From Actinomadura terrae (GTDB lineage Bacteria > Actinomycetota > Actinomycetes > Streptosporangiales > Streptosporangiaceae), in the NCBI RefSeq assembly GCF_022751215.1, contig NZ_JAICDG010000002.1:310001-374000 (forward strand): DNA of 64,000 nucleotides. Reading direction: 5' to 3'. A program made the translations under genes and the position numbers. Within the stretch, counting starts at the first letter, position 1, and every line of letters starts with the position of its first letter. Below are positions 1 through 64,000 of the stretch, piece by piece. The notes beneath the pieces were generated by a model that was not told the origin of the DNA, made no database searches, and saw only the letters and a program-made list of their open reading frames with translations.

Positions 1-25
1 CACCCTCTGGGGAGGTGCCAAGTGA
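1..25 (+). CDS. nuoF: NuoF C-terminus (partial)
   Basis: The frame starting at base 2 reads TLWGGAK and stops at 23-25, with the stop overlapping the GTG start of nuoG. Position directly upstream of nuoG in a complex I operon makes this the end of NuoF, the NADH/FMN-binding subunit. Only seven codons are inside the window, so the identity rests on gene order and the overlap rather than on sequence motifs. Confidence 0.5.
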
Positions 26-2577
26 CGGTCACCAGCGACTCGGCGGCTGTCGAACAGGTCGAGATGATCTCGTGCACCATCGACGGCTTCGAGATCGAGG
101 TGCCCAAGGGCACCCTGATCATCCGGGCCGCCGAGCTGCTCGGCATCCAGATCCCGCGGTTCTGCGACCACCCGCTGCTCGACCCGGTCGGGGCCTGCCG
201 CCAGTGCCTGGTGGAGATCCCCGACGCCGGGAACGGGCGCGGGATGCCGAAGCCGCAGGCGTCCTGCACGACGACGGTGATGCCGGGCATGGTCGTCAAG
301 ACCCAGCTCACCTCGCCGGTCGCCGACAAGGCGCAGCACGGCGTGATGGAGCTGCTGCTCATCAACCACCCGCTGGACTGCCCGGTCTGCGACAAGGGCG
401 GCGAGTGCCCGCTCCAGAACCAGGCGATGTCCAACGGACGCGGCGAGACGCGGTTCGTCGAGGCCAAGCGGACCTTCCCCAAGCCGCTCGCGCTGTCCAG
501 CCAGGTCCTGCTCGACCGCGAGCGCTGCATCCAGTGCGCCCGCTGCACCCGGTTCTCCGACCAGATCGCCGGGGACGCGTTCATCGACCTGTTCGAGCGC
601 GGCGCGAAGGAGCAGGTCGGCACCGCCGACGGCAAGCCGTTCCAGTCCTACTTCTCGGGCAACACCGTGCAGATCTGCCCGGTGGGCGCGCTGACCGGCG
701 CCGCGTACCGGTTCCGGTCGCGGCCGTTCGACCTCGTGTCGCAGCCGAGCACGTGCGAGCACTGCGCGTCCGGCTGCGCGCTGCGCACCGACCACCGGCG
801 CGGGAAGATCACGCGCCGGCTGGCCGGGGACGACCCGCAGGTCAACGAGGAGTGGAACTGCGACAAGGGCCGCTGGGCGTTCACCTACGCCACCCGGCCC
901 GACCGGCTGACGCACCCGCTCGTCCGCAACGAGGCCGGTGAGCTGGAGGTCGCGTCCTGGCCCGAGGCGCTGGAGATCGCCGCGCGCGGTCTCGCGGCGG
1001 CGCGCGGCTCGGCGGGCGTGCTGACCGGCGGGCGGGTCACGCTGGAGGACGCCTACGCCTACGCCAAGTTCGCGCGGATCGCGCTCGGCACCAACGACGT
1101 CGACTTCCGCGCCCGTCCGATGTCGGACGAGGAGTCGCGGTTCCTCGGCTCGTCGGTGGCGGGCCGTCCGATCGAGGTGACCTACGCCGACCTGGAGAAG
1201 GCGCCCGCGGTGCTGCTCGCCGGCTTCGAGCCGGAGGAGGAGTCGCCGATCGTGTTCCTGCGGCTGCGCAAGGCGTACCGCAAGAAGGCGCTGAAGGTCT
1301 TCGCGGCGGCGCCGTTCGCGACGCGCGGCCTGCGCAAGGTCGGCGGGACGCTGCTGCCGACGCAGCCGGGCGCCGAGGCCGAGACGCTCGGCTCGCTGAT
1401 CGGCGAGGGCGGGCCCTCCGGCGTGCGCGCGCTGCTGGAGACGCCCGGCGCCGTGATCATGGTCGGCGAGCGGCTCGCGGGCAGCCCGGGCGCGCTGTCG
1501 GCCGTCGTGCGGCTCGCGCAGGTGACCGGGGCCCGGCTGGCGTGGGTACCGCGCCGGGCCGGGGAGCGCGGCGCGGTCGAGGCCGGGGCGCTGCCCGGGC
1601 TGCTGCCGATCGGCCGCCCGGTCGCCGACGCCGGGGCGCGCGCGGAGGTCGCCCGTGCCTGGGGCGTCGCCGAACTGCCCGCCGAGCCGGGGCTCGGCAC
1701 CGAGGCGCTCATCGAGGCGGCGGCGCAGGGGCGGCGCGGCGCGCTGCTCGTCGGCGGCGTCGACCCCGAGGACCTGCCCGACCCGCAGGCCGTGCTCGCG
1801 GCGCTGGAGGCGACGCCGTTCGTGGTGAGCCTGGAGCAGCGTCCGAGCGCCGTCACCGACCGCGCCGACGTGGTGCTGCCGGTCGCGGCCGTCGCCGAGA
1901 AGTCCGGCACGTTCGTCGACTGGGAGGGCCGCGGCCGCCAGTTCGAGGTCGTGCTGAGGTCCGCCGGGCGGCTCTCCGACCTGCGGGTGCTGAACTCGCT
2001 GGCCGACGAGATGGACGTCCACCTCGGCCTGCCCGGGCCGGACGCGGCGCGCCGCGAGCTGACCGGGCTCGGCGCCTACCGCGGCGAGCGCCCGGACGCG
2101 CCGCACGTGCCGCAGGTGATCACGCCGCACCCCGAGCGGGGCGAGGCGCTGCTGGCGACCTGGCGGCTGCTGCTCGACCGGGGCCGCCTCCAGGACGGCG
2201 AGCCGTACCTCGCGGGCACCGCCAAGCCCGCGGCGGCGCGGCTGTCGCCCGCGACGGCCGCCGAGATCGGCGCGGACGGCCCGGACGGCGCGGTGCGCGT
2301 GTCGGGCCCGCGCGGCGAGGTCACGCTCCCGCTGGAGATCACCACCGACCTGCCGGACCGCGTCGTGTGGCTGCCGACGAACTCGGCGGGCTGCGCCCTG
2401 TACCGCGACATCGGCGCGGTGGCGGGCGACGTGGTGCGCGTCGCGGGCGCCCCGGGCGGTACGCTCTCCGGCGCCGCCCCGCGTGGCGGCGCCATCGCGG
2501 CCAGGGACGTCCCGGGCGGCGTGGCCGACGCACCCGCCGACGCACCCGCCGACGACCCCGCTGGAGGCTCCCGATGA
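22..2577 (+). CDS. nuoG: NADH-quinone oxidoreductase subunit G
   Basis: This is the large iron-sulfur subunit of the peripheral arm of complex I, passing electrons from NuoF/NuoE to NuoI. The N-terminal 2Fe-2S ferredoxin-like domain holds FCDHP and GACRQC. Next come [17 protein letters not shown] and the RCIQCARC and ICPVG cluster ligands. CEHCASGC followed by WNCDKG gives the four cysteines of the extra N7-type cluster. A molybdopterin-oxidoreductase-like domain without cofactor function follows, ending in an alanine/aspartate-rich tail. The GTG start has GGAGG seven bases upstream and overlaps the nuoF stop; the 3' end overlaps nuoH as ATGA. At 851 residues it is a normal length for actinobacteria. 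Confidence 0.97.
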
Positions 2578-3911
2578 GTCCGCTCACGCTCGCGGCGGCG
2601 TCCGCGAAGGAACCCACGCTGAAGAGCTTCGGCGACGACCCGTGGTGGCTGATCGGCGGCAAGGTCCTCGCGATCTTCGTCTTCCTGGTGCTGACCGTCC
2701 TGCTGTCGATGTGGGTCGAGCGCCGCGTGATCGCCCGGATGCAGCTCCGGGTCGGCCCGAACCGGGTCGGCCCGCAGGGCCTGCTCCAGGGCCTCGCCGA
2801 CGGCGTGAAGCTGGCGCTCAAGGAGGACATCGTCCCGCGCCAGGTCGACAAGCTGGTGTTCGTCCTGGCGCCGATCGTGTCGGCCGTCCCGGCGTTCATC
2901 TCCTTCATCATCATCCCGTTCGGGCCGACGGTGTCGGTGTTCGGGCACCAGACCGCGCTCCAGGGCACCGACCTCCCGGTCGCGGTGCTGCTCGTGCTCG
3001 CGATGTCCTCGATGGGCGTGTACGGGATCGTGCTGGCCGGCTGGTCGTCGATGTCGCCGTACTCGCTGCTCGGCGGGCTCCGCTCGTCCGCCCAGGTGAT
3101 CTCCTACGAGATCGCGATGGGCCTGTCGTTCGTCGCGGTGTTCCTGTTCGCGGGGTCGATGTCGACCTCCGACATCGTCGCCGCGCAGCACGACAAGTGG
3201 TTCGTGGTGCTGCTGCTGCCGTCCTTCCTCGTGTACGTGATCACGATGATGGGCGAGTCGAACCGCATCCCGTTCGACCTGCCCGAGGGCGAGGGCGAGC
3301 TGGTCGGCGGCTTCCACACCGAGTACTCGTCGCTGAAGTTCGCGATGTTCTTCCTCGCGGAGTACATCAACCTCGCGACGCTGTCGGCGCTCGCCACGAC
3401 GCTGTTCCTCGGCGGCTGGCGGGCTCCCGCGCCGATCTCCACGGTGTGGGCGGGCGCCAACGCCGGCTGGTGGCCGGTGCTGTGGTTCCTGGTCAAGCTG
3501 TGGCTGTTCATCTTCTTCTTCATCTGGCTCCGCGGCTCGCTGCCGCGCGTCCGCTACGACCAGCTGATGAAGCTGGGCTGGAAGGTGCTCATGCCCTTCT
3601 CGCTCGGCTGGATCCTGCTGGTGTCGACGATCCGCGCGCTGCGCAACGAGGGCCACGACATGCGGCAGATCGTCATCATCGCCGCCGTGGTCGCGGCGGT
3701 GGTGCTGGTGGCCACGGTGATCTGGGAGATGCTCCGCGGCGGCGAGGACGAGAAGGAGATCGTCCCCGGCGCGGGTCGGGACGCCGCGCCCGATCCGGCG
3801 GCCGGCGGGTTCCCGGTGCCGCCGCTGGACCTGCCGCACTACCACGGCGGTCCGGCCGGGGCCACCAAGGTCAAAACCCCTCCTGAGGAGGTCACCAGTG
3901 GGACTCACTGA
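2574..3911 (+). CDS. nuoH: NADH-quinone oxidoreductase subunit H
   Basis: NuoH is the membrane subunit that forms the quinone tunnel at the junction of the two arms of complex I. Visible family landmarks are [19 protein letters not shown] near the N-terminus, the [20 protein letters not shown] helix, and the acidic loop [19 protein letters not shown]. About eight membrane segments are present. The protein is 445 residues, longer than E. coli NuoH, because an extra hydrophobic helix near residues 365-385 and a charged proline-rich tail are added. The ATG overlaps the nuoG stop (ATGA), so translation is probably coupled. The end overlaps nuoI by 14 bases. Confidence 0.97.
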
Positions 3912-4494
3912 TTTCCTGAATCCCGTCAAGGGGTTCGGGGTCTCGTTCCACCAGATGTTCAGCAAGAGCGAGACCGTTCAGTACCCCGAGGTGAAGAAGC
4001 CGACCGCGCCGCGCTTCCACGGCCGGCACCAGCTCAACCGGTGGCCGGACGGGCTGGAGAAGTGCGTCGGGTGCGAGCTGTGCGCCTGGGCGTGCCCCGC
4101 CGACGCCATCTTCGTCGAGGGCGCCGACAACACCGTCGACGAGCGCTACTCGCCCGGCGAGCGGTACGGCCGCATCTACCAGATCAACTATCTGCGCTGC
4201 ATCCTGTGCGGGCTGTGCATCGAGGCGTGCCCCACCCGGGCGCTCACGATGACCAACGAGTACGAGCTCGCCGACGACAGCCGCGAGAGCCTGATCTACA
4301 CCAAGGAGATGCTGCTGGCGCCGCTGCGCGAGGGCATGGAGCAGCCGCCGCACGAGATGCGGCTCGGCGACACCGAGGAGGAGTACTACCGCCTCGGCCT
4401 CCAGCCCGAGGAGTCCGCCGCGGCTCCCGCGGAGAGCGGCGGCGCGTCCGCGGCGAAGCGCCCGCGCGGACGCAAGGGCGGTGACGCCAAGTGA
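3898..4494 (+). CDS. nuoI: NADH-quinone oxidoreductase subunit I
   Basis: NuoI is the 8Fe ferredoxin-like subunit carrying clusters N6a and N6b towards NuoB. Both ligand sets are intact: [12 protein letters not shown] at about residues 58-69 and [12 protein letters not shown] at about 101-112. The GTG start lies inside the 3' end of nuoH, with GGAGG in GAGGAGGTCACC seven bases upstream. The C-terminal 40 residues are a Glu/Ala/Arg-rich tail not needed for the fold. It overlaps nuoJ by four bases. Confidence 0.97.
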
Positions 4495-5474
4495 GCGCCG
4501 CGCTGACCGGCCACGCGCTGGCGGGGCACGTCGCCTCCGGGCACGTCCTGGCCGGGCACGTCGCCGACAAGCAGTCCGGCGAGCCGTTCTTCTTCTGGCT
4601 GCTGGCCGTCGTGTCGGTCTGCGCCGCCCTCGGCATGATCTTCATGCGGAAGGCGGTGCACTCGGCGCTGCTGCTGGCGACCGTGATGCTCTCGCTGGCC
4701 GCGCTGTACGCGATCCAGGACGCGCCGTTCCTCGCGTTCGTCCAGGTCATCGTCTACACCGGCGCGGTGCTCATGCTGTTCCTGTTCGTGCTGATGCTGG
4801 TCGGGGTCAGCTCCACCGACTCGCTGGTGGAGACGATCAGGGGCCAGCGGTTCTGGGCGGCGGTCGGCGCGATCGGGTTCGTCGTGCTACTGGCGATCGG
4901 GCTCGGGAACGCGGCGCTCGGCGACTCGGCCGGGCTGAAGACCGCGAACGGCGACGGCAACGTCGTCGGCCTCGCGCGGCTGCTGTTCAAGGACTACGTG
5001 TTCGCGTTCGAGGCGACCAGCGCCCTGCTGATCACGGCGGCGCTCGGCGCGATGGTGCTCGCGCACCGCGAGCGGACCGAGCCGAAGCCGACGCAGCGCG
5101 ACCTGTCCAAGGGCCGGTTCCTGTCCGGCGAGCACCCCGGCCCGCTGCCGGGCCCGGGCACCTACGCCCGGCACAACGCCGTCGACATGCCGGCGCTGCT
5201 GCCCGACGGGACGCCGTCCGAGCTGTCGGTCAACCCGATCATCGCGGCCCGGACCGACACCGTCGAGCGGCACGTCGACCTGCACGGCGAGACCGAGGAG
5301 GAGGCCCTCGGGCACGACGTCGCGGCGGTGCGCGCCGTGACCGGTGAGGCGCGGGACGCGGGCGCCGAGTCGCGCGTCGTCAAGGCCGGGTCGCCGGTCG
5401 CGGGCGGGCCCTCCGAGGGCGGCGCCGGCGGCGGGACGTCCGGCAACGAGCGTGAAGGCGAGGCTGGTCAATGA
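4491..5474 (+). CDS. nuoJ: NADH-quinone oxidoreductase subunit J
   Basis: NuoJ is a membrane-arm subunit between NuoH and NuoA/K. Five hydrophobic segments span roughly residues 27-185, including [17 protein letters not shown] and [21 protein letters not shown], which carries the pi-bulge region typical of the family. An actinobacterial C-terminal extension of about 130 polar residues follows, so the 327-residue protein is nearly twice the E. coli length. The N-terminus has a curious [19 protein letters not shown] repeat rich in histidine. The GTG start overlaps the nuoI stop; the ATG of nuoK overlaps its own stop. Confidence 0.95.
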
Positions 5475-5770
5475 GTCCGGGGCACTATCTGGCGCTCTCG
5501 GCGATCCTGTTCACCATCGGTGCGCTCGGCGTCCTCGTGCGCCGCAACGCGATCGTGGTGTTCATGTGCGTCGAGCTCATGCTGAACGCGACGAACCTGG
5601 CGTTCGTCTCGTTCTCCCGCATGCACGGCGAGCTGGACGGCCAGATCATCGCGTTCTTCGTGATGGTGGTGGCCGCGGCGGAGGTCGTGGTCGGCCTGGC
5701 GATCATCATGACCATCTTCCGAACGCGCAGGTCCTCGTCGGTCGACGACGCCAACCTGCTGAAGTACTGA
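5471..5770 (+). CDS. nuoK: NADH-quinone oxidoreductase subunit K
   Basis: NuoK is an MrpC-like membrane subunit with three helices. [16 protein letters not shown] contains the conserved glutamate used in proton translocation, and the third helix carries [16 protein letters not shown] with the second conserved glutamate. The length of 99 residues matches the family. Translation is coupled to nuoJ by an ATGA overlap. Confidence 0.96.
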
Positions 5771-5780
5771 GAGGCCGGGG

Positions 5781-7697
5781 ATGAAAGCGGAAGGCATCCA
5801 GGCCGCGTCCTGGCTTCTCATCGCGCTCCCGCTCGCGGGCGCCGCGATCCTCCTGCTCGGGGGGAGGCGCACCGACCGGTGGGGCCATCTGCTCGGCGTC
5901 ACGATGTCGCTGGCCTCGTTCGTCGTGGGCGCGGCGATGTTCGTCCAGATGCTCGGGTACGAGGCCGAGGAGCGGCGCCGGACCCTGCACCTGTGGGACT
6001 TCATCGACGTCGGCTCGTTCAAGGTCGGCATGGACCTGCTGGTGGACCCGCTGTCCATCAGCTTCGTCCTGCTGATCACCGGTGTGGGCTCGCTCATCCA
6101 CATCTACTCCATCGGCTACATGGCCGAGGACCCCGACCGGCGCCGGTTCTTCGCCTACCTGAACCTGTTCGTCGCGGCGATGCTGCTGCTGGTGCTCGGC
6201 AACAACTTCCTGGTGCTGTTCCTCGGCTGGGAGGGCGTGGGCCTCGCGTCCTACCTGCTGATCGGGTTCTGGCAGTACAAGCCGACCGCAGCGACCGCCG
6301 CGAAGAAGGCGTTCGTCGTCAACCGCGTCGGCGACATCGGCCTGATCCTCGCGATCGCGCTGATGTTCTCCACGTTCGGGACGGTCGGCTTCGACCAGAT
6401 CCTCGGCACCGGCGCCGAGCACGTGGGCCTCGCGTCCCAGCTCAGCACCGGCACCGCCACCGCGATCGGGCTGCTGCTCCTGCTCGGCGCGTGCGGCAAG
6501 TCCGCGCAGCTGCCGCTCCAGTCCTGGCTGCTGGACGCGATGGAGGGCCCGACCCCGGTGTCGGCGCTCATCCACGCCGCGACGATGGTGACCGCCGGCG
6601 TCTACCTGATCGTCCGGTCCGGGCCGATCTTCGAGATGTCCGACACCGCGCAGCTGGTGGTGACGATCGTCGGCGCGGCCACGCTGCTCGCCGGTGCGAT
6701 CATCGGGTGCGGCAAGGACGACATCAAGAAGGCCCTCGCCGGGTCGACGATGTCGCAGATCGGCTACATGCACCTCGCCGCGGGGCTCGGCAAGCCCGGT
6801 TACGTCTTCGCCATCGCGCACCTCATCGCGCACGGCTTCTTCAAGGCGGGCCTGTTCCTCGGCGCCGGGTCGGTCATGCACGGCATGAAGGACGACGTGA
6901 ACATGCGCCACTACGGCGCGCTCCGCACGATGATGGTGATCACCTACGCCACGTTCGGGCTCGGCTACCTCGCGATCATCGGGTTCCCGGGCCTGTCGGG
7001 CTGGTTCACCAAGGACGGCATCATCGAGGCCGCGTTCGACAAGGGCGGCACGTCCGGGGCGATCCTCGGTACGTGCGCGCTGGTCGGCGCGGGCATCACC
7101 GCCTACTACATGTCGCGCGTGATGTTCATGACGTTCTTCGGTGAGAAGCGCTGGGCCGAGGACGTCCACCCGCACGAGTCGCCGAAGGTGATGACCGTTC
7201 CGCTGATGCTGCTGGCGGTCGGCTCGGTGTTCGCGGGCGGCTTCCTCATCCTCGGCGGGTTCTCCGACTTCCTGGAACCGGTCGTCGGGGCGCCCGAGCA
7301 CGAGCACGAGTTCAAGCTGATCACCGCCGCCGGCGCCGGCACGTTCGTGCTGATGGTCATCGGCGTCGCGATCGCCTGGCGGCAGTACGGCAGCCGGAAG
7401 GTGCCGCGCGAGGCGCCCGCCGGCTCGTTCGTCACCGTCGCCGCCCGCAAGGACCTGTACGGGGACGCGCTGAACGAGTCGCTGCTGATGCGGCCCGGGC
7501 AGTGGCTGACCCGGCTCGCGGTCTGGTTCGACGGACGCGGCGTCGACGGCGCCGTCAACGGCCTGGCCGCGGGCGTCGGCGGCAGCTCCGGGCGCATCCG
7601 GCGGCTCCAGACCGGCTTCGCCCGCTCCTACGCCCTTTCGATGTTCTTCGGCGCGGCTCTCGTCGTCGCGGCGCTCCTGGTGGTGAACGTGTCGTGA
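5781..7697 (+). CDS. nuoL: NADH-quinone oxidoreductase subunit L
   Basis: NuoL is the distal antiporter-like proton pump, with a long lateral amphipathic helix. [19 protein letters not shown] holds the channel glutamate, [33 protein letters not shown] is the diagnostic antiporter signature, and [19 protein letters not shown] gives the lysine helix. The 638-residue length and about 16 membrane segments are normal. Unlike its neighbours it does not overlap nuoK but sits ten bases downstream with a GAGGCCGGGG ribosome site. It ends by overlapping the GTG of nuoM. Confidence 0.96.
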
Positions 7698-9274
7698 ATG
7701 ACTTTCCCTGGCTGAGCGTCCTGATCGCGCTGCCGCTCGTCGGCGCGGTGCTCGTGGCGGTGCTGCCGCGCGAGCGCGAGGCGCTGGTCAAGCAGGTCGC
7801 GCTCGGCGCGTCCGCGGTCACGCTGGCGGTCGCGCTGGTGATGGCGGCCCGCTTCGACGCGGGCGGCTCGCGGTTCCAGTTCACCGAGAAGTACTGGTGG
7901 ATCAAGGAGTTCGGCGTCCACTGGGCGGTCGGCGTCGACGGCGTCGCGCTCGTGCTGATCGTGCTGTCGGTGATCCTCGTCCCGCTGGTGATCCTCGCGT
8001 CCTGGACCGAGGACGACCGGTCGGGCGGCGTGGACGTCCCCGCCAAGCGGTCGGTGAAGACCTACATGGCGCTGCTGCTCACGCTGGAAGCGGCGATGAT
8101 CGGCGTGTTCGCCGCGACCGACGTGTTCCTGTTCTACGTCTTCTTCGAGGCGATGCTGATCCCGGTGTACTTCATCATCGGGTACTTCGGCGGCCCGCAG
8201 CGCTCCTACGCGGCGGTGAAGTTCCTGCTGTACTCGCTGTTCGGCGGGCTGCTGATGCTCGTCGCGGTGATCTGGCTGTACCCGCTGTCGGCCAAGTCCA
8301 CCGCCGACGGCGGCCTCGGGCACGGCACGTTCATGTTCGACGAGCTGTCGAAGATGAACATCGACCCGACCACGGCCAAGTGGCTGTTCCTCGGCTTCTT
8401 CGTCGCGTTCGCGATCAAGGCGCCGATGGTGCCGGTGCACACCTGGCTCCCGGACGCGGCGCAGCAGTCCCCGCCCGGCGCGCTCGTGCTGATCGTCGGC
8501 GTCCTGGACAAGGTCGGCACCTACGGGATGCTGCGGTTCTGCCTGGAGCTGTTCCCCGGCGCCGCCAAGTGGGCCACGCCGGTCGTGCTCGGGTTCGCGG
8601 TGCTCAGCATCATCTACGGCGCCGTGCTCGCGATCGGCCAGGTCGACCTCAAGCGGCTCATCGCCTACACCTCGGTCTCGCACTTCGGGTTCATCGTCCT
8701 CGGCATCTTCGCGATGACGTCGCAGGGGCAGTCCGGCGCGACCCTCTACATGGTCAACCACGGGTTCTCCACCGGCGCGCTGTTCCTGATCGTCGGCTTC
8801 ATGATCGTCCGGCGGCGGTCGGCGCGGATCGGCGACTACGGCGGGGTGCAGAAGGTCGCGCCCGTCCTCGCCGGGACGTTCCTCGTCGCGGGCCTGTCCG
8901 GGCTGTCGCTGCCCGGCCTGTCCACGTTCGTATCGGAGTTCCTCGTCATCGTCGGGACGTTCAGCCGCTACAGGTGGGCCGCCGTGCTCGCGGTCAGCGG
9001 CGTCGTGCTCGCCGCGATCTACATCCTGTGGATGTACCAGCGGACCATGGGCGGGCCCAAGGCCCCGGCCGTCGAGGGCATGCGGGACCTGACCGCGCGC
9101 GAGAAGTGGGCGATCGCGCCCATCCTCGCGATCATCGTGGCGATGGGCCTGTTCCCGCAGCCGGTGCTGCACGTCATCAACCCTTCGGTGAAGGAGACGC
9201 TGGTCCGGGTCGATCGGCATGATCCCGCGCCGAAGACCACCGGGAACGTCGCCGAGAACGGAGCCCGTCCATGA
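7694..9274 (+). CDS. nuoM: NADH-quinone oxidoreductase subunit M
   Basis: NuoM is the middle antiporter-like proton pump. [21 protein letters not shown] carries the conserved glutamate. [26 protein letters not shown] and [20 protein letters not shown] are family signatures with the pumping lysines. The start chosen is GTG at 7694, giving MNDFPWL and a four-base overlap with the nuoL stop; the frame is open further upstream inside nuoL but that part is not membrane-like. The product has 526 residues. Confidence 0.95.
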
Positions 9275-10860
9275 GCCGCAGCAGTCAGGTGAGCGCCGTC
9301 CTCGCGCAGGGGGGTGACATCCCGGCGCCGCACATCGAGTACGACCAGATCGGCCCGCTGCTGCTCGTGCTCGGGATCGCCGTCGCCGGCGTGCTGGTCG
9401 AGGCGTTCGTCGGACGCACCTGGCGCTACTACGCGCAGGTCCCCCTCGCCTTCCTCGGCCTCGCCGGCGCGTTCGCGTGGACGATCGTCCTCGGCGTCCA
9501 CGACGAGCCGCACCACGTCGCCGCCGAGGGCGCGCTCGGCGTGGACGGCCCCACCCTGTTCCTCCAGGGCACCATCCTCGTGCTCGCGCTCGTCAGCCTC
9601 CTGCTGATCGCCGAGCGCGGCGGCAGCGTCGTCGGCGGCGGGCACTTCGCCGCGCAGGCGTCCGCGCTGCCGGGCAGCGAGGCCGAGCAGCGCAGCGCCG
9701 CCGCCGGGATCACCCAGACCGAGGTGTTCCCGCTGATGATGTTCGCGGTCGGCGGGATGCTGATGTTCCCGGCGTCCAACGACCTGCTCACGATGTTCGT
9801 GGCGCTGGAGGTCATGTCGCTGCCGCTGTACCTGCTGTGCGGGCTCGCCCGCCGGCGGCGCCTGCTCTCGCAGGAGGCGGCGGTCAAGTACTTCCTGCTC
9901 GGCGCGTTCTCCTCGGCGTTCTTCCTGTACGGGACGGCGCTGCTGTACGGCTACGCGGGCTCGGTGCGGCTCGCCGACATCTCCGCCGAGATCAGCAAGG
10001 ACGCCGGGAGCGAGACGCTGCTGCTCGCGGGCGTCGCGCTGCTGTCGGTCGGGCTGCTGTTCAAGCTCGGCGCGGTGCCGTTCCACATGTGGAAGCCGGA
10101 CGTCTACCAGGGCGCCCCCACCCCGATCACGGCGCTGATGGCGTCCTGCACGCTCGTCGCCGCGTTCGGCGCGATCCTGCGCGTCTACTACGTCGCGTTC
10201 GAGACGCTCAAGTGGGACTGGGAGCCGATCATGTGGGGGGTGGCCATCCTCACGATGGTCATCGGCGCCGTCATCGCGATCACCCAGACCGACCTCAAGC
10301 GGATGCTGGCCTACTCCTCGGTCGCGCACGCCGGGTTCCTGCTGACCGGCGTCGTCGCCACGTCCAAGGACGGCCTGTCCGGCTCGCTGTTCTACCTCGC
10401 GGCCTACGGCTTCACCACGATTGGCGCGTTCGCCGTGATCACGATGGTGCGGGACGCGGGCGGCGAGGCGGCGCACCTGTCGCGCTGGGCCGGGCTCGGC
10501 AAGCGCTCCCCGGTCGTCGCGGGCACCTTCGCCTTCTTCCTGCTGGCCTTCGCCGGAATCCCGCTGACCAGCGGCTTCACCGGCAAGTTCGCGGTGTTCA
10601 AGGCGGCCGTGCAGGCGGACGCGACGCCGCTGGTGATCGTCGGTGTGATCTCCTCGGCGATCGCGGCGTTCTTCTACGTCCGCGTGATCGTCGTGATGTT
10701 CTTCAGCGAGCCGGAGGCGGACGGACCGACGGTCGTCGCCGGCCCGGCGACCGCGGCGGCGGTGGCACTCGGGTTGACGGCTACTGTTGTACTCGGTGTG
10801 CTCCCCCAGCCGATCCTGGACCTCGCGGGGCACGCAACGACACATATGTTCGTCCGGTAA
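9271..10860 (+). CDS. nuoN: NADH-quinone oxidoreductase subunit N
   Basis: NuoN is the third antiporter-like pump, closest to NuoK. FVALEVMSLPLYLLCGLARR carries the conserved glutamate, GAVPFHMWKPDVYQGAPTPITALMA is the family signature, and DLKRMLAYSSVAHAGFLLTG is the lysine helix. The 529-residue length is normal. The ATG overlaps the nuoM stop. It is the last nuo gene; the polyprenyl synthase begins ten bases later and may be in the same transcript. Confidence 0.96.
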   Translation: MSRSSQVSAVLAQGGDIPAPHIEYDQIGPLLLVLGIAVAGVLVEAFVGRTWRYYAQVPLAFLGLAGAFAWTIVLGVHDEPHHVAAEGALGVDGPTLFLQGTILVLALVSLLLIAERGGSVVGGGHFAAQASALPGSEAEQRSAAAGITQTEVFPLMMFAVGGMLMFPASNDLLTMFVALEVMSLPLYLLCGLARRRRLLSQEAAVKYFLLGAFSSAFFLYGTALLYGYAGSVRLADISAEISKDAGSETLLLAGVALLSVGLLFKLGAVPFHMWKPDVYQGAPTPITALMASCTLVAAFGAILRVYYVAFETLKWDWEPIMWGVAILTMVIGAVIAITQTDLKRMLAYSSVAHAGFLLTGVVATSKDGLSGSLFYLAAYGFTTIGAFAVITMVRDAGGEAAHLSRWAGLGKRSPVVAGTFAFFLLAFAGIPLTSGFTGKFAVFKAAVQADATPLVIVGVISSAIAAFFYVRVIVVMFFSEPEADGPTVVAGPATAAAVALGLTATVVLGVLPQPILDLAGHATTHMFVR

Positions 10861-10870
10861 GGGGTCATGG

Positions 10871-11938
10871 GTGAGCAACGCCTTCGCTGAGGAGTCCGGG
10901 CAGGTCTCTGGTGGGGGGAGTGCGCCCCCGCAGGCCCCGCCCGAGGAGACCGGCCCGTTCGGCCTGCACGTCGACGCGGCGCTCGCGGCCGACGCCAAGC
11001 GCCGCCTCGCCGCCGTGGAGGCGCTCCTGCTGGAGTCGGTCCAGGGGGAGGACGCGCTGCTCACCGAGGCGTCCAAGCACCTGGTCGTCGCGGGCGGCAA
11101 GCGGTTCCGCCCGATGCTGGTGCTGCTCGCCTCGCACTTCGGCGACCCCGCCGCGGCCGGCGTCGTCCCGGCCGCGGTGGTGGTCGAGCTGACCCACCTC
11201 GGCACGCTCTACCACGACGACGTCATGGACGAGGCGACCGTCCGGCGCGGCCGGGAGTCGGCGAACTCCCGCTGGACCAACACGGTCGCGATCCTCACCG
11301 GCGACTACCTGTTCGCCCGCGCGTCCGACCTGCTCGCCGACCTCGGGCCCGAGGCCGTCCGCATCCAGGCCCGCGCGTTCGCGCGGCTCGTCCGGGGGCA
11401 GATCCAGGAGACCGTCGGCCCCGCGGAGGGCGCCGATCCGCTCAAGCACTACCTCCAGGTCGTCGCCGACAAGACCGCCTCGCTGATCGCGGTCTCCGGC
11501 CAGTTCGGCGCGCTGCTGTCGGGCGCCCCCGCGTCCGTCGTCGACACCGTCACCTCCGCGTGCGAGAAGATCGGCATCGCGTTCCAGCTGTCGGACGACA
11601 TCCTCGACATCGACTCCGACGCCGAGCAGTCGGGCAAGACCCCCGGCACCGACCTGCGCGAGGGCATCCGCACGCTGCCCGTCCACCACGTCCTCGCGGG
11701 GACCGACGAGAAGGACGCCCGGCTGCGGGAGCTGCTCGTCCAGGACCTCTCCGACGACGACGCCCTGCACGCCGAGGCGCTCGCGCTGCTGCGCGCGCAC
11801 CCCGCCATGGACCTCGCCCGCGCCGACCTGCGCCGCTGGGCCGAGGACGCCCGCGCCGAGCTGCTCACGCTTCCCGACATCCCCGCGCGCTCGGCCTTCA
11901 CGGGCCTGTGCGACTACGTCGTCTCCCGCACGGGTTGA
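10871..11938 (+). CDS. Long-chain polyprenyl diphosphate synthase
   Basis: An all-alpha trans-isoprenyl diphosphate synthase that condenses allylic diphosphates with isopentenyl diphosphate. The first aspartate-rich motif is YHDDVMDEA and the second is QLSDDILDID; GGKRFRPML is the substrate-binding GKxxRP motif. The 355-residue length fits hepta-, octa- or nonaprenyl synthases, and position directly behind the nuo operon suggests the menaquinone side chain. Chain length cannot be read safely from the sequence. The GTG at 10871 follows AAGGGG; an open frame continues upstream inside nuoN but is not isoprenyl-synthase-like. The gene converges on cvnD. Confidence 0.9.
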   Translation: MSNAFAEESGQVSGGGSAPPQAPPEETGPFGLHVDAALAADAKRRLAAVEALLLESVQGEDALLTEASKHLVVAGGKRFRPMLVLLASHFGDPAAAGVVPAAVVVELTHLGTLYHDDVMDEATVRRGRESANSRWTNTVAILTGDYLFARASDLLADLGPEAVRIQARAFARLVRGQIQETVGPAEGADPLKHYLQVVADKTASLIAVSGQFGALLSGAPASVVDTVTSACEKIGIAFQLSDDILDIDSDAEQSGKTPGTDLREGIRTLPVHHVLAGTDEKDARLRELLVQDLSDDDALHAEALALLRAHPAMDLARADLRRWAEDARAELLTLPDIPARSAFTGLCDYVVSRTG

Positions 11939-11948
11939 GGCCTGCTCG

Positions 11949-12554
11949 TCAGACGCTCTGGGTCTCGGTGAGGCCGCGCGACTTCATCGCGTGCAGGACG
12001 AGGTCGATCAGCACCTGCTTGCAGGAGCCGAGCTCGCGCGCGTCGCAGAGCATCACCGGGACCTTCGGGCCCAGGTTCAGCGCGAGCTGGATCTCCTCCA
12101 GCTCGTAGGCGCGGGCGCCCTCGAAGCAGTTGACGGCGACGACGAACGGCGTGGACCGGCGCTCGAAGTAGTCGACCGAGGGGAAGCAGTCCGACAGCCG
12201 GCGCGTGTCGGCGAGGACGACGGCGCCGAGCGCGCCGAGCGCCACCTCGTCCCACATGAACCAGAAGCGCTCCTGGCCCGGGGTGCCGAACAGGTAGAGG
12301 ACGTAGTCGTCCCGCATGGTGATGCGGCCGAAGTCCATCGCGACCGTGGTGGTCTTCTTGCGCTCCACCCCGGCCATGTCGTCGATGCCGACGCTCTCGT
12401 CGGTGAGCAGCTCCTCGGTGCGCAGCGGCTGCGTCTCCGACACCGTGCCGACCATGGTGGTCTTGCCGACCCCGAAGCCGCCCGCGATCACGATCTTGAC
12501 CGCGGTGGGGAGCCGGCGGGCGCGTACCTCCCGCCTAGAGGGCCCGGAGTCCAT
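11949..12554 (-). CDS. cvnD: Conservon GTPase CvnD-like
   Basis: A small Ras-like GTPase of the conservon type, a membrane-associated switch in actinomycetes. GGFGVGKTTMVGTV is the P-loop, FGTPGQERFWFMWDE is the G3 region with DxxG replaced by GTPG, and NCFEG stands in for NKxD. The 201-residue length is typical. It is the last of a minus-strand set cvnB-cvnC-cvnD; its ATG lies 20 bases inside cvnC, with AAGG nine bases upstream. It converges on the polyprenyl synthase with a ten-base gap. Confidence 0.9.
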   Translation of the reverse strand: MDSGPSRREVRARRLPTAVKIVIAGGFGVGKTTMVGTVSETQPLRTEELLTDESVGIDDMAGVERKKTTTVAMDFGRITMRDDYVLYLFGTPGQERFWFMWDEVALGALGAVVLADTRRLSDCFPSVDYFERRSTPFVVAVNCFEGARAYELEEIQLALNLGPKVPVMLCDARELGSCKQVLIDLVLHAMKSRGLTETQSV

Positions 12555-12981
12555 CGATCACCGCCTTGTAGAGCCTGATGTCGTGCATGTCCGCCTCCGG
12601 TTCCGGTTCCTGGAGCGAGACGAACCCCTTGTCGAACAGGTCGCCCAGCAGCACCCGCACGGTCGCGACCGGCAGGTCGAGCCGCCCGGTGATCTCGGCC
12701 ACCGACAGTACCGACTGGCACAACCGGATGATCGCCAGATGCTCGGGGCCGAGCCCGATCGCGCCCTCCGGCTCCGGACCCTCGGCCACCACGAGCGTGA
12801 TCAGGTCGAACCTGCCGCGGGTCGGCTCGATCCGCCCGCTGGTCATCACGTAGGGCCGCACCATCGGCCCGGTGCCCTCCGCCAAGAGCCTCGGGTCCTG
12901 GACGGGCGGCCGCGGCGCCGGCACCGCGGGCGGCGGCTCGTCCCGCCAGGGATCGAGCGGGTGCTCCTCGGGCGGCATCAT
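12535..12981 (-). CDS. cvnC: Conservon protein CvnC (DUF742)
   Basis: A DUF742 protein of 148 residues. After a proline-rich N-terminus come VRPYVMTSGRIEP and a winged-helix-like core, IIRLCQSVLSVAEITGRLDLPVATVRVLLGDL, ending in the LYKAVIDGL tail usual for CvnC. The family is thought to link the roadblock protein to the GTPase; its biochemical activity is not established. The ATG overlaps the cvnB stop (ATGA) and has GGAGGGA upstream, which decides between the two adjacent methionine codons. Confidence 0.9.
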   Translation of the reverse strand: MMPPEEHPLDPWRDEPPPAVPAPRPPVQDPRLLAEGTGPMVRPYVMTSGRIEPTRGRFDLITLVVAEGPEPEGAIGLGPEHLAIIRLCQSVLSVAEITGRLDLPVATVRVLLGDLFDKGFVSLQEPEPEADMHDIRLYKAVIDGLRAL

Positions 12982-13400
12982 GAGGTGCGTCCCTCCGCGG
13001 CGGCCTCGGTGCGGGCGGGCGAGCTGAGGTGCTGGCCCATCGCGGTCACGAGCATCGCCATCTCGTAGGCGACCAGGCCCACATCGGCCTCCTCGCCGGC
13101 CAGCACCGCCAGGCAGGCGCCCTTGCCGGCCACCGTCACCAGCATGAAGGCCGACTGCATCTCGATGATCGTCTGCCGTACCGGGCCGCCGCCGAAGCGG
13201 GTCCCGGCGCCCTTGGCGAGGCTCTGGATGCCCGCCGAGACCGCGGCGAGGTGCTCGCCGTCGTCCTGCGTCATGCCCTTGGAGGAGGCCATGAGCAGGC
13301 CGTCGGCCGACAGCACGACCGCGCTGCGGGTGTGCGGCAGCCGGTGGACCAGGTCGTCCAGCAACCAGCCCAGATCGGATGAAGGACCCGTCTTCTGCAT
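12978..13400 (-). CDS. cvnB: Conservon roadblock/LC7 protein CvnB
   Basis: A roadblock/LC7-domain protein of 140 residues, expected to act as a regulator of the small GTPase CvnD. LGWLLDDLVHRLPHTRSAVVLSADGLLMASSKG is the typical N-terminal half, and GKGACLAVLAGEEADVGLVAYEMAMLV the C-terminal half. ATG at 13400 is preferred over the adjacent GTG because GAGGAAGG lies at proper spacing upstream. The stop of the upstream cvnA remnant shares its last base with this ATG, as in complete conservons. Confidence 0.92.
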   Translation of the reverse strand: MQKTGPSSDLGWLLDDLVHRLPHTRSAVVLSADGLLMASSKGMTQDDGEHLAAVSAGIQSLAKGAGTRFGGGPVRQTIIEMQSAFMLVTVAGKGACLAVLAGEEADVGLVAYEMAMLVTAMGQHLSSPARTEAAAEGRTS

Positions 13401-13921
13401 CACTGGCCTTCCTCGCCTTCCTCTGCGTGACTGCCGAGGGCACCGGATGCGGCAGCGGACGCGGCGCCGGCCGGGGCGCCGTTCGCGGCACCGGCCGCGT
13501 CCGTGCGGCCGCGGCGGGTGCCGCGCTGGTACGAGCCCATGATCTGCTTGATCTCCTCGGGCGAGCGGCCGGGATCGTCCTCCTCGTCCGGCCGTCCGGC
13601 GGCGTCCGCCTCCCCGGTCCGCAGCGGCTCGGCGAGGTTCGCCTGCGGCACCCGGACGGGCAGACCGGACGGTGTCGTGGAGATGTCGGCCACGGGTGAC
13701 TGGTCCTCCGCCTCGGTGGTCGGGACTTCGGTGGTGGACGCGTGGTGCCCGCCGGCCACCGCGGCCCGCCGGTAAGACGAAGCCCGCCGGAAGGACGAAG
13801 CTTGCCGGTAAGGCGAAGCGACCGGCACACCACCGCGGAGAGCCGTGGCCCCGGCCCGCGGACACGCGTCGCGGATGCGCATGACAACCCGTCCCAACGA
13901 GATCGAACGGGACCGTGCCAC
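13400..13921 (-). pseudogene. CvnA tail without kinase domain (remnant)
   Basis: The frame encodes up to 173 residues from a GTG at 13921. Its C-terminal half matches what I know as the tail of conservon nitrate/nitrite-sensing histidine kinases: a GLPVRVPQANLAEPL segment, an acidic linker, then RSPEEIKQIMGSYQRG near the end. The sensor, HAMP, dimerisation and HATPase regions expected ahead of this tail are absent; the N-terminal part is Arg/Ser/Ala-rich and includes three 18-bp repeats. It still runs into cvnB with a TGATG overlap, exactly where cvnA ends in intact conservons. I read it as a deletion remnant of cvnA. A short expressed protein cannot be excluded, because the frame is intact. 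Confidence 0.6.
13765..13818. repeat. Three 18-bp tandem repeats
   Basis: Units at 13765-13782, 13783-13800 and 13801-13818 follow the pattern CnnGCCGGwAAGrCGAAG. The length is a multiple of three, so on the minus strand they encode repeated (S)(F/Y)RRAS-type hexapeptides in the cvnA remnant. They may mark the junction where the upstream kinase sequence was lost. Confidence 0.7.
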
Positions 13922-14182
13922 CGGCCGGTGAAGCTACCGGCGGTCGCGGGGCCCTCGGTGTCCAGGTGTGCGGCGCGGCCGGGCACACGGCCTCGCGGCC
14001 GGCTCCCCGCCCTGCGGCCGGGAACACGGCCTCGCACACCGCAGCACCTTAGCAACGCCTGTTCGCCCTAAGGCGTCAATTTTCACTATTTGAAGGGGTT
14101 ATTTGTGCGGCGACTACTGAGAGCCATGTGGCAAAGTTCACTTAAAAGTTTCAGATAGGTACTTGCGCACCGCGCTCGCTCT

Positions 14183-15844
14183 CTAACGCGCGAGGTGAAG
14201 TGCCGCGAGGACCGTCCCGCGGACAATTGCCCGTGGCAGGTAAAGGTCCTTATCGTGCCAGAGCGGCGGGTCGGACGTCCGGCCGCTGAAGCGTTCCAAC
14301 CAGGCGCGGCCCCGGACCGCCGCCCCCACCGACGGGATGCTCCGCGACATTCCCGCCATGGCGCCGCGGCCGAGCAGCAACGCCTGCACGGCCTGCGCGG
14401 TCTCCTCGGCGGTGCCGTCCCACAGCCCCCAGGAGCCGTCCACGCGCTGGGTGTCCACCACCCAGCGCAGCGCGCGGCGCACCGGCTCCCGGGCCGCCTC
14501 GCCGCCGAAGCTCCGCAGCGCGGCGGTCGCGCAGGCCGTCGCGTAGTACGGCGAGACATGCCACCGGTCGGACCAGCTCCCGTCCGGCCGCTGCTGGCCG
14601 AGCAGCCAGCTCGCCGCCTTCGCGATGGCGCGCGCGTACCGGGGCGCCGCGGCGGGACGGGACTTCACGTACTGCCCGAACGCGTCGAGCACGTGCGCGT
14701 TGGTCGTGACGGAGGCCCCCTGCTCGCCCTGCCAGGTGCAGAAATGCTCGTCCAACTCGAAGGCGAGCAGGCTGTCGGGCTCGTGCGGCGCGCCGAGGAG
14801 CGCCAGCGTGTAGAGGGTCACGGCGGTGGTGTCGGCGTCCGCGGGCAGGCCCTCCCCGGCCGGCGTGCCCTCAGGCCCGAGCGCCGCCGCCAGTTCCTTC
14901 CGCTGGCCCTCGGGCACCTGGATCGGCACCCCCGCCCGGACCGTTCCGCTCAGCGTCCACGCCTGCTCGAACACGGTGATGGGCAGGCCGCACGGGACGG
15001 GCCCGCCGTGGAGTCGCGCGGCCCGTTCGAGGAAGCGGCGCGCCCGGTCGCCCGGCGGCGGGACGCTGCCGCCCAGCCAGGCCGCGGTGGCGGCGGGCGA
15101 CGCCCCGACCGCGCCGGTGCGCGGCCCCGGCGACACGCTCGCCGATCCCCGCGCCGCGGGCCCGGCGATCTCCAGCGCGTGGACCATCTTCGTGGGGACG
15201 CTCCGTCCGGCGGCGATCCGGGCGCGGATCGGTTCGAGGAGCGCGCCGTCCCAGCCGTGGGGGAGGCTTAGCCGGGCCCCGCCCAGCCAGGCGTCCAGGC
15301 CGCTGATCGGCGCGGCGTCGAGCGCGGCGAGATGCCCGTTGAGCAGCTCGGTCAGGTACGCCGAGATGAGCTCGATGGCGGGCATGTCGGGGACCGGCCG
15401 CCCGCGCCCGCCGGTGAGGAGGGCGTCCGCCGCGCGCAGGCCGCGGTCCGCCGCCCGCGCCAGCACCTGCGGGTCCAGGCCGCTGTCGCGCGCCCGCAGC
15501 GACGACAGGACGCCCTCGGTCGCGCTCAGCGTCGGGACGATCGCGTAGCCGTCCCGCGCTCCCCAGCCGCCGTCCTGGCGCTGCGCCGCGAGCAGGAACC
15601 GGAGCCGCTCCTCGTGCCCGGTCAGCCAGGGCGCGAGGGACACGAGGCGTCCGGTCTCGTACACCGAGGGGGAGACCTGCCCCCAGGGCTCGCTGGTCAG
15701 CCCGGCGACGAGCGCCTGCGCGCCCGCCCTCGTCCGGGCCGCCGCGCCGGTGGCCGGTGCCCGGTCCGCTTCGGCGAGGGCGCAGCCCCCGCCGCGTCCA
15801 TTGCCGGCCGAGATTTCACCTGTTTCTTCGCCTGCGGTTCCCAT
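14183..15844 (-). CDS. Class II diterpene cyclase-like protein
   Basis: A squalene-cyclase-superfamily protein of 553 residues. The betagamma barrel repeats are visible as QRQDGGWG, QRPDGSWSDRW and QRVDGSWGLWDG (QW-type motifs). SPAATAAWLGG near residue 250 is typical of copalyl-diphosphate-synthase-like enzymes. The acid motif at about residues 336-340 is DADTT, a DxDTT form of DxDD, so protonation-initiated cyclisation of a prenyl diphosphate is likely. No DDxxD class I motif is present. GGGAGGT six bases before ATG 15844 selects this start over an in-frame TTG at 15862. The gene stands alone; no class I partner, GGPP synthase or P450 is adjacent. The polyprenyl synthase 2.2 kb away is the nearest prenyl gene. 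Confidence 0.8.
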   Translation of the reverse strand: MGTAGEETGEISAGNGRGGGCALAEADRAPATGAAARTRAGAQALVAGLTSEPWGQVSPSVYETGRLVSLAPWLTGHEERLRFLLAAQRQDGGWGARDGYAIVPTLSATEGVLSSLRARDSGLDPQVLARAADRGLRAADALLTGGRGRPVPDMPAIELISAYLTELLNGHLAALDAAPISGLDAWLGGARLSLPHGWDGALLEPIRARIAAGRSVPTKMVHALEIAGPAARGSASVSPGPRTGAVGASPAATAAWLGGSVPPPGDRARRFLERAARLHGGPVPCGLPITVFEQAWTLSGTVRAGVPIQVPEGQRKELAAALGPEGTPAGEGLPADADTTAVTLYTLALLGAPHEPDSLLAFELDEHFCTWQGEQGASVTTNAHVLDAFGQYVKSRPAAAPRYARAIAKAASWLLGQQRPDGSWSDRWHVSPYYATACATAALRSFGGEAAREPVRRALRWVVDTQRVDGSWGLWDGTAEETAQAVQALLLGRGAMAGMSRSIPSVGAAVRGRAWLERFSGRTSDPPLWHDKDLYLPRAIVRGTVLAALHLAR

Positions 15845-16407
15845 CCGGCTACCTCCCGCCAACCGATCGCGGCGCGGTTTTCCAAGGTCCGCCGAATTCG
15901 CGCGGGAACCGGCCCTGAGGGGTGAAGCGTTTCAGCCCGCTCTTTCGGCCACGGAACGGCCGGCGCGGGCGCGGGGTGGGTCGGGTCCGGGGTACCTGGC
16001 GGGTGCGGAAAGGGGCGATGCCAATGGCTACGGGCATTCTCGGCTGTCCCTCTTCGGATGGGTGGCACATGCTGAGCCGTGGGGAGGCTTGAAGGTGGAC
16101 GCGCGGACCAGGAGCGGGAGGTTTGTTCGATTATGCGAAGTAAGCGCTGTGTGAGTGGTTCCGCTGAAGTATCACATGATCACTTAACGTAAACAAGGGG
16201 CGTTAGGGTAGGAAATCTACCTATTTGCGCGTGATGTAGCTCACTTTGCAAGAGATTCGTCGGTGCGCTACGCGAAAGCTCGACGACTCATTGATGACGC
16301 TGAGTTCAAGATCCCGAACACTGGGCAATCAGGGACTGGAACTATCGAATTCCCATTCGACGACACGAGCGCTCAGGAATCGAAAAAGCGGGCGCCCGGA
16401 GAATGGT
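15845..16407. other. Intergenic region without a supported gene
   Basis: About 560 bases between the cyclase gene and the secreted-protein gene, both read leftwards. The part around 16140-16260 is clearly AT-richer than the rest and could hold the cyclase promoter. Open frames here lack convincing composition or ribosome sites, and I see no RNA gene or repeat. Confidence 0.5.
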
Positions 16408-16788
16408 TTACAGGCCGTCGGAAGTGGGGAGAATAGCGGGCCAGGCAAGGCCGTTGGAAACCTTGAACCTGCCGGTGACCGTGCGGGCGCCGCAGCGCGC
16501 CGTGATCGTGTAGTGGCCCGGCTTGGCGTCCCGCCGGACGCTCGCGACGCCCTCGCCGTGATCGGCCTTGCCGCGCAGCGCGATCTGCCTGGTGAACGCG
16601 GGAGAGACCGCCTCACGCGGCTGCGCGCACCGCGGCACCGACACCTCCACCCGCTGGCCGGGCCGCGCCACGCCCGGCTCGACCGAGATCTCTCCGCGTC
16701 CCATGCCGCTGGCCTGTCCCGCCGCGGGCGCCGCGAGCCCCGCGATGACAAGTCCGCTTCCCAACATGGTGACGCTGAGCAGGCGCAA
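16408..16788 (-). CDS. Small secreted protein, function unknown
   Basis: A 126-residue protein with a signal peptide: a hydrophobic stretch [22 protein letters not shown] followed by a likely cleavage after AGQA. The mature part is a small beta-rich domain of the kind [18 protein letters not shown]...[14 protein letters not shown], with two cysteines that could form a disulfide. The start is TTG at 16788, supported by GAGGAG eight bases upstream. I do not recognise the family. It lies 51 bases downstream of rarD on the same strand and could be cotranscribed. Confidence 0.65.
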
Positions 16789-16839
16789 CGGGGGACTCCT
16801 CGGCCAGGAGGGGATGTGACGTCCGGCACTCTAGTACCT

Positions 16840-17736
16840 CTAGGCGGCCTCGGACACAGGCTCCGGAATCTGCGGCGCCCGCCGGGCGGCGTTCAGCCCG
16901 TCCCAGGTCAAGACAATGAGCGCGAGCCATACCAGAAGGAAGCCCGTCCAGCGGCTCGCGGGCATCTCCTCGCCCTGCACGAGCAGGCCGATGAGGAACT
17001 GGAGCGCGGGCGCCAGGTACTGGAGCATGCCGATCATGCTCAGCGGCAGCCGGATCGCCGCCGCGTTGAACAGCATCAGCGGGACGGCCGTGACCAGCCC
17101 CGCCGTCGCCAGCAGGACCGCGTGCCCCGTGCCCGCGTGCCCGAACGCCGCGTCGCCGCGTCCTTCCAGGACCAGGCTGACCACGAGCGCGGGCACGAAC
17201 ATCGCCGCCGTCTCCACCCCCAGGCTCTCGGCCGAGGGCATGGCGGCGAACTTCTTCAGCAGCCCGTACGTCCCGAAGGAGAACGCCAGGATCAGCGCGA
17301 TCCAGGGCGGCTCCCCGTAGTCGGCGGTCAGCAGCACGACCGCCGCCGCACCGAGCCCCACCGCACCCCACTGCCAGGCCCGCAACCGCTCCCGGAAGAC
17401 GACGACGCCGAACACCACACTGATCAGCGGGTTGATGAAGTACCCGAGAGCGCCCTCGATCGTCCGCCCGCTGTTGACCGCGTAGATGAACACGCCCCAG
17501 TTGACGCTGATCGTCACAGCGGCCAGCGTCAGCAGTCCGATCCGCCGCCGCCCCAGCGTCCTGATCCAACCCCAGTTCCGCTTGACCGCGAGCACGACCG
17601 CCACCGTGACCAGCGACCACATGATCCGGTGGGCCAGGATCTCGGCCGCCCCCGCCGGCTTGAGAAGCGGCCAGTACAGCGGAAACAACCCCCACAGGGC
17701 ATACGCCCCGACTCCGCACAGTACGCCCCGTTTCAC
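16840..17736 (-). CDS. rarD: RarD-type EamA family transporter
   Basis: An inner-membrane drug/metabolite-transporter superfamily protein with two EamA repeats and about ten helices. [35 protein letters not shown] is the typical RarD N-terminus, and [20 protein letters not shown] and [16 protein letters not shown] mark the second half. Substrate is unknown; E. coli RarD was named from a chloramphenicol phenotype. The GTG at 17736 gives 298 residues, the family length; an in-frame GTG at 17775 would add 13 residues. It diverges from msrA. Confidence 0.88.
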
Positions 17737-17814
17737 GCCCCGCACGATAGCAGCGCGGTAATCACCCACCACCACTCAGGCTCATGTCGCCGAGGCCGAG
17801 CTACATTGGATCGT

Positions 17815-18468
<654 letters not shown>

Positions 18469-18504
18469 TCCAGCACCCGAGCTGACTCCGCGGCCTGCGA
18501 TGTT

Positions 18505-18810
18505 GTAGACACCCGCGATGGGCTCGCCTCGCCTTCGCGGCCGCGGCGTTCTACGTCGATCTACTCGCTGACCAGGGGTGTTGCTAGGGGAGCCGTACAC
18601 GCGTCAGCTCCACGGCAAGTTGCGAGAGTTGCGCTTCTATCTCGGTACCGAGGCCGTGCGAGTGACCTACTGGATCGCTCCGGGCAAGCGGTTCATCCTG
18701 CTAACGGTCTTCCACGAGACGCGTATGCGAGAAGTGGAGCGGGCTCGCCGGGCATTGCGGCTGTGCGTGGCCGAAGCGCACATGGTGGACGCTGGGGAGG
18801 GGAGAGGTCG
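18505..18810 (+). pseudogene. RelE/Gp49-like toxin, frameshifted
   Basis: Reading from 18505, one frame gives AFAAAAFYVDLLADQG and then stops; one base later the next frame continues LLGEPYTRQLHGKLRELRFYLGTEAVRVTYWIAPGKRFILLTVFHETRMRE. Joined across 18575-18580 these form the core of a RelE/HigB-family toxin of the phage Gp49-like type. The break looks like loss of one G in a G run. The usual N-terminus is also missing, and no stop occurs before the antitoxin start. The tandem toxin-then-antitoxin order is that of HigBA-type modules. Confidence 0.7.
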
Positions 18811-19103
18811 ATGGGTGGCCGGTCCGACTGGGGTGAGCTGCGGGAACGCCGCATGGGCGAGCCCGGCGCCGTCGAGGCCTACGCCGCTACTCGCGTGGCC
18901 TACGAGCTGGGACGTACCGTCCGCTCCCTGCGTGAGGAGCGTGGGTGGAGCCAGAGGGAGTTGCAGGGGCAGCGGAGATGACGCAGTCCGCCGTGGCCAG
19001 GTTTGAGACCGGCGGCACTATCCCGACTCTGCTCGTACTCGAACGGCTGGCGAAGGCCCTCGGAGCCGAACTCGTCGTCCAGCTACGGACCCCCGCCGCA
19101 TGA
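18811..19103 (+). pseudogene. XRE antitoxin, frameshifted
   Basis: ATG at 18811 opens MGGRSDWGELRERRMGEPGA and continues to the helix-turn-helix entry SLREERGWSQREL, then stops at 18981. The remainder, MTQSAVARFETGGTIPTL and VLERLAKALGAEL, follows in another frame from 18978 to 19103. Fourteen bases separate the two matching parts where fifteen are expected, so one base has been lost. It is the partner of the broken toxin just upstream. The module is therefore dead unless frameshifting occurs. Confidence 0.75.
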
Positions 19104-19133
19104 CCTGAGCGTTCCGGCGGTGGTCGGGGCGGG

Positions 19134-19565
19134 TCAGACTTTCAGCCAGTCCACGGGGGAGGGGCGGTCGGCGCTGGCGGTCTTGCACAGGGTCGGGATG
19201 TGGGAACCGTCGCTGGAGACGACCTTGGCGGGGCCGGTGGCGCTCGCGGCGGTGGCCACGACGAGGGCGTCGATCACGCACTCGTGGCCGGAGAGCCCCG
19301 TGGAGTCCAGCAGGGCGGCGGCCGCGTCGGCGATGTCCTCGGTGACGGGGACGATCGTGAGCCTGGAACGGAGCCATGCCAGCCGTTTGCCCGCCCGGTC
19401 GGCGCGGCGTTGTTCGGCGACGGTGACGGCGCTGATCACTGGCATGAACTCCTGGCGCACGGCGAGTTCCAGACGTGCGGTCATGCGCCGGTCGTCGTCG
19501 GCGAGGAGCGACAGCCCCTGGGCGTCCAACACGAAGGCGGGGCCGACGAGGGGCGAGCCGGTCAC
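19134..19565 (-). CDS. PIN-domain toxin (VapC-like)
   Basis: A 143-residue PIN-domain ribonuclease candidate. The acidic residues expected for metal binding are visible in FVLDAQGLSLL, VTVAEQRR, HECVIDALVVATA and VVSSDGSHIP. The GTG at 19565 is chosen because it overlaps the antitoxin stop as GTGA; an in-frame GTG at 19577 is possible. With the upstream ribbon-helix-helix gene it forms a complete type II module, in contrast to the broken one next door. Confidence 0.82.
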   Translation of the reverse strand: MTGSPLVGPAFVLDAQGLSLLADDDRRMTARLELAVRQEFMPVISAVTVAEQRRADRAGKRLAWLRSRLTIVPVTEDIADAAAALLDSTGLSGHECVIDALVVATAASATGPAKVVSSDGSHIPTLCKTASADRPSPVDWLKV

Positions 19566-19855
19566 TCGCCTCGCCACGCGAACTCCGCCTCGGCCAGTTC
19601 CTCCGGCGTGAACTCTCCGTGCCGCGCGACGTGATCGTCGACGATCTCCTGTGCCTTGAGCAGGGAGAGATGGCGCTCGGCCGCGGCGTCCAGGAACTCG
19701 GAGAAGCCACGCGCGCCGGTACGGGCCTCGATCTGCTCCACGACGGACTCGCGGAGGGTGACCGACTTCTTGACGGTCTTGCCGTAGCGTCCGCCGGTGG
19801 CTCGGCGGACCCTTCGCCCGGGGGAGCGCTGCTCCGGGTCACGGGTGTCTGCCAT
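19562..19855 (-). CDS. Ribbon-helix-helix antitoxin
   Basis: A 97-residue protein with a basic N-terminus and a ribbon-helix-helix signature, KKSVTLRESVVEQIEARTG, followed by an acidic C-terminal region FTPEELAEAEFAWRGE that would occupy the toxin. It precedes the PIN toxin with a four-base overlap and is expected to repress its own promoter through the palindrome just upstream. Confidence 0.8.
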   Translation of the reverse strand: MADTRDPEQRSPGRRVRRATGGRYGKTVKKSVTLRESVVEQIEARTGARGFSEFLDAAAERHLSLLKAQEIVDDHVARHGEFTPEELAEAEFAWRGE

Positions 19856-19860
19856 GGTCC

Positions 19861-19887
19861 AACTGTACTACTGAAAGTAGGATAGTT
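19861..19887. promoter_or_regulatory. Palindromic operator of the RHH/PIN module
   Basis: Arms AACTGTACTACT (19861-19872) and AGTAGGATAGTT (19876-19887) are complementary at 10 of 12 positions around a three-base centre, six bases before the antitoxin start. Position and symmetry fit autoregulation by the ribbon-helix-helix antitoxin. Confidence 0.6.
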
Positions 19888-19920
19888 GTGGGGGCGGCGC
19901 TGGGGGGCGCCGCCCCTGGG

Positions 19921-21588
19921 TCAGGTGGTCAGGGATTTTGAGTCGGGGATCTGGTGGACGGGGGTTCGGGTCTCGGATTGGCGGCGGTCGCCGTTGGTCC
20001 ATTGGAAGGCCCATTCGGCGGACATCAGGGCGCCCTCCTGCCAGCCGGGGAGGGGGGAGACCTGGTCGCCGATCACCAGGAACCTGTTGTTGCCCTGGGG
20101 GTAGATCAGGGTTTGGTAGATGCGTTTGTGGTCGGGGATTTCGGGGTCCCAGTGGGCCCAGCCGTGCTGGATGTAGGGGACCTTCTGCCAGGCGATGGAG
20201 ATGGCCTTCTCGTCGGGGACGATGGCGCGGCTGAGGAATTCCTGGTGGAGTTTCGCGCCGGCCTCGCGGGCGGTGGCCAGGCGTTGGAGGTGGGTCTGCT
20301 CGCCCAGTTGGCGGCCGGCGTCGTAGGAGGAGTAGGCGCCGGTCAGGGTGGCCTTGCCGGGGGCGAAGCAGTCGTTGGAGGGGTAGACGATCTGGCGGGC
20401 GAGGTTGCCGAGCCAGCTGATGCCGCCGTAGATCTGGTAGCGGTCCGACTCCCAGAAGCGCTGGCTGACCTGCCAGCCGACCTTGACGGCGCCGGAGTTC
20501 TGCGCGTTCTCGACCGCCCAATTGAACTCGGGTGAGAAGCCTTCGAGGTGGACGCGCTGCCGCAGCACCGGTATCGGGATGCTGCTCAGGCAGTGGTCGA
20601 AGGTCTTGTCGTGCGTTCCGTCGGCGTCCCGCCAGGAGACGCGGACGTTGTCGTCGGTGAGTTTGATCGCGTGGACGGGTGCGTTCAGTGTGATGATTCC
20701 GGCGGGCACGGTCTTCGCGATGGAACGGACAATGGCGTCCATGCCGCCGACCGCCTGGAACATCGAGTTCTGCCAGACGATGTCGTCGCCGCGGAAGAAC
20801 TGGTCGTTCCAGAACTCGCTTTCCAGTAGGGCGATGAGGGGCAGCGGGGCGACGCCCTCGGCGGCCTGCGGGACGCCGAGGGGCTTGGCGAGGCCGGAGC
20901 GGGTGGAGCCGTTGAAGGCGTGGTCGGTCTTGTCGAGCTGGCCGAACTCCGTGAGGAGGATCAGCAGTTTCTCGCGCTGGGAGTCGGTCAGCTTGTCGCT
21001 GTCGAGCAGGCCCTTCTTGACGGCGGCGGCCGCGTATTCGGCGACGTATCCGCGGGTGTCGAAGGCGATCTGGCGGTAGGTCCTGCTCGCCTTCTGGAAG
21101 GCCTTGTCGGTCTGGTAGAGGTTGGCGGTCGACTGCATGATGTAGGGCTCGAGCGGAATGTGGAACCGGCGGCAGAGCGCGAACACGCGCTGGTGCTGGT
21201 GGGAGAGCCGGCTCGGCCCGATGTTGAGGTAGAGGCCCTGGTCGAACTGGCAGGTCAGGGTGTGGGACGAGCCGTCCGCCCACACTTCGGTGATCGTGTC
21301 GCCGCGGCGCAGCGTGCGGGCGCGGCCGTTGGTGCGGTCCTGGGCCTCCAGGACGGTGACCGCGTAGCCGGCCTGGTGGAGTTTGACGGCGACCGTCATT
21401 CCGCTGACCCCCGCGCCGAGGACGGCGACGGACCTGCCGCTGGCCTTTCTGGTGGGCGGGGTGAAAAGGCCGGTGGGCGCGGGTTCGGCATGGGCGGGGA
21501 GTGCGCCGGTCATGACCTGGAGCAGGCCGGCGGAGGCCGCCATGCCCAGGAAATTCCGGCGTGAGGACCCCTTGGCTGAATTCTCCAT
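19921..21588 (-). CDS. Tat-exported flavin monoamine/L-amino-acid oxidase
   Basis: An FAD-dependent amine oxidase of 555 residues. The N-terminus has a Tat signal, SSRRNFLGMAASAGLLQV, with a likely cleavage after AHA. The dinucleotide-binding motif VAVLGAGVSGMTVAVKLHQAGYAVTVLEA follows at about residue 55, then RTNGRARTL. The C-terminus has GDQVSPLPGWQEGALMSAEWA, the usual FAD-contacting end of the family. An exported enzyme oxidising an amine or amino acid with release of hydrogen peroxide is inferred; the substrate is not readable. ATG 21588 has AGGAGA upstream. The gene is monocistronic. Confidence 0.85.
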   Translation of the reverse strand: MENSAKGSSRRNFLGMAASAGLLQVMTGALPAHAEPAPTGLFTPPTRKASGRSVAVLGAGVSGMTVAVKLHQAGYAVTVLEAQDRTNGRARTLRRGDTITEVWADGSSHTLTCQFDQGLYLNIGPSRLSHQHQRVFALCRRFHIPLEPYIMQSTANLYQTDKAFQKASRTYRQIAFDTRGYVAEYAAAAVKKGLLDSDKLTDSQREKLLILLTEFGQLDKTDHAFNGSTRSGLAKPLGVPQAAEGVAPLPLIALLESEFWNDQFFRGDDIVWQNSMFQAVGGMDAIVRSIAKTVPAGIITLNAPVHAIKLTDDNVRVSWRDADGTHDKTFDHCLSSIPIPVLRQRVHLEGFSPEFNWAVENAQNSGAVKVGWQVSQRFWESDRYQIYGGISWLGNLARQIVYPSNDCFAPGKATLTGAYSSYDAGRQLGEQTHLQRLATAREAGAKLHQEFLSRAIVPDEKAISIAWQKVPYIQHGWAHWDPEIPDHKRIYQTLIYPQGNNRFLVIGDQVSPLPGWQEGALMSAEWAFQWTNGDRRQSETRTPVHQIPDSKSLTT

Positions 21589-21890
21589 TGTGTTCTCCTT
21601 GGGAGCGAAACCGACGAGGTGCGGTAGGGCTGCCGGAGGAGGTCGGGGGCGAGGCATGGGGGCGGGTACCTATGGCGCGGTTCGCGTCGCGGGCATGCGC
21701 GCAGGGTACGGGGCGCGGGTGGTCCGAACCATGGGCGCGGACGGAAGCGGCCACGTCCTGGCAGCCTTTTCCTCGCCTTGAAGTCGACCGTTTTCGGTCT
21801 TCGGTTGTATGGAGTTCTTGTTACCGGAGTTCGCAGCGGGGGCGCCGGGGCGACCGTGTTCAGGGTGGCTGTGGATTTCCGGTCAGGGGC
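21589..21890. other. Intergenic region upstream of the amine oxidase
   Basis: About 300 bases between the GNAT gene and the start of the oxidase, both on the minus strand. It should carry the oxidase promoter. I find no supported gene, repeat or clear operator. Confidence 0.4.
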
Positions 21891-22394
21891 CTATGGGCGA
21901 GATTGGCCGTAGATGTGGACGCGCTGGCTGCGGTAGGTCGTGTCGCGGAGGTGCGTGTGGCCGATCCGGGTCGCGACGGCGATGGAGCGGACGTTGGACG
22001 GCAGGATCACCGAGATCACCTCGTCCGCGCCGAGCTCGGTGAAGCAGTAGGCGACGGCGGCGCGGCCCGCCTCGGCGGCGTAGCCCTTGCCCCAGTGGTC
22101 GCGGGCCAGGCACCAGCCGACGCCGAGGCCGGGGAAGCCGTGCGGGCGCCAGGGGCCGGCGCGTCCGGCGAAGCGTCCGGTGGACTTCTCGACGATCGCC
22201 CAGTGCGAGTAGCCGCGGATCTCCCGGTGGCCGATGAAGGTGGCGAGGCTGCGCCAGGCGTCGGCGGGGGACGTGCCGACGGATTCGGCCAGCCCGCCCG
22301 TGACGTCCGGGTCGGCGAGCATCGCCGCGTAGTCGTCGAAGTCGTCGCCCGTCAGCGGCCGCAGCAGCAGCCGTTCCGTCTCCACCACGCTCAT
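21891..22394 (-). CDS. GNAT N-acetyltransferase (RimJ-like)
   Basis: A GNAT-fold acetyltransferase of 167 residues in the RimJ/RimL group. TERLLLRPLTGDDFDDYAAMLADPDV is the typical N-terminus, YSHWAIVEKSTGRFAGRAGPW the central strand, and GVGWCLARDHWGKGYAAEAGRAAVAYCF the acetyl-CoA pyrophosphate-binding helix (WGKGYA as Q/RxxGxG/A). NVRSIAVATRIGHTHLR closes the fold. The substrate is unknown. ATG 22394 is preferred; GTG 22409 is also in frame. Neither has a clear ribosome site. Confidence 0.82.
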   Translation of the reverse strand: MSVVETERLLLRPLTGDDFDDYAAMLADPDVTGGLAESVGTSPADAWRSLATFIGHREIRGYSHWAIVEKSTGRFAGRAGPWRPHGFPGLGVGWCLARDHWGKGYAAEAGRAAVAYCFTELGADEVISVILPSNVRSIAVATRIGHTHLRDTTYRSQRVHIYGQSRP

Positions 22395-22510
22395 GATCAC
22401 AGTGTGCACGGGCCGTCAATGGCGCAGAGCCTCCCCTTGGTGGGAAGGCCCTGCGTTTCGCGCTTTCCGCGGGAGGCGGAGTATGTCTCTAGCGGTGGAC
22501 GGTGCGTTCG

Positions 22511-22606
22511 TCAGTACGGCAGGAGGCGGCCCGAAGGCGTCCTCAGGTCGGGCGGGCTCGGTTGACGTGGGGGCTTGGGGCTCTTGATGAGCTGCTGCCG
22601 TGCCAT
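22511..22606 (-). CDS. 31-residue proline-rich small ORF
   Basis: ATG at 22606 has GGGGGAG eight to nine bases upstream and opens a 31-residue frame beginning MARQQLIKSPKPPRQ and ending SGRLLPY. It is basic and proline-rich, with two KPPR/SPP-like segments. It has no membrane segment and no cysteine. No modification or export enzyme of a known peptide class is adjacent, although an ABC permease gene lies 190 bases upstream on the same strand. I do not recognise the family; the ribosome site is the main support. Confidence 0.4.
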   Translation of the reverse strand: MARQQLIKSPKPPRQPSPPDLRTPSGRLLPY

Positions 22607-22797
22607 GGTGATCATCTCCCCCGTCGGGCCGGGTGTTAACCCGTTGATCGAGCCGATGTCGCCTGCACTTGTACGACGCGCCAGCTGTACGTGAGGTTCG
22701 CCGAGCTTTTGCTCCAACTCTGCCCTTTCGACCGAATTTCGCTTGCGGAGCGTGGTCAAAGGCGCGTGGCCGATCACGGTCAGGAGACGGTTCACGG

Positions 22798-23685
22798 TCA
22801 GGAGACGATGTCGCGGTTGCGGAAGCGGCGGAAGGCGAGGGCGAACAGGACGGCCGTGTAGGAGAGGGAGATCGCGGAGCCCTTCGCCATGCCGGTCCAC
22901 TGGATCTGGGGCTGGAGGGCGTCCATCCACGAGTACATCCAGTGGGTGGGCAGGAAGTCGCGCCAGGAGCCGAGCGCGGTCACCGCGTCCAGGATGTTGC
23001 TGACGATCACCAGCCCGACCGCGCCGCCGACCGCGCCGAGCGGCGAGTCGGTGGTGACCGACAGCAGGAACGCCAGCGCGGCGACGACGAGCTGGGCGAC
23101 CAGCGAGTAGCCGATGATGATCGCCATCCGGCCGAGCGCGGTGCCCGCCGGGACGGTGCCGCCCGTCGGCAGTTCGACCGGCCCCCAGCCGAACCCGACG
23201 GTGCCCGCGACCAGCGCCATCAGTGGGAGGCTGACGACCGCGACGACGGCGTAGGACAGCGCGACCGCGAGCTTCTGCCGCAGCAGCCGGGCGCGCGGGA
23301 CGGGTGCGGCGAGCAGGTAGCGCAGCGACGACCAGCCCGCCTCGCTCGCGACCGTGTCGCCGCAGAACAGGGCCACCGCGACGACGAGCAGGAAGCCGGT
23401 CGAGACGAACAGCGCGAACAGCGCGAAGTTGAGCGCGCTCGCGGTGGCGACGTCGACCAGGCTGGGCACGCCGTCCGGCCCCGGATCGCCGCCGATCTTG
23501 AACGCGCCGACCAGCACCCACGGCAGGACGAGCAGGATGCCGAACGCGACCAGCGTGCGGCGCCGCCGGAACTGGCGGATCGCCTCCACGCGCAGCGGCA
23601 GCGTCCGCCGGACGCGGTACCCCGAGCCGCCCGCCGCGGCGGCGCCCGAGCCCCCCTCGGTGGCGGTGATCTCTCCGGTGGTCAT
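22798..23685 (-). CDS. ABC transporter permease
   Basis: An ABC-2-like integral membrane protein of 295 residues with about six hydrophobic segments, starting after a short Gly/Ala-rich cytoplasmic leader. Segments include TLVAFGILLVLPWVLVGAF, FALFVSTGFLLVVAVALFCGD and LVAQLVVAALAFLLSV. It is the membrane partner of the ATPase encoded immediately upstream, with an ATGA overlap between the two genes. The substrate is unknown. Confidence 0.85.
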   Translation of the reverse strand: MTTGEITATEGGSGAAAAGGSGYRVRRTLPLRVEAIRQFRRRRTLVAFGILLVLPWVLVGAFKIGGDPGPDGVPSLVDVATASALNFALFALFVSTGFLLVVAVALFCGDTVASEAGWSSLRYLLAAPVPRARLLRQKLAVALSYAVVAVVSLPLMALVAGTVGFGWGPVELPTGGTVPAGTALGRMAIIIGYSLVAQLVVAALAFLLSVTTDSPLGAVGGAVGLVIVSNILDAVTALGSWRDFLPTHWMYSWMDALQPQIQWTGMAKGSAISLSYTAVLFALAFRRFRNRDIVS

Positions 23686-26168
23686 GGGGCCTCCCCGATG
23701 ATCTCCAGGAACGCGTCCTCCAGCCGCCGCCCGGACCCGGTGATCTCGGCGACGGGACCGGCGGCGACGCGGCGCCCCCCGGCCATGACGACGGCGTGCG
23801 TGCAGGTCTGCTCGACCTCGGCGAGCATGTGGCTGGAGACGATGACGGTTCGCCCTCCGGCCGCGTACCGGACGAGCACCTCGCGCATCTCGCGGATCTG
23901 CGGCGGGTCGAGGCCGTTGGTCGGCTCGTCCAGGACGAGGAGGTCCGGGAGGCCGAGCATCGCCTGCGCGATCGCGAGGCGTTGCCGCATGCCCTGCGAG
24001 TACGTCCGGACGGCGCGCTCCAGGGCCGATCCGAGGTCGGCGATCCGCAGCGCCTCGTCCATGTGGGCCTCGTCCAGGGGACGCCCGGTGGCGCGCCAGT
24101 ACAGATCGAGGTTGTCGCGCCCGGAGAGGTGGGGGAGGAACCCGGGCCCCTCCACGAAGGACCCCAGCCGCGACAGGACGGCCGCTCCGGGCGTGACACG
24201 GTGCCCGAAGATGCGGATCTCACCCGAGTCGGGGTGGATGAGGCCCATCAGCATGCGGAGTGTGGTCGTTTTCCCTGCGCCGTTGGGGCCGAGCAGCCCG
24301 AGCACCTGGCCCTTCTCCACGCGGAATGACAGATCCGCCACGGCGAGGTGACCGTTCTTGTACTTCTTGGTAAGGCCGCTTATCTCCAGCGGGACGTCGC
24401 TCAACGACGGCTCAGAGGCCCGCCCGCGCCGTCCGCGCACCAGAATCCCGGCGGCCACACCCAGCGCGACGAGCGGCAGCACCCAGACCCACGCCGGGAT
24501 CGGGGCGGGCTCGGTCTTCAGCGCCGGAACGGTCGGGACCGTCAGCCCCGACACCACCCGCACCTTGTACGAGGCGGGCTGCGGCGGCGTCGCGAACCCC
24601 ATGTCGGTGGTGGCGAGGACGACGCGGAGCCGGTGGCCGCGGTCGAAGCGGTAGTCCATCGCCGGGAGCGTGACCGTGGCCTCGCCGCCGGGGGTGACGC
24701 GCAGCGGCGCGGCGATCCGCCGGGCCGGGACGGAGATTCCGCCCGGCGACACGTCGTACAGCTTGGCGAACAGGGGGACCGGCCCCTTGCCGCTCACCGC
24801 GATCCGGACGGTGGCGGCGCCGGTCAGCCGCAGTGGGCTCGCCAGCGGAGCGGTGTCGAAGTGGGCGGCCTGCCCCGGCATGTCGATCGGCAGCCCCGCG
24901 CCCAGTCCGCCCGCGAGCCCGCCCAGGTCGCCGAGGTTTCCGAGCGCGCCGAGGCCGGGCAGCGCCGAGATCGACGCGGGCGCCCCGCCCGCCGGGTTGA
25001 AGACCGTCTGCTCGCGCCCGGCCAGCGGGAGCGAGCGCGGCCCGGCGCCGAGCCCCGGGTACGCGCGGGACCGCGCCTCCTCCACGACGACCTGCTGCGT
25101 GGACGAGTCGAGCCCGCCCGCGCGCGTCACCGCGAAGCCGTCCTCAGGCAACGAACCATTCCGGAGCCGCGCGTCGAAGAAATCGTGCAGCAGCCCCCGG
25201 ATGCGGTCGGTCTCGGAGTCGCCGCCGTCGTGCCCGCCCTGGTACCAGACGACCGACACCGGCGCGCCGTTGCGGGCGATGCCGCGCGCGTTGGCGTCCG
25301 CCTGGTCGAGCGGGAACAGCGAGTCGGCCTGCCCCTGGACCAGCAGCGTCGGCACCTTGATCTGGCCGATGACCGACGACGGGCTCGACCTGCGCAGCGT
25401 CGCCACCGCGTCCGCCGTGGGAGCGCCCGTCTCGGCGACCTTCTGGTACATCTCGCACAGGGACGGCAGGAAGCGCCCGCATGCGGAACTGCCCGCGCCG
25501 TCGGTGAAGAACAGGCCCGCCCACAGCTTCTTGAAGACGCCCGTCTGGGCGCCCCCGCCTGTTGCGTTGGGGAACAGCGCGTCGGCGAGGTCGTTCCAGG
25601 TGATCTGCGGCGCGATGGCGTCCACCCGCCGGTCGTAGGCGGCGGTCATCAGCGCGATCGCGCCGCCGTAGGACTCGCCCGCCATGCCGAGCCGCGGGTC
25701 GCCGGGGCCGTCGAGCTGCACCTCGGGACGTTTCGCCAGCCAGTCGATGAGCTGCCGGGTGTCCTTGACCTCGTAGTCGGGGGAGTTCAGCGCGATCTCG
25801 CCGGTGGAGCGCCCGAAGCCGCGCGCCGACCACGCGAGCACCGCGTAGCCGTCCCGGGCGAGCGCGCGCGCCTCCTCCGAGACGCCGTGCTTGTCGCCGC
25901 CGAAGCCGTGCCCGAGCATGATCGCCGGGCCCTTCGCCCGGCCCACGGGCGCGTAGAACGTGGTGTCGAGGGTGACGCGCTGGTCGCCTTTCGGGCCGTC
26001 CATAACGGCGATGTTCTGCTCGGACGTCCGGACGCGCGGTGCCTCGCCCGCCGTGGCGCCCACGGCGGCGGTACCGCCCACCAGCGCGATCGCCGCGACG
26101 GCGGCGCTCCAGCGGGCGGCGCGGCCCGTCCTGCCCCATCGCGCCCGGAGCGCGCCCCCCACCCTCAT
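23682..26168 (-). CDS. Alpha/beta-hydrolase fused to ABC ATPase
   Basis: An 828-residue fusion. A hydrophobic segment at about residues 20-42 is followed by a CocE/X-Pro-peptidase-like alpha/beta hydrolase with nucleophile elbow GMAGESYGGA, an acid in LLVQGQADSLFP, and a histidine candidate in YQGGHDGGD. A beta-rich domain of the peptidase C-terminal type leads to a second membrane segment, PAWVWVLPLVALGVAAGILV. The last 230 residues are a complete ABC ATPase: GPNGAGKTT (Walker A), YSQGMRQRL (signature), LLVLDEP (Walker B). The topology puts the hydrolase outside and the ATPase inside the cell. With the overlapping permease it could couple extracellular cleavage to transport; that coupling is inference. 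Confidence 0.85.
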   Translation of the reverse strand: MRVGGALRARWGRTGRAARWSAAVAAIALVGGTAAVGATAGEAPRVRTSEQNIAVMDGPKGDQRVTLDTTFYAPVGRAKGPAIMLGHGFGGDKHGVSEEARALARDGYAVLAWSARGFGRSTGEIALNSPDYEVKDTRQLIDWLAKRPEVQLDGPGDPRLGMAGESYGGAIALMTAAYDRRVDAIAPQITWNDLADALFPNATGGGAQTGVFKKLWAGLFFTDGAGSSACGRFLPSLCEMYQKVAETGAPTADAVATLRRSSPSSVIGQIKVPTLLVQGQADSLFPLDQADANARGIARNGAPVSVVWYQGGHDGGDSETDRIRGLLHDFFDARLRNGSLPEDGFAVTRAGGLDSSTQQVVVEEARSRAYPGLGAGPRSLPLAGREQTVFNPAGGAPASISALPGLGALGNLGDLGGLAGGLGAGLPIDMPGQAAHFDTAPLASPLRLTGAATVRIAVSGKGPVPLFAKLYDVSPGGISVPARRIAAPLRVTPGGEATVTLPAMDYRFDRGHRLRVVLATTDMGFATPPQPASYKVRVVSGLTVPTVPALKTEPAPIPAWVWVLPLVALGVAAGILVRGRRGRASEPSLSDVPLEISGLTKKYKNGHLAVADLSFRVEKGQVLGLLGPNGAGKTTTLRMLMGLIHPDSGEIRIFGHRVTPGAAVLSRLGSFVEGPGFLPHLSGRDNLDLYWRATGRPLDEAHMDEALRIADLGSALERAVRTYSQGMRQRLAIAQAMLGLPDLLVLDEPTNGLDPPQIREMREVLVRYAAGGRTVIVSSHMLAEVEQTCTHAVVMAGGRRVAAGPVAEITGSGRRLEDAFLEIIGEAP

Positions 26169-26279
26169 GCAGAGCAGCCTATGCGCGGCTTCGACGCGAC
26201 CGCTCCGCCGTCAAGTCGATCTACGCTGCGCCCGCTGCCGTACGCGCCGCCCGCCCCTTACAACCAGCGCTGTACGCCG

Positions 26280-26903
26280 TTAACCGGCGGGAGCGAGCGC
26301 GGCGGTGAACATCGCCGTCAGCCGGTCGGCCAGGTCGGCGGGGTCGGCGTCCTCCAGCGCGTGCACGTTGAGCAGCCGCCGGATCGGCCCGCCGCCCATG
26401 ATGAGCGCGGACGCGAGCAGCGCGCGGGCCCGCGCGTCGGGCCCGTCGAGCTGCGCTGCGATCGGCTGGACGATGACGTCCTCCAGGTAGCGCAGCATGA
26501 TCTGCTTGACCTCGGGGTCGCCCCCGGACCGGTCGATCATGCGGGTGACCACGGTCGGGGTCTGCCGGTCGAGGTGCCGGACGTAGTGCTCGGCGAGCCG
26601 CCGGGCCAGCCCGTCCGGATCACCGGCGATGACCGCGCGCAGCGCCGACTCGCCCGACAGGACCTCGCCGAACAGCGCCGCCTTCGAGCCGAAGTACCGG
26701 TTGACCAGCGCCGTGTTGGCCTCGGCCGCGCTCGCGATCATGCGGACGGTGACGTCGGCGTAGCCGTGCTCGTCGAACAGGTCGCGCGCGGCGGCGAGGA
26801 TGCGCCGCCGGGTCGCCTCCCGGTCGCGTTTCGGCCGGGCAGGCTCGGCCGCGCCCTCTCCAGTTTCCGCAGGTCGCGCTGCCTCCGCAGCCCGCATCAC
26901 CAT
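26280..26903 (-). CDS. TetR family regulator
   Basis: A 207-residue TetR repressor. The N-terminal helix-turn-helix is RRRILAAARDLFDEHGYADVTVRMIASAAEANTALVNRYFGSKAALF; the C-terminal ligand domain is diverse. It is divergent from the MFS exporter at 27024, with a palindrome inside that promoter, so it most likely represses the exporter operon. ATG 26903 is used; GGGGA lies upstream. Confidence 0.88.
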   Translation of the reverse strand: MVMRAAEAARPAETGEGAAEPARPKRDREATRRRILAAARDLFDEHGYADVTVRMIASAAEANTALVNRYFGSKAALFGEVLSGESALRAVIAGDPDGLARRLAEHYVRHLDRQTPTVVTRMIDRSGGDPEVKQIMLRYLEDVIVQPIAAQLDGPDARARALLASALIMGGGPIRRLLNVHALEDADPADLADRLTAMFTAALAPAG

Positions 26904-26955
26904 CGCGTTCCATCCCCGATCACCCGGCATCCGGACACGGTCCAGTATCCCCGAG

Positions 26956-26984
26956 TTGCAAGTAAACAAGCGTCTACATAATAT
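26956..26984 (+). promoter_or_regulatory. Exporter promoter with TetR operator in spacer
   Basis: TTGCAA (26956-26961) and TAATAT (26979-26984) are separated by 17 bases. The spacer contains GTAAACAAGCGTCTAC (26962-26977), an imperfect palindrome of the form GTAnACnnnnGTnTAC. A TetR dimer there would block polymerase directly. Wider TTGCA and TGCAA arms at 26956 and 26988 surround it. Confidence 0.65.
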
Positions 26985-27023
26985 ACATGCAAAGCACAGA
27001 TAATCGGTTGAAATGGGGACAGG

Positions 27024-29594
27024 GTGGCTCAACCGAGCATGGCGGCCCGGGGCATGGGGGCCCAGGGGCCGGGAGCGCGACCCACCGAGCAGGCGCGGCC
27101 GCACTACACGCACCGCCAGATCCTGGAGATCCTCTCCGGGCTCATGATGGCGATGCTGACCGCGATGATCTCCACATCGGTGATCAGTACCGCGCTGCCG
27201 ACGATCGTCGGCGAGCTCGGCGGCCAGGACCAGCTCTCCTGGGTCGCCAGCGCGTCCCTGCTCACGATGACCGCCTCGACCCCGCTGTGGGGCAAGCTGT
27301 CGGACATCTTCGGCCGCAAGCTGATGTTCCAGACCGCGCTGCTGCTGTTCGTCCTCGCGTCCGTCGCCGGCGGGCTGTCGCAGAACATCGGCCAGCTCAT
27401 CGCGGCGCGCGCGTGCCAGGGCCTCGGCGTCGGCGGGCTGTCCGCACTGGCCCAGGTCATCCTCGGCGACGTGGTCGAGCCCCGCCAGCGCGGCCGCTAC
27501 GCCGGATACATGGGCGCGACGTTCGGCGTCGCGACCGTCGCCGGGCCGCTGCTCGGCGGGTTCATCGTGGACGCGGGCGCCCTCGGCTGGCGCTGGTGCT
27601 TCTACGTCTGCGTCCCGCTCGCGGTGATCGCGTTCCTGGTGATCCAGCGGGTGCTGAAGCTGCCGAAGGTCCGCCGGGACACGAGGCTCGACATCTTCGG
27701 CGCGGTCACGATCACCGGCGCGGCCACCGCCGTGATGCTGCTGCTGTCCATGGGCGGCCAGCAGTTCGCCTGGAACTCGCAATGGACGTACGTCCTGCTC
27801 GGCGCGACCGGCGTGCTCCTCGTCCTCGCGGTGTTCGCCGAGCGCGGCGCCCGCGACCCGATCCTGCCGCCCCGGCTGTTCCGCAACCGGACGTTCGTGC
27901 TCGCCAGTCTCACGTCGGTCTGCATCGGCGTCGCCATGTTCGGCGGCATGATCTACATGCCGCAGTACCTCCAGGTCGTCAAGGGGATGAGCCCGACCGC
28001 GTCCGGCCTGATGACGCTCCCGCTGGTGCTCGGCATGCTCGTCACCTCCACCGGGTCGGGCCAGCTAGTCACCCGGACCGGCCGCTACAAGATCTTCCCG
28101 GTGGTCGGGCTCGTCTTCGTCGGCGCGGGGATGTTCCTGCTGTCGCGGCTGCACGTCGGCTCGTCCAAGCTGCTGATCGGCGCGGACGTCGCCGTCCTCG
28201 GCGTCGGGCTCGGGCTGACGCTCCAGATCCTCATCCTCGCCGCGCAGAATGCGTCCGCTCCGAAGGACCTCGCGTCGACCACGTCCGGGATCTCGTTCTT
28301 CCGCAACCTCGGCGGCGCGATGGGCGTGGCCGCGTTCGGCGCGATCCTGTCCAACCGGCTGGCGGCCGAGCTGGCCGACGGCCTCAGCGCCGCGCACGTG
28401 GCGCCCCCGGCGGGCGGCGGCGAGCTGGGCTCGCCCGACCAGATCGCGGCGCTCCCCGAGCCGTTCAAGCACATCGTGCTCACCGCGTTCACCAACGCGC
28501 TGGAGAGCGTGTTCCTGGTCGGCGTCCCCGTCGCGGTGCTCGGCTTCCTCGCGACGCTCGCGCTGAAGGAACTGCCCCTGCGCGGCTCCGGTGGACGCGG
28601 CGCCGCCGCCCCCGCACCCGAGCCGGCACCCGTCCAGACGCTGACCGACCTCCCGGTCGTCACCGGGCGCGAGCAGGAACTGGTCGCGGTGGCCGCGGGC
28701 GGCCCGTCCGGCGAGAGGCCCGCCGCGATGAACGAGATGCCGTCCAACGGGATCTCGCCCAACGGCATGTCCCCGCCCGGCCCGCCGGCCGGTGGCGGTA
28801 TGGAGCGGTCCGAAACGGGAGAGGCGATGGGCGGCGGCGTCCCGGTCCAGGGTGTGGTGCGGTCGGGCGAGGGCGAGCCCGTCGCGTCCGCCGCGCTGAC
28901 CCTGATCGGGGTGGACGGGCACCAGCTCGCCCGCGCCATCACCCGTCCGGACGGCCGGTACGCGCTCCCCACCCCCGGCCCCGGCACCTACGTGCTGATC
29001 GCCGCGACCGGCGAGCACGAGCCGCAGGCCGCGACGGTCGTCGTCGGCGACCGTCCGGTGGACTTCGACCTCGTGCTGGCCGGGAACGGCGGCCTCGGCG
29101 GGACGGTGCGCGGCGCGGGCGGCGCCCCGATCACCAACGCGATGGTCGTGATCACCGACGTGCGCGGCGAGGTCGTCGGCACCGGGCGCACCGACGCGTC
29201 CGGCCACTACACGTTCCGGGACGTGATGTCCGGCCCCTACACGCTCGCGGTCAGCGCCGCCGCGCACCGTCCGGTCGCGGTGCCGGTGGAGGTGACCGGA
29301 GGCGGCCAGAACCGCGTGGACGTCGACATGCCGCCCGGCGCGCGGGTGCGCGGAACGGTCCGCACGGCGACCGGCGAGCCGATCGGCGAGGCCAGGGTCA
29401 CGCTCGTGGACGCGGCGGGCAACGTCCTCGCGATGGTGATCACCGGCCCGGACGGCGAGTACGCCTTCACCGACCTCGCCGGCGGCCAGTACACCGTGAT
29501 CGCCTCCGGCTATCCTCCGGTCGCGACCGGCCTGGCGCTGTCGGGCGGCGGCGCGGACGGCCACGACCTCACACTCGGCTACCCGGACGAGTGA
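27024..29594 (+). CDS. DHA2 MFS exporter with three C-terminal CarboxypepD_reg-like domains
   Basis: An 856-residue protein. Residues about 30-520 are a 14-helix drug:H+ antiporter of the EmrB/QacA type: ALPTIVGELGG, LWGKLSDIFGRK (motif A) and GATFGVATVAGPLLGGFI (motif C). After a linker of about 70 residues rich in Pro, Gly and Met come three related beta-sandwich units, each with a GxV/DGxY pattern: ARAITRPDGRYALPTPGPGTY, GTGRTDASGHYTFRDVMSGPY and AMVITGPDGEYAFTDLAGGQY. These resemble carboxypeptidase-regulatory or prealbumin-like domains. A 14-helix topology would leave them in the cytoplasm, which is unusual for that fold. It starts at GTG with GGGGACAG upstream and is divergent from TetR. 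Confidence 0.87.
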   Translation: MAQPSMAARGMGAQGPGARPTEQARPHYTHRQILEILSGLMMAMLTAMISTSVISTALPTIVGELGGQDQLSWVASASLLTMTASTPLWGKLSDIFGRKLMFQTALLLFVLASVAGGLSQNIGQLIAARACQGLGVGGLSALAQVILGDVVEPRQRGRYAGYMGATFGVATVAGPLLGGFIVDAGALGWRWCFYVCVPLAVIAFLVIQRVLKLPKVRRDTRLDIFGAVTITGAATAVMLLLSMGGQQFAWNSQWTYVLLGATGVLLVLAVFAERGARDPILPPRLFRNRTFVLASLTSVCIGVAMFGGMIYMPQYLQVVKGMSPTASGLMTLPLVLGMLVTSTGSGQLVTRTGRYKIFPVVGLVFVGAGMFLLSRLHVGSSKLLIGADVAVLGVGLGLTLQILILAAQNASAPKDLASTTSGISFFRNLGGAMGVAAFGAILSNRLAAELADGLSAAHVAPPAGGGELGSPDQIAALPEPFKHIVLTAFTNALESVFLVGVPVAVLGFLATLALKELPLRGSGGRGAAAPAPEPAPVQTLTDLPVVTGREQELVAVAAGGPSGERPAAMNEMPSNGISPNGMSPPGPPAGGGMERSETGEAMGGGVPVQGVVRSGEGEPVASAALTLIGVDGHQLARAITRPDGRYALPTPGPGTYVLIAATGEHEPQAATVVVGDRPVDFDLVLAGNGGLGGTVRGAGGAPITNAMVVITDVRGEVVGTGRTDASGHYTFRDVMSGPYTLAVSAAAHRPVAVPVEVTGGGQNRVDVDMPPGARVRGTVRTATGEPIGEARVTLVDAAGNVLAMVITGPDGEYAFTDLAGGQYTVIASGYPPVATGLALSGGGADGHDLTLGYPDE

Positions 29595-29629
29595 AAACCC
29601 CCCAGGCGAAACGAGAGCGCGGGTCGAGC

Positions 29630-30457
29630 ATGGATGAGAGTCAGGGTCTGCGCGCGGCGGTGCGGACGCGGGACGGCTGGGCCGTGCCGCACGCCATCGT
29701 CACGATCACCGACCTGGCGGGCCGCCAGGTCGCGCGCGAGCGCACCGGCGAGGACGGCCTGCTCGCCGCCGGGCGGCTGCCCGCCGGGACCTACACGGCG
29801 ATCGTGACGGCGCCCGGCTACCGGCCGGAGGCGGCCACACTGATCGTGCACGGCTCCGGCTCGGCCGACCTCGGCACGCTGGTGCTGGCCCGCGCGGGCG
29901 GCGCCGCGCTGCCCCCGCCCGGCACCTGGACGATCGACCCGGCGCACTCCATCGTCGGCGCCGTCGCCCGGCACATCGGGTTGTCGAGCGTCCGCGGCCG
30001 GTTCGGGGCGTTCGAGGGCCGGATCGAGGTCGCCGAGCCGGTGGAGCGCTCGCGGGTCACCGCCCGGATCGAGGCCGCCTCCATCGACACCGGCAACAAG
30101 CTCCGCGACGACCACCTGCGCTCGGCCGACTTCCTGAGCGCCGACGTCCACCCCGTCATCGAGTACGCGGGCGACGGCCTGACCGCCGTCGGCCCCGACC
30201 GCTGGACGGTGCAGGGCACCCTCACGCTCAACGGCGTCACCCGTCCCGTCGACCTCGACATGACGTACCTCGGCAGCGGCGGCGACCCGTGGGGCGGCGT
30301 CCGGGCGGCGTTCCGCGCGACGGCGGAGCTGCGCCGCGCCGACTTCGGCATCCGCTTCAACCAGGTCATGGAGGCGGGGATCGCGATGGTCGGCGAGAGC
30401 CTCAAGGTCGAGCTGGAGATCCAGGCCGTCCAGGGCACGGAGCTGCCCCAGGCCTGA
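29630..30457 (+). CDS. YceI-domain protein with an N-terminal CarboxypepD_reg-like domain
   Basis: A 275-residue protein without signal peptide. Residues about 5-85 repeat the same beta-sandwich seen three times in the upstream exporter (IVTITDLAGRQVARERTGEDG, LPAGTYTAIVTAPGYRP). Residues about 95-275 are a YceI lipocalin-like domain: WTIDPAHSIVGAVARH, VRGRFGAFEGRIEV, DDHLRSADFLSADVHPVIEY and the usual RADFGIRFNQ. YceI proteins bind isoprenoid-type lipids in known cases, so a hydrophobic ligand is possible. ATG 29630 is chosen; a GTG at 29591 overlapping the exporter stop would add 13 residues. It is probably in the TetR-controlled operon. Confidence 0.85.
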   Translation: MDESQGLRAAVRTRDGWAVPHAIVTITDLAGRQVARERTGEDGLLAAGRLPAGTYTAIVTAPGYRPEAATLIVHGSGSADLGTLVLARAGGAALPPPGTWTIDPAHSIVGAVARHIGLSSVRGRFGAFEGRIEVAEPVERSRVTARIEAASIDTGNKLRDDHLRSADFLSADVHPVIEYAGDGLTAVGPDRWTVQGTLTLNGVTRPVDLDMTYLGSGGDPWGGVRAAFRATAELRRADFGIRFNQVMEAGIAMVGESLKVELEIQAVQGTELPQA

Positions 30458-30465
30458 CCGGGGGG

Positions 30466-31371
30466 CTAGTGGCCCTTCAGCTCGCGGATGAGGCGCTCGG
30501 CGGCCGCGCGGTCCGGCGACCCGGTGACGGCGAGCTTCCCGTCCAGCACCGGCGTGTCGACGCGCGGCAGCGTGACCAGCCGGTCGCGGACGACGAACGC
30601 GAGGTCGCGTCCCACGGTCATGCGGGTCAGGGTGGCGAACGCGCGCCGGTCCACCGGCCGCAGCGTGACCGCCACGTCGTAGCCGGGTGTGCCCTGCGCC
30701 CGCTGGACGCGCAGGTCGGCCACCTTGTGGATCGCGATGCCCCGGTTGAGCCAGTAGCAGGTCGGCCCGGCGCCGACCTGCCCGGTGATGCCGGGCGTCC
30801 CGGCGGGGCACTGCCCGGGCGTCGTCATCTTCACCGGGTAGATGTGCAGCGGCGCGGCCAGCGTCACCGGACGGGTCCGCAGCGACGCCGCGACCATCCC
30901 GCCGGTCACCACCACGGCCGCGATCAGCAGCCCCAGCGTCAGCACCATGACGAGCAGCGCCGACCGGTGCTGCGCCGCCGCCCGGTCGGCCTGCGTGGGC
31001 CGCCGGGCCCGCTGCGCGGCGCGGCTGCGCTTGGCCTCCGCCGCCTCGCGGCGCCGGGCCGCCGTGCGCTCGCGGCGGCGCTGCTCGGGATTGGAGGCGG
31101 CGGGAAGGGTGGGAGCGGTGGGCGGGGCGGCGGGGAGCGGCGCGGTCCGCCCGTCGGAGGCGCGGCCGGTGGCGGGCGGGCCGGGCGGGACGGGCGGCGG
31201 CGCCGACCTCGGCGGCACCGCCGGAATCGGAGAAGGCTGAGGCGGGGCCGGAGCCGACGGCGGAGGCGGGGGAGGCTGGGGCACGGTGGGGGCGGGCGCC
31301 TGGTCGCGCGGCGGCGGCGCGGGAGCCGCGTTGCCCGGACGACCCTTGCTGCGGCGCGGAACGACCCGCAT
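30466..31371 (-). CDS. Membrane-anchored SecD P1-head-like protein
   Basis: A 301-residue single-pass protein. The first 100 residues are proline-rich and cytoplasmic, followed by an Arg/Ala-rich coil and one membrane helix, SALLVMVLTLGLLIAAVVVTGGMVAAS. The external part ends with YDVAVTLRPVDRRAFATLTRMTVGRDLAFVVRDRLVTLPRVDTPVLDGKLAVTGS, which has the order and spacing of the SecD P1 head subdomain. The transmembrane part of SecD is absent, so it is not SecD itself; a role near the translocon is only a guess. ATG 31371 follows GGAGGTG. Confidence 0.7.
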   Translation of the reverse strand: MRVVPRRSKGRPGNAAPAPPPRDQAPAPTVPQPPPPPPSAPAPPQPSPIPAVPPRSAPPPVPPGPPATGRASDGRTAPLPAAPPTAPTLPAASNPEQRRRERTAARRREAAEAKRSRAAQRARRPTQADRAAAQHRSALLVMVLTLGLLIAAVVVTGGMVAASLRTRPVTLAAPLHIYPVKMTTPGQCPAGTPGITGQVGAGPTCYWLNRGIAIHKVADLRVQRAQGTPGYDVAVTLRPVDRRAFATLTRMTVGRDLAFVVRDRLVTLPRVDTPVLDGKLAVTGSPDRAAAERLIRELKGH

Positions 31372-31440
31372 CGTCACCTCCAGGGCTGGATGGTCTCGAC
31401 AGTCTGTCAGGACGGGGCCGCGCCCCGCACCGTGTGATCG

Positions 31441-31483
31441 GCCGAAAGGCGCGCCGCGCCACTGCCGAAAGGCGCGCCGCGCC
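31441..31483. repeat. Exact 20-bp direct repeat
   Basis: GCCGAAAGGCGCGCCGCGCC occurs at 31441-31460 and again at 31464-31483, separated by ACT. It lies between korB and the SecD-like gene. Each unit can also fold on itself through GGCGCGCC. Function is unknown. Confidence 0.7.
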
Positions 31484-31565
31484 GGGACGAGGCCGCCACG
31501 GGACAACCGTGCCCCGTCCGCACCGTTTCAATGCCGTGCGACTTCGATGCCGTGCGACGCGGCCG

Positions 31566-31600
31566 AGGCCCGTCCCCAGGGAGAACCGGGGGACGGGCCT
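31566..31600 (-). terminator. Terminator of the kor operon
   Basis: AGGCCCGTCCCC (31566-31577) and GGGGACGGGCCT (31589-31600) form a perfect 12-bp stem with an 11-base loop, 24 bases beyond the korB stop on the minus strand. No clear U run follows, as is common in GC-rich actinomycetes. Confidence 0.75.
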
Positions 31601-31624
31601 CGAAGGTTCCGCGGCACGCGCCCG

Positions 31625-32704
31625 CTAGTCGATGCGCCAGGTGTCGCCGCTGCCGAGCAGCGCCGCCAGGTCGCCCTGGCCCTGGGACTCGACGGCCTCG
31701 TCCAGCTGCTCGCGCATCAGCTCGTCGTAGGACGGCCGGTCCACGTCGCGGAACACGCCGATCGGGGTGTGCTCGAACGCCGGGGAGTCCAGCCGCGACA
31801 GCGCGAACGCCTGCGAGGGGTCCGGGTTGTGGGCGTCGTGCACGGCGATCTCGGACGGGTCGACGTCCGCGATGTTCACGACCTCGAACGAACCGGACGG
31901 CGAGCGCCGCAGCGCCTTGGTCCGTTCCGCGCCGAAGATGATCGGCTCCCCGTGCTCCAGCCGGACCGTGATGTCGTCGCGGACCGCCGCGTCCTTCAGC
32001 GGCTCGAACGCGTTGTCGTTGAAGATGTTGCAGTTCTGGTAGATCTCGACCAGCGCCGTGCCCCGGTGCTGCGCCGCCGCCCGCAGCACCGACTGGAGGT
32101 GCTTGCGGTCGGAGTCGATCGTGCGGGCGACGAACGTGCCCTCGGCGCCGATCGCCAGCGACAGCGGGTTGAACGGCGCGTCCAGCGACCCCATCGGCGT
32201 CGACTTGGTGATCTTGCCGATTTCCGACGTGGGCGAGTACTGGCCCTTGGTCAGCCCGTAGATCCGGTTGTTGAACAGCAGGATCTTCAGGTTGACGTTG
32301 CGGCGCAGCGCGTGGATCAGGTGGTTGCCGCCGATCGACAGCGCGTCGCCGTCGCCGGTGACGACCCACACCGACAGGTCGGGACGCGAGGTCGCGAGCC
32401 CGGTCGCGATCGCGGGCGCGCGGCCGTGGATCGAGTGGAACCCGTAGGTGTTCATGTAGTACGGGAACCGCGACGAGCAGCCGATGCCGGACACGAACGT
32501 GATGTTCTCCCGGCGCAGCCCCAGCTCGGGCAGGAAGGACTGGACGGCGGCCAGGATCGCGTAGTCACCGCATCCGGGGCACCAGCGCACCTCCTGGTCG
32601 GTCTTGAAGTCCTTCATCGTCTGCGTCTCGTCCGCCTTCGGGACGAGGGAGAGCAGCGACCGGCCGGCCGAGGCGCTCGCGCCGTTCACTCCGTTGTCAC
32701 TCAC
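31625..32704 (-). CDS. korB: 2-oxoacid:ferredoxin oxidoreductase subunit beta
   Basis: The thiamine-diphosphate-binding subunit of a 2-oxoglutarate (or related 2-oxoacid):ferredoxin oxidoreductase. The cysteines for its one 4Fe-4S cluster are in WCPGCGDYAIL, GIGCSSR and QNCNIFND. GDGDALSIGGNHLIHALRRNVNLKILLFNNRIYG is the TPP/Mg motif, and HSIHGRAPAIATGL is typical of the KorB group. At 359 residues it is full length. The GTG start lies eight bases inside korA. Reduced ferredoxin is the product, of interest beside the NADH-module-less complex I genes downstream. Confidence 0.93.
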   Translation of the reverse strand: MSDNGVNGASASAGRSLLSLVPKADETQTMKDFKTDQEVRWCPGCGDYAILAAVQSFLPELGLRRENITFVSGIGCSSRFPYYMNTYGFHSIHGRAPAIATGLATSRPDLSVWVVTGDGDALSIGGNHLIHALRRNVNLKILLFNNRIYGLTKGQYSPTSEIGKITKSTPMGSLDAPFNPLSLAIGAEGTFVARTIDSDRKHLQSVLRAAAQHRGTALVEIYQNCNIFNDNAFEPLKDAAVRDDITVRLEHGEPIIFGAERTKALRRSPSGSFEVVNIADVDPSEIAVHDAHNPDPSQAFALSRLDSPAFEHTPIGVFRDVDRPSYDELMREQLDEAVESQGQGDLAALLGSGDTWRID

Positions 32705-34538
32705 TGTCGATCACATCCTGGATGACGCCCTGGAGCTCCTCCGCCTTGAACGGCAGCCCGCGGACCTGGTTGTAGCCGATCACGTCGACGAGGAACCGGC
32801 CGCGCAGCAGCAGCGCGAGCTGGCCGAGGTTGATCTCCGGTACCACGACCCGGTCATAGGACCGCAGGACCTCGGCGAGGTTGGCGGGGAAGGGGTTGAG
32901 GTGGCGCAGGTGCGCCTGTGCGACGTGGCCGCCGTTCGCCCGGACGCGGCGGACGCCCGCGGAGATGGCCCCGAACGTCCCGCCCCAGCCGAGCACCAGC
33001 ACCCGCGCGACCCCGGACGGGTCGTCCACGGCGAGCGGCGCGATGTCGTTCGCGATCCCCTCCACCTTGGCCTGCCGGAGCCGGGTCATGCGGTCGTGGT
33101 TGGCCGGGTCGTAGGAGATGTTGCCGGACCCGTCGGCCTTCTCCAGCCCGCCGATCCGGTGTTCGAGACCGGCCGTGCCCGGAATCGCCCAGGGCCGGGC
33201 GAGGGTCTCGGGGTCGCGCGCGAACGGCTGGAAGTCCTCCTGCCCGGGGGCGGCGAAGCTCGGCTCGATCTTCGGCAGCGACGCCACGTCCGGCAGCTTC
33301 CACGGCTCGGACCCGTTGGCGAGGTAGCCGTCCGAGAGCAGGATGACCGGGGTGCGGTACTTCACCGCGATCCGCGCGGCCTCCAGCGCGGCGTCGAAGC
33401 AGTCCGAGGGCGACTGCGGCGCGATCACCGGGACCGGCGCCTCGCCGTTGCGGCCGTGCATCGCCTGCAACAGGTCGGCCTGCTCGGTCTTGGTCGGCAT
33501 CCCCGTGGAGGGCCCGGCCCGCTGGACGTCGATGACCAGCAGCGGAAGCTCGGTCGCGACGGCGAGGCCGATCGTCTCGCTCTTCAACGCGATGCCCGGG
33601 CCGGACGTCGTGGTGACGCCGAGCGACCCGCCGAACGAGGCGCCGAGCGCGGCGCCGACGGCGGCGATCTCGTCCTCGGCCTGGAACGTCCTGACCCCGA
33701 ACCGCTTGTGCTTGGACAACTCGTGCAGGATGTCGGACGCCGGAGTGATCGGGTAGGAACCCAGGTAGATCGGCAGTCCGCTCTGCTCGCCCGCCGCGAC
33801 CAGCCCGTAGGCGAGCGCCACGTTCCCGGTGATGTTGCGGTACAGGCCGGGCTCGTGCTCGGCGGGCTTGATCTCGTACTGCACCGAGAACGCCTCGGTG
33901 GTCTCGCCGTAGCTCCAACCCGCCTGGAACGCCGCGATGTTCGCCTTCATGATCGCGGGCTTGCGGGCGAACTTCTTCTCAAGGAAGGACACCGTCCCCT
34001 CGGTGGGACGGTGGTACAGCCACGACAAAAGCCCGAGCGCGAACATGTTCTTCGCGCGCTCGGCGTCCTTCTTGGAGATCTCGAAACCGGCCAGCGCCGT
34101 CACGGTCATCGAGGTCAGCGGCAGCGCGTGCACGCGGTACTCGGCGAGCGCGTCGTCCTCGACGGGGTTGCTCGCGTAGCCGACCTTCGCCAGGTTGCGC
34201 TTGGTGAACTCGTCGGTGTTGACGATCAGGTCCGCCCCGCGGGGGAGGTCCCCGAGGTTGGCCTTGAGGGCGGCCGGGTTCATCGCGACCAGCACGTTGG
34301 GCGCGTCGCCCGGCGTGAGGATGTCGTGGTCGGCGAAGTGCAACTGGAAACTGGACACGCCGGGGAGGGTCCCGGCTGGGGCACGGATCTCGGCCGGGAA
34401 GTTCGGCAACGTCGACAAGTCGTTGCCGAACGCCGCCGTCTCCTGGGTGAAGCGGTCGCCGGTCAGCTGCATGCCGTCGCCGGAGTCCCCGGCGAAGCGG
34501 ATGATGACGCGGTCGAGTCGCTGGACCTGTTTGGTCAC
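32697..34538 (-). CDS. korA: 2-oxoacid:ferredoxin oxidoreductase subunit alpha (gamma-alpha fusion)
   Basis: The KorA subunit, 613 residues, with the gamma domain at the N-terminus (VIIRFAGDSGDGMQLTGDRF) fused to the pyrimidine-binding alpha domain (GSYPITPASDILHEL, TTTSGPGIALKSETIGLAV, DVQRAGPSTGMPTKTEQADLL). This arrangement is typical for actinobacterial KOR, which lets 2-oxoglutarate be decarboxylated to succinyl-CoA with ferredoxin reduction. The substrate could also be pyruvate, but the fusion architecture and YPITP/GPSTGMPT motifs favour KOR. The GTG start has AGGAGG upstream. Confidence 0.92.
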   Translation of the reverse strand: MTKQVQRLDRVIIRFAGDSGDGMQLTGDRFTQETAAFGNDLSTLPNFPAEIRAPAGTLPGVSSFQLHFADHDILTPGDAPNVLVAMNPAALKANLGDLPRGADLIVNTDEFTKRNLAKVGYASNPVEDDALAEYRVHALPLTSMTVTALAGFEISKKDAERAKNMFALGLLSWLYHRPTEGTVSFLEKKFARKPAIMKANIAAFQAGWSYGETTEAFSVQYEIKPAEHEPGLYRNITGNVALAYGLVAAGEQSGLPIYLGSYPITPASDILHELSKHKRFGVRTFQAEDEIAAVGAALGASFGGSLGVTTTSGPGIALKSETIGLAVATELPLLVIDVQRAGPSTGMPTKTEQADLLQAMHGRNGEAPVPVIAPQSPSDCFDAALEAARIAVKYRTPVILLSDGYLANGSEPWKLPDVASLPKIEPSFAAPGQEDFQPFARDPETLARPWAIPGTAGLEHRIGGLEKADGSGNISYDPANHDRMTRLRQAKVEGIANDIAPLAVDDPSGVARVLVLGWGGTFGAISAGVRRVRANGGHVAQAHLRHLNPFPANLAEVLRSYDRVVVPEINLGQLALLLRGRFLVDVIGYNQVRGLPFKAEELQGVIQDVIDSE

Positions 34539-34561
34539 AGAGGAAGACCTCCTCGACGCGC

Positions 34562-34600
34562 AGCACCCGCCCCGGGGGAGGCTCCCGGGAGCGGGGTGCT
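34562..34600. promoter_or_regulatory. Strong hairpin in the korA leader
   Basis: An inverted repeat, AGCACCC...GGGGTGCT with a G/C-rich inner part, spans 34562-34600, between the korA ribosome site and the iron-box-like site. If transcription starts near 34620 the structure lies in the untranslated leader of korAB. It could affect translation or stability; nothing in the sequence tells which. Confidence 0.5.
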
Positions 34601-34602
34601 AC

Positions 34603-34614
34603 TTAGGCTTACCT
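34603..34614 (-). promoter_or_regulatory. IdeR/DtxR-box-like site upstream of korA
   Basis: Read on the minus strand the site is AGGTAAGCCTAA, which fits all 12 positions of the degenerate DtxR-type core AGGTWAGSCTWA. The remaining outer positions of the 19-bp consensus are poorly matched. It lies about 65 bases before the korA start, where a repressor could act on an iron-sulfur enzyme operon. Confidence 0.4.
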
Positions 34615-34619
34615 TCATG

Positions 34620-35171
34620 GTATGTCCGGGATGACATGCTCTTCGTGGGGGACGGGGGGCACGCCGGAAGAAGCGCGCGGGCCGCATTCGTGCCCGCTGC
34701 CGGCCCGTCGATGGCCGCCGGTCAGGGGAAGAGATCCGACCGGAAACCCTTGCTCCGCCCGTCATGTGACGTCCCGCTTCCAGGGAGGTCGTCGCCCCGT
34801 AACACAAGACGTACCACTCCCGACCGGAGTTCACCTGACTCCCCTGGATTCGGGCAGGCCCTATCCCGTCGTGCGGCCAGGGCGGGTCCCCCGCTTCATC
34901 GCGAACACAGACAGCTCGCCAGGCGGCACAGGTCGACGTGGAGCCGACGCACGAGCCGCGCGGGGATCGTCGAGGAGCCGGGGCTCCCGGGCACGGATTT
35001 CACGCCTGAAGTGTAGACAGCACGAGCAAAGCCGCTCCGAACCGGCCCCAGGCCGAGGCCCCGGGCCGGCCCCGCAACAAGGGTCCTCCCTAGGCCGGTT
35101 CGGCAGATGAGGCAGGGTTAGACAAGGGATTGGGCAGGGGTGGGCTAAGGCTGCTCCGGGACCGGACACCC
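34620..35171. other. Intergenic region without a supported gene
   Basis: About 550 bases between the korA promoter region and the end of the next minus-strand gene. The open frames here are low-complexity and have no ribosome site. GC-rich inverted segments occur near 35045-35075, but no clear terminator with a supported stem was fixed. Confidence 0.4.
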
Positions 35172-36788
35172 TCACTCAGGTGTGCTCGACTTCACTCCGG
35201 ACTTCTCGCCCTGCTTCTCCTCCGACCCGGCGCTCACCGCCGGTCCGGGCTTCTTTCCGCGCTCCTTGTCGATCATCGCGAGCAGGCCGGGGACGTCCGA
35301 CTGGGCCACCGCCTCGCCGATCACGCGCGCCTGCGCCTGGTAGGGGTGCGGGCCCGGCTTGTCGAGCGCGGCCTTCATCCACGTCCGCCAGGGCTTGCCC
35401 GTGACCATGCACCGCAGCTGGACGCGGCGCCCGGACGGCACCGGCTCCGAGCCCGCGCACGAGCCGAGCGCCTTGCCCTTCGAGACGATCGCCGTGTAGA
35501 GGGCGGCGCGGGCGCCGCGCGGGACGTCGCCCTCCGGCGAGGAGAGCGTGGCCGGGACGCTCACCGTGCAGCCGTTGGTGTTCTGGTTGCAGTTGACGAA
35601 CTCCAGCTTCCCGGGCGCGAACCGCAGCCCCGGGTCGGCGGCGCCACCGAGCTTGGCCACCCGCGCGCGCACCTCGGAGAGCAGCGAGGACGTATCGTCC
35701 AGCGGCGCGGAGGTGAAGCTGGGGCTGCGCTGCCCCGCCGCCCGGACGGCCAGCAGGGCGTGCGGGGCCGCCGCCGCGACCAGGTAGTCGGCCCCCTCCG
35801 TTTGCACCCGGTACGCCTGGACGCCGTTCACGTTCTCGGTCGGCGGGTTCGGCTTCGCGTGGGCGAGCCGTCCGGCGATCGACTTCGGGCCCAGCACGCC
35901 GGGGAGGTCGAAGCCGGGCATCGACGCCGGGGCCTTCGACCAGCGGCCCGCGTAGTTGTCGGGGTGCGTGCTCTCCCCGGCGTAGTCGCGCCAGAACGCG
36001 ATCGGGGCCTTGAGGTAGGTGACGCCGTCCACGGCCACGACGTCGGCCTTGAGCGCGCCCGCCGTGAGCGTCCCGCTCGCCGAACCCGCCTTGGTGATCC
36101 GCAGCCGCGCCTGGACGGGCCTGCCGTCCACGGTCAGCGTGCCGTCGTAGCGCAGCCCGGACGCCGAGGTGAGCTGCCGTCCCGCCGCGAGCGCCCAGCT
36201 CGACGGGGGCGGCGACGCCTTCTTCGGGGCCTCCGGCTCCGACCCGCCGGTCGAGGTGAAGGCGAGGACGCCGACCCCGGCCACCGCGACGGCGGCGGCC
36301 ACGGCACCCGTGACGATCAACTTCAGCCTGCGGTTGCCGGGGCCTGGAGGCATGGCGCCGGGCGCTGGGGGCGGCGGAGGCGGGGGCAGAGTGGGCTGGA
36401 AGCCGTCCGGGACCGTCGCCCTCGGCGACACAGGGACGAGGACCTCCGGGACGGGGACGTCCATGACCGTCGCGCTCGCGCTCTCGGCCGCCGGAGCCGG
36501 AGCCGGGGCCGGAGCCGGGGCCGGGAAGCCGTCCGGGACGGTCCTGTCGGCGACCGCCGGAGCCTCTTCGGCGTTCTCCGCCTCCTCGGGCTCGGGCGCG
36601 GGCTCGGGCTCGGGCTCGGGCGCGGGTTCGGGCTCGGGCGCGGGTTCGGCGGCGACCGGCCGCTCGGGCTCGGTCCCGCCCGCCACCGGCTTCGCGGCCG
36701 CACGTCCGCCCGCGACGAGCTTGTCGCCGGGCGCGGGACGGGACGGACGCGGCGCCGCCTCGGGCGGCTCGTCCTGTTCAACGCTCAC
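35172..36788 (-). CDS. Membrane-anchored extracellular protein, function unknown
   Basis: A 538-residue protein. A long cytoplasmic Glu/Pro/Ala-rich region ([15 protein letters not shown]) leads to one membrane helix, LKLIVTGAVAAAVAVAGVGVLAF, near residue 165. The external domain of about 340 residues has the alternating hydrophobic pattern of a beta-rich lipid-carrier-like fold (LRYDGTLTVDGRPVQARLRITKAG, DVVAVDGVTYLKAPIAFWRDY), followed by a second domain with a cysteine pair in CNQNTNGCTVSVPATL. The next gene encodes a relative with the same order. The GTG at 36788 is the best start, without a strong ribosome site. Function not recognised; an LppX/LprG-like carrier is a possible reading only. 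Confidence 0.7.
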   Translation of the reverse strand: MSVEQDEPPEAAPRPSRPAPGDKLVAGGRAAAKPVAGGTEPERPVAAEPAPEPEPAPEPEPEPAPEPEEAENAEEAPAVADRTVPDGFPAPAPAPAPAPAAESASATVMDVPVPEVLVPVSPRATVPDGFQPTLPPPPPPPAPGAMPPGPGNRRLKLIVTGAVAAAVAVAGVGVLAFTSTGGSEPEAPKKASPPPSSWALAAGRQLTSASGLRYDGTLTVDGRPVQARLRITKAGSASGTLTAGALKADVVAVDGVTYLKAPIAFWRDYAGESTHPDNYAGRWSKAPASMPGFDLPGVLGPKSIAGRLAHAKPNPPTENVNGVQAYRVQTEGADYLVAAAAPHALLAVRAAGQRSPSFTSAPLDDTSSLLSEVRARVAKLGGAADPGLRFAPGKLEFVNCNQNTNGCTVSVPATLSSPEGDVPRGARAALYTAIVSKGKALGSCAGSEPVPSGRRVQLRCMVTGKPWRTWMKAALDKPGPHPYQAQARVIGEAVAQSDVPGLLAMIDKERGKKPGPAVSAGSEEKQGEKSGVKSSTPE

Positions 36789-36922
36789 TCGACGCTCACT
36801 CTGCTCGCTTCCGGGGGCTCGGGGGGCGCCCACCCAGAGCATAAGTGTGCCCGGCGACGCGTCCCGCCGGAGCGGGAACCACGCATCGCCGGGCACAAGC
36901 CCTCAGATCGGACCGATCCGGG

Positions 36923-38209
36923 CTATTCGCTGTCGAGACCGCCCTGGAGCGCCTGCACCTCGCTCGCCGTCGCCCCGATGACCTTGTAGTCGGCGTGCTT
37001 GTAGTACGTGCCACCGGTGGACTTCGCCCAGCTCGACCAGGCGCTGCTGGTCACCCGGCAGCTGGCCCACTGCGCGGTGCTGCTGGTGATCGTGATCCGG
37101 GCGGTGCAGTTGCCGAGGTCCTTGCCGGTCAGCGTCCCGGCGGTGAGCCGGAACCGGACGTCGACCGTGACCGGCGTCTCCACCCCGTACGGCGGACGGA
37201 TCTTCGCCTCGACCGTGCAGCCGCTGTCGCCGTTGCAGCCGCCCTTCTTCCACTCGTCCACCGTCGGGCGCGCCGAGCCGTCGAAGGAGTCCTTCAGCTC
37301 GCCCATGCTCGTGCGCATGTCGGAGATGATCGAGGACGCCTGGCCGGAGCTCTTCGGGCTCACGTCCAGCGCGAGGCGCGGCGTCGTCGACTCGTAGCGC
37401 AGCAGCTCCGCGTCGTCGGCGTCGGTGATGTAGAGGGTGGAGGAGAACGTGCTGAACCGCAGCGCCTTCTTGCCCTGCCAGGTGATTTTGGTCGGCTTCA
37501 CCTTCGCGGCGGCCGCCGCGCGCAGCTTGTTCGACAGGGCCGTCGGCGTCAGCTCCTGCTTGAAGTCGACGTCGAGCTTGTCGGCGCTGAGCCGGCCCCA
37601 CTGCTCGCCGGTGCCGAGGTAGTACGGCGTCTCGGAGCCGGAGATCTGCCGCCGCCAGTACGACGCGTCGGCCTTGACGAACAGCTTCCCGTCGGCGACG
37701 AGGAGCGTGACACTGTCGCTGTTCCAGCGGACGGGACCGGTGACGCGGCCGCCCTTGGTGACGTTCAGCTCACCCTGGATCGTCTCGGCACCGCCGCCGA
37801 AGTTGCCCTTGAGGCCGACCGCGCGCGCCGACGCCATCGTGTCGGCCGCCGCGCGCAGCTTCTCCTCGGGCTTTTTCTCGCCGCCGGAGGACAGCACGAG
37901 CACCACCGCGCCGATGATCACGACGACGGCCAGCACGCCGCCGATCAGCACCGCGATCAGCGCGCCGCCGCCCTTCTTGCGCGGCGGCGGCATCGGACCG
38001 CCCGGGGGCGGCGGGTAGAAGCCGGGAGGGGTATTGGGGGGGCCGAAACCGCCAGGTGGAGGGGGTGCCCCGCCCGGTCCTCCGGGGCCGCCCGGGATGC
38101 CGGGACCACCCGGCCCGGGGGGACCGCCGGGGCCCGCGGGCGGTGGCGGCGGCGGCCATGAGGCGCCGCCGGGGGGTTCCCAGCCCGGGGGAGGCGGAGG
38201 GTTGCTCAT
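36923..38209 (-). CDS. Membrane-anchored extracellular protein, paralogue of its neighbour
   Basis: A 428-residue protein with a Gly/Pro-rich cytoplasmic N-terminus, a basic RKKGGG stop and one helix, ALIAVLIGGVLAVVVIIGAVVLVL. Its outside part repeats the neighbour's plan: VTKGGRVTGPVRW and LLVADGKLFVKADASYWRRQ in the first domain, CNGDSGCTVEAKIRPP with the same cysteine spacing in the second. The two genes are probably an ancient duplication. ATG 38209 has GGAAGGA upstream. It is divergent from nuoA2 over 150 bases. Confidence 0.75.
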   Translation of the reverse strand: MSNPPPPPGWEPPGGASWPPPPPPAGPGGPPGPGGPGIPGGPGGPGGAPPPPGGFGPPNTPPGFYPPPPGGPMPPPRKKGGGALIAVLIGGVLAVVVIIGAVVLVLSSGGEKKPEEKLRAAADTMASARAVGLKGNFGGGAETIQGELNVTKGGRVTGPVRWNSDSVTLLVADGKLFVKADASYWRRQISGSETPYYLGTGEQWGRLSADKLDVDFKQELTPTALSNKLRAAAAAKVKPTKITWQGKKALRFSTFSSTLYITDADDAELLRYESTTPRLALDVSPKSSGQASSIISDMRTSMGELKDSFDGSARPTVDEWKKGGCNGDSGCTVEAKIRPPYGVETPVTVDVRFRLTAGTLTGKDLGNCTARITITSSTAQWASCRVTSSAWSSWAKSTGGTYYKHADYKVIGATASEVQALQGGLDSE

Positions 38210-38360
38210 CCGGTCACGTCCTTCCAGGTCAATTGACCCCAATGCTCCTCTAGTGTGCAGCAAAACCTTGACATTGTGATCCTCTCGGGAGGAGGTAGGA
38301 CGCCACACTCGCGCACACGCGTATCAGCGATACTGGTTGGACGCTCCCCGGGAGGTAACG

Positions 38361-38732
38361 GTGCGGGACTATTTCGACTCGTACGGGGTCTTGGTGGCGT
38401 TGATCGTGGTCGGCGGGGGGATCGTCGGCGGCGGACTGGCCGCGAACCGGCTGCTGCGGCCGAACCGTCCGACGGCCGAGAAGCTCCTCACCTACGAGTG
38501 CGGCGTCGATCCCGTCGGCGGCGGGTGGGCGCATTCATACGTGCGCTACTACGTCTTCGCCTACCTGTACGTGGTGTTCGCCGTGGACGCGGTGTTCCTG
38601 TTCCCGTGGGCCACGGTGTTCTCCGCCCCCGGGTACGGCGCGACCACGCTCGGGGAGATGTTCGTCTTCCTCGTCTTCCTCGCGGCGGGCCTCGCCTACG
38701 CGGGGAAGAAGGGCGTGCTCTCCTGGGTCTGA
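38361..38732 (+). CDS. nuoA2: Complex I-like subunit A, second set
   Basis: NuoA, 123 residues, three helices. [44 protein letters not shown] has the cysteine-containing loop and the conserved acidic helix of the family. The GTG at 38361 is chosen because GGGAGGT is five to six bases upstream; an in-frame TTG lies earlier. It is the first gene of the second nuo locus. Confidence 0.93.
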
Positions 38733-38818
38733 CCCCCGCGGGCCGGCGACCCCGTCCGCGACACGTCGCGGACGGGGGCCGAAACGGGGCCCTGGCGTCA
38801 TCCGCGAGGGCTGCAACA

Positions 38819-39622
38819 ATGCCCTGTGTGAGCACTATCGATCTCCCGCCGCCCAGCGTCGGGCCGGTCTCCCGGCTGGCGCCGAAGCCGATCAAGTTCG
38901 TGCTCAACTGGGGCCGCCGGTACTCGCTGTGGGTGTTCAACTTCGGCCTGGCCTGCTGCGCGATCGAGTTCATCGCCACGTCCATGAGCCGGCACGACTT
39001 CATCCGGCTCGGCGTGATCCCGTTCGCGCCGGGCCCGCGGCAGGCCGACCTGATGGTCGTGTCGGGGACCGTCAGCGACAAGATGGCGCCCGCCGTCCGC
39101 CGCCTCTACGAGCAGATGCCCGAGCCCAAGTACGTGATCTCGTTCGGCGCCTGCTCCAACTGCGGCGGCCCGTACTGGGACTCCTACTGCGTGACCAAGG
39201 GCGTCGACCAGATCATTCCGGTGGACGTGTACGTACCGGGCTGCCCGCCGCGTCCCGAGGCGCTGCTGCACGGCATCGTCCACCTCCAGGACAAGATCGC
39301 GGGCGAGTCGCTCGGCGAGCGCTACGACGGCGGCGAGCCGATGTCGCCGCCGCCGGCGCCGCGTCCGCTGTCGGCCACGGTGCTCCGCCGCCCGATCCAG
39401 CCCGCACCCGAACCGGCACCCGCGCCCGAGCCAGAGCCCGCGCACGAACCCGCGGTCGAGCCGGAGGCGGAGACACGGCCGCTGCCGCCCGTCGCCGAGC
39501 CCGTGCGCGAGGAGCGGCCGTCGCCGCCGGACGAGGCCGGACCCCCGCTGGACCACGACCCGTCGATCATCCCGGGCCTGACCGACCACGGGCACGACGA
39601 CGAGATCGGACGCGAGCGGTGA
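38819..39622 (+). CDS. nuoB2: Complex I-like subunit B, second set
   Basis: NuoB holds the terminal cluster N2 next to the quinone site. All four ligands are present: the double cysteine in GLACCAIEF, then GACSNCGG and VPGCPPRPE. The core ends by about residue 175; the remaining 90 residues form a proline/glutamate-rich acidic tail ([16 protein letters not shown]) absent from ordinary NuoB. ATG 38819 has GAGGG upstream. Its 3' end overlaps nuoC2 as GTGA. Confidence 0.93.
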
Positions 39623-40221
39623 GCGCGAACCCGGACCCCGCTGCGCTGACCGCCGCCTGGACGGAGCGGTTCGGCACGGAGATCACCACCGAGGAGACGT
39701 TCGGCGGCCTCGCGGTCGGGGTGCCGTCCGAGCACTGGCTGGCGGCGCTGACGTTCGCGCGCGACGAGCTGTCCTGCGGGTTCTTCGACTGGCTGACCGG
39801 CGTGGACGAGCTCGCCGACGGCTTCGCGGTCGTCGTCCACGTGTACTCGCTGGAGCGCCGCCACCACCTGCTGCTCCGCACCCGCGTCCCGCGCGCGGAG
39901 CCGGTGCTGCCGACCGCGACCGGCGTGTACCGGGGCGCCTCCTGGCACGAGCGGGAGACGTTCGAGATGTTCGGCGTCGTGTTCGAGGGGCACCCGCACC
40001 TCGTCCCGCTGCTGCTGCCCGACGGCTTCGAGGGCAACCCGCTGCGCAAGGAGTTCGTGCTCGCCGCGCGCGTCGCCAAGCCGTGGCCGGGCGCGAAGGA
40101 GCCCGGCGAGTCGGGGCACGGCGCGCCGAGCCGGCGCCGCGTCCGCCCGCCGGGCGTGCCCGAGGAGGGGACGTGGGGCCCGACCCGGCGGCCCCCGGCC
40201 CCGGAGACCCCCGATGCTTGA
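39619..40221 (+). CDS. nuoC2: Complex I-like subunit C, second set
   Basis: NuoC (30-kDa subunit), 200 residues. The signature [38 protein letters not shown] is complete. No NuoD sequence is fused at the C-terminus; the last 50 residues are a basic proline-rich tail, and nuoH2 starts inside its last codons. NuoD would normally follow here. Confidence 0.9.
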
Positions 40222-41170
40222 GATCGTCGGCAAGCTGATCCTGGTCGCGGCGGCGTTCGCGCTGCTGCCGCTGCTGGTGGGCCAGGCCGAGCACAAGGTC
40301 ATGGCCCACATGCAGGGACGTCTCGGCCCCATGTACGCGGGCGGCTTCCACGGCTGGGCGCAGCTCGTCGCCGACGGCGTGAAGTTCGCCCAGAAGGAGG
40401 ACGTCGTCCCCCGCGACGCGGACCGGTGGGTGTTCAAGCTCGCGCCGGGCGTCGCGCTCGTCCCCTACCTGCTGGTGCTGCTCGTCGTGCCGGTCGGCCC
40501 CGGCGGGCAGGTCGTGCTCGACCTCGGCCTCGGCCTGTTCTTCGCGCTGGCCGTGATGGGCGTCGGGGTGATCGGCGCGATCATGGCGGGCTGGGCGAGC
40601 GCGAACAAGTACGCGCTGCTCGGCGGGATGCGGGTCGCGGCGCAGCTGATGTCCTACGAGCTGCCGATGGTGTTCGCGGCGTCGTCGGCGGCGATGGCGG
40701 CGGGCACGATCTCGCTGACCGGCATCGCCGACGAATGGCGCTGGTACTGGCTGCCCTGGCAGGCGGTCGGCGCGGTCGTGTTCTTCGTCGCGGGCCTCGC
40801 GGAGCTGCGCCGCCCGCCGTTCGACATGCCGGTCGCCGACTCGGAGATCATCTTCGGCCCGTACACCGAGTACGGCGGGCTGCGGTTCGCGCTGTTCCTG
40901 CTGGCCGAGTACGCCGGGATCGTGGTGCTGTGCGCGCTGACGACCGTCCTGTTCCTGGGCGGGTGGAAAGGCCCGTTCCTCAACACCGAACTGGGCTGGC
41001 TCTGGACGCTGGCCAAGGTCGGCGTGCTGGCGTTCGTCGTCATCTGGCTCCGGGTCAGCTACCCGCGCATGCGCGAGGACCAGCTCCAGAAGCTCGCGTG
41101 GGCCTACCTGGTGCCGCTGTCGCTGGCGCAGCTCGCGCTGACCGGCGTCCTGAAGGTCGCGTTCGGCTGA
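40214..41170 (+). CDS. nuoH2: Complex I-like subunit H, second set
   Basis: NuoH homologue of 318 residues, eight helices, without the long C-terminal tail of NuoH1. [20 protein letters not shown] and [22 protein letters not shown] are family landmarks. The quinone-tunnel loop reads [19 protein letters not shown] where NuoH1 has [19 protein letters not shown], so acidic residues of the loop are partly replaced. ATG 40214 overlaps nuoC2 by eight bases. Confidence 0.93.
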
Positions 41171-41174
41171 TCGG

Positions 41175-42071
41175 TCACGGCAGGAAGATCGAGTACTCGG
41201 AGAGCTGCGTGAGGATGTCGGGCGGCAGATCGGCGTCCACCGCCATCTCCTCGGCGGACACGAACGGGCCCTGCGTCTCCCTGACCCGGACGACGCGCTC
41301 GGCGAGTTCGGCGTCCATGCCGGGCAGCGCGGCGATGATGTCGCTCGGGACGTGGTTGACGTCCACGAGACCGCCGTCGTCGTAGGTGCGCGGCGCGTCG
41401 GGACGGCCGATCCGCAGTTCGTGGGCGAGCGCCGGGTCCTCGGCGGCGAGCGTGCGGGCCTCCTCGCGCAGCGTCCTGCGGTACTTGGCGACCTCGATGG
41501 CGTGCTGGTTGATTCGGTTGCGCGGGATCTCGGGCGGGAAGACCGACGAGCGGACCGCGAACGCGTGCGCGGTGCCCGCGACCCACAGCGTCATCGTCAG
41601 CATCGTGCCGAACGCGGCCGGGATCACCCCGTCGGACGAGGTGAGCGCCAGGCACCCGGCCAGCGCGATGCCGTAGCCGGCGGCGGTCACGCCGAGGTTC
41701 TTCGAGCCGCGCCGGATCGCCGCGTACAGGAACGAGAACGGCGTTCCGAGACCGAACGTCAGGAACGGGACGAACGCCCAGAGGATGCCCTTCGGGCCCT
41801 CGGAGCCCGCCGGGCCGGGCGGCATCGGCGGAACGGGCTGCATCGGCTGCATCGGCGGCCCGGCGAACGGGGGCCGCCACCCGGGCCCGCCGTACGGACG
41901 GCCCGGGGGATACGGAGTGGCGCGAGGGTCGTGGGGAACCTGTCCATAAGAAGGGCGTCCATGGGGCGGACGGGCATACGGCGGCCGTCCGGGGGACGGG
42001 TGGCCATAGCGCGGGCCCCCCTGGTCGTGGCCGGATTCTGGACCATTGGGGCCGTCCGCGTGATGGCTCAC
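41175..42071 (-). CDS. Helix-hairpin-helix membrane protein inside the nuo2 locus
   Basis: A 298-residue protein on the opposite strand to all nuo2 genes. The first 95 residues are Pro/Gly/His-rich. Three or four hydrophobic segments follow ([64 protein letters not shown]). The C-terminus has [41 protein letters not shown], a ComEA/helix-hairpin-helix type motif. GTG 42071 follows GGGGAGGG. It ends four bases beyond nuoH2, converging with it. The HhH fold usually binds DNA or proteins; its role here is unknown. Confidence 0.82.
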
Positions 42072-42179
42072 ATGCCCTCCCCACCCGTAGGCCGTCCGGA
42101 GCGCGGGACGCCAGGTCCCACGTGTGGTTTGACGAACGCGGCCACCGGCGCGTTCCCTGGCGGCGCTTCGTACGCAATC

Positions 42180-42743
42180 ATGGGGCGCGTGGGACGGCTA
42201 CCAGGAGGCGGGCTGGCCAAGGGGCTCGCCGTGACGCTACGGACGATGACGCGGCGATCCATCACGCGTCAGTATCCGGAGGTCCAGCCTGACCTGGCCC
42301 CGCGCAGCCGGGGCGTGATCGCGCTGTTCGAGGAGAACTGCACGGTCTGCATGCTCTGCGCGCGCGAATGCCCCGACTGGTGCATCTACATCGACTCGCA
42401 CAAGGAGACCCTCCCCGCCGAGGGCGGCGGGCGCGCGCGCATGCGCAACGTCCTCGACCGGTTCGCCATCGACTTCGCGCTGTGCATGTACTGCGGCATC
42501 TGCATCGAGGCGTGCCCGTTCGACGCGCTGTTCTGGTCGCCGGAGTTCGAGTACGCCGAATACGACATCGCCGAGCTGACCCACGAGAAGGAGCGGCTGC
42601 GCGAGTGGATGTGGACGGTCCCGCCGCCGCAGGCGCACGACCCGTCCGCCGAGCCGCCGAAGGAGGTGGGCGCCGCCGAGAAGGCGGCCGCCCGGGCGGC
42701 CCGCAAGCCCCGGGAGGCACAACCGCCGGAGGCGGGGGAGTGA
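42180..42743 (+). CDS. nuoI2: Complex I-like subunit I, second set
   Basis: NuoI homologue, 187 residues. Two 4Fe-4S motifs are intact: [12 protein letters not shown] and [47 protein letters not shown] is the typical later region of second-set NuoI. ATG 42180 is used because the [13 protein letters not shown] stretch belongs to the family; GTG 42231 has a similar claim and would shorten it. It restarts the operon after the antisense gene, so it probably has its own promoter in 42072-42179. Confidence 0.88.
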
Positions 42744-43273
42744 GCGGGCAGGAGGTCGTCTTCGCGCTGCTCGGCGTGGTGGCGGTCGGGTCCGGGATCA
42801 TGGTGGTGACGACGCGGCAGCTGGTCCACGCGGCGCTGTGGCTGGTCGTGTCGTTCGGCGCGCTGGCCGGCGGCTACCTCGTGCTCACGGCGGAGTTCGT
42901 CGCGTGGGTGCAGGTGCTCATCTACGTCGGCGCGGTCGTCGTGCTGCTGCTGTTCGGGATCATGCTGACGCGCGCGCCGATCGGGGAGTCCGCCGACCTG
43001 GACTCCGGCAACCGCTGGGTCGCGGCGGGCGTCGCCGCCGCCACGGCCGCCGTGCTCGTCACGGTCATGGCCATGGGCTTCCGGGACGAGGAGATGCCGC
43101 TGAAGGCGGGCGGCGGCTCGGCCGACGAGCTCGGCGCCAGCGTGTTCCGGACGTGGGTGCTGCCGTTCGAGGTGCTGTCGGTCCTGCTGCTGGCCTCGCT
43201 GGTCGGCGCGATCGTCCTGTCCCGCACGGATATCGGAAGCGGCGCGGAGACGGACGAGGAGGGCGGCGCCTGA
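42740..43273 (+). CDS. nuoJ2: Complex I-like subunit J, second set
   Basis: NuoJ homologue, 177 residues, five helices. [46 protein letters not shown] carries the pi-bulge helix. It lacks the long tail of NuoJ1. The GTG overlaps nuoI2 as GTGA. Confidence 0.92.
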
Positions 43274-43635
43274 TGCACCTCGCCTATCCGACGGTCGTGG
43301 CGGCGCTGCTGTTCTCCGTGGGCGTGTACGGGGTGCTCGCGCGCCGCAACGCGATCCTCGTCCTGATGTCGGTCGAGCTGATGCTGAACGCGGTGAACCT
43401 CAACCTGGTGGCCTTCGACATCCGCTTCGCCGACCGGCTGCACGGCGGGCAGGTCATGACGCTGTTCACGATCGTGATCGCGGCGGCGGAGATCGGGCTC
43501 GGGCTGGCGATCGTCCTGCTCGTGTACCGGAACCGGCGGATGATCGACGTCGACCGGCTGGACGCGCTCGCCGAGGAGCCCGACGGCGCGGACGAGCGGC
43601 CGCACGAGCGGCCGCACGAGGAGGCGGCCCGGTGA
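43273..43635 (+). CDS. nuoK2: Complex I-like subunit K, second set
   Basis: NuoK homologue, 120 residues, three helices; [19 protein letters not shown] and [18 protein letters not shown] carry the two conserved glutamates. The C-terminal 25 residues are an acidic extension with a repeated ERPHE. Its ATG shares a base with the nuoJ2 stop (TGATG). Confidence 0.93.
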
Positions 43636-45671
43636 TCTGGCTGGCGTCGCTGACCGTCCTGCTGCCGTTCCTCGCCGCGTTCGCCGGGATGCTGCTCGGC
43701 CCGAGCCTGACCCGCCTCCTGCGCCGCGTCCGGCCCAACGGGCCCGCGCTGATCGCGTGCGTGCCGATCGCGGTGTCGCTCGTCTTCGCCGCGATCGTCG
43801 CGTTCACCGTCTGGCGCGACCCCGGCGAGCGGGTCGGCGAGCTGGCGACGATCGACACCGGCGGCGTGCCGATCCGCGTCGCGCTCCAGGTGGACGGCCT
43901 CTCGGCGGTCGTCGCGCTGATGGTGTGCTGCGTGGCGCTCGCGGTGCAGGTCTACTCCGTCGCGTACATGCGGGACGACCGGCGCTACTCGTCCTACGCC
44001 GCGTTCATCTCCATGTTCACCGCCGCGATGCTGCTGGTGGTCTACTCGGGCGACCTGATCGTCCTGTACGCGGGCTGGGAGGTCATGGGCATCTGCTCGT
44101 ACTTCCTGATCGGGCACCACTGGGAAGACCGCGACAACTCGCGCGCGGCGGTCAAGGCGTTCCTGGTGACGCGCCTGGGCGACGTCGGTTTCCTCATCGG
44201 AATCCTGGTCCTCGGCGTGGGCGCGAACACCTTCTCCATAAGGGGCGTGCTGGCCGAAGCGGGCAACATGCCGCATTCGACGGTGACGGCGGCGGCCCTG
44301 CTGCTGCTCGCCGGTGTCGCGGGCAAGAGCGCGCAGTTCCCCCTCCACACCTGGCTCCCGGACGCGATGGCGGGCCCCACCCCGATCAGCGCGCTCATCC
44401 ACGCGGCGACGATGGTCGCGGCGGGCGTCTACGTCGTCGCCCGGCTGTACGGCGTGTTCGTCGAGGCCCCCGCCGCGCTGACCGTTCTCGGCGTCGTCGC
44501 GGTGGTCTCCATGGTCGGGTCCGCGCTCGCCGCCCTCGCCCAGGACGACCTGAAACGCGTCCTCGCCTACTCCACGATCAGCCAGCTCGGCGTGATGGCG
44601 GCGGGCCTCGCGGTCGGCGCCGACACCGCCGCGATCTTCCACCTGCTCACGCACGGCGCGTTCAAGGCGCTGCTGTTCCTGTCGGCGGGCTGCGTGATCG
44701 TCGTCGCCGGGTCGAACATGCTCGCGCACTACGGCGGGCTGCGGCGCGGCATGCCGGTCACGTTCTGGTCGATGACGGTCGGGCTGGCCGCGCTCGTCGG
44801 CGTCCCGCCGTTCAGCGGCTGGTTCAGCAAGGACTCGGTCATCGAGGCCGCCCAGCACTCCGCCCTGCACGGCGGCGAGTCCGCCGCCGGGCCCGCCCCG
44901 GCCGGTTGGTCCCCCGCCCCCTCCGCCCTCCCGGAAGCCAACCCGTTCCCTCAGCTCGTCCGGCCGCCGGCATGCGCGAACGACGTCACGGCCGCCTGCC
45001 TGTCGCGGCCGGACGAGGCGCGGGCCGTGCTGACCTCCCCCGGGCTCGTCGAACTGAGGACCATCGGCGTGGACCTGCCCGCCGGGGTGGCGTGGCTGAT
45101 CTACCTCGGGCTGCTGCTCACGGTCGCGCTGACGGCGGCGTACGCGACGCGCGCCTGGCTGATGACGTTCTTCGGCGAGCCGCGCGGCACCTACGAGATC
45201 CGCGAGGCGCCCCGGGCCATGTCGTGGACGGTCGCGGTGCTGGCCGTCCCCGCCGCGATCCTCGGGTTCTTCGGGCTCGGCGCTGAGGAGCTGCGCCCGC
45301 ATGTCGGGTCCGCGCTGCTCGGGCTGCTGCTGGCGGTGCTCGGCGCGGGCGCGGCGTTCCTGATCTGGAACCGCGATCCGGCGGCCGATCCGTCGCGCGC
45401 GCTGGGCCGGGCCCGTCCCGTCTTCGCGCGGGCCTTCTATGTGGACGAGGTGTATGCGGCGCTCGTCGTCCGCCCGTTCCTGGCGCTGGCGCGCGGGGTC
45501 GTCGCGTTCGACTCGCGGCGGATCGACGGCGCGGTCGTCGGCGCCGGACGCGGCGCGCGGCGGCTCGGCGGCATCCTGCGCGTCCCGCAGAACGGCAACC
45601 CGCAGACCTACCTGACCGGCCTGCTCGCGGGCGTCGTCGTCATCGTCGCCGGGGTGGTGATCTTCCGATGA
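43632..45671 (+). CDS. nuoL2: Complex I-like subunit L, second set
   Basis: NuoL homologue, 679 residues. [21 protein letters not shown] holds the channel glutamate, [33 protein letters not shown] is the antiporter signature, and [18 protein letters not shown] the lysine helix. About 60 residues are inserted in an extracytoplasmic loop (near residues 410-475), with a cysteine pair in [12 protein letters not shown] that NuoL1 lacks. GTG 43632 overlaps nuoK2. Confidence 0.92.
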
Positions 45672-47176
45672 TCTTCCTGCTGCTGATGGCGATCCCGCTG
45701 CTCGGGGCGCTCGCGATGCTCGTCCCGGCCGACCGGTTCCTGCGCACGGACTTCGCCGTCCGCGTGTTCGGGACGGCCGTGTCCGGCGCGGCGCTGCTCG
45801 TCGCGGTGTCCGCGCTGACCGCGTTCGACTTCGACGCGCCGTCCTCCGAGGGCATGCAGCTGGAGATCGACCGGTCGTGGGCGCCCGCGATCGGGCTGCG
45901 CTTCCACCTCGGCGTGGACGGGATCTCGCTGCCGCTCGTCGCGCTGACCGCGCTGCTGACGTTCCTCTGTTTCCTGTACACGCTGCGGCACCCGCCCGCC
46001 GGGGGCCGGATCCGGCTGCTGACCGCGCTGCTGCTCGTCCTGGAGATCGGGCTGGTCGGCACGTTCGTCGCGCTCGACCTCGTGCTGTTCTTCGTGTTCT
46101 TCGAGGTCGTGCTGATCCCCATGTACGTGGTGATCATGCTCTGGGGCGGGGCGGACCGGCGCGCCGCCGCCTACAAGTTCATCCTCTACACGCTGCTCGG
46201 CTCCGGCCTGCTGCTCGCCGGGATGCTGCTCGTCGCGGTCAACGCGGACACGCTCGACATGACCGAACTCGCCGCCCGGCACGGCGACGGCGTCTCGCAC
46301 GGCATCCAGGTCGCCGCGTTCGCGCTGATGGGGCTCGGGTTCGCGGTCAAGGCGCCGATGTGGCCGCTGCACACCTGGCTGCCGGACGCGCACACCGAGG
46401 CGCCGACGGTCGGGTCGGTGCTGCTCGCGGGCGTGCTGCTCAAGATGGGCACCTACGGGCTCGTCCGCGTCGCGCTGCCGCTCGCCCCGCACGGCGCGCA
46501 GGTGTGGGCGCCCTGGCTCGGCCTCCTCGCCGTGATCGGCATCGTGTACGGGGCGCTCGCCTGCCTCGCCCAGCGCGACCTCAAGCGGATGATCGCCTAC
46601 TCGTCCGTCGGGCACATGGGGTTCGTGCTGCTCGGCATCGCCACCCTCACCCCGGTCGGCATCAACGCCGCGCTGTTCGGCAACATCGCGCACGGCCTGA
46701 TCACCAGCCTCCTGTTCTTCCTCGCGGGCGCGATCAAGGAACGCTGGGGTACCGCCGACCTCGACGAACTCGGAGGCGGCCTGCTCGGCACGTCCCCGCG
46801 CCTCGCCTCGATCCTCACGTTCGCGTCCGTCGCCTCGCTCGGCCTGCCCGGCCTCGCCGGGTTCTGGGGCGAGATGCTCGCGCTGCTCGGCGCGTACCGC
46901 CCGCACGCCGACCTGCCCCGCGAGACGTTCGTGACGTTCATGGCGGTCGCCGCGCTCGGCGCCGTGCTCACCGCCGCGTACTTCCTGCGAATGCTCGCGA
47001 AACTCACGCACGGCCCTTCGTCGGGGGTGAGCGCCGCGCCCGGGCACGCCGTCTCGACGCAGGAGTACGCCGCCTGGGTCCCGCTGATCGCGCTCACGCT
47101 GCTGGTTGGGCTCTGGCCGAAGACCCTCCTGGACGTGACGACCGGGCCCGTCCACGCGCTGTTCGGAGGCGGCTGA
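45668..47176 (+). CDS. nuoM2: Complex I-like subunit M, second set
   Basis: NuoM homologue, 502 residues. LFFVFFEVVLIPMYVVIMLWGG has the conserved glutamate, [28 protein letters not shown] is a closer match to the classical NuoM signature than NuoM1, and DLKRMIAYSSVGHMGFVLLG supplies the lysine. The ATG overlaps nuoL2 as ATGA. Confidence 0.93.
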   Translation: MIFLLLMAIPLLGALAMLVPADRFLRTDFAVRVFGTAVSGAALLVAVSALTAFDFDAPSSEGMQLEIDRSWAPAIGLRFHLGVDGISLPLVALTALLTFLCFLYTLRHPPAGGRIRLLTALLLVLEIGLVGTFVALDLVLFFVFFEVVLIPMYVVIMLWGGADRRAAAYKFILYTLLGSGLLLAGMLLVAVNADTLDMTELAARHGDGVSHGIQVAAFALMGLGFAVKAPMWPLHTWLPDAHTEAPTVGSVLLAGVLLKMGTYGLVRVALPLAPHGAQVWAPWLGLLAVIGIVYGALACLAQRDLKRMIAYSSVGHMGFVLLGIATLTPVGINAALFGNIAHGLITSLLFFLAGAIKERWGTADLDELGGGLLGTSPRLASILTFASVASLGLPGLAGFWGEMLALLGAYRPHADLPRETFVTFMAVAALGAVLTAAYFLRMLAKLTHGPSSGVSAAPGHAVSTQEYAAWVPLIALTLLVGLWPKTLLDVTTGPVHALFGGG

Positions 47177-48657
47177 TGATCCAGGGCATCGACTACGCGG
47201 CGATCGCGCCGCCACTGATCCTCGCCGTCGCCGCGATCGGACTGCTGCTCGCCGACGCCTTCGACGCGCCGCGCCGCGTCCTCGGCCTGGCCAGCGGCGG
47301 CGCGCTCGCCGTCGCGCTGGCCGCCGTCGTCGCGCTCGCCGCCGGAGACCGCCGCGCCACCTTCTGCCTTCCCACCGAACTGCGCTCCGGCGGCCCCCGC
47401 TCCTGTTCCTATGTCGCCGATGACTTCACGCTGTTGTTCCAGGGGATCGTCCTCGCGGCCGCCGTGGTCGTCGTCCTGCTGTCCCTCCAGGAGATCACCG
47501 ACTCGAAGATCCCGGTGGGGGAGTACCACTTCCTGCTGCTGTCGGCCGTGATCGGCGCGCTCGCCCTGGTCGCCGCCCGCGACCTGATCCTGCTGGTCGT
47601 CGCGCTGGAGACGCTGTCGCTACCGGTGTTCGCGCTCGTCGGCCTGCGCCGCTACGACGGGAACGCCTCCGAGGCCGCGCTCAAGCTGTTCCTTGTTTCC
47701 GTCGTCTCCGCCGCGATCATGCTGTTCGGCATCAGCCTGGTCTACGGCGCGACGGGCGCCATGCACCTGGACCGCATCGCCCCCGCCCTGGAGAAGCTCC
47801 CCTCCGACCTGGACCCGGTCGCGTCCGTTGGCGTCGTCCTCGTCCTCGCCGGGTTCGGGTTCAAGGTCGCCGCCGTCCCGTTCCACTTCTGGGCCCCGGA
47901 CGTCTACCAGGGCGCCCCGCTGCCGGTCGCCGCGTTCCTGTCGGTCGTGTCGAAGGCCGCCGGATTCGCCGGGCTCGCGATCGTCCTCGCCCTCGGCTTC
48001 CCCGCCTACGCGCACGTGTGGGGACCGCTCGTCGCCGTCCTCGCCGCGATCACGATGACGCTCGGCAACCTCCTCGCGCTCCGCCAGAAGACCGCGATCC
48101 GCCTGCTCGCCTGGTCGTCGGTCGCCCAGTCCGGCTACATGCTCGCGCCGCTGTCGGTCGGCACGCACCGCCTCCCCGAAGCCGTCGCCGCTACCACCGC
48201 CTACGTCGCGCTCTACGCCGTCATGAACCTCGGCGCGTTCGCCGTCGTGATCGGCTTCCACCGCCGTCCCGGCGCCCGCGGCTACGCCACCCTCGACGAC
48301 TTCCGCGGCCTGGCCCGCCGCAGCCCCGCCGTCGCCGCCGCCCTCGCCTTCTTCCTGATCTGCCTCGCAGGACTCCCGCCCGGCGTGATGGGCCTGTTCG
48401 CCAAGGTCGTCGTGTTCCGCGCGACCGTGGCCGGGGACGTCACCTGGCTCGCCGTCGTCATGGCCGTCAACACCGTGATCGGCCTGTACTACTACCTGGT
48501 CTGGGCGGCCCGCCTGTTCTCGCCGGGTCCTGCCATCGCGGGCGACGTCGCGCCGGGCCTCCCCGTCCGCGCCGCCATAGCCGCGACCGCCGCCGGTGCC
48601 GTCGTGCTGTCGATCGCGCCGCAGATCGTCCTGCAAACGGTCACGCAGGCCACCTGA
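47176..48657 (+). CDS. nuoN2: Complex I-like subunit N, second set
   Basis: NuoN homologue, 493 residues. LLVVALETLSLPVFALVGLRRYD has the conserved glutamate, KVAAVPFHFWAPDVYQGAPLPVAAFL is the family signature. The lysine helix reads KTAIRLLAWSSVAQSGYMLAP, with IR instead of the usual LK. A loop near residue 65-80 has two cysteines (TFCLPTEL...RSCSYVADD). The ATG shares a base with the nuoM2 stop. Last gene of the set. Confidence 0.93.
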   Translation: MIQGIDYAAIAPPLILAVAAIGLLLADAFDAPRRVLGLASGGALAVALAAVVALAAGDRRATFCLPTELRSGGPRSCSYVADDFTLLFQGIVLAAAVVVVLLSLQEITDSKIPVGEYHFLLLSAVIGALALVAARDLILLVVALETLSLPVFALVGLRRYDGNASEAALKLFLVSVVSAAIMLFGISLVYGATGAMHLDRIAPALEKLPSDLDPVASVGVVLVLAGFGFKVAAVPFHFWAPDVYQGAPLPVAAFLSVVSKAAGFAGLAIVLALGFPAYAHVWGPLVAVLAAITMTLGNLLALRQKTAIRLLAWSSVAQSGYMLAPLSVGTHRLPEAVAATTAYVALYAVMNLGAFAVVIGFHRRPGARGYATLDDFRGLARRSPAVAAALAFFLICLAGLPPGVMGLFAKVVVFRATVAGDVTWLAVVMAVNTVIGLYYYLVWAARLFSPGPAIAGDVAPGLPVRAAIAATAAGAVVLSIAPQIVLQTVTQAT

Positions 48658-48749
48658 CCAGGGCCGCCGCACCTCCCGGCCACGGGAACGTTTGAGCAGG
48701 TCAAACCGTTGATGTTCATGGCGGTTATCGACGGGGAGGCTCAGGAGAA

Positions 48750-49607
48750 GTGCGGTTCAACGGCGTCCGGACGGCAGCGCTGATCGCCGCGCTGTCGGCA
48801 TTGATGCTCGTCGCCGGATGGGTGTTCGGCGGCGGCGCCGGGCTGACGATCGCGCTCGTGATCGCGCTCGGCACCAACGGCGTCGCGTTCCTGTTCAGCG
48901 ACCGGATCGCGCTGCGCTCCATGCGCGCCCACCCGGTCGGCGAAGTAGAGGCGCCCACGCTGTACCGGCTCGTCCGCGAACTGTCGACCTCGGCCCGCCA
49001 GCCCATGCCGCGCCTGTACGTGTCAGAGACGCGCCAGCCCAACGCGTTCGCCACCGGACGCAACCCGCGCAACGCCGCCGTCTGCTGCACGCGCGGCATC
49101 CTCCAGATGCTGGACGAGCGGGAGCTGCGCGCCGTCCTCGGCCACGAGCTCTCCCACGTCTACAACCGCGACATCCTCATCTCCTCCGTCGCCGCCGCGA
49201 TCGCCACCGTGATCACCTACCTGTCGCACCTGGCGATCTTCCTGCCGATCGGCCGCTCCGACGACGATGACGGCCCCGGCATGCTCGGCGCGCTCATGAT
49301 GCTCGTCCTCGGCCCGGTCGCCGCCGCCGTCGTCCAGATGGCCATCAGCCGCACCCGCGAGTTCGCCGCCGACGCCGCCGGAGCCCGCCTCACCGGCGAC
49401 CCCCTCGCCCTCGCGTCCGCCCTCCGCAAGATCGACGCCGGCACCCGCGCGATGCCGCTGCCCCAGGACCCCGAGCTGGCGACCACCAGCGCCCTGATGA
49501 TCGCCAACCCGTTCTCCGGCGCCGGGATCGGCAAGCTGTTCTCCACCCACCCCCCGACGGCCGACCGCATAGCCCGCCTGGAACGCATGGCAGGCCCCCG
49601 CCGCTAG
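48750..49607 (+). CDS. htpX: M48 metalloprotease HtpX
   Basis: HtpX, a membrane zinc protease for misfolded membrane proteins. VLGHELSHVYNRD carries HExxH; the third zinc ligand is in RTREFAADAAGARL. Two N-terminal helices and two in the middle (AAAIATVITYLSHLAIFLPI, ALMMLVLGPVAAAVVQMAI) give the usual topology. GTG 48750 follows AGGAGA. It lies 92 bases after nuoN2 in the same direction; I recall the same order in Streptomyces, not checked here. Linkage to a membrane complex with many helices is plausible. Confidence 0.92.
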   Translation: MRFNGVRTAALIAALSALMLVAGWVFGGGAGLTIALVIALGTNGVAFLFSDRIALRSMRAHPVGEVEAPTLYRLVRELSTSARQPMPRLYVSETRQPNAFATGRNPRNAAVCCTRGILQMLDERELRAVLGHELSHVYNRDILISSVAAAIATVITYLSHLAIFLPIGRSDDDDGPGMLGALMMLVLGPVAAAVVQMAISRTREFAADAAGARLTGDPLALASALRKIDAGTRAMPLPQDPELATTSALMIANPFSGAGIGKLFSTHPPTADRIARLERMAGPRR

Positions 49608-49622
49608 GCCGCGCTTACGGAG

Positions 49623-50390
49623 CTAGGGCGCCGTAAGGATCACTGGCCCGTCCCCGGTAATGGCCACGGTGTGCTCGAAATGCGCGGCGCGGCTCCCGTC
49701 GGCGGTGGCGACGGCCCACCCGTCCGGCATCTGCCACGTCCCGTCCCGCCCGCTCTCGGTCACCAGCGGCTCGATCGCGATCGTCAACCCCTCCCGGAGC
49801 GGCATCCCCCGCCCGGCCCGCCCCGTGTTGGGCACCGGCGGATCCTCGTGCATCTCCGTCCCGATCCCGTGTCCCCCGGACCCGTCGGCGATCCCGTAAC
49901 CGGCGTCCCGCGCCGTCCGCTCCACCGCAGAAGCGACATCGCCCATCCGATTCCCAGGAACGGCCGCCGCAATGGCGTTCTCCAACGCCCGCCGCGTGGT
50001 CTCGACCAACCTCGTGGACGCCGCGTCCTGCGTCCCCACCACGAACGACACGGCCGTGTCCCCGCAATAGCCGCCCAGCCGCGCCCCGGCATCGATCGTG
50101 ACGACATCCCCGTCCTTCAGCACCCGCGAGCCCGGGATGCCATGCACCACCACCTCGTTGACCGAGACGCAGATGTTCCCCGGATACGGAAACGGAGCCC
50201 AATCAGGCTTGTAGTGCAGGAACGGAGACGTCGCCTGGTGTTCCTTGAGGATCCGCCCAGCCAACGCGTCCAACTCGGCCGTGACGACACCGACCTCCGC
50301 CGCGTCCCGTACCTCGGCGAGGATCCGGGCCACGACCCGCCCCGCCTCCCGCATGCGCTCCCACTCCCGTGGGCTTCGATAGGTCACCAT
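49623..50390 (-). CDS. map: Type I methionine aminopeptidase
   Basis: Removes the initiator methionine from new proteins. The metal-binding residues are in VVTIDAGARLGGYCGDTAVSF (two aspartates), GGHGIGTEMHEDP (His) and IAIEPLVTE (Glu), with a last glutamate in FEHTVAI. The 255-residue form starts at ATG 50390; an open frame continues upstream, but MVTYRSPREWERMREAGRVVA is the normal N-terminus. The ATG is preceded at once by an AT-rich promoter, so the transcript may be leaderless. Confidence 0.93.
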   Translation of the reverse strand: MVTYRSPREWERMREAGRVVARILAEVRDAAEVGVVTAELDALAGRILKEHQATSPFLHYKPDWAPFPYPGNICVSVNEVVVHGIPGSRVLKDGDVVTIDAGARLGGYCGDTAVSFVVGTQDAASTRLVETTRRALENAIAAAVPGNRMGDVASAVERTARDAGYGIADGSGGHGIGTEMHEDPPVPNTGRAGRGMPLREGLTIAIEPLVTESGRDGTWQMPDGWAVATADGSRAAHFEHTVAITGDGPVILTAP

Positions 50391-50401
50391 GCAGAATATT
50401 T

Positions 50402-50415
50402 TAATACCAGTATTA
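50402..50415. promoter_or_regulatory. Perfect palindrome between map and HTH gene
   Basis: TAATAC-CA-GTATTA is a perfect 6-2-6 inverted repeat in the 35-base divergent intergenic region. It overlaps the likely -10 regions of both genes (TATTAC towards the HTH gene, TATTAAAAT towards map). It is the natural site for the divergently encoded HTH protein. Confidence 0.6.
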
Positions 50416-50425
50416 CAATGCTCGC

Positions 50426-50698
50426 ATGGTCCGCACCCCACTCACCGAGGAGCAACGCGACCGGGGCCGCGCCCTGGGCCAGATCCTCCGCGCCGCCCGA
50501 GGCCCCCGCAGCGCCGCCGACGTCGCCCGCTCCGCCGGAATCTCCCTCGACACCCTCCGCAAGATCGAACGCGGCGCCATCGCCGCCCCCGCCTTCTTCA
50601 CCGTCGCGTCCCTCGCGACCGTCCTCGACCTGGACCTCACCGTCCTCGCCCGCACCCTCGCCCCCTTCGACGACCCCGCCTCCGAATTGGCGGGCTGA
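50426..50698 (+). CDS. Small XRE-like helix-turn-helix regulator
   Basis: A 90-residue protein. LGQILRAARGPRSAADVARSAGISLDTLRKIERGAIAAPAFFTVASLATVLDLDLTVLA is a complete XRE-type DNA-binding domain with few additional residues. Its ATG lies ten bases from the palindrome and has no ribosome site, consistent with a leaderless message. It probably represses itself and map, or senses a condition linked to N-terminal processing; the latter is guesswork. Confidence 0.8.
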   Translation: MVRTPLTEEQRDRGRALGQILRAARGPRSAADVARSAGISLDTLRKIERGAIAAPAFFTVASLATVLDLDLTVLARTLAPFDDPASELAG

Positions 50699-50739
50699 CA
50701 CCCGAACCATTTCGCGAACCCCCGCGTCATACCAGTTAC

Positions 50740-50782
50740 GAGCGCGCCGGCCACTTCTGCGGGGGAAGAAGTCGGCGCGCTC
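50740..50782 (+). terminator. Terminator after the HTH gene
   Basis: GAGCGCGCCG (50740-50749) pairs with CGGCGCGCTC (50773-50782), and a nested stem ACTTCT/AGAAGT (50753-50758 and 50767-50772) extends it around a G-rich loop. A short GCTTTA follows. It sits 42 bases after the stop of the HTH gene. Confidence 0.8.
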
Positions 50783-50969
50783 GCTTTATCACCCCCACCG
50801 CCGTCGCCCTTCACAAGGTCGCGAACCCCCGACCATGCGCAGGCGGCCCGTGCCCCCGATGCGCCACTTCCACCGGAGTGTCCCCAGCTCATTGGGACAT
50901 CCCCTGTGAAGGCGAGGACCCCGCGCCTACCGTGGAGTCGTCGGAGCTTCACGGAAGGGGCAGGGCCTG

Positions 50970-52154
50970 ATGTCGGACGAAACCCCGGACACCGTTGGCA
51001 GACGCGTAGCGCGGGCGCGCAAACGGCGTGGCCTGACCCAGATCGGCTTAGCGCAGCGCGCGGCCTACTCACGATCGCACGTCGCGGGTGTCGAGTCGGG
51101 CCGCAAGGTCGCCACCCCCGCCTTCGTCGCCGCAGCCGCCGCCGCGCTCGGTGTGGATCCCGCCGAGATCTACGGACAGCCCTACCGCCTCAACGGCCAC
51201 GACGACCATGTGCACGACGCGATCCCAGAGTTGCGCCGCTGCATGGTGCACACCGAGATCGGCCCCGAGTTGACCGGGCCGCCTCGCGCGCTGGACGTCC
51301 TCGCCGCCGAGGTCGCCACGATTCGGCGGTTGATGAACCAGGCCAAGTTCGTCAAAGCGGCCGCGCGCCTGCCCTCGGTCATTGACGAGCTGTCGTACTG
51401 GGCACATGAGAGCGACGAGCCCCGGGTGTGGTCGCTGCTGTCGCGGGCGCTGCGCAGCGGGGTCTCCCTGACCTACAACCTGGGGTACGGCGGTGACTCC
51501 CTGGCGTTGCTGGAGCGCGCGGCGGCGACGGCGGCTCGTGCCCAAGACCCGCACGCACAGGTACTCGTTACCTGGTCACGCGCGCCGGTGCTCATGAAGA
51601 TGAACCAGTACCTGCCCGCACTGAAGCTGCTTGAGGACGCCGCCGCGAACGTCGACCCGACCCGGCCCGACGCGAGCGAACTCGCCGGGGCGGTGGCGCT
51701 GCGGGCGGCGATCGTATCTGCCCGCGGCAATCTCGGCGGCCAGGCATGGGAGCAGTACGCGGTGGCCGAAGAACGCATCAGGTCAGGCCGGGTGGGGGCG
51801 CTGGTGCACGAAGTGGAGTTCACGCCGGGCAACGTCGCGATTCACGGCGCGGCCGTCGCGATGGAACTGGGGGACCTGGACGAGGCCGCCCGCCGCGACC
51901 AACGGATCGGGGATGGTCTGCTGGCATCTCTGCCGCCCTCGCGGCGCACCCACCACCACATCGACATGGCGCGGGCGCTGGCCGAGAACGGCGCCTACGA
52001 CCAGGCGTTGAAGCGGTTGATGGTGGCGGAGCACAGCGGACCCCAGATGGTCCATTACCACCCGACAGCGCACGTCACGGTGGCGCACCTTGTGGACGTG
52101 CGGCGGACACTGCCGGAGCCCCTACGCCGCCTCCACACCCGCCTGATCAACTAG
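50970..52154 (+). CDS. XRE regulator with TPR-like C-terminus
   Basis: A 394-residue regulator. Residues about 8-68 form an HTH, VGRRVARARKRRGLTQIGLAQRAAYSRSHVAGVESGRKVATPAFV, and the rest is helical with repeats typical of TPR-type sensor domains in actinomycetes (SLALLERAAATAARAQDPHAQ, ALKLLEDAAANVDPTRPDA). Proteins of this plan often respond to a peptide or small molecule, but no ligand is visible. ATG 50970 follows GGAAGGGG. A small ORF lies 78 bases downstream. Confidence 0.85.
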   Translation: MSDETPDTVGRRVARARKRRGLTQIGLAQRAAYSRSHVAGVESGRKVATPAFVAAAAAALGVDPAEIYGQPYRLNGHDDHVHDAIPELRRCMVHTEIGPELTGPPRALDVLAAEVATIRRLMNQAKFVKAAARLPSVIDELSYWAHESDEPRVWSLLSRALRSGVSLTYNLGYGGDSLALLERAAATAARAQDPHAQVLVTWSRAPVLMKMNQYLPALKLLEDAAANVDPTRPDASELAGAVALRAAIVSARGNLGGQAWEQYAVAEERIRSGRVGALVHEVEFTPGNVAIHGAAVAMELGDLDEAARRDQRIGDGLLASLPPSRRTHHHIDMARALAENGAYDQALKRLMVAEHSGPQMVHYHPTAHVTVAHLVDVRRTLPEPLRRLHTRLIN

Positions 52155-52232
52155 ATGCAGAGGCGGGTTGGCAACCCCAGAATGTTCCAACGCGGAACAA
52201 TGTCACTCTCCGTGGCTTGCATTGTGTGACGC

Positions 52233-52442
52233 GTGACACAAGAACTCACTGACGCCGAGATAGCCGAAGCGAAGGCGAAGCTCCGGGCCGAGTTCCCGGA
52301 GTGGTCGATCATCTACACCACCGACACACGCCGCTGGTGGGCCAACCGCGGACCGCTCGTCCGCGAACACATAGACCCGCGCTCCAGCGTGGACGCCGAC
52401 ACCGCCGACGGCCTCCGGCGCAAGATCAAAGAGCCTCCGTGA
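52233..52442 (+). CDS. Small protein, function unknown
   Basis: A 69-residue soluble protein: a charged helix TDAEIAEAKAKLRAEFPEWSIIY followed by WWANRGPLVREHIDPRSSVDADTADGLRRKI. The pattern of aromatic and charged residues looks like a real coding sequence. GTG 52233 lacks a strong ribosome site. It follows the XRE/TPR regulator as small partner genes often do, but it is not a DUF397 protein by eye. Confidence 0.6.
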   Translation: MTQELTDAEIAEAKAKLRAEFPEWSIIYTTDTRRWWANRGPLVREHIDPRSSVDADTADGLRRKIKEPP

Positions 52443-52564
52443 CGTGGGCGCGGCGGTAGCTGACAAGCGCGGCAGTCGCCGCCGCGTCCACCCGAATGTG
52501 CGGGACGTCCTGTCGGCGTCACCGCACCACCGGCACGGACCCGTCGCCCCCGAGGTCCGTGCCC

Positions 52565-52602
52565 GCCGCCCGCCCGGTGACCGGCATCACCGGGCGGGCG
52601 GC
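52565..52602. terminator. Bidirectional terminator hairpin
   Basis: GCCGCCCGCCCGGTGA (52565-52580) and TCACCGGGCGGGCGGC (52587-52602) are perfectly complementary over 16 bases with a six-base loop. It lies in the 400-base region between the convergent small ORF and yajQ, which otherwise shows no supported gene. Confidence 0.8.
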
Positions 52603-52846
52603 CCATCGACGACGCGGCGGCGCGGCTCCTTCCCCCGATCAGACGTGCCGCCGCGTCCGCGGCCCAGCAAGGCGCCGAAGGCGATCGAAGCTGCTGCCCA
52701 CCCGGGCTGGTGTCGACAGGAGGGCCCAATTCGCCAAGCGTCGTCGACGCACTGTCCAACCCACTTCGGATCACCAGAAGGGGCACACTCATCGGAGCGA
52801 CCCTCGGGGACGCGGTCACGCATGCGGGAGCGCCGCGCCCGCCCCC

Positions 52847-53335
52847 TCACCGATAGTTGACGAACTGGAGCGCGACGTCCAGGTCCTTGCCCTTCAGCAG
52901 GGCGATGACGTCCTGCAAGTCGTCCTTCTTCTTGGAGCTGACCCGCAGCTCGTCCCCCTGGATCTGCGCCTTGATCCCCTTGGGCCCCTCGTCCCGGATG
53001 ATCTTGCCGATCTTCTTGGCGTCCTCCTGGGCGATGCCCTCCTTGAGGGCCACCCCCAGCTTGTACACCTTCCCCGACAGCTTCGGCTCGCCGGGATCGA
53101 TCGCCTTCAGCGAGATCCCGCGCTTGACGAGCTTGTCCTTCAGCACGTCCAGAACGGCGTTCGCCCGCTCCTCGGTGTTCGCCTGGATCTCGATGGTCTC
53201 CCCCGACCACTTGATCCCCGCGTCCACGTTCCGGAAGTCGAACCGGTTGGCCACCTCCTTCGCGGCCTGGTTCAACGCGTTGTCGACCTCCTGCCGATCA
53301 AGCTTGGACACGATGTCGAACGATGAGTCGCTCAA
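52847..53335 (-). CDS. yajQ: YajQ family nucleotide-binding protein
   Basis: A 162-residue DUF520/YajQ protein: [35 protein letters not shown] at the N-terminus, [17 protein letters not shown] in the middle and [31 protein letters not shown] at the end. The family binds nucleotides and, in some bacteria, cyclic di-GMP. The usual M-A-D-SSFDIV becomes TTG AGC GAC, so the start is TTG 53335. GAGAGG is about ten bases upstream. Confidence 0.93.
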
Positions 53336-53577
53336 GGGACAACAACCTCTCTCGTCTGCGTCGCCGCGTCGCTGCTCGTGCTCTGGGGGCGGTGGCTCCC
53401 CGCATCGAACGACGAGTCGGCCATAGCACACCCACATCCCCTCGGCAGCAGCTTCCCGATCCAGGGATCGTAGCGACGAACCCGCCCCCGAGCACCCGGC
53501 CGCCCCGCCCGCTCCGATGTCACGACCGCTCCGCCCGTCCGCTATCCTTTCCAGTGCCGTCGCGAGAGCGACGCCCA

Positions 53578-53659
53578 GGCGGGTTGCCCGAGTGGCCAAT
53601 GGGAGCGGACTGTAAATCCGTCGGCTTAGCCTACGCAGGTTCGAACCCTGCACCCGCCA
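53578..53659 (+). tRNA. tRNA-Tyr (GTA)
   Basis: An 82-base type II tRNA with seven-base acceptor arms GGCGGGT and ACCCGCC and discriminator A. The anticodon GTA is at 53612-53614 in the loop CTGTAAA. The variable arm GTCGGCTTAGCCTAC and T arm GCAGGTTCGAACCCTGC are complete. CCA is not encoded. The 3' part, from 53607 to two bases past the gene at 53661, is duplicated exactly at 55356-55410, marking it as an integration site. Confidence 0.96.
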
Positions 53660-53669
53660 CACCCCGGAA

Positions 53670-53708
53670 AACGGCCCCTGACCAGCTACAACGCTGACAG
53701 GGGCCGTT
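53670..53708 (+). terminator. Hairpin after tRNA-Tyr
   Basis: AACGGCCCCTG (53670-53680) and CAGGGGCCGTT (53698-53708) form a perfect 11-bp stem. A diverged copy of the same structure follows the duplicated tRNA end near 55420-55460. Confidence 0.75.
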
Positions 53709-53868
53709 CGCATCTGAAGATCGTCTAGGCAGTCGGATGCAGCCATGTGCAGCCGGTTGTCGCGGGTTGTGGGATATCCGTGGGATGAGAGTCGGTGCAT
53801 CGTCGCAGGTAGCCCCAGCAAAGCAGAAGGGCCCCGGCGTCAGCCGGAGCCCTGGAGTGTGCGTCGGA

Positions 53869-54229
53869 TCAGTCGCCGAGCGCGCTGTCGATTCGTCTGT
53901 GAGTCGTCGCCTTCTGGCCGTCGATGCACTTCGCATAGATGTCCAACAGGACCTTGACGCTGTGCCCGGCCTCTTCGGCGACCTCGGTTGCTGGCACACC
54001 GGCGTTGAGCCGCAGGGACACCCCCCGCATGCCGCAGGTCGTACAGGAGCGACCGGACCACAGTCAGTTCGCCCCATCCTGTTTCCGGCAGGTAGCAGTT
54101 GTCCTTGTGCAGCGCGGTCGCCTCGGCCGGGCGAAGCATCGCGTAGTACATCGTCGCGTACAGAGCCCGCAGGCGTCGGCCCCGCCCACGTGCCCCGATG
54201 TAGGTGACGGCGACTAGGCATTCCCGCAT
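53869..54229 (-). pseudogene. Tyrosine recombinase remnant (integrase)
   Basis: The minus strand gives YIGARGRGRRLRALYATMYYAMLRPAEATALHKD, a recognisable start of an integrase catalytic domain with its first arginine. It then jumps at GWGELTV to LLYDLRHAG, omitting roughly 100 expected residues, and one extra G shifts the frame. After correction it reads SLRLNAGVPATEVAEEAGHSVKVLLDIYAKCIDG and ends ...RRIDSALGD at 53869. The RH, GHS and DIY active-site elements are thus visible but the gene is broken three ways: no N-terminal domain, internal deletion, frameshift. It ends 210 bases from the tRNA, the place usual for an element integrase. Confidence 0.82.
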
Positions 54230-54252
54230 GTGTCGCGGTCCGGTAACCGCGC

Positions 54253-54459
54253 GTGGACCGACCCCTTCTGTACGAGTACATCGAGTTGCGCGACGCCGCC
54301 CGCGACGGCTGGAAGCTGACCCACTGGGACGAGTACACCGCCGGACTCAACACCGAAGACCCGCCCCAAGCCGCACACCTCACTATTGACAACCGCCTAG
54401 GCGCAGCCGTCAGCCTCGCCGACCAAACCCGCCGAGCCCTCACCAAACTCATTCCATAA
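54253..54459 (+). CDS. Small ORF, function unknown, possibly element-borne
   Basis: GTG 54253 opens a 68-residue frame, DRPLLYEYIELRDAARDGW and so on, with balanced composition (WKLTHWDEYTAGLN, LADQTRRALTKLIP) that looks more like protein than shadow. No ribosome site is clear. It may be a shortened gene of the decayed element. It is divergent from the integrase remnant. Confidence 0.4.
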   Translation: MDRPLLYEYIELRDAARDGWKLTHWDEYTAGLNTEDPPQAAHLTIDNRLGAAVSLADQTRRALTKLIP

Positions 54460-54543
54460 CCGCAGCTCAGCCAGGCAGCACCTGCGCCGGATGAGAACTT
54501 TCTCTACGTCTTTAAAGGCGCCCGCTACGCGGTCGCCGGGGCC

Positions 54544-54597
54544 AGCGCGGGACGGCGGGCGTGCGGCCTCTCCGGGCCGTTCCCGCCGTCCCGCGCT
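54544..54597. terminator. Long perfect hairpin
   Basis: AGCGCGGGACGGCGGG (54544-54559) pairs perfectly with CCCGCCGTCCCGCGCT (54582-54597) around a 22-base loop. It lies downstream of the small ORF and upstream of the CRISPR array. It may end plus-strand transcription inside the element. Confidence 0.7.
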
Positions 54598-54796
54598 GCC
54601 CCAGGCGAACAGGGAGCCAATCGTAGGAGTGCGAGCGACCGGGTAGGTCTGGGATGCTTCGGGCGTGCCCGCCGTCGGGATCGATCTTGATCGTTTCAGC
54701 GACACGCCGGGGTCTCGCGCACTACCGGAGGCTTGCTGAAATCGCAGTCCATGTACGGCCGCCTGTGCGCCATCCAGCCAGCGGCTTTACCATGGG

Positions 54797-55221
54797 GTCC
54801 TCATCACCCCTGCGAGGGTTCGCAACCCGTACAACGCGACCTCATCGAGCAGGTGCCCAATCACGGGTCCTCATCACCCCTGCGAGGGTTCGCAACTGAC
54901 CATCGACACCGACCGCCCGCACCTCTACTTCGTCCTCATCACCCCTGCGAGGGTTCGCAACAGGGCGTGCGGCCAGGACGGGCAGCGTCCCAGCGGTCCT
55001 CATCACCCCTGCGAGGGTTCGCAACAGCAGGACGACGCGCGACCACGCGCCGGTCGCGAGGTCCTCATCGACTCTGCAAGGGTTCGCAACTTACCGCTGA
55101 ACCAGACGAACGCGTTGCCTTCCAGGTCCTCATCGCCCCTACGAGGGTTCGCAACATCTCGCTGCCAGTGAGTTTGAACAGCGCGCCGTCGGGTCTTCAT
55201 CCGCTCCCGAGGGGGCGCAAC
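54797..55221. CRISPR. Orphan CRISPR array, seven repeats, six spacers
   Basis: Repeats of 30 bases begin GTCCTCATCA and end GGTTCGCAAC. They start at 54797, 54867, 54932, 54996, 55061, 55126 and 55193. The first four are identical. Repeats five and six have three or four changes in the middle, and the seventh is a 29-base, heavily altered copy. Spacers measure 40, 35, 34, 35, 35 and 37 bases and do not resemble each other. Decay at the right end suggests the leader is on the left (before 54797). No cas gene is in the window. The array sits between the two tRNA-Tyr copies. Confidence 0.9.
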
Positions 55222-55355
55222 ACCACGCGGCGGGTGATCCCGAACTCTTCTGCAAGCGTTGGCGCTTGGAGGGTGTTCGCCCGGCGACTGGGCCGAATAC
55301 GGGCGAGAAGCTTGGTTGTTGGCGGGTTTTTGCAGGTCAGGGGAGTTCGGCGGTG

Positions 55356-55410
55356 GGACTGTAAATCCGTCGGCTTAGCCTACGCAGGTTCGAACCCTGC
55401 ACCCGCCACA
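55356..55410 (+). repeat. Exact copy of the tRNA-Tyr 3' end (att site)
   Basis: Fifty-five bases are identical to 53607-53661, from the anticodon stem through the T arm and acceptor to two bases beyond the tRNA. The 5' half of a tRNA is missing, so this is not a gene. It is the second attachment site of an element inserted at tRNA-Tyr, about 1.75 kb from the first. Confidence 0.9.
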
Positions 55411-55650
55411 GCAGCGGAAATAGCCTCTGACCAGCGCAAATGGTTAGAGGCTGTTCGCGTCTCCAAGATCTCTCCGCACGCAGCCGGACGTCGCCAGGCG
55501 TCACCGGATGGCGCTGGTCCCGGAATATGCGCGGAATGACTCCGAGCGCGGTCCCGCAGGTCGTGCCGGGAACGGCGAAGCCCGCGCGAGCCGGAGGCTC
55601 TGGAGGGGGTGCCGGATCGGCCGTCGCATCGTCGATTCGTCTGTGCGTTG
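55411..55650 (-). pseudogene. Second integrase 3' remnant
   Basis: After the duplicated att, the sequence is a diverged copy of what follows the intact tRNA: a hairpin at about 55421-55461 (AGCCTCTGACC with GGTTAGAGGCT), then the tail of an integrase gene on the minus strand reading THRRIDDATADP near 55610-55650, matching THRRIDSALGD of the first remnant. Upstream coding sequence is gone. This suggests two related elements once sat in tandem at this tRNA. Confidence 0.6.
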
Positions 55651-55811
55651 TGGATCCGCGGGGTGCGGTGCGGTCGAGCTGGGTGCTCAGTGTGGTGTGA
55701 GGGCGGCGCTGTCTTGGAGGCTCGCGGCGCGGTGTGTGTCGACGAAAGTCGATGGGGGGTGGGGACTATTGCCCGCTGCCGCGGCGTCGGGCCTTTGAGG
55801 AGGCTTGGCGT

Positions 55812-57371
55812 ATGGGTTTTTCGAGAGCGGTGGTGGTGTGCGTGGTCGTTGCCTTCGCAGCGATGGCGTGTTCACCGGCGGAGGACGAGTCCGCGGGGCT
55901 GGTCGTTGGGACGCAGTATGGGAAGGTGCGTGGATCGGAGTCGGGGGGAGTCGGGCATTTTCAGGGCATTCCCTTCGCTGACCCTCCGGTAGGGAATCGT
56001 CGTTGGGAGGCGCCGATGCCGCCCGGGTCCTGGTCCGGGGTGCGCGACGCCACCGAGCCGGGCAGTGCCTGTCCGCAGGAGCCTACCGAGCAGCCGCGGA
56101 GAGTCGTTGAGGAGGATTGTCTCTACCTCAATGTGACGGCGCCCCGTGGCGGTCGTTCACGGAAGAAGCCTGTGATCGTGTTTCTCTACGGTGGAGGATT
56201 CACTGCGGGGGAGGCGAGCAAGTACAAGGCTGATCGGCTGGTGCGGCAGGGGGACGTGGTCGCGGTCACCGCCAACTATCGTGTCGGCGCCTTCGGGTTT
56301 CTCGGCCTGGCTGGGCTGAGGCATTCGGGCAGTTTTGGCATCCTCGATCAGCAGGCGGCTCTGAGTTGGGTGCGGCGTAACATCGCGGCTTTCGGTGGCG
56401 ATCCGGGTAACGTCACGCTGGCCGGGCAGTCCGCGGGTGGTATCAGTACCTGCATCAACATGGTTTCCCCAGGGGCGGAAAAGCTTTTTGATAAGGCTGT
56501 TATCCATAGCGGCCCCTGTACCAATACGGGAAATGGTTTGCTGGCGCCGGTGGGCGAGGTTGAGAAGGAAGGTGAGAAGGTCGAGCGGAAGCTGGGATGT
56601 TCCAGTGTCGCCTGTATGCGCTCGAAGTCCGCCGCCGACGTGCTGGACGCTGTGGCGAAGAGCCACGCGGCGGTGGGGCGGGTGGCCTACGGAACGTCCG
56701 TGCTGCCGATCGATCCCTACAAGGCCGTTCGGGCTGGTCGGATCCGAAGGATGCCAGTGCTCGTGGGGTCGACACGGGACGACGGTACGCTCGCGGCGTC
56801 CGGGCTTCTCCCGCTCATCGGCGGTGTGACTCCCCAGTCGTGGCCGGACGTCCTCAAGGGGCTGTTGTTCTCGCCCAGTGATATTCGGCAGGTCACCAGG
56901 CGGTATCCCGTTCGTACGAAGGAGGAGGGGGCGGGTCGGTTCACGGCCGTGCAGACGGATTGGGGCTTCAGTTGTCCGGCGGCGTTCATGCGGGAGAATC
57001 TCGCAGCACGGATGCCTGTCTACGGGTTTGAGTTCGCTGACCGGAAAGCGCCGGTATTGCCGGGGCTTGGAGAGGGCATGCCGTCGTTGTCTTTGGGTGC
57101 GTATCACTCGTCCGACCTGATCTATCTGTTCGACATGCCTGTGAGGCTGCGACCGGAGCAAGATGTTTTGTCTCAGGAAATGATCGGGTATTGGACGGGG
57201 TTCATGTACCACGGTAATCCCAACCGTCCTGGGCTGCCGGTGTGGCCTTCGGCGACGCAAGGGAAGAGGTCTCCTGTGCTGTCGCTCGCGCCGGGAAGGG
57301 GAGGGAGCAGGGCGGTCGACGTGAGTAGTGACCACAACTGCGGGCTGTGGAACCGTCTCGGCCGCCCCTGA
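55812..57371 (+). CDS. Type B carboxylesterase, exported
   Basis: A 519-residue alpha/beta hydrolase of the carboxylesterase type B family. The N-terminal stretch VVVCVVVAFAAMACSPAED is a signal with a lipoprotein-like but non-canonical AMAC box. VRGSESGGVGHFQGIPFADPP and EDCLYLNV are family signatures, GQSAGG holds the nucleophile serine, and GAYHSSDLIYLF the histidine. FLYGGGF forms the oxyanion hole. ATG 55812 follows GAGGAGG. Codon use is less extreme than in the nuo genes. It lies just outside the att duplication and may be part of transferred DNA. Confidence 0.88.
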   Translation: MGFSRAVVVCVVVAFAAMACSPAEDESAGLVVGTQYGKVRGSESGGVGHFQGIPFADPPVGNRRWEAPMPPGSWSGVRDATEPGSACPQEPTEQPRRVVEEDCLYLNVTAPRGGRSRKKPVIVFLYGGGFTAGEASKYKADRLVRQGDVVAVTANYRVGAFGFLGLAGLRHSGSFGILDQQAALSWVRRNIAAFGGDPGNVTLAGQSAGGISTCINMVSPGAEKLFDKAVIHSGPCTNTGNGLLAPVGEVEKEGEKVERKLGCSSVACMRSKSAADVLDAVAKSHAAVGRVAYGTSVLPIDPYKAVRAGRIRRMPVLVGSTRDDGTLAASGLLPLIGGVTPQSWPDVLKGLLFSPSDIRQVTRRYPVRTKEEGAGRFTAVQTDWGFSCPAAFMRENLAARMPVYGFEFADRKAPVLPGLGEGMPSLSLGAYHSSDLIYLFDMPVRLRPEQDVLSQEMIGYWTGFMYHGNPNRPGLPVWPSATQGKRSPVLSLAPGRGGSRAVDVSSDHNCGLWNRLGRP

Positions 57372-57450
57372 CGGGACGTAGACCAAAGTCGATGGCAGGC
57401 GGGAACCAATGCCCGCTGGCCTACTGCGGACGCTCCGCCAAGGTGAAGAC

Positions 57451-57879
57451 ATGAACCGGACACCGCACGACCGAACCGCGGCGGAGCCACTCGCCCGCGC
57501 CTCCTATATCGGCTCCACGACCGAAGAGCTGGCTCGCAAGAGGCGCGGCGACCGGATCGCGGCCGGTGTGGACCAGAAGACGCTCTTCCCGAGACGCGGA
57601 GTGGTCACGCTGCGCTCCGAGCAGCTCGTGCTCGAAGGCTGGCACGATGGGAGAGATCTTGTACTGCGGCGCGCGGACATCACGTCCATCGCGAACGAAT
57701 TCACCGAACTCTACGGGCGCTTTCTGGGTGGACTTCTCAACGCGGGTAAGCCGCTCATCCTTGGCACCACGGTCGTCGGTGAGATCTATCTCATGATCGA
57801 CCACAAGTCGTTCCTGGAGACCACCAGCAACCGCAAGTGGGCGAAGCTCCTCAACACATGGCTGCATTCCGCCGATTGA
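57451..57879 (+). CDS. Conserved-looking cytoplasmic protein, function unknown
   Basis: A 142-residue protein without signal or helices. The middle has an alternating beta pattern (RGVVTLRSEQLVLEGW, RDLVLRRADITSI) then KPLILGTTVVGEIYLMIDHKSFLETTSNRKWAKLLNTWL, which suggests a PH/GRAM-like small domain, but I do not recognise it with confidence. ATG 57451 follows AAGGTGA. It precedes the two-component genes by 26 bases and may be cotranscribed with them. Confidence 0.65.
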   Translation: MNRTPHDRTAAEPLARASYIGSTTEELARKRRGDRIAAGVDQKTLFPRRGVVTLRSEQLVLEGWHDGRDLVLRRADITSIANEFTELYGRFLGGLLNAGKPLILGTTVVGEIYLMIDHKSFLETTSNRKWAKLLNTWLHSAD

Positions 57880-57905
57880 TCCGCTGCTGGCGGCGGTGGT
57901 TCCGG

Positions 57906-59159
57906 ATGGTGTCGAATGAGGTCATGACCGCATCCGCTCCTTGGCCGCTGTTGCCCGGTGCGCTGCGCGCGGAAACCGACCCCGACCCCGAGTCCGGCAC
58001 GGGCCCTCGGCGTTCGGCACGCGACATCGCCGTGGACGCGGGCGCGGTCGCCATCGCCCTGCTGGTGGGCGGCCTCGCCTCGTGGCCGCGTATCGCCGCA
58101 GGTCCCGGTGGGCTGGAGGCGGTCGCTCTGGTCGGCGGCGGCGGCTGCTGTCTCGTCCTGCCGTTGAGGCGGCGGTTCCCGGTGGCCTTGGCAGCCGTGG
58201 CGGGCGCCGTCTCCGCCGTTTCACCGGCCGCTGGCGGGGCGGCGTTCATCGGCCTGTTCTCCGTGGCGGTTCACCGGCGGATGCGGGACGCCGGCTGGAT
58301 CGCCGCCCTCGGTGTGGCGACCGGCCTGGTCAGTTCGTGGGCGACGCCCGTGCACCACGTGCCGTATGTCGCGAGCGCCGTGATCGCCGTTCTGGGGACC
58401 GTGGCCGCCCTCGGCTGGGGCCGGCTGGTACGGGCCCGGAGGCAGTTGCTCGTCTCCTTCGCCGAACGCGCACGGCGTGCCGAGGCCGACTTGCTGGCGC
58501 AGGTCAGAGAGGCGCGGCGGCTGGAGCGGACCCGGCTGGCCCGCGAGATGCACGACGTGCTCGCCCACCGCATTTCGCTGATCAGCCTGCACGCCGGTGC
58601 GCTGGAGTTCAGACCCGACGCGCCCACGGAGGAGATCGCCCGTGCGGCCGGAGTCATCCGCAGTGGTACGCATCAGATGTCGGACGACCTCCGCGAGATC
58701 ATCGGCCTGTTGCGGGAGGACTCCGGCGACGATACGGGGACGGATCGGGCGGCGCTCGCGGGACTGCCGGAGCTGGCGGAGGAGTTCTGCAGGACGGGTA
58801 CGGAGGTCACGCTGATCAGGGATGTCGGCGACCTGGCGACGGTCCCGGTGATGACCGCCCGTACCGCCTACCGGATCGTCCAGGAAGGGCTGACCAACGC
58901 CGCCAAACACGCGCCGGGAGCTCCCGTCACCGCGACGGTGCGGGGGGCGCCGGGTGACGGGCTCGCCGTTGAGGTCCGCCAGCCGCTGTCACCGAAGCGG
59001 CAGGAGGCCGCGATCGTCCCGCCCGGCTCCGGGGTCGGGCTGGTCGGCCTCGCCGAACGAGCCCTGCTGGCAGGCGGCACCCTGGACCACGGACCGACCG
59101 CCGGCGTGTCGGACGGGGGAGAGTACCTCTTGCGGGCATGGCTACCTTGGGAAGCGTGA
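57906..59159 (+). CDS. NarL-type sensor histidine kinase
   Basis: A HisKA_3-type kinase of about 417 residues. Four to five hydrophobic segments fill residues 30-180. The phosphorylation site is in RLAREMHDVLAHRISLISLHAGAL, the N box in EGLTNAAKHAPG, and the G box in GVGLVGLAERALLAGG. The input is not readable. The start is uncertain: ATG 57906 is used, ATG 57924 is the alternative. The response-regulator gene follows with a TGATG overlap. Confidence 0.88.
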   Translation: MVSNEVMTASAPWPLLPGALRAETDPDPESGTGPRRSARDIAVDAGAVAIALLVGGLASWPRIAAGPGGLEAVALVGGGGCCLVLPLRRRFPVALAAVAGAVSAVSPAAGGAAFIGLFSVAVHRRMRDAGWIAALGVATGLVSSWATPVHHVPYVASAVIAVLGTVAALGWGRLVRARRQLLVSFAERARRAEADLLAQVREARRLERTRLAREMHDVLAHRISLISLHAGALEFRPDAPTEEIARAAGVIRSGTHQMSDDLREIIGLLREDSGDDTGTDRAALAGLPELAEEFCRTGTEVTLIRDVGDLATVPVMTARTAYRIVQEGLTNAAKHAPGAPVTATVRGAPGDGLAVEVRQPLSPKRQEAAIVPPGSGVGLVGLAERALLAGGTLDHGPTAGVSDGGEYLLRAWLPWEA

Positions 59160-59851
59160 TGGACACGGTGCACACTGCGGAAACGGCTGCTCGGACCGAG
59201 GGCGCGGCGCCCGTGCGGGTCCTCCTCGTCGACGACGAGTGGCTGGTTCGTGCCGGACTGCGGACCATGCTCACCGGCGCGGAGGGCATCGAGGTCGTCG
59301 GGGAGGCGGCTGACGGGACCCTCGTCCGGGAGCAGGCGCGGGAGACCGGAGCCGACGTCGTCCTCATGGACATCCGCATGCCCCGCACCGACGGGCTGAC
59401 CGCGACCCGGCAGGTCCGTGCCGGGGACGACCCGCCCGAAGTCATCGTGCTGACGACTTTCGACCAGGACGACCTCGTCCTGAACGCCCTGCGCGGAGGC
59501 GCCGCGGGCTTCCTGCTGAAGACCACGCCTCCGGGACGGATCGTCGAGGCGATCAGGGCCGTGGCCGCGGGCGAGCCGGCCTTCTCGCCGAGAATCGTGC
59601 GCACGCTCGTCAACCACGTCACCGACGACAGGCACCAGCGGCGCCTCGCCGCCCTGCGCCGACTCGACCAGCTCACTCCCACCGAGCGCCAGATGGCCGA
59701 CGCGGTCGCGCTGGGACTGTCGAACGCGCAGATCGCGGAGCGGCTTGTGGTCAGCGTCGCAACCGTCAAGTCCTATGTCTCACGGCTGTTGGCCAAGCTC
59801 GACCTGGAGAACCGCGTCCAGATCGCGCTTCTCGTGCACGACGCCGAATGA
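59159..59851 (+). CDS. NarL/FixJ response regulator
   Basis: A 230-residue response regulator. The receiver has RVLLVDDEWLVRAGL, phosphoaspartate in VVLMDIRMPRTDG, and the lysine in GFLLKTTPP. The C-terminal LuxR-type HTH is LTPTERQMADAVALGLSNAQIAERLVVSVATVKSYVSRLLAKL. ATG 59159 overlaps the kinase stop, and it is the partner of that kinase. No target gene is evident; the esterase nearby is one candidate. Confidence 0.92.
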   Translation: MDTVHTAETAARTEGAAPVRVLLVDDEWLVRAGLRTMLTGAEGIEVVGEAADGTLVREQARETGADVVLMDIRMPRTDGLTATRQVRAGDDPPEVIVLTTFDQDDLVLNALRGGAAGFLLKTTPPGRIVEAIRAVAAGEPAFSPRIVRTLVNHVTDDRHQRRLAALRRLDQLTPTERQMADAVALGLSNAQIAERLVVSVATVKSYVSRLLAKLDLENRVQIALLVHDAE

Positions 59852-60317
59852 GTTGGGTGACTGCGAACCTGGGAGGAATCCCGGGACGGGGAGATCCCGT
59901 GTGGACTCGATGCGGCCGTGCCACATGTGGGGGCCTTCAGGGGCGGCCGTTTCGTTGGCTTGGGGGCGGAGGGCTGAGGGCGGAAGCGAGGAACTGGTCG
60001 CGGCCTCGGGCGTCGCGGAACTCTGTGACGCCGTCGGTGTATTTCGAAGCGTGGTTGAGGGGATAGAGAGGCCCAGGGGAACCGCCGTTGTGGCCGCCGT
60101 CGTCGAAGGGCCTGCGGGAGGCGCGCTGGTCTGTTCGGCAGTGCTGGTTGAGCTGTTTCTCCGGCGCATGTGCGGGCCACCGGACCTGTGGTGGTCAGGG
60201 TGTCTGCTTGCGGATTCGTCCTGAGGGGCGCTGGACACGTCCGGGCAGGGACGTCAGCCATGGTGTCCGCCGGTGCGGGCTCGCGGCAATGGACGACAGC
60301 GCTTTGAAAACTCCCTG
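59852..60317. other. Intergenic region without a supported gene
   Basis: About 465 bases between the response regulator and the convergent HspR-like gene. Several open frames exist on both strands but none has a ribosome site or protein-like composition. It may contain gene debris. Confidence 0.4.
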
Positions 60318-60677
60318 TTATGGGGACTGGTCGGACGGTGCTGCCTCGCTGTCGGTGGCGGGCCGGCAAGCAGTGTGGGCGGCGAGCCGGTGGGCGAGTT
60401 CGTCGCGTTCGCGAGTGATCTCTCGGAGCTCAAGCTGGAGTTCGAAGATGCGCCGGATGGCGGGCAGGCTCATACCCCGGTCCATCATGGAGACGACCTC
60501 CTGGATGCGGCCGATCTCGGCGCGGCTGTAGCGGCGCTGTCCGCCGGTCGAGCGCTGTGGTGAGACGACCTGCTGGGCGTCGATGCGTCGCAGGAATGCC
60601 TGCCGTACCTGCAACATGTCGGCGACCTGTCCGACGGTGAACAGGGCGGCGTACTCGTCGTCCATAGAAAGCTTCAC
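60318..60677 (-). CDS. HspR-like MerR family regulator
   Basis: A 119-residue MerR-type protein. FTVGQVADMLQVRQAFLRRIDAQQVVSPQRSTGGQRRYSRAEIGRIQEVVSMMDRGMSLPAIRRIFELQ is the winged-helix and follow-on helix; the tail from residue 80 is a short coiled coil. It resembles HspR, the heat-shock repressor of actinobacteria, and lies downstream of hsp20. GTG 60677 is chosen because AAAGGAGG lies seven bases upstream; ATG 60665 is also possible. Confidence 0.85.
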   Translation of the reverse strand: MKLSMDDEYAALFTVGQVADMLQVRQAFLRRIDAQQVVSPQRSTGGQRRYSRAEIGRIQEVVSMMDRGMSLPAIRRIFELQLELREITRERDELAHRLAAHTACRPATDSEAAPSDQSP

Positions 60678-60846
60678 CAGCCGTCCTCCTTTCTTGTGGT
60701 CACCGGCTCCCGTGCAGGGCCCGGAGGTAGGAAACCGGGCTGGACGGTCGGGGCTCGCGGCTTGGGAAGGACAGCGGCCCCGCCCCCGGTGCGGCGGTGT
60801 GGTGTGACCCTGGGTACCGCTCGCGTTGGGGCGGGGCCGCGTCGGC

Positions 60847-60905
60847 CGGGCCGTCACCGGATTCTCCGAACCGACGCCCTTGGGGTGCCGCCGGTGACGG
60901 GCCCG
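60847..60905 (-). terminator. Hairpin between hsp20 and the HspR-like gene
   Basis: CGGGCCGTCACCGG (60847-60860) pairs with CCGGTGACGGGCCCG (60891-60905) apart from one bulged G. It lies between the hsp20 stop and the start of the regulator gene, and could reduce read-through so that the regulator is less expressed than the chaperone. Confidence 0.65.
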
Positions 60906-60938
60906 TCGCTGTGATGGCCGACCGTTGCCGGGCCGATG

Positions 60939-61382
60939 TCAGTTGCGGAGAGCCTTCTGGCCACCGGCCTGGACCGCGATCTTGCGGGGCTTGGCCTGCT
61001 CGAGGACCGGGATGCGGACGGCCAGGACGCCGTTGTTGTAGGCGGCCTCGATCGCCTCGGCGTCCAGGTGCTCCGACAGGTACACGCGACGGGTGAAGGT
61101 GCCCATCGTGCGCTCGCGGACGAAGACGCGGTCGTTCTCGCCGAACTCCTCCTCGCGCCGCGCGCTGACGGTCAGCACGCCGCGGTCCACGGTGACCTCG
61201 ATGGAGTCGGGGTCGATCCCGGGCAGGTCGAACCGCAGGACGACGTCGTCGGCGCGGCGGATCCCGTCCACCGGCATGGTGCCCGCGCTTTCGCTACGGC
61301 CGCTCAGACCGACCTGCCGGATCGCCCGGTCGAACTGACGCTCGAACTCCTGCACGAACGGGTCGATCGACGTCAGCAGCAT
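60939..61382 (-). CDS. Hsp20 small heat-shock protein
   Basis: A 147-residue alpha-crystallin protein. DVVLRFDLPGIDPDSIEVTVDRGVLTVSARRE opens the alpha-crystallin domain; GTFTRRVYLSEHLDAEAIEAAYNNGVLAVRIPVLE closes it with the A-x-x-x-n-G-V-L motif. The C-terminal I-x-I-like element is RIPV. ATG 61382 follows GGAGGTG. Its promoter carries a HAIR-like palindrome, so control by the HspR-like protein encoded downstream is likely. Confidence 0.93.
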   Translation of the reverse strand: MLLTSIDPFVQEFERQFDRAIRQVGLSGRSESAGTMPVDGIRRADDVVLRFDLPGIDPDSIEVTVDRGVLTVSARREEEFGENDRVFVRERTMGTFTRRVYLSEHLDAEAIEAAYNNGVLAVRIPVLEQAKPRKIAVQAGGQKALRN

Positions 61383-61461
61383 CTCTCGCTCACCTCCGAA
61401 GATCTCCCGGGGCCTCCAACCCCGGGACTGTGTCTCTACAGAGAGGAAATCTACAACTGAA

Positions 61462-61493
61462 ACTATAGGTAGCTTGCGAGGGGAGTTGTCAAG
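61462..61493 (-). promoter_or_regulatory. hsp20 promoter with HAIR-like element
   Basis: On the minus strand TTGACA (61492-61487) is followed by a 19-base spacer and TATAGT (61467-61462). A CTTG-N13-CAAG inverted repeat at 61473-61493 has the exact arm spacing of the HAIR element (CTTGAGT-N7-ACTCAAG), though the inner three bases of each arm differ. A 19-base spacer is also the hallmark of MerR-family controlled promoters. Confidence 0.6.
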
Positions 61494-61672
61494 CCCTGCA
61501 GCGGCAGTTGGGTGGCTCCAGCTGCCCCTCGGAGGTCAACTCGTGCTGTCTTTGCAGGTCAGGATGCCAGGGGCGGGTTGGCTGGAAGGGGAGGTCGCGC
61601 CTGAACGAGCCGGTGTAACGGGCGACCGCCCATACTTCGCTGGGCTTAGCTGAGAACCTTGCGGCAGTCGGC

Positions 61673-61702
61673 TTGACAAGTATCTGCGGCTCTAGGTATA
61701 GA
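61673..61702 (+). promoter_or_regulatory. Sigma-70-like promoter
   Basis: TTGACA (61673-61678) and TATAGA (61697-61702) are separated by 18 bases, 58 bases before the ATG at 61761. It is one of the best -35/-10 pairs in the window and is read away from hsp20. Confidence 0.6.
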
Positions 61703-61760
61703 AAATGTGTATCGGTCGTTGACCTGGTGACGCTGGCTGAGGTTTCCGGGAGTGATCGAC

Positions 61761-62105
61761 ATGCAGACGATGGCCCCGACACGGGTGCCGCGGCGGGTAG
61801 ACCGCGAGTTCGCAGAGCTGATCTGCGCCGACGACCAGTGGCTGCGCGAGGAGTTCGACGCCCTGATCGCGGCAAGCTATGGCGCGCCACCCGCCCGGCT
61901 CGGACCGCCCGCGCCTCCGTCCACACCGCCCACCGGGCGACCGTGGCCATATGACGTGCCGGAGGCCCCTGGCCGCCGCGCGGTCAGGAGGCGGGCCGCT
62001 GGCGGCGGCAAGATCCCGCGTCAGCGCTCACCTCCGCCACGACGATGTGGCTCCGGTGCTCTAGCCGCAGCCTGGAGGTCGGCTTTCGTGACGGCCCGGC
62101 CATGA
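61761..62105 (+). CDS. Small protein, function unknown
   Basis: A frame of 114 residues. The first 65 look protein-like: PRRVDREFAELICADDQWLREEFDALIAASYG then a proline-rich stretch PPAPPSTPPTGRPWP. The last part, rich in Arg and Ala (RRRAAGGGKIP...), may be out of the original frame after an indel, so the true protein may be shorter. ATG 61761 has GGGAG eight bases upstream and lies 58 bases behind a strong promoter. Confidence 0.6.
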   Translation: MQTMAPTRVPRRVDREFAELICADDQWLREEFDALIAASYGAPPARLGPPAPPSTPPTGRPWPYDVPEAPGRRAVRRRAAGGGKIPRQRSPPPRRCGSGALAAAWRSAFVTARP

Positions 62106-62686
62106 CGCACCTGACGGCGGAGCAACCAGATGACGAGGCGGCACGTCCCGCGTCCCGAAGTGCAGAACGTCGGGGCGTGCGGCTTCCAGAACACTCATAT
62201 CCAGTGCAGCACGTCACGACGAAAGGAGGAGGCGGCAAACCAGCTAAGAGAGTCTCGCTCAGTCTCAGTGCATCAGCCAGGTCGGCGCGTGCTCTCCCTC
62301 AGCACTCGCCGACCTGGCGGCTGCTGTACCTCTGGCGCATCCGAGATCCAACCCGATTGAGCCACCTTCTCCGGTGAAGGACGGCAATCGGCGTGGTGAT
62401 CGGCTCCAATGCTGCGCAAAACCGCGGACTGCCGTCGGCTACGTCCACATCCAGGCCTCCAACTCCCTCACCTGGCATTGCTCTGCCGTCGTCCTGCACG
62501 ACTTGGTCGCCGCTTACGACCTTGGTGGACCCCAATAGGGCCAAGTGGCTGTTGGGAACTGCCGGCGGTCACCGACTGTGTACGCACCGGCTAGCTGTAT
62601 GCCGACAACCGGATGCCCCCGAGGGTTCCCGGATGGCGCGCAACCGTCGGTAGGTTCGCAACTCCCAATCGCGACAGCGGAGTGTC
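62106..62686. other. Intergenic region without a supported gene
   Basis: About 580 bases of mixed composition, less GC-biased than the left part of the window. No open frame has both a ribosome site and protein-like composition. Probably debris of transferred DNA. Confidence 0.4.
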
Positions 62687-62944
62687 ATGCGGGTCGAGGA
62701 GGCACAGGCGCAGTTGCTCACGTGCCTGGACTCCCTGCTGTACGAGTACGGCACCTTCTCTTTTGGAGGGCCCCGACGCTTCAGCCTGAGCTTCTGCCGT
62801 CAGTTCGACGTCGATGAGGACGGCGCACAGGCTCGTTGTGAGCTCGAATACGAGCCGACCCCTGTGCTTGAGGGCCTTGGTGCACACAACCAGTGGTGGT
62901 CCGGTGCGGAGGGCGAGCCGTCGCTTCAGGAGCGTTCTTGCTGA
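62687..62944 (+). CDS. Small acidic protein, possibly immunity-like
   Basis: An 85-residue protein with a helix VEEAQAQLLTCLDSLLYEYGTF, then FGGPRRFSLSFCRQFDVDEDGAQARCELEYEPT. Its acidic nature and small size recall immunity proteins, but I do not recognise the family. ATG 62687 follows CGGAG. It ends in a TGATG overlap with the CPCC-domain frame, an operon-like arrangement. Confidence 0.5.
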   Translation: MRVEEAQAQLLTCLDSLLYEYGTFSFGGPRRFSLSFCRQFDVDEDGAQARCELEYEPTPVLEGLGAHNQWWSGAEGEPSLQERSC

Positions 62945-63159
62945 TGCCTCCTCCTGAGAGCTCGGTTTCATGTGGCTGTGGTTCTCCAACGGACCCGGAT
63001 GGACGAGTTCGGTCGTACGCATGTCCGTGTTGCGGGTATCTGACGCTTCGGCGGCGTGGCTACTTCGAGATTCGTCCGTGCTCCGCGTTCGTCCGAGTAC
63101 CCGCCGCACAGCCAGGGGTAGAGGACGGTACTCGGCGTCAAAGCCGGTTGAGTAAGTGA
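62944..63159 (+). pseudogene. CPCC-domain protein, truncated
   Basis: ATG 62944 opens a 71-residue frame with VRSYACPCCGYLTLRRRGYFEI, the characteristic start of cysteine-rich CPCC proteins. The expected continuation CPVCFWEDDGQD is replaced by RPCSAFVRVPAAQPGVEDG, so the frame is probably shifted after residue 42 and the domain is incomplete. CPCC proteins are often near immunity genes, which fits the neighbour. Confidence 0.55.
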
Positions 63160-63518
63160 TCCGAATCCGTGGCGCACTGCTGATCCGTCGGCTTGCCCGT
63201 GCAAGGTTCGCGCTCTGGGCCTGTCAGATCCCTTCTCGCACGGCGCGACACAGGTGAGGGGCTCTTTCATCGGTGTCTGGCCCTCAGCGGGTCAGATGCC
63301 CACGGCACGCAGGGTGCATGCGGGTTGACGCCTCTCCTCGCTGGTGGTGCTTCCGTGATGTGACGCTTGAGCTTCTTCCGCGGACCGGCAACATGTTGGG
63401 TGTAGGTGTGGAGGAGTGTGGCGTTTCGGCGTGGGGCGGGGAGGGTGCGCCAGGTTGCTTTGGCCGATGTCGGGGGCGCCTGGCAACTGTGCTGGTGGCT
63501 GCTCTGTAGCTTGAAGAT
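63160..63518. other. Region without a supported gene
   Basis: About 360 bases between the CPCC frame and the GntR gene. Apart from the degraded tRNA-like fragment at 63184, I see no supported coding sequence. The GntR promoter should lie near its right end. Confidence 0.4.
63184..63216. repeat. Degraded tRNA-Tyr-like fragment
   Basis: ATCCGTCGGCTT, then GCC, then GCAAGGTTCG reproduces the anticodon-to-T-arm part of the tRNA-Tyr 3' end with a few changes and indels, and breaks off in CTCTG. It may be a third, older attachment site, 7.8 kb from the second. The match is short, so chance is not excluded. Confidence 0.4.
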
Positions 63519-64000
63519 ATGACTGAACGTGATGGGCGACCTAGGTATGCGCGGGTCGCTCAGGAGATCCGGGAGGAGATCCTTGCTGGCGGGCTGAGGC
63601 CGGGGGGCCTGCTTCCGAGCGAGGCGGACCTTGCCGACCGGTTCGGTGTGTCGCCGACGGGCGTGCGCAACGGTATTCGCCGGCTGCGGGAGCGGGGCCT
63701 GGTCGGCGCGGAGCAAGGGCGGGGCTTCGTGCGAGCGCCACGTCAGCGTCTTCGGCGGCATCACAGCGAGCGCTACCAGTGGGAGAAGGACAGGGCCCGC
63801 CAGACGGCTGAGGTCCGAGCGCGGACCGGTGCCACTGAATTTGACACTGATCTACAGTCCACCGACCTCAAGTTTCATGCTGAGTACAGCGAGACTGCGG
63901 CTTGCTCAGAGCTCGCGATGCGATTTGATGTTCCGGTTGGGACGCGTATGCTCCAACGTGATTATTCGACATCGTGTAGAGAGGATGACGCGGCGCTGAG
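63519..64000 (+). CDS. GntR family regulator (partial, runs off window)
   Basis: ATG 63519 opens a frame that is still open at the window end (160 codons seen). RYARVAQEIREEILAGGLRPGGLLPSEADLADRFGVSPTGVRNGIRRLRERGLVGAEQGRGFVRA is a complete GntR winged helix. The second part, TGATEFDTDLQSTDLKFHAEYSETAACSELAMRFDVPVGTRMLQRDYST, begins a UTRA-type ligand domain. GntR proteins of this kind regulate integrative elements of actinomycetes (KorSA-like) as well as metabolism, so it may belong to another element at this site. Confidence 0.85.
   Translation, partial: MTERDGRPRYARVAQEIREEILAGGLRPGGLLPSEADLADRFGVSPTGVRNGIRRLRERGLVGAEQGRGFVRAPRQRLRRHHSERYQWEKDRARQTAEVRARTGATEFDTDLQSTDLKFHAEYSETAACSELAMRFDVPVGTRMLQRDYSTSCREDDAAL

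Follow-up and report, generated by a model that had tools for sequence, protein, structure and literature searches.

A leader-bearing, cas-less CRISPR array within an integrative-element remnant of Actinomadura terrae, with counterparts on apparently intact AICEs

Introduction

CRISPR arrays that have a leader and lack cas genes are already known from archaeal viruses, and plasmids have been found to carry orphan arrays. The Sulfolobales viruses SPV1 and SPV2 carry cas-less mini-CRISPR arrays preceded by a leader (PMC6858448), which, in the accessible part of that account, hold one or two spacers by definition and serve the mutual targeting of sister viruses. Viral mini-arrays are also what the available portion of a review of CRISPR on mobile elements speaks of (PMC11656645). 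Plasmid orphan arrays, as far as the accessible text of the relevant survey goes, are shorter than cas-linked arrays and have been suggested to use host Cas proteins in trans (PMC9071438), and in Salinispora CRISPRs are reported, in the part of the source at hand, to be concentrated in genomic islands (PMC4223832). For the pSAM2-type AICEs of actinomycetes, the consulted part of a survey mentions CRISPR in connection with cas components of the T4SS-type ICE Fcci3350 and names no AICE array (PMC3218068). A search of the open-access literature by titles and the starts of abstracts found, among the matches listed, no report of cas-less arrays on AICEs.

The locus considered here lies in a stretch of 64,000 nucleotides of Actinomadura terrae (the window; contig C11:310001-374000 of an 8.96-Mb genome), and holds a genuine array, ordinary in kind, in a place that is unusual and recurring. 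It resembles the SPV1/SPV2 mini-arrays, as presented in the accessible text, in its leader, host-like repeats, lack of cas genes, mobile carrier, and spacers that differ between related elements. In contrast to those arrays, the Actinomadura ones are associated with bacterial integrative elements, hold up to eight spacers where element-linked (locus L082), have yielded few targets, and are known from sequence alone; the window array has the leader and lacks cas genes as a virus-type mini-array does, but carries six spacers rather than one or two. With plasmid orphan arrays it shares the absence of cas genes, residence on mobile DNA, the suggested use of host Cas proteins and a length below that of cas-linked arrays, whereas the plasmid arrays are not tRNA-integrated AICEs and, in the accessible part of their description, no leader group is named for one element class (PMC9071438). 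In the present case the trick is repeated on AICEs, a major class of integrative elements in bacteria; some of the examples seem intact, and the arrays have their own leader group.

The CRISPR array

An earlier note on this DNA, made from the letters alone, had described seven repeats and six unique spacers, with no cas gene, between two att copies. All of this is confirmed: near-identical direct repeats alternate with unique spacers of similar length, no two of them alike, from 54797 to 55221, and a leader, overlooked in the note, directly precedes the first repeat. The features are as follows.

54669-54796, + strand, CRISPR leader of group A (about 128 nt), common to other arrays of the genome and genus and assigned by tree
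54797-54826, + strand, repeat 1
54827-54866, + strand, spacer 1, 40 nt, no convincing target
54867-54896, + strand, repeat 2
54897-54931, + strand, spacer 2, 35 nt, 20-nt viral match without extension
54932-54961, + strand, repeat 3
54962-54995, + strand, spacer 3, 34 nt, no convincing target
54996-55025, + strand, repeat 4
55026-55060, + strand, spacer 4, 35 nt, 33/35 match in a phage-type recT gene of another Actinomadura genome
55061-55090, + strand, repeat 5, three changes from consensus
55091-55125, + strand, spacer 5, 35 nt, no convincing target
55126-55155, + strand, repeat 6, one change
55156-55192, + strand, spacer 6, 37 nt, no convincing target
55193-55221, + strand, repeat 7, degenerate, 29 nt, trailer end

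Repeats 1-4 are identical to one another, as had been claimed, each differing from the consensus at one position. The decay beyond them does not, however, increase steadily as the note had it, with three changes in repeat 5, one in repeat 6, and the most in repeat 7. It is usual for CRISPR arrays to keep identical repeats next to the leader and to decay toward the trailer, and the pattern seen here is this ordinary leader-to-trailer polarity, by itself no sign of neglect. The picture of an old array unmaintained at its right end is accordingly replaced by one in which the dead part is the surrounding element, with its integrase in two pieces. An A at repeat position 10 is common to the four leader-end repeats and absent from repeats 5 and 6, which suggests that at least three spacers were added after this change, and hence that acquisition in trans may have taken place in the past. 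The same base is also present at this position in arrays on contig C12, and recombination between arrays could be an alternative source of it. A sigma-70 scan of 54200-55420 returned no promoter-like site, no CRISPR family reached the gathering score in an Rfam search of the window, and covariation in the repeat hairpin was no higher than in shuffles.

The element remnant around the array

The array lies between two exact copies of the 3' part of a tRNA-Tyr gene, together with the remains of element genes.

53578-53660, + strand, tRNA-Tyr (GTA), the integration site (ARAGORN, Rfam RF00005)
53607-53661, + strand, att copy 1, 55 nt, tRNA-Tyr 3' part plus one base, exact direct repeat with 55356-55410
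53872-54268, - strand, tyrosine integrase remnant in two pieces (tblastn, frames, blastn)
54256-54461, + strand, C-terminal fragment of an element-type HTH + AAA_33 gene (XRE-AAA; tblastn)
54485-54641, + strand, G+C-rich inverted-repeat module (inverted repeat, blastn)
55356-55410, + strand, att copy 2, 55 nt, exact copy of 53607-53661

The two integrase pieces (53872-54024 and 54047-54268) are in different frames and retain about 125 of 466 aa, some 280 nt being missing between them when measured against a relative. In tblastn they match the 466-aa integrase beside the tRNA-Tyr of locus L054 at 73% (51 aa) and 72% (74 aa), and by blastn 53681-54240 matches tRNA-Tyr loci of other Actinomadura. 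The XRE-AAA fragment is 81% identical over 67 aa (tblastn) to a protein of an A. roseirufa AICE, in which Pfam finds AAA_33, with HTH_31 below the cut-off. In AICE-type loci of Actinomadura (L069:908-4704, L070, L071), genes of this HTH/AAA_33 kind are repeatedly accompanied by a small AAA kinase-like gene. The inverted-repeat module is found upstream of several group A leaders (L068, L069, L072, L081, L082 and L083; blastn 86-97%). The tRNA att pair and tyrosine integrase of an integrative element are thus present, the latter only as two pieces, and since neither RepSA nor FtsK is matched between the att copies the window copy is a remnant rather than an AICE. It has lost most of its body and is immobile by its own genes. 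Just past att copy 2, 55446-55651 shows weak similarity (66%) to the integrase-side fragment, possibly from a second, older element at the same tRNA-Tyr.

Such decay raises the alternative that the window array is the silent relic of a dead element, devoid of present function, even if element-borne arrays elsewhere work. The reduction of the integrase to two pieces and of the AAA gene to a tail, the degenerate last repeat and the absence of a promoter-like match in the scanned region all point this way. Set against them are the retained leader, the complete type I-B set encoded in the genome (see below), and the shared A of the four leader-end repeats with the three or more later additions it suggests, a sign weakened by the possibility of recombination with the C12 arrays. 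We consider this a serious alternative that falls somewhat short of an even chance.

Apparently intact carriers

The note had further proposed carriage of the array on an integrative element, a proposal borne out by the integrase and HTH/AAA remains between tRNA and array, and by two apparently intact AICEs of 11.3 and 13.2 kb in A. roseirufa (G036) that are organized alike, with the array and its group A leader a short way inward of the distal att. Judged by gene content, both of these loci, on contigs 108 and 124, qualify as AICEs, having an integrase, RepSA, FtsK_SpoIIIE and a tRNA att pair. On contig 108 a tRNA-Gly(CCC) at 11361 and, at 22661, a 45-nt repeat of the tRNA 3' end enclose genes for an integrase, RepSA, DUF2637, FtsK/SpoIIIE, GntR and HTH proteins; next come the inverted-repeat module, the leader, and an array of five repeats that stops 371 nt short of the distal att. 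On contig 124 13.2 kb lie between 44-nt copies of a tRNA-Phe-like 3' half (at 56 and 13235), which we take to be a Phe-type tRNA half, no whole tRNA having been found on this contig; the genes are those for integrase, RepSA, FtsK/SpoIIIE, DUF2637, GntR and HTH/AAA proteins, and the leader with two repeats lies 375 nt inside the distal att. Four further carriers or remnants are bounded by tRNA-type repeats.

G036:C6, tRNA-Thr-type repeats, 60 nt
G000:C17:361 kb, tRNA-Gly-type repeats, 43 nt
G026:C297, tRNA-Thr-type repeats, 24 nt
G012:C32, tRNA-Gly-like repeats, 26 nt

By eye, the order and the orientation relative to the tRNA are the same in the window, contigs 108 and 124, G036:C6, G000:C17 and G026:C297, and the distance between array and distal att in these loci is 134-375 nt, G036:C6 with 2.3 kb being the exception. 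The same test for an exact repeat pair of at least 22 nt on both sides was positive in none of eight loci with the sister leader (group B, below) and in one of 19 control loci.

Two leader groups

The 3' end of the window leader (up to three mismatches) occurs at 32 places in 10 of 65 Actinomadura genomes, and nowhere in the reversed control. These 32 leader-A places were compared with 32 places of a sister leader (B) and 20 control positions, the latter hand-picked at round coordinates in four genomes. One control (L100) holds two leader-B arrays, and another (L101) has a tRNA-Ser-linked repeat pair spanning the control point, with no array. A tree of 64 leaders places 31 A leaders on one side of a branch with 100/99 support and the other 33 on the opposite side, the bootstrap being not fully settled; G049:C26:51673, matched as leader A, falls with B and was counted there.

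The two groups differ sharply in their surroundings. With distance limits of 4 and 5 kb that were fixed after a first look, and some leader loci shortened by contig ends, a tRNA lies within 4 kb upstream on the same strand in 9/31 A, 0/33 B and 0/20 controls, and an AICE protein, whole or remnant, within 5 kb in 11/31 A, 0/33 B and 0/20 controls. Either link is found for 16/31 A leaders as against 0/33 B (Fisher p 6e-7) and 0/20 controls. Arrays within one genome are not independent; the contrast is also seen inside the four genomes having several of both leaders (12/20 A, 0/28 B, p 2e-6), and in a per-genome count (7/9 A, 0/7 B, p 0.003). By these neighborhoods group A leaders are tied to integrative elements and group B leaders are not. 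Cas genes near the leader were found for 2/31 A (both by RAMP search) and 7/33 B, a difference (p 0.15) from which no inference is drawn; the two A leaders in the vicinity (within 10 kb) of type III RAMP genes, G006:C1:4103610 and G037:C332:19083, are both without element link, and in G026 and G049 I-B genes are found no farther than 10 kb from leader-B places. In A. roseirufa, which has no I-B Cas7 match, similar stretches are repeated a few kb apart, each with a leader-B place (L114, L116, L117).

That 15/31 A leaders have neither tRNA nor AICE link counts against the explanation favored here, in which the array belongs to the element. It fits with the array being the leftover of a chromosomal CRISPR-cas locus, stripped of its cas genes and picked up accidentally by an element, as do the many small, partly decayed arrays across the genome and the reading of orphan arrays, in the accessible part of one survey, as remnants of decaying systems (PMC9071438). 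An accidental capture is nevertheless hard to reconcile with an order that recurs in two apparently intact elements, whose att sites differ (Gly and Phe-like), as well as in remnants flanked by att copies at Tyr, Gly and Thr, or with the well-supported branch that sets the A leaders apart, and we regard it as improbable. More doubtful still is the notion that the element's repeats act as Racr-like RNA decoys inhibiting host CRISPR instead of as guides. Some A loci do consist of a leader with a single recognised repeat, but the window array has a leader and six distinct spacers, whereas Racrs are described, in the part of the review consulted, as single repeat units (PMC11656645); we give this reading very little credence. 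The single-repeat loci themselves, L084 and L089, could be relics or units of the Racr kind.

Cas systems that could serve the arrays

A repeat pattern allowing up to three mismatches occurs at 56 places in the genome of the window and at none in its reversed control, so that chance is excluded. Small arrays of the same repeat family, many of them partly decayed, are scattered over contigs C11, C12, C13 and C17, and of the 16 array starts examined, 13 are preceded by a homologous leader, which in one case is limited to its last ~30 nt. Genome-wide, the window array is not orphaned. The note had allowed that Cas proteins might be encoded elsewhere, and had advised looking for cas genes with the same repeat; cas genes are found on contig C17, where the single Cas1 match of the genome is located. 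A complete type I-B operon, cas6-8-7-5-3-4-1-2, occupies C17:212073-220272, with cas6, 8, 7, 5, 3, 4 and 1 recognized by family search (cas4 under the curated cut-off), cas8 assigned by one PADLOC model, and cas2 by where it lies and by its 72% identity to an annotated Cas2. A type III-D-like cluster (C17:198934-210230), divergent from this operon, encodes Cas10, III-D-type Cas5 and Cas7, and a CARF-HEPN protein. In this region (C17:197690-210230; L016, L024) the Cas7 and Cas7/Cas5 proteins are large, 611-947 aa, and the CARF-HEPN protein has 768 aa.

The Streptomyces plasmid NZ_CP109119.1 has a homologous I-B operon (62-82% identity over eight Cas proteins), directly followed by an array whose repeat is 3/30 positions off the consensus and whose leader end is similar; since an array of the family directly follows this operon, the repeat family goes with type I-B. 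The leader-repeat junction itself is matched in seven stretches from named genomes, every one of which is an Actinomadura. In type I-B terms, then, the host has the operon and a repeat family seen beside its Streptomyces homolog, while the window array, lacking cas genes of its own, would be used in trans.

A comparison across genomes is less favorable to type I-B. Its Cas7 is matched in 4/9 group-A genomes, no significant excess over the rest (p 0.07), which counts against the preferred explanation. In A. roseirufa, where the two apparently intact carriers reside, no I-B Cas7 is matched, and for Cas1 there is no more than a weak, partial match (30 bits) on a fetched stretch that also shows a distant Cas3-like match; the III-D stretch fetched from this genome begins at a contig end and contains Cas7 and neither Cas6 nor Cas10. 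In G064 there is no RAMP match and no I-B Cas7, and Cas1 is present.

The arrays might instead chiefly serve a III-D-like system. RAMP matches occur in nine of the ten genomes with the leader-A pattern; five of these ten have no I-B Cas7 match, and in three genomes without such a match (G006, G010 and G037) the fetched III-D region includes a Cas6 that shares 73-86% identity with the I-B Cas6 encoded in the window's genome. Type III-D therefore likely also uses the repeat family, as these Cas6 proteins suggest. That it is the chief user is unlikely, though far from negligible, given the array directly behind the I-B operon in Streptomyces, the group B leaders no more than 10 kb from I-B genes in G026 and G049, and the one leader-A genome without any RAMP match.

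Proposed mode of action

Taken together, these observations are probably best explained by a remnant of an AICE with a leader-bearing, cas-less array served in trans by Cas proteins of the host. According to this proposal, the AICE would bring only leader and array; where a matching system exists, host Cas6 would cut the array transcript, the I-B complex, and probably the III-D complex too, would use the crRNAs, and host Cas1-Cas2-Cas4 would insert spacers at the element's own leader. The element would thereby guard both host and itself against phages and other invaders, and spacers could travel between strains. In the genome of the window, the mobility genes would since have been lost and the array left behind.

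A more general proposition, on which we are evenly divided, is that leader-bearing, cas-less arrays may be standing cargo of Actinomadura AICEs, ready for acquisition at the distal att end, filled by any fitting host system and passing on memory by conjugation, while the sister-leader arrays stay chromosomal. If a conjugating element brings working spacers and can gain new ones with nothing but the host's Cas proteins, CRISPR memory would be transferable in actinomycetes without moving a cas operon.

Spacers and their targets

The note had surmised that the spacers are directed against competing elements, and had called for a search of phages and plasmids. That surmise finds little support, with one of the six window spacers matched in phage-type DNA and no target found for the other five. 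Spacer 4 matches 33/35 nt in G052 (E 2e-7 for that genome, 55.4 bits), in a search of 65 genomes that covered 29 of the 59 listed spacers with six candidates scored per genome, so that targets were possibly missed. The site lies in a RecT-type gene that neighbors one for a RecE-like exonuclease; the same stretch also contains ParB-like, RuvC-like and helicase genes, and on this gene content the target region is phage-type DNA. The recT match was not listed when the six window spacers were searched in 298 genomes of the family, a set that may or may not include G052, with two candidates scored per genome; the best match outside the window's own array was then 23 nt long (42.8 bits). Exact 20-nt scans of IMG/VR with the starts of the six spacers gave one match, which did not extend. 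The whole window array yielded only weak matches, one in a phage collection (81.6%, E 0.01) and five among plasmids (E 0.1-0.4), apart from a Streptomyces plasmid matched via the repeats. Of 55 of the 59 listed spacers compared with phages, only one, from L072, gave a match, in an SSB gene (E 0.7, 16 records).

Spacers of other group A arrays have some matches as well. A spacer of the C17:303 kb array, in the window's genome, has matches in two species, 34/37 nt in G012 (L134, G012:C7:213666) and 31/37 in G016 (L135, G016:C6:62777), where the site is in an ORF with an MvdD-like pre-ATP-grasp domain adjoined by an HTH regulator. In G012, a spacer of G036:C6 matches 32/37 nt of an FtsK/SpoIIIE-like gene; phages and conjugative elements are both known to carry genes of this type. 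No AICE was demonstrated among the targets found. A bias of the arrays toward AICE genes is not supported either, spacer peptides showing no excess of similarity to AICE-locus proteins over reversed spacers or control-locus proteins. At four target sites the 5' bases are TCG, TCG, TCG and CCG, too few for a PAM call. Duplicate records aside, the only fetched loci with a spacer in common are L076 and L088, neither of them AICE-linked, and two spacers of L080 read by eye like what we take to be integrase motifs.
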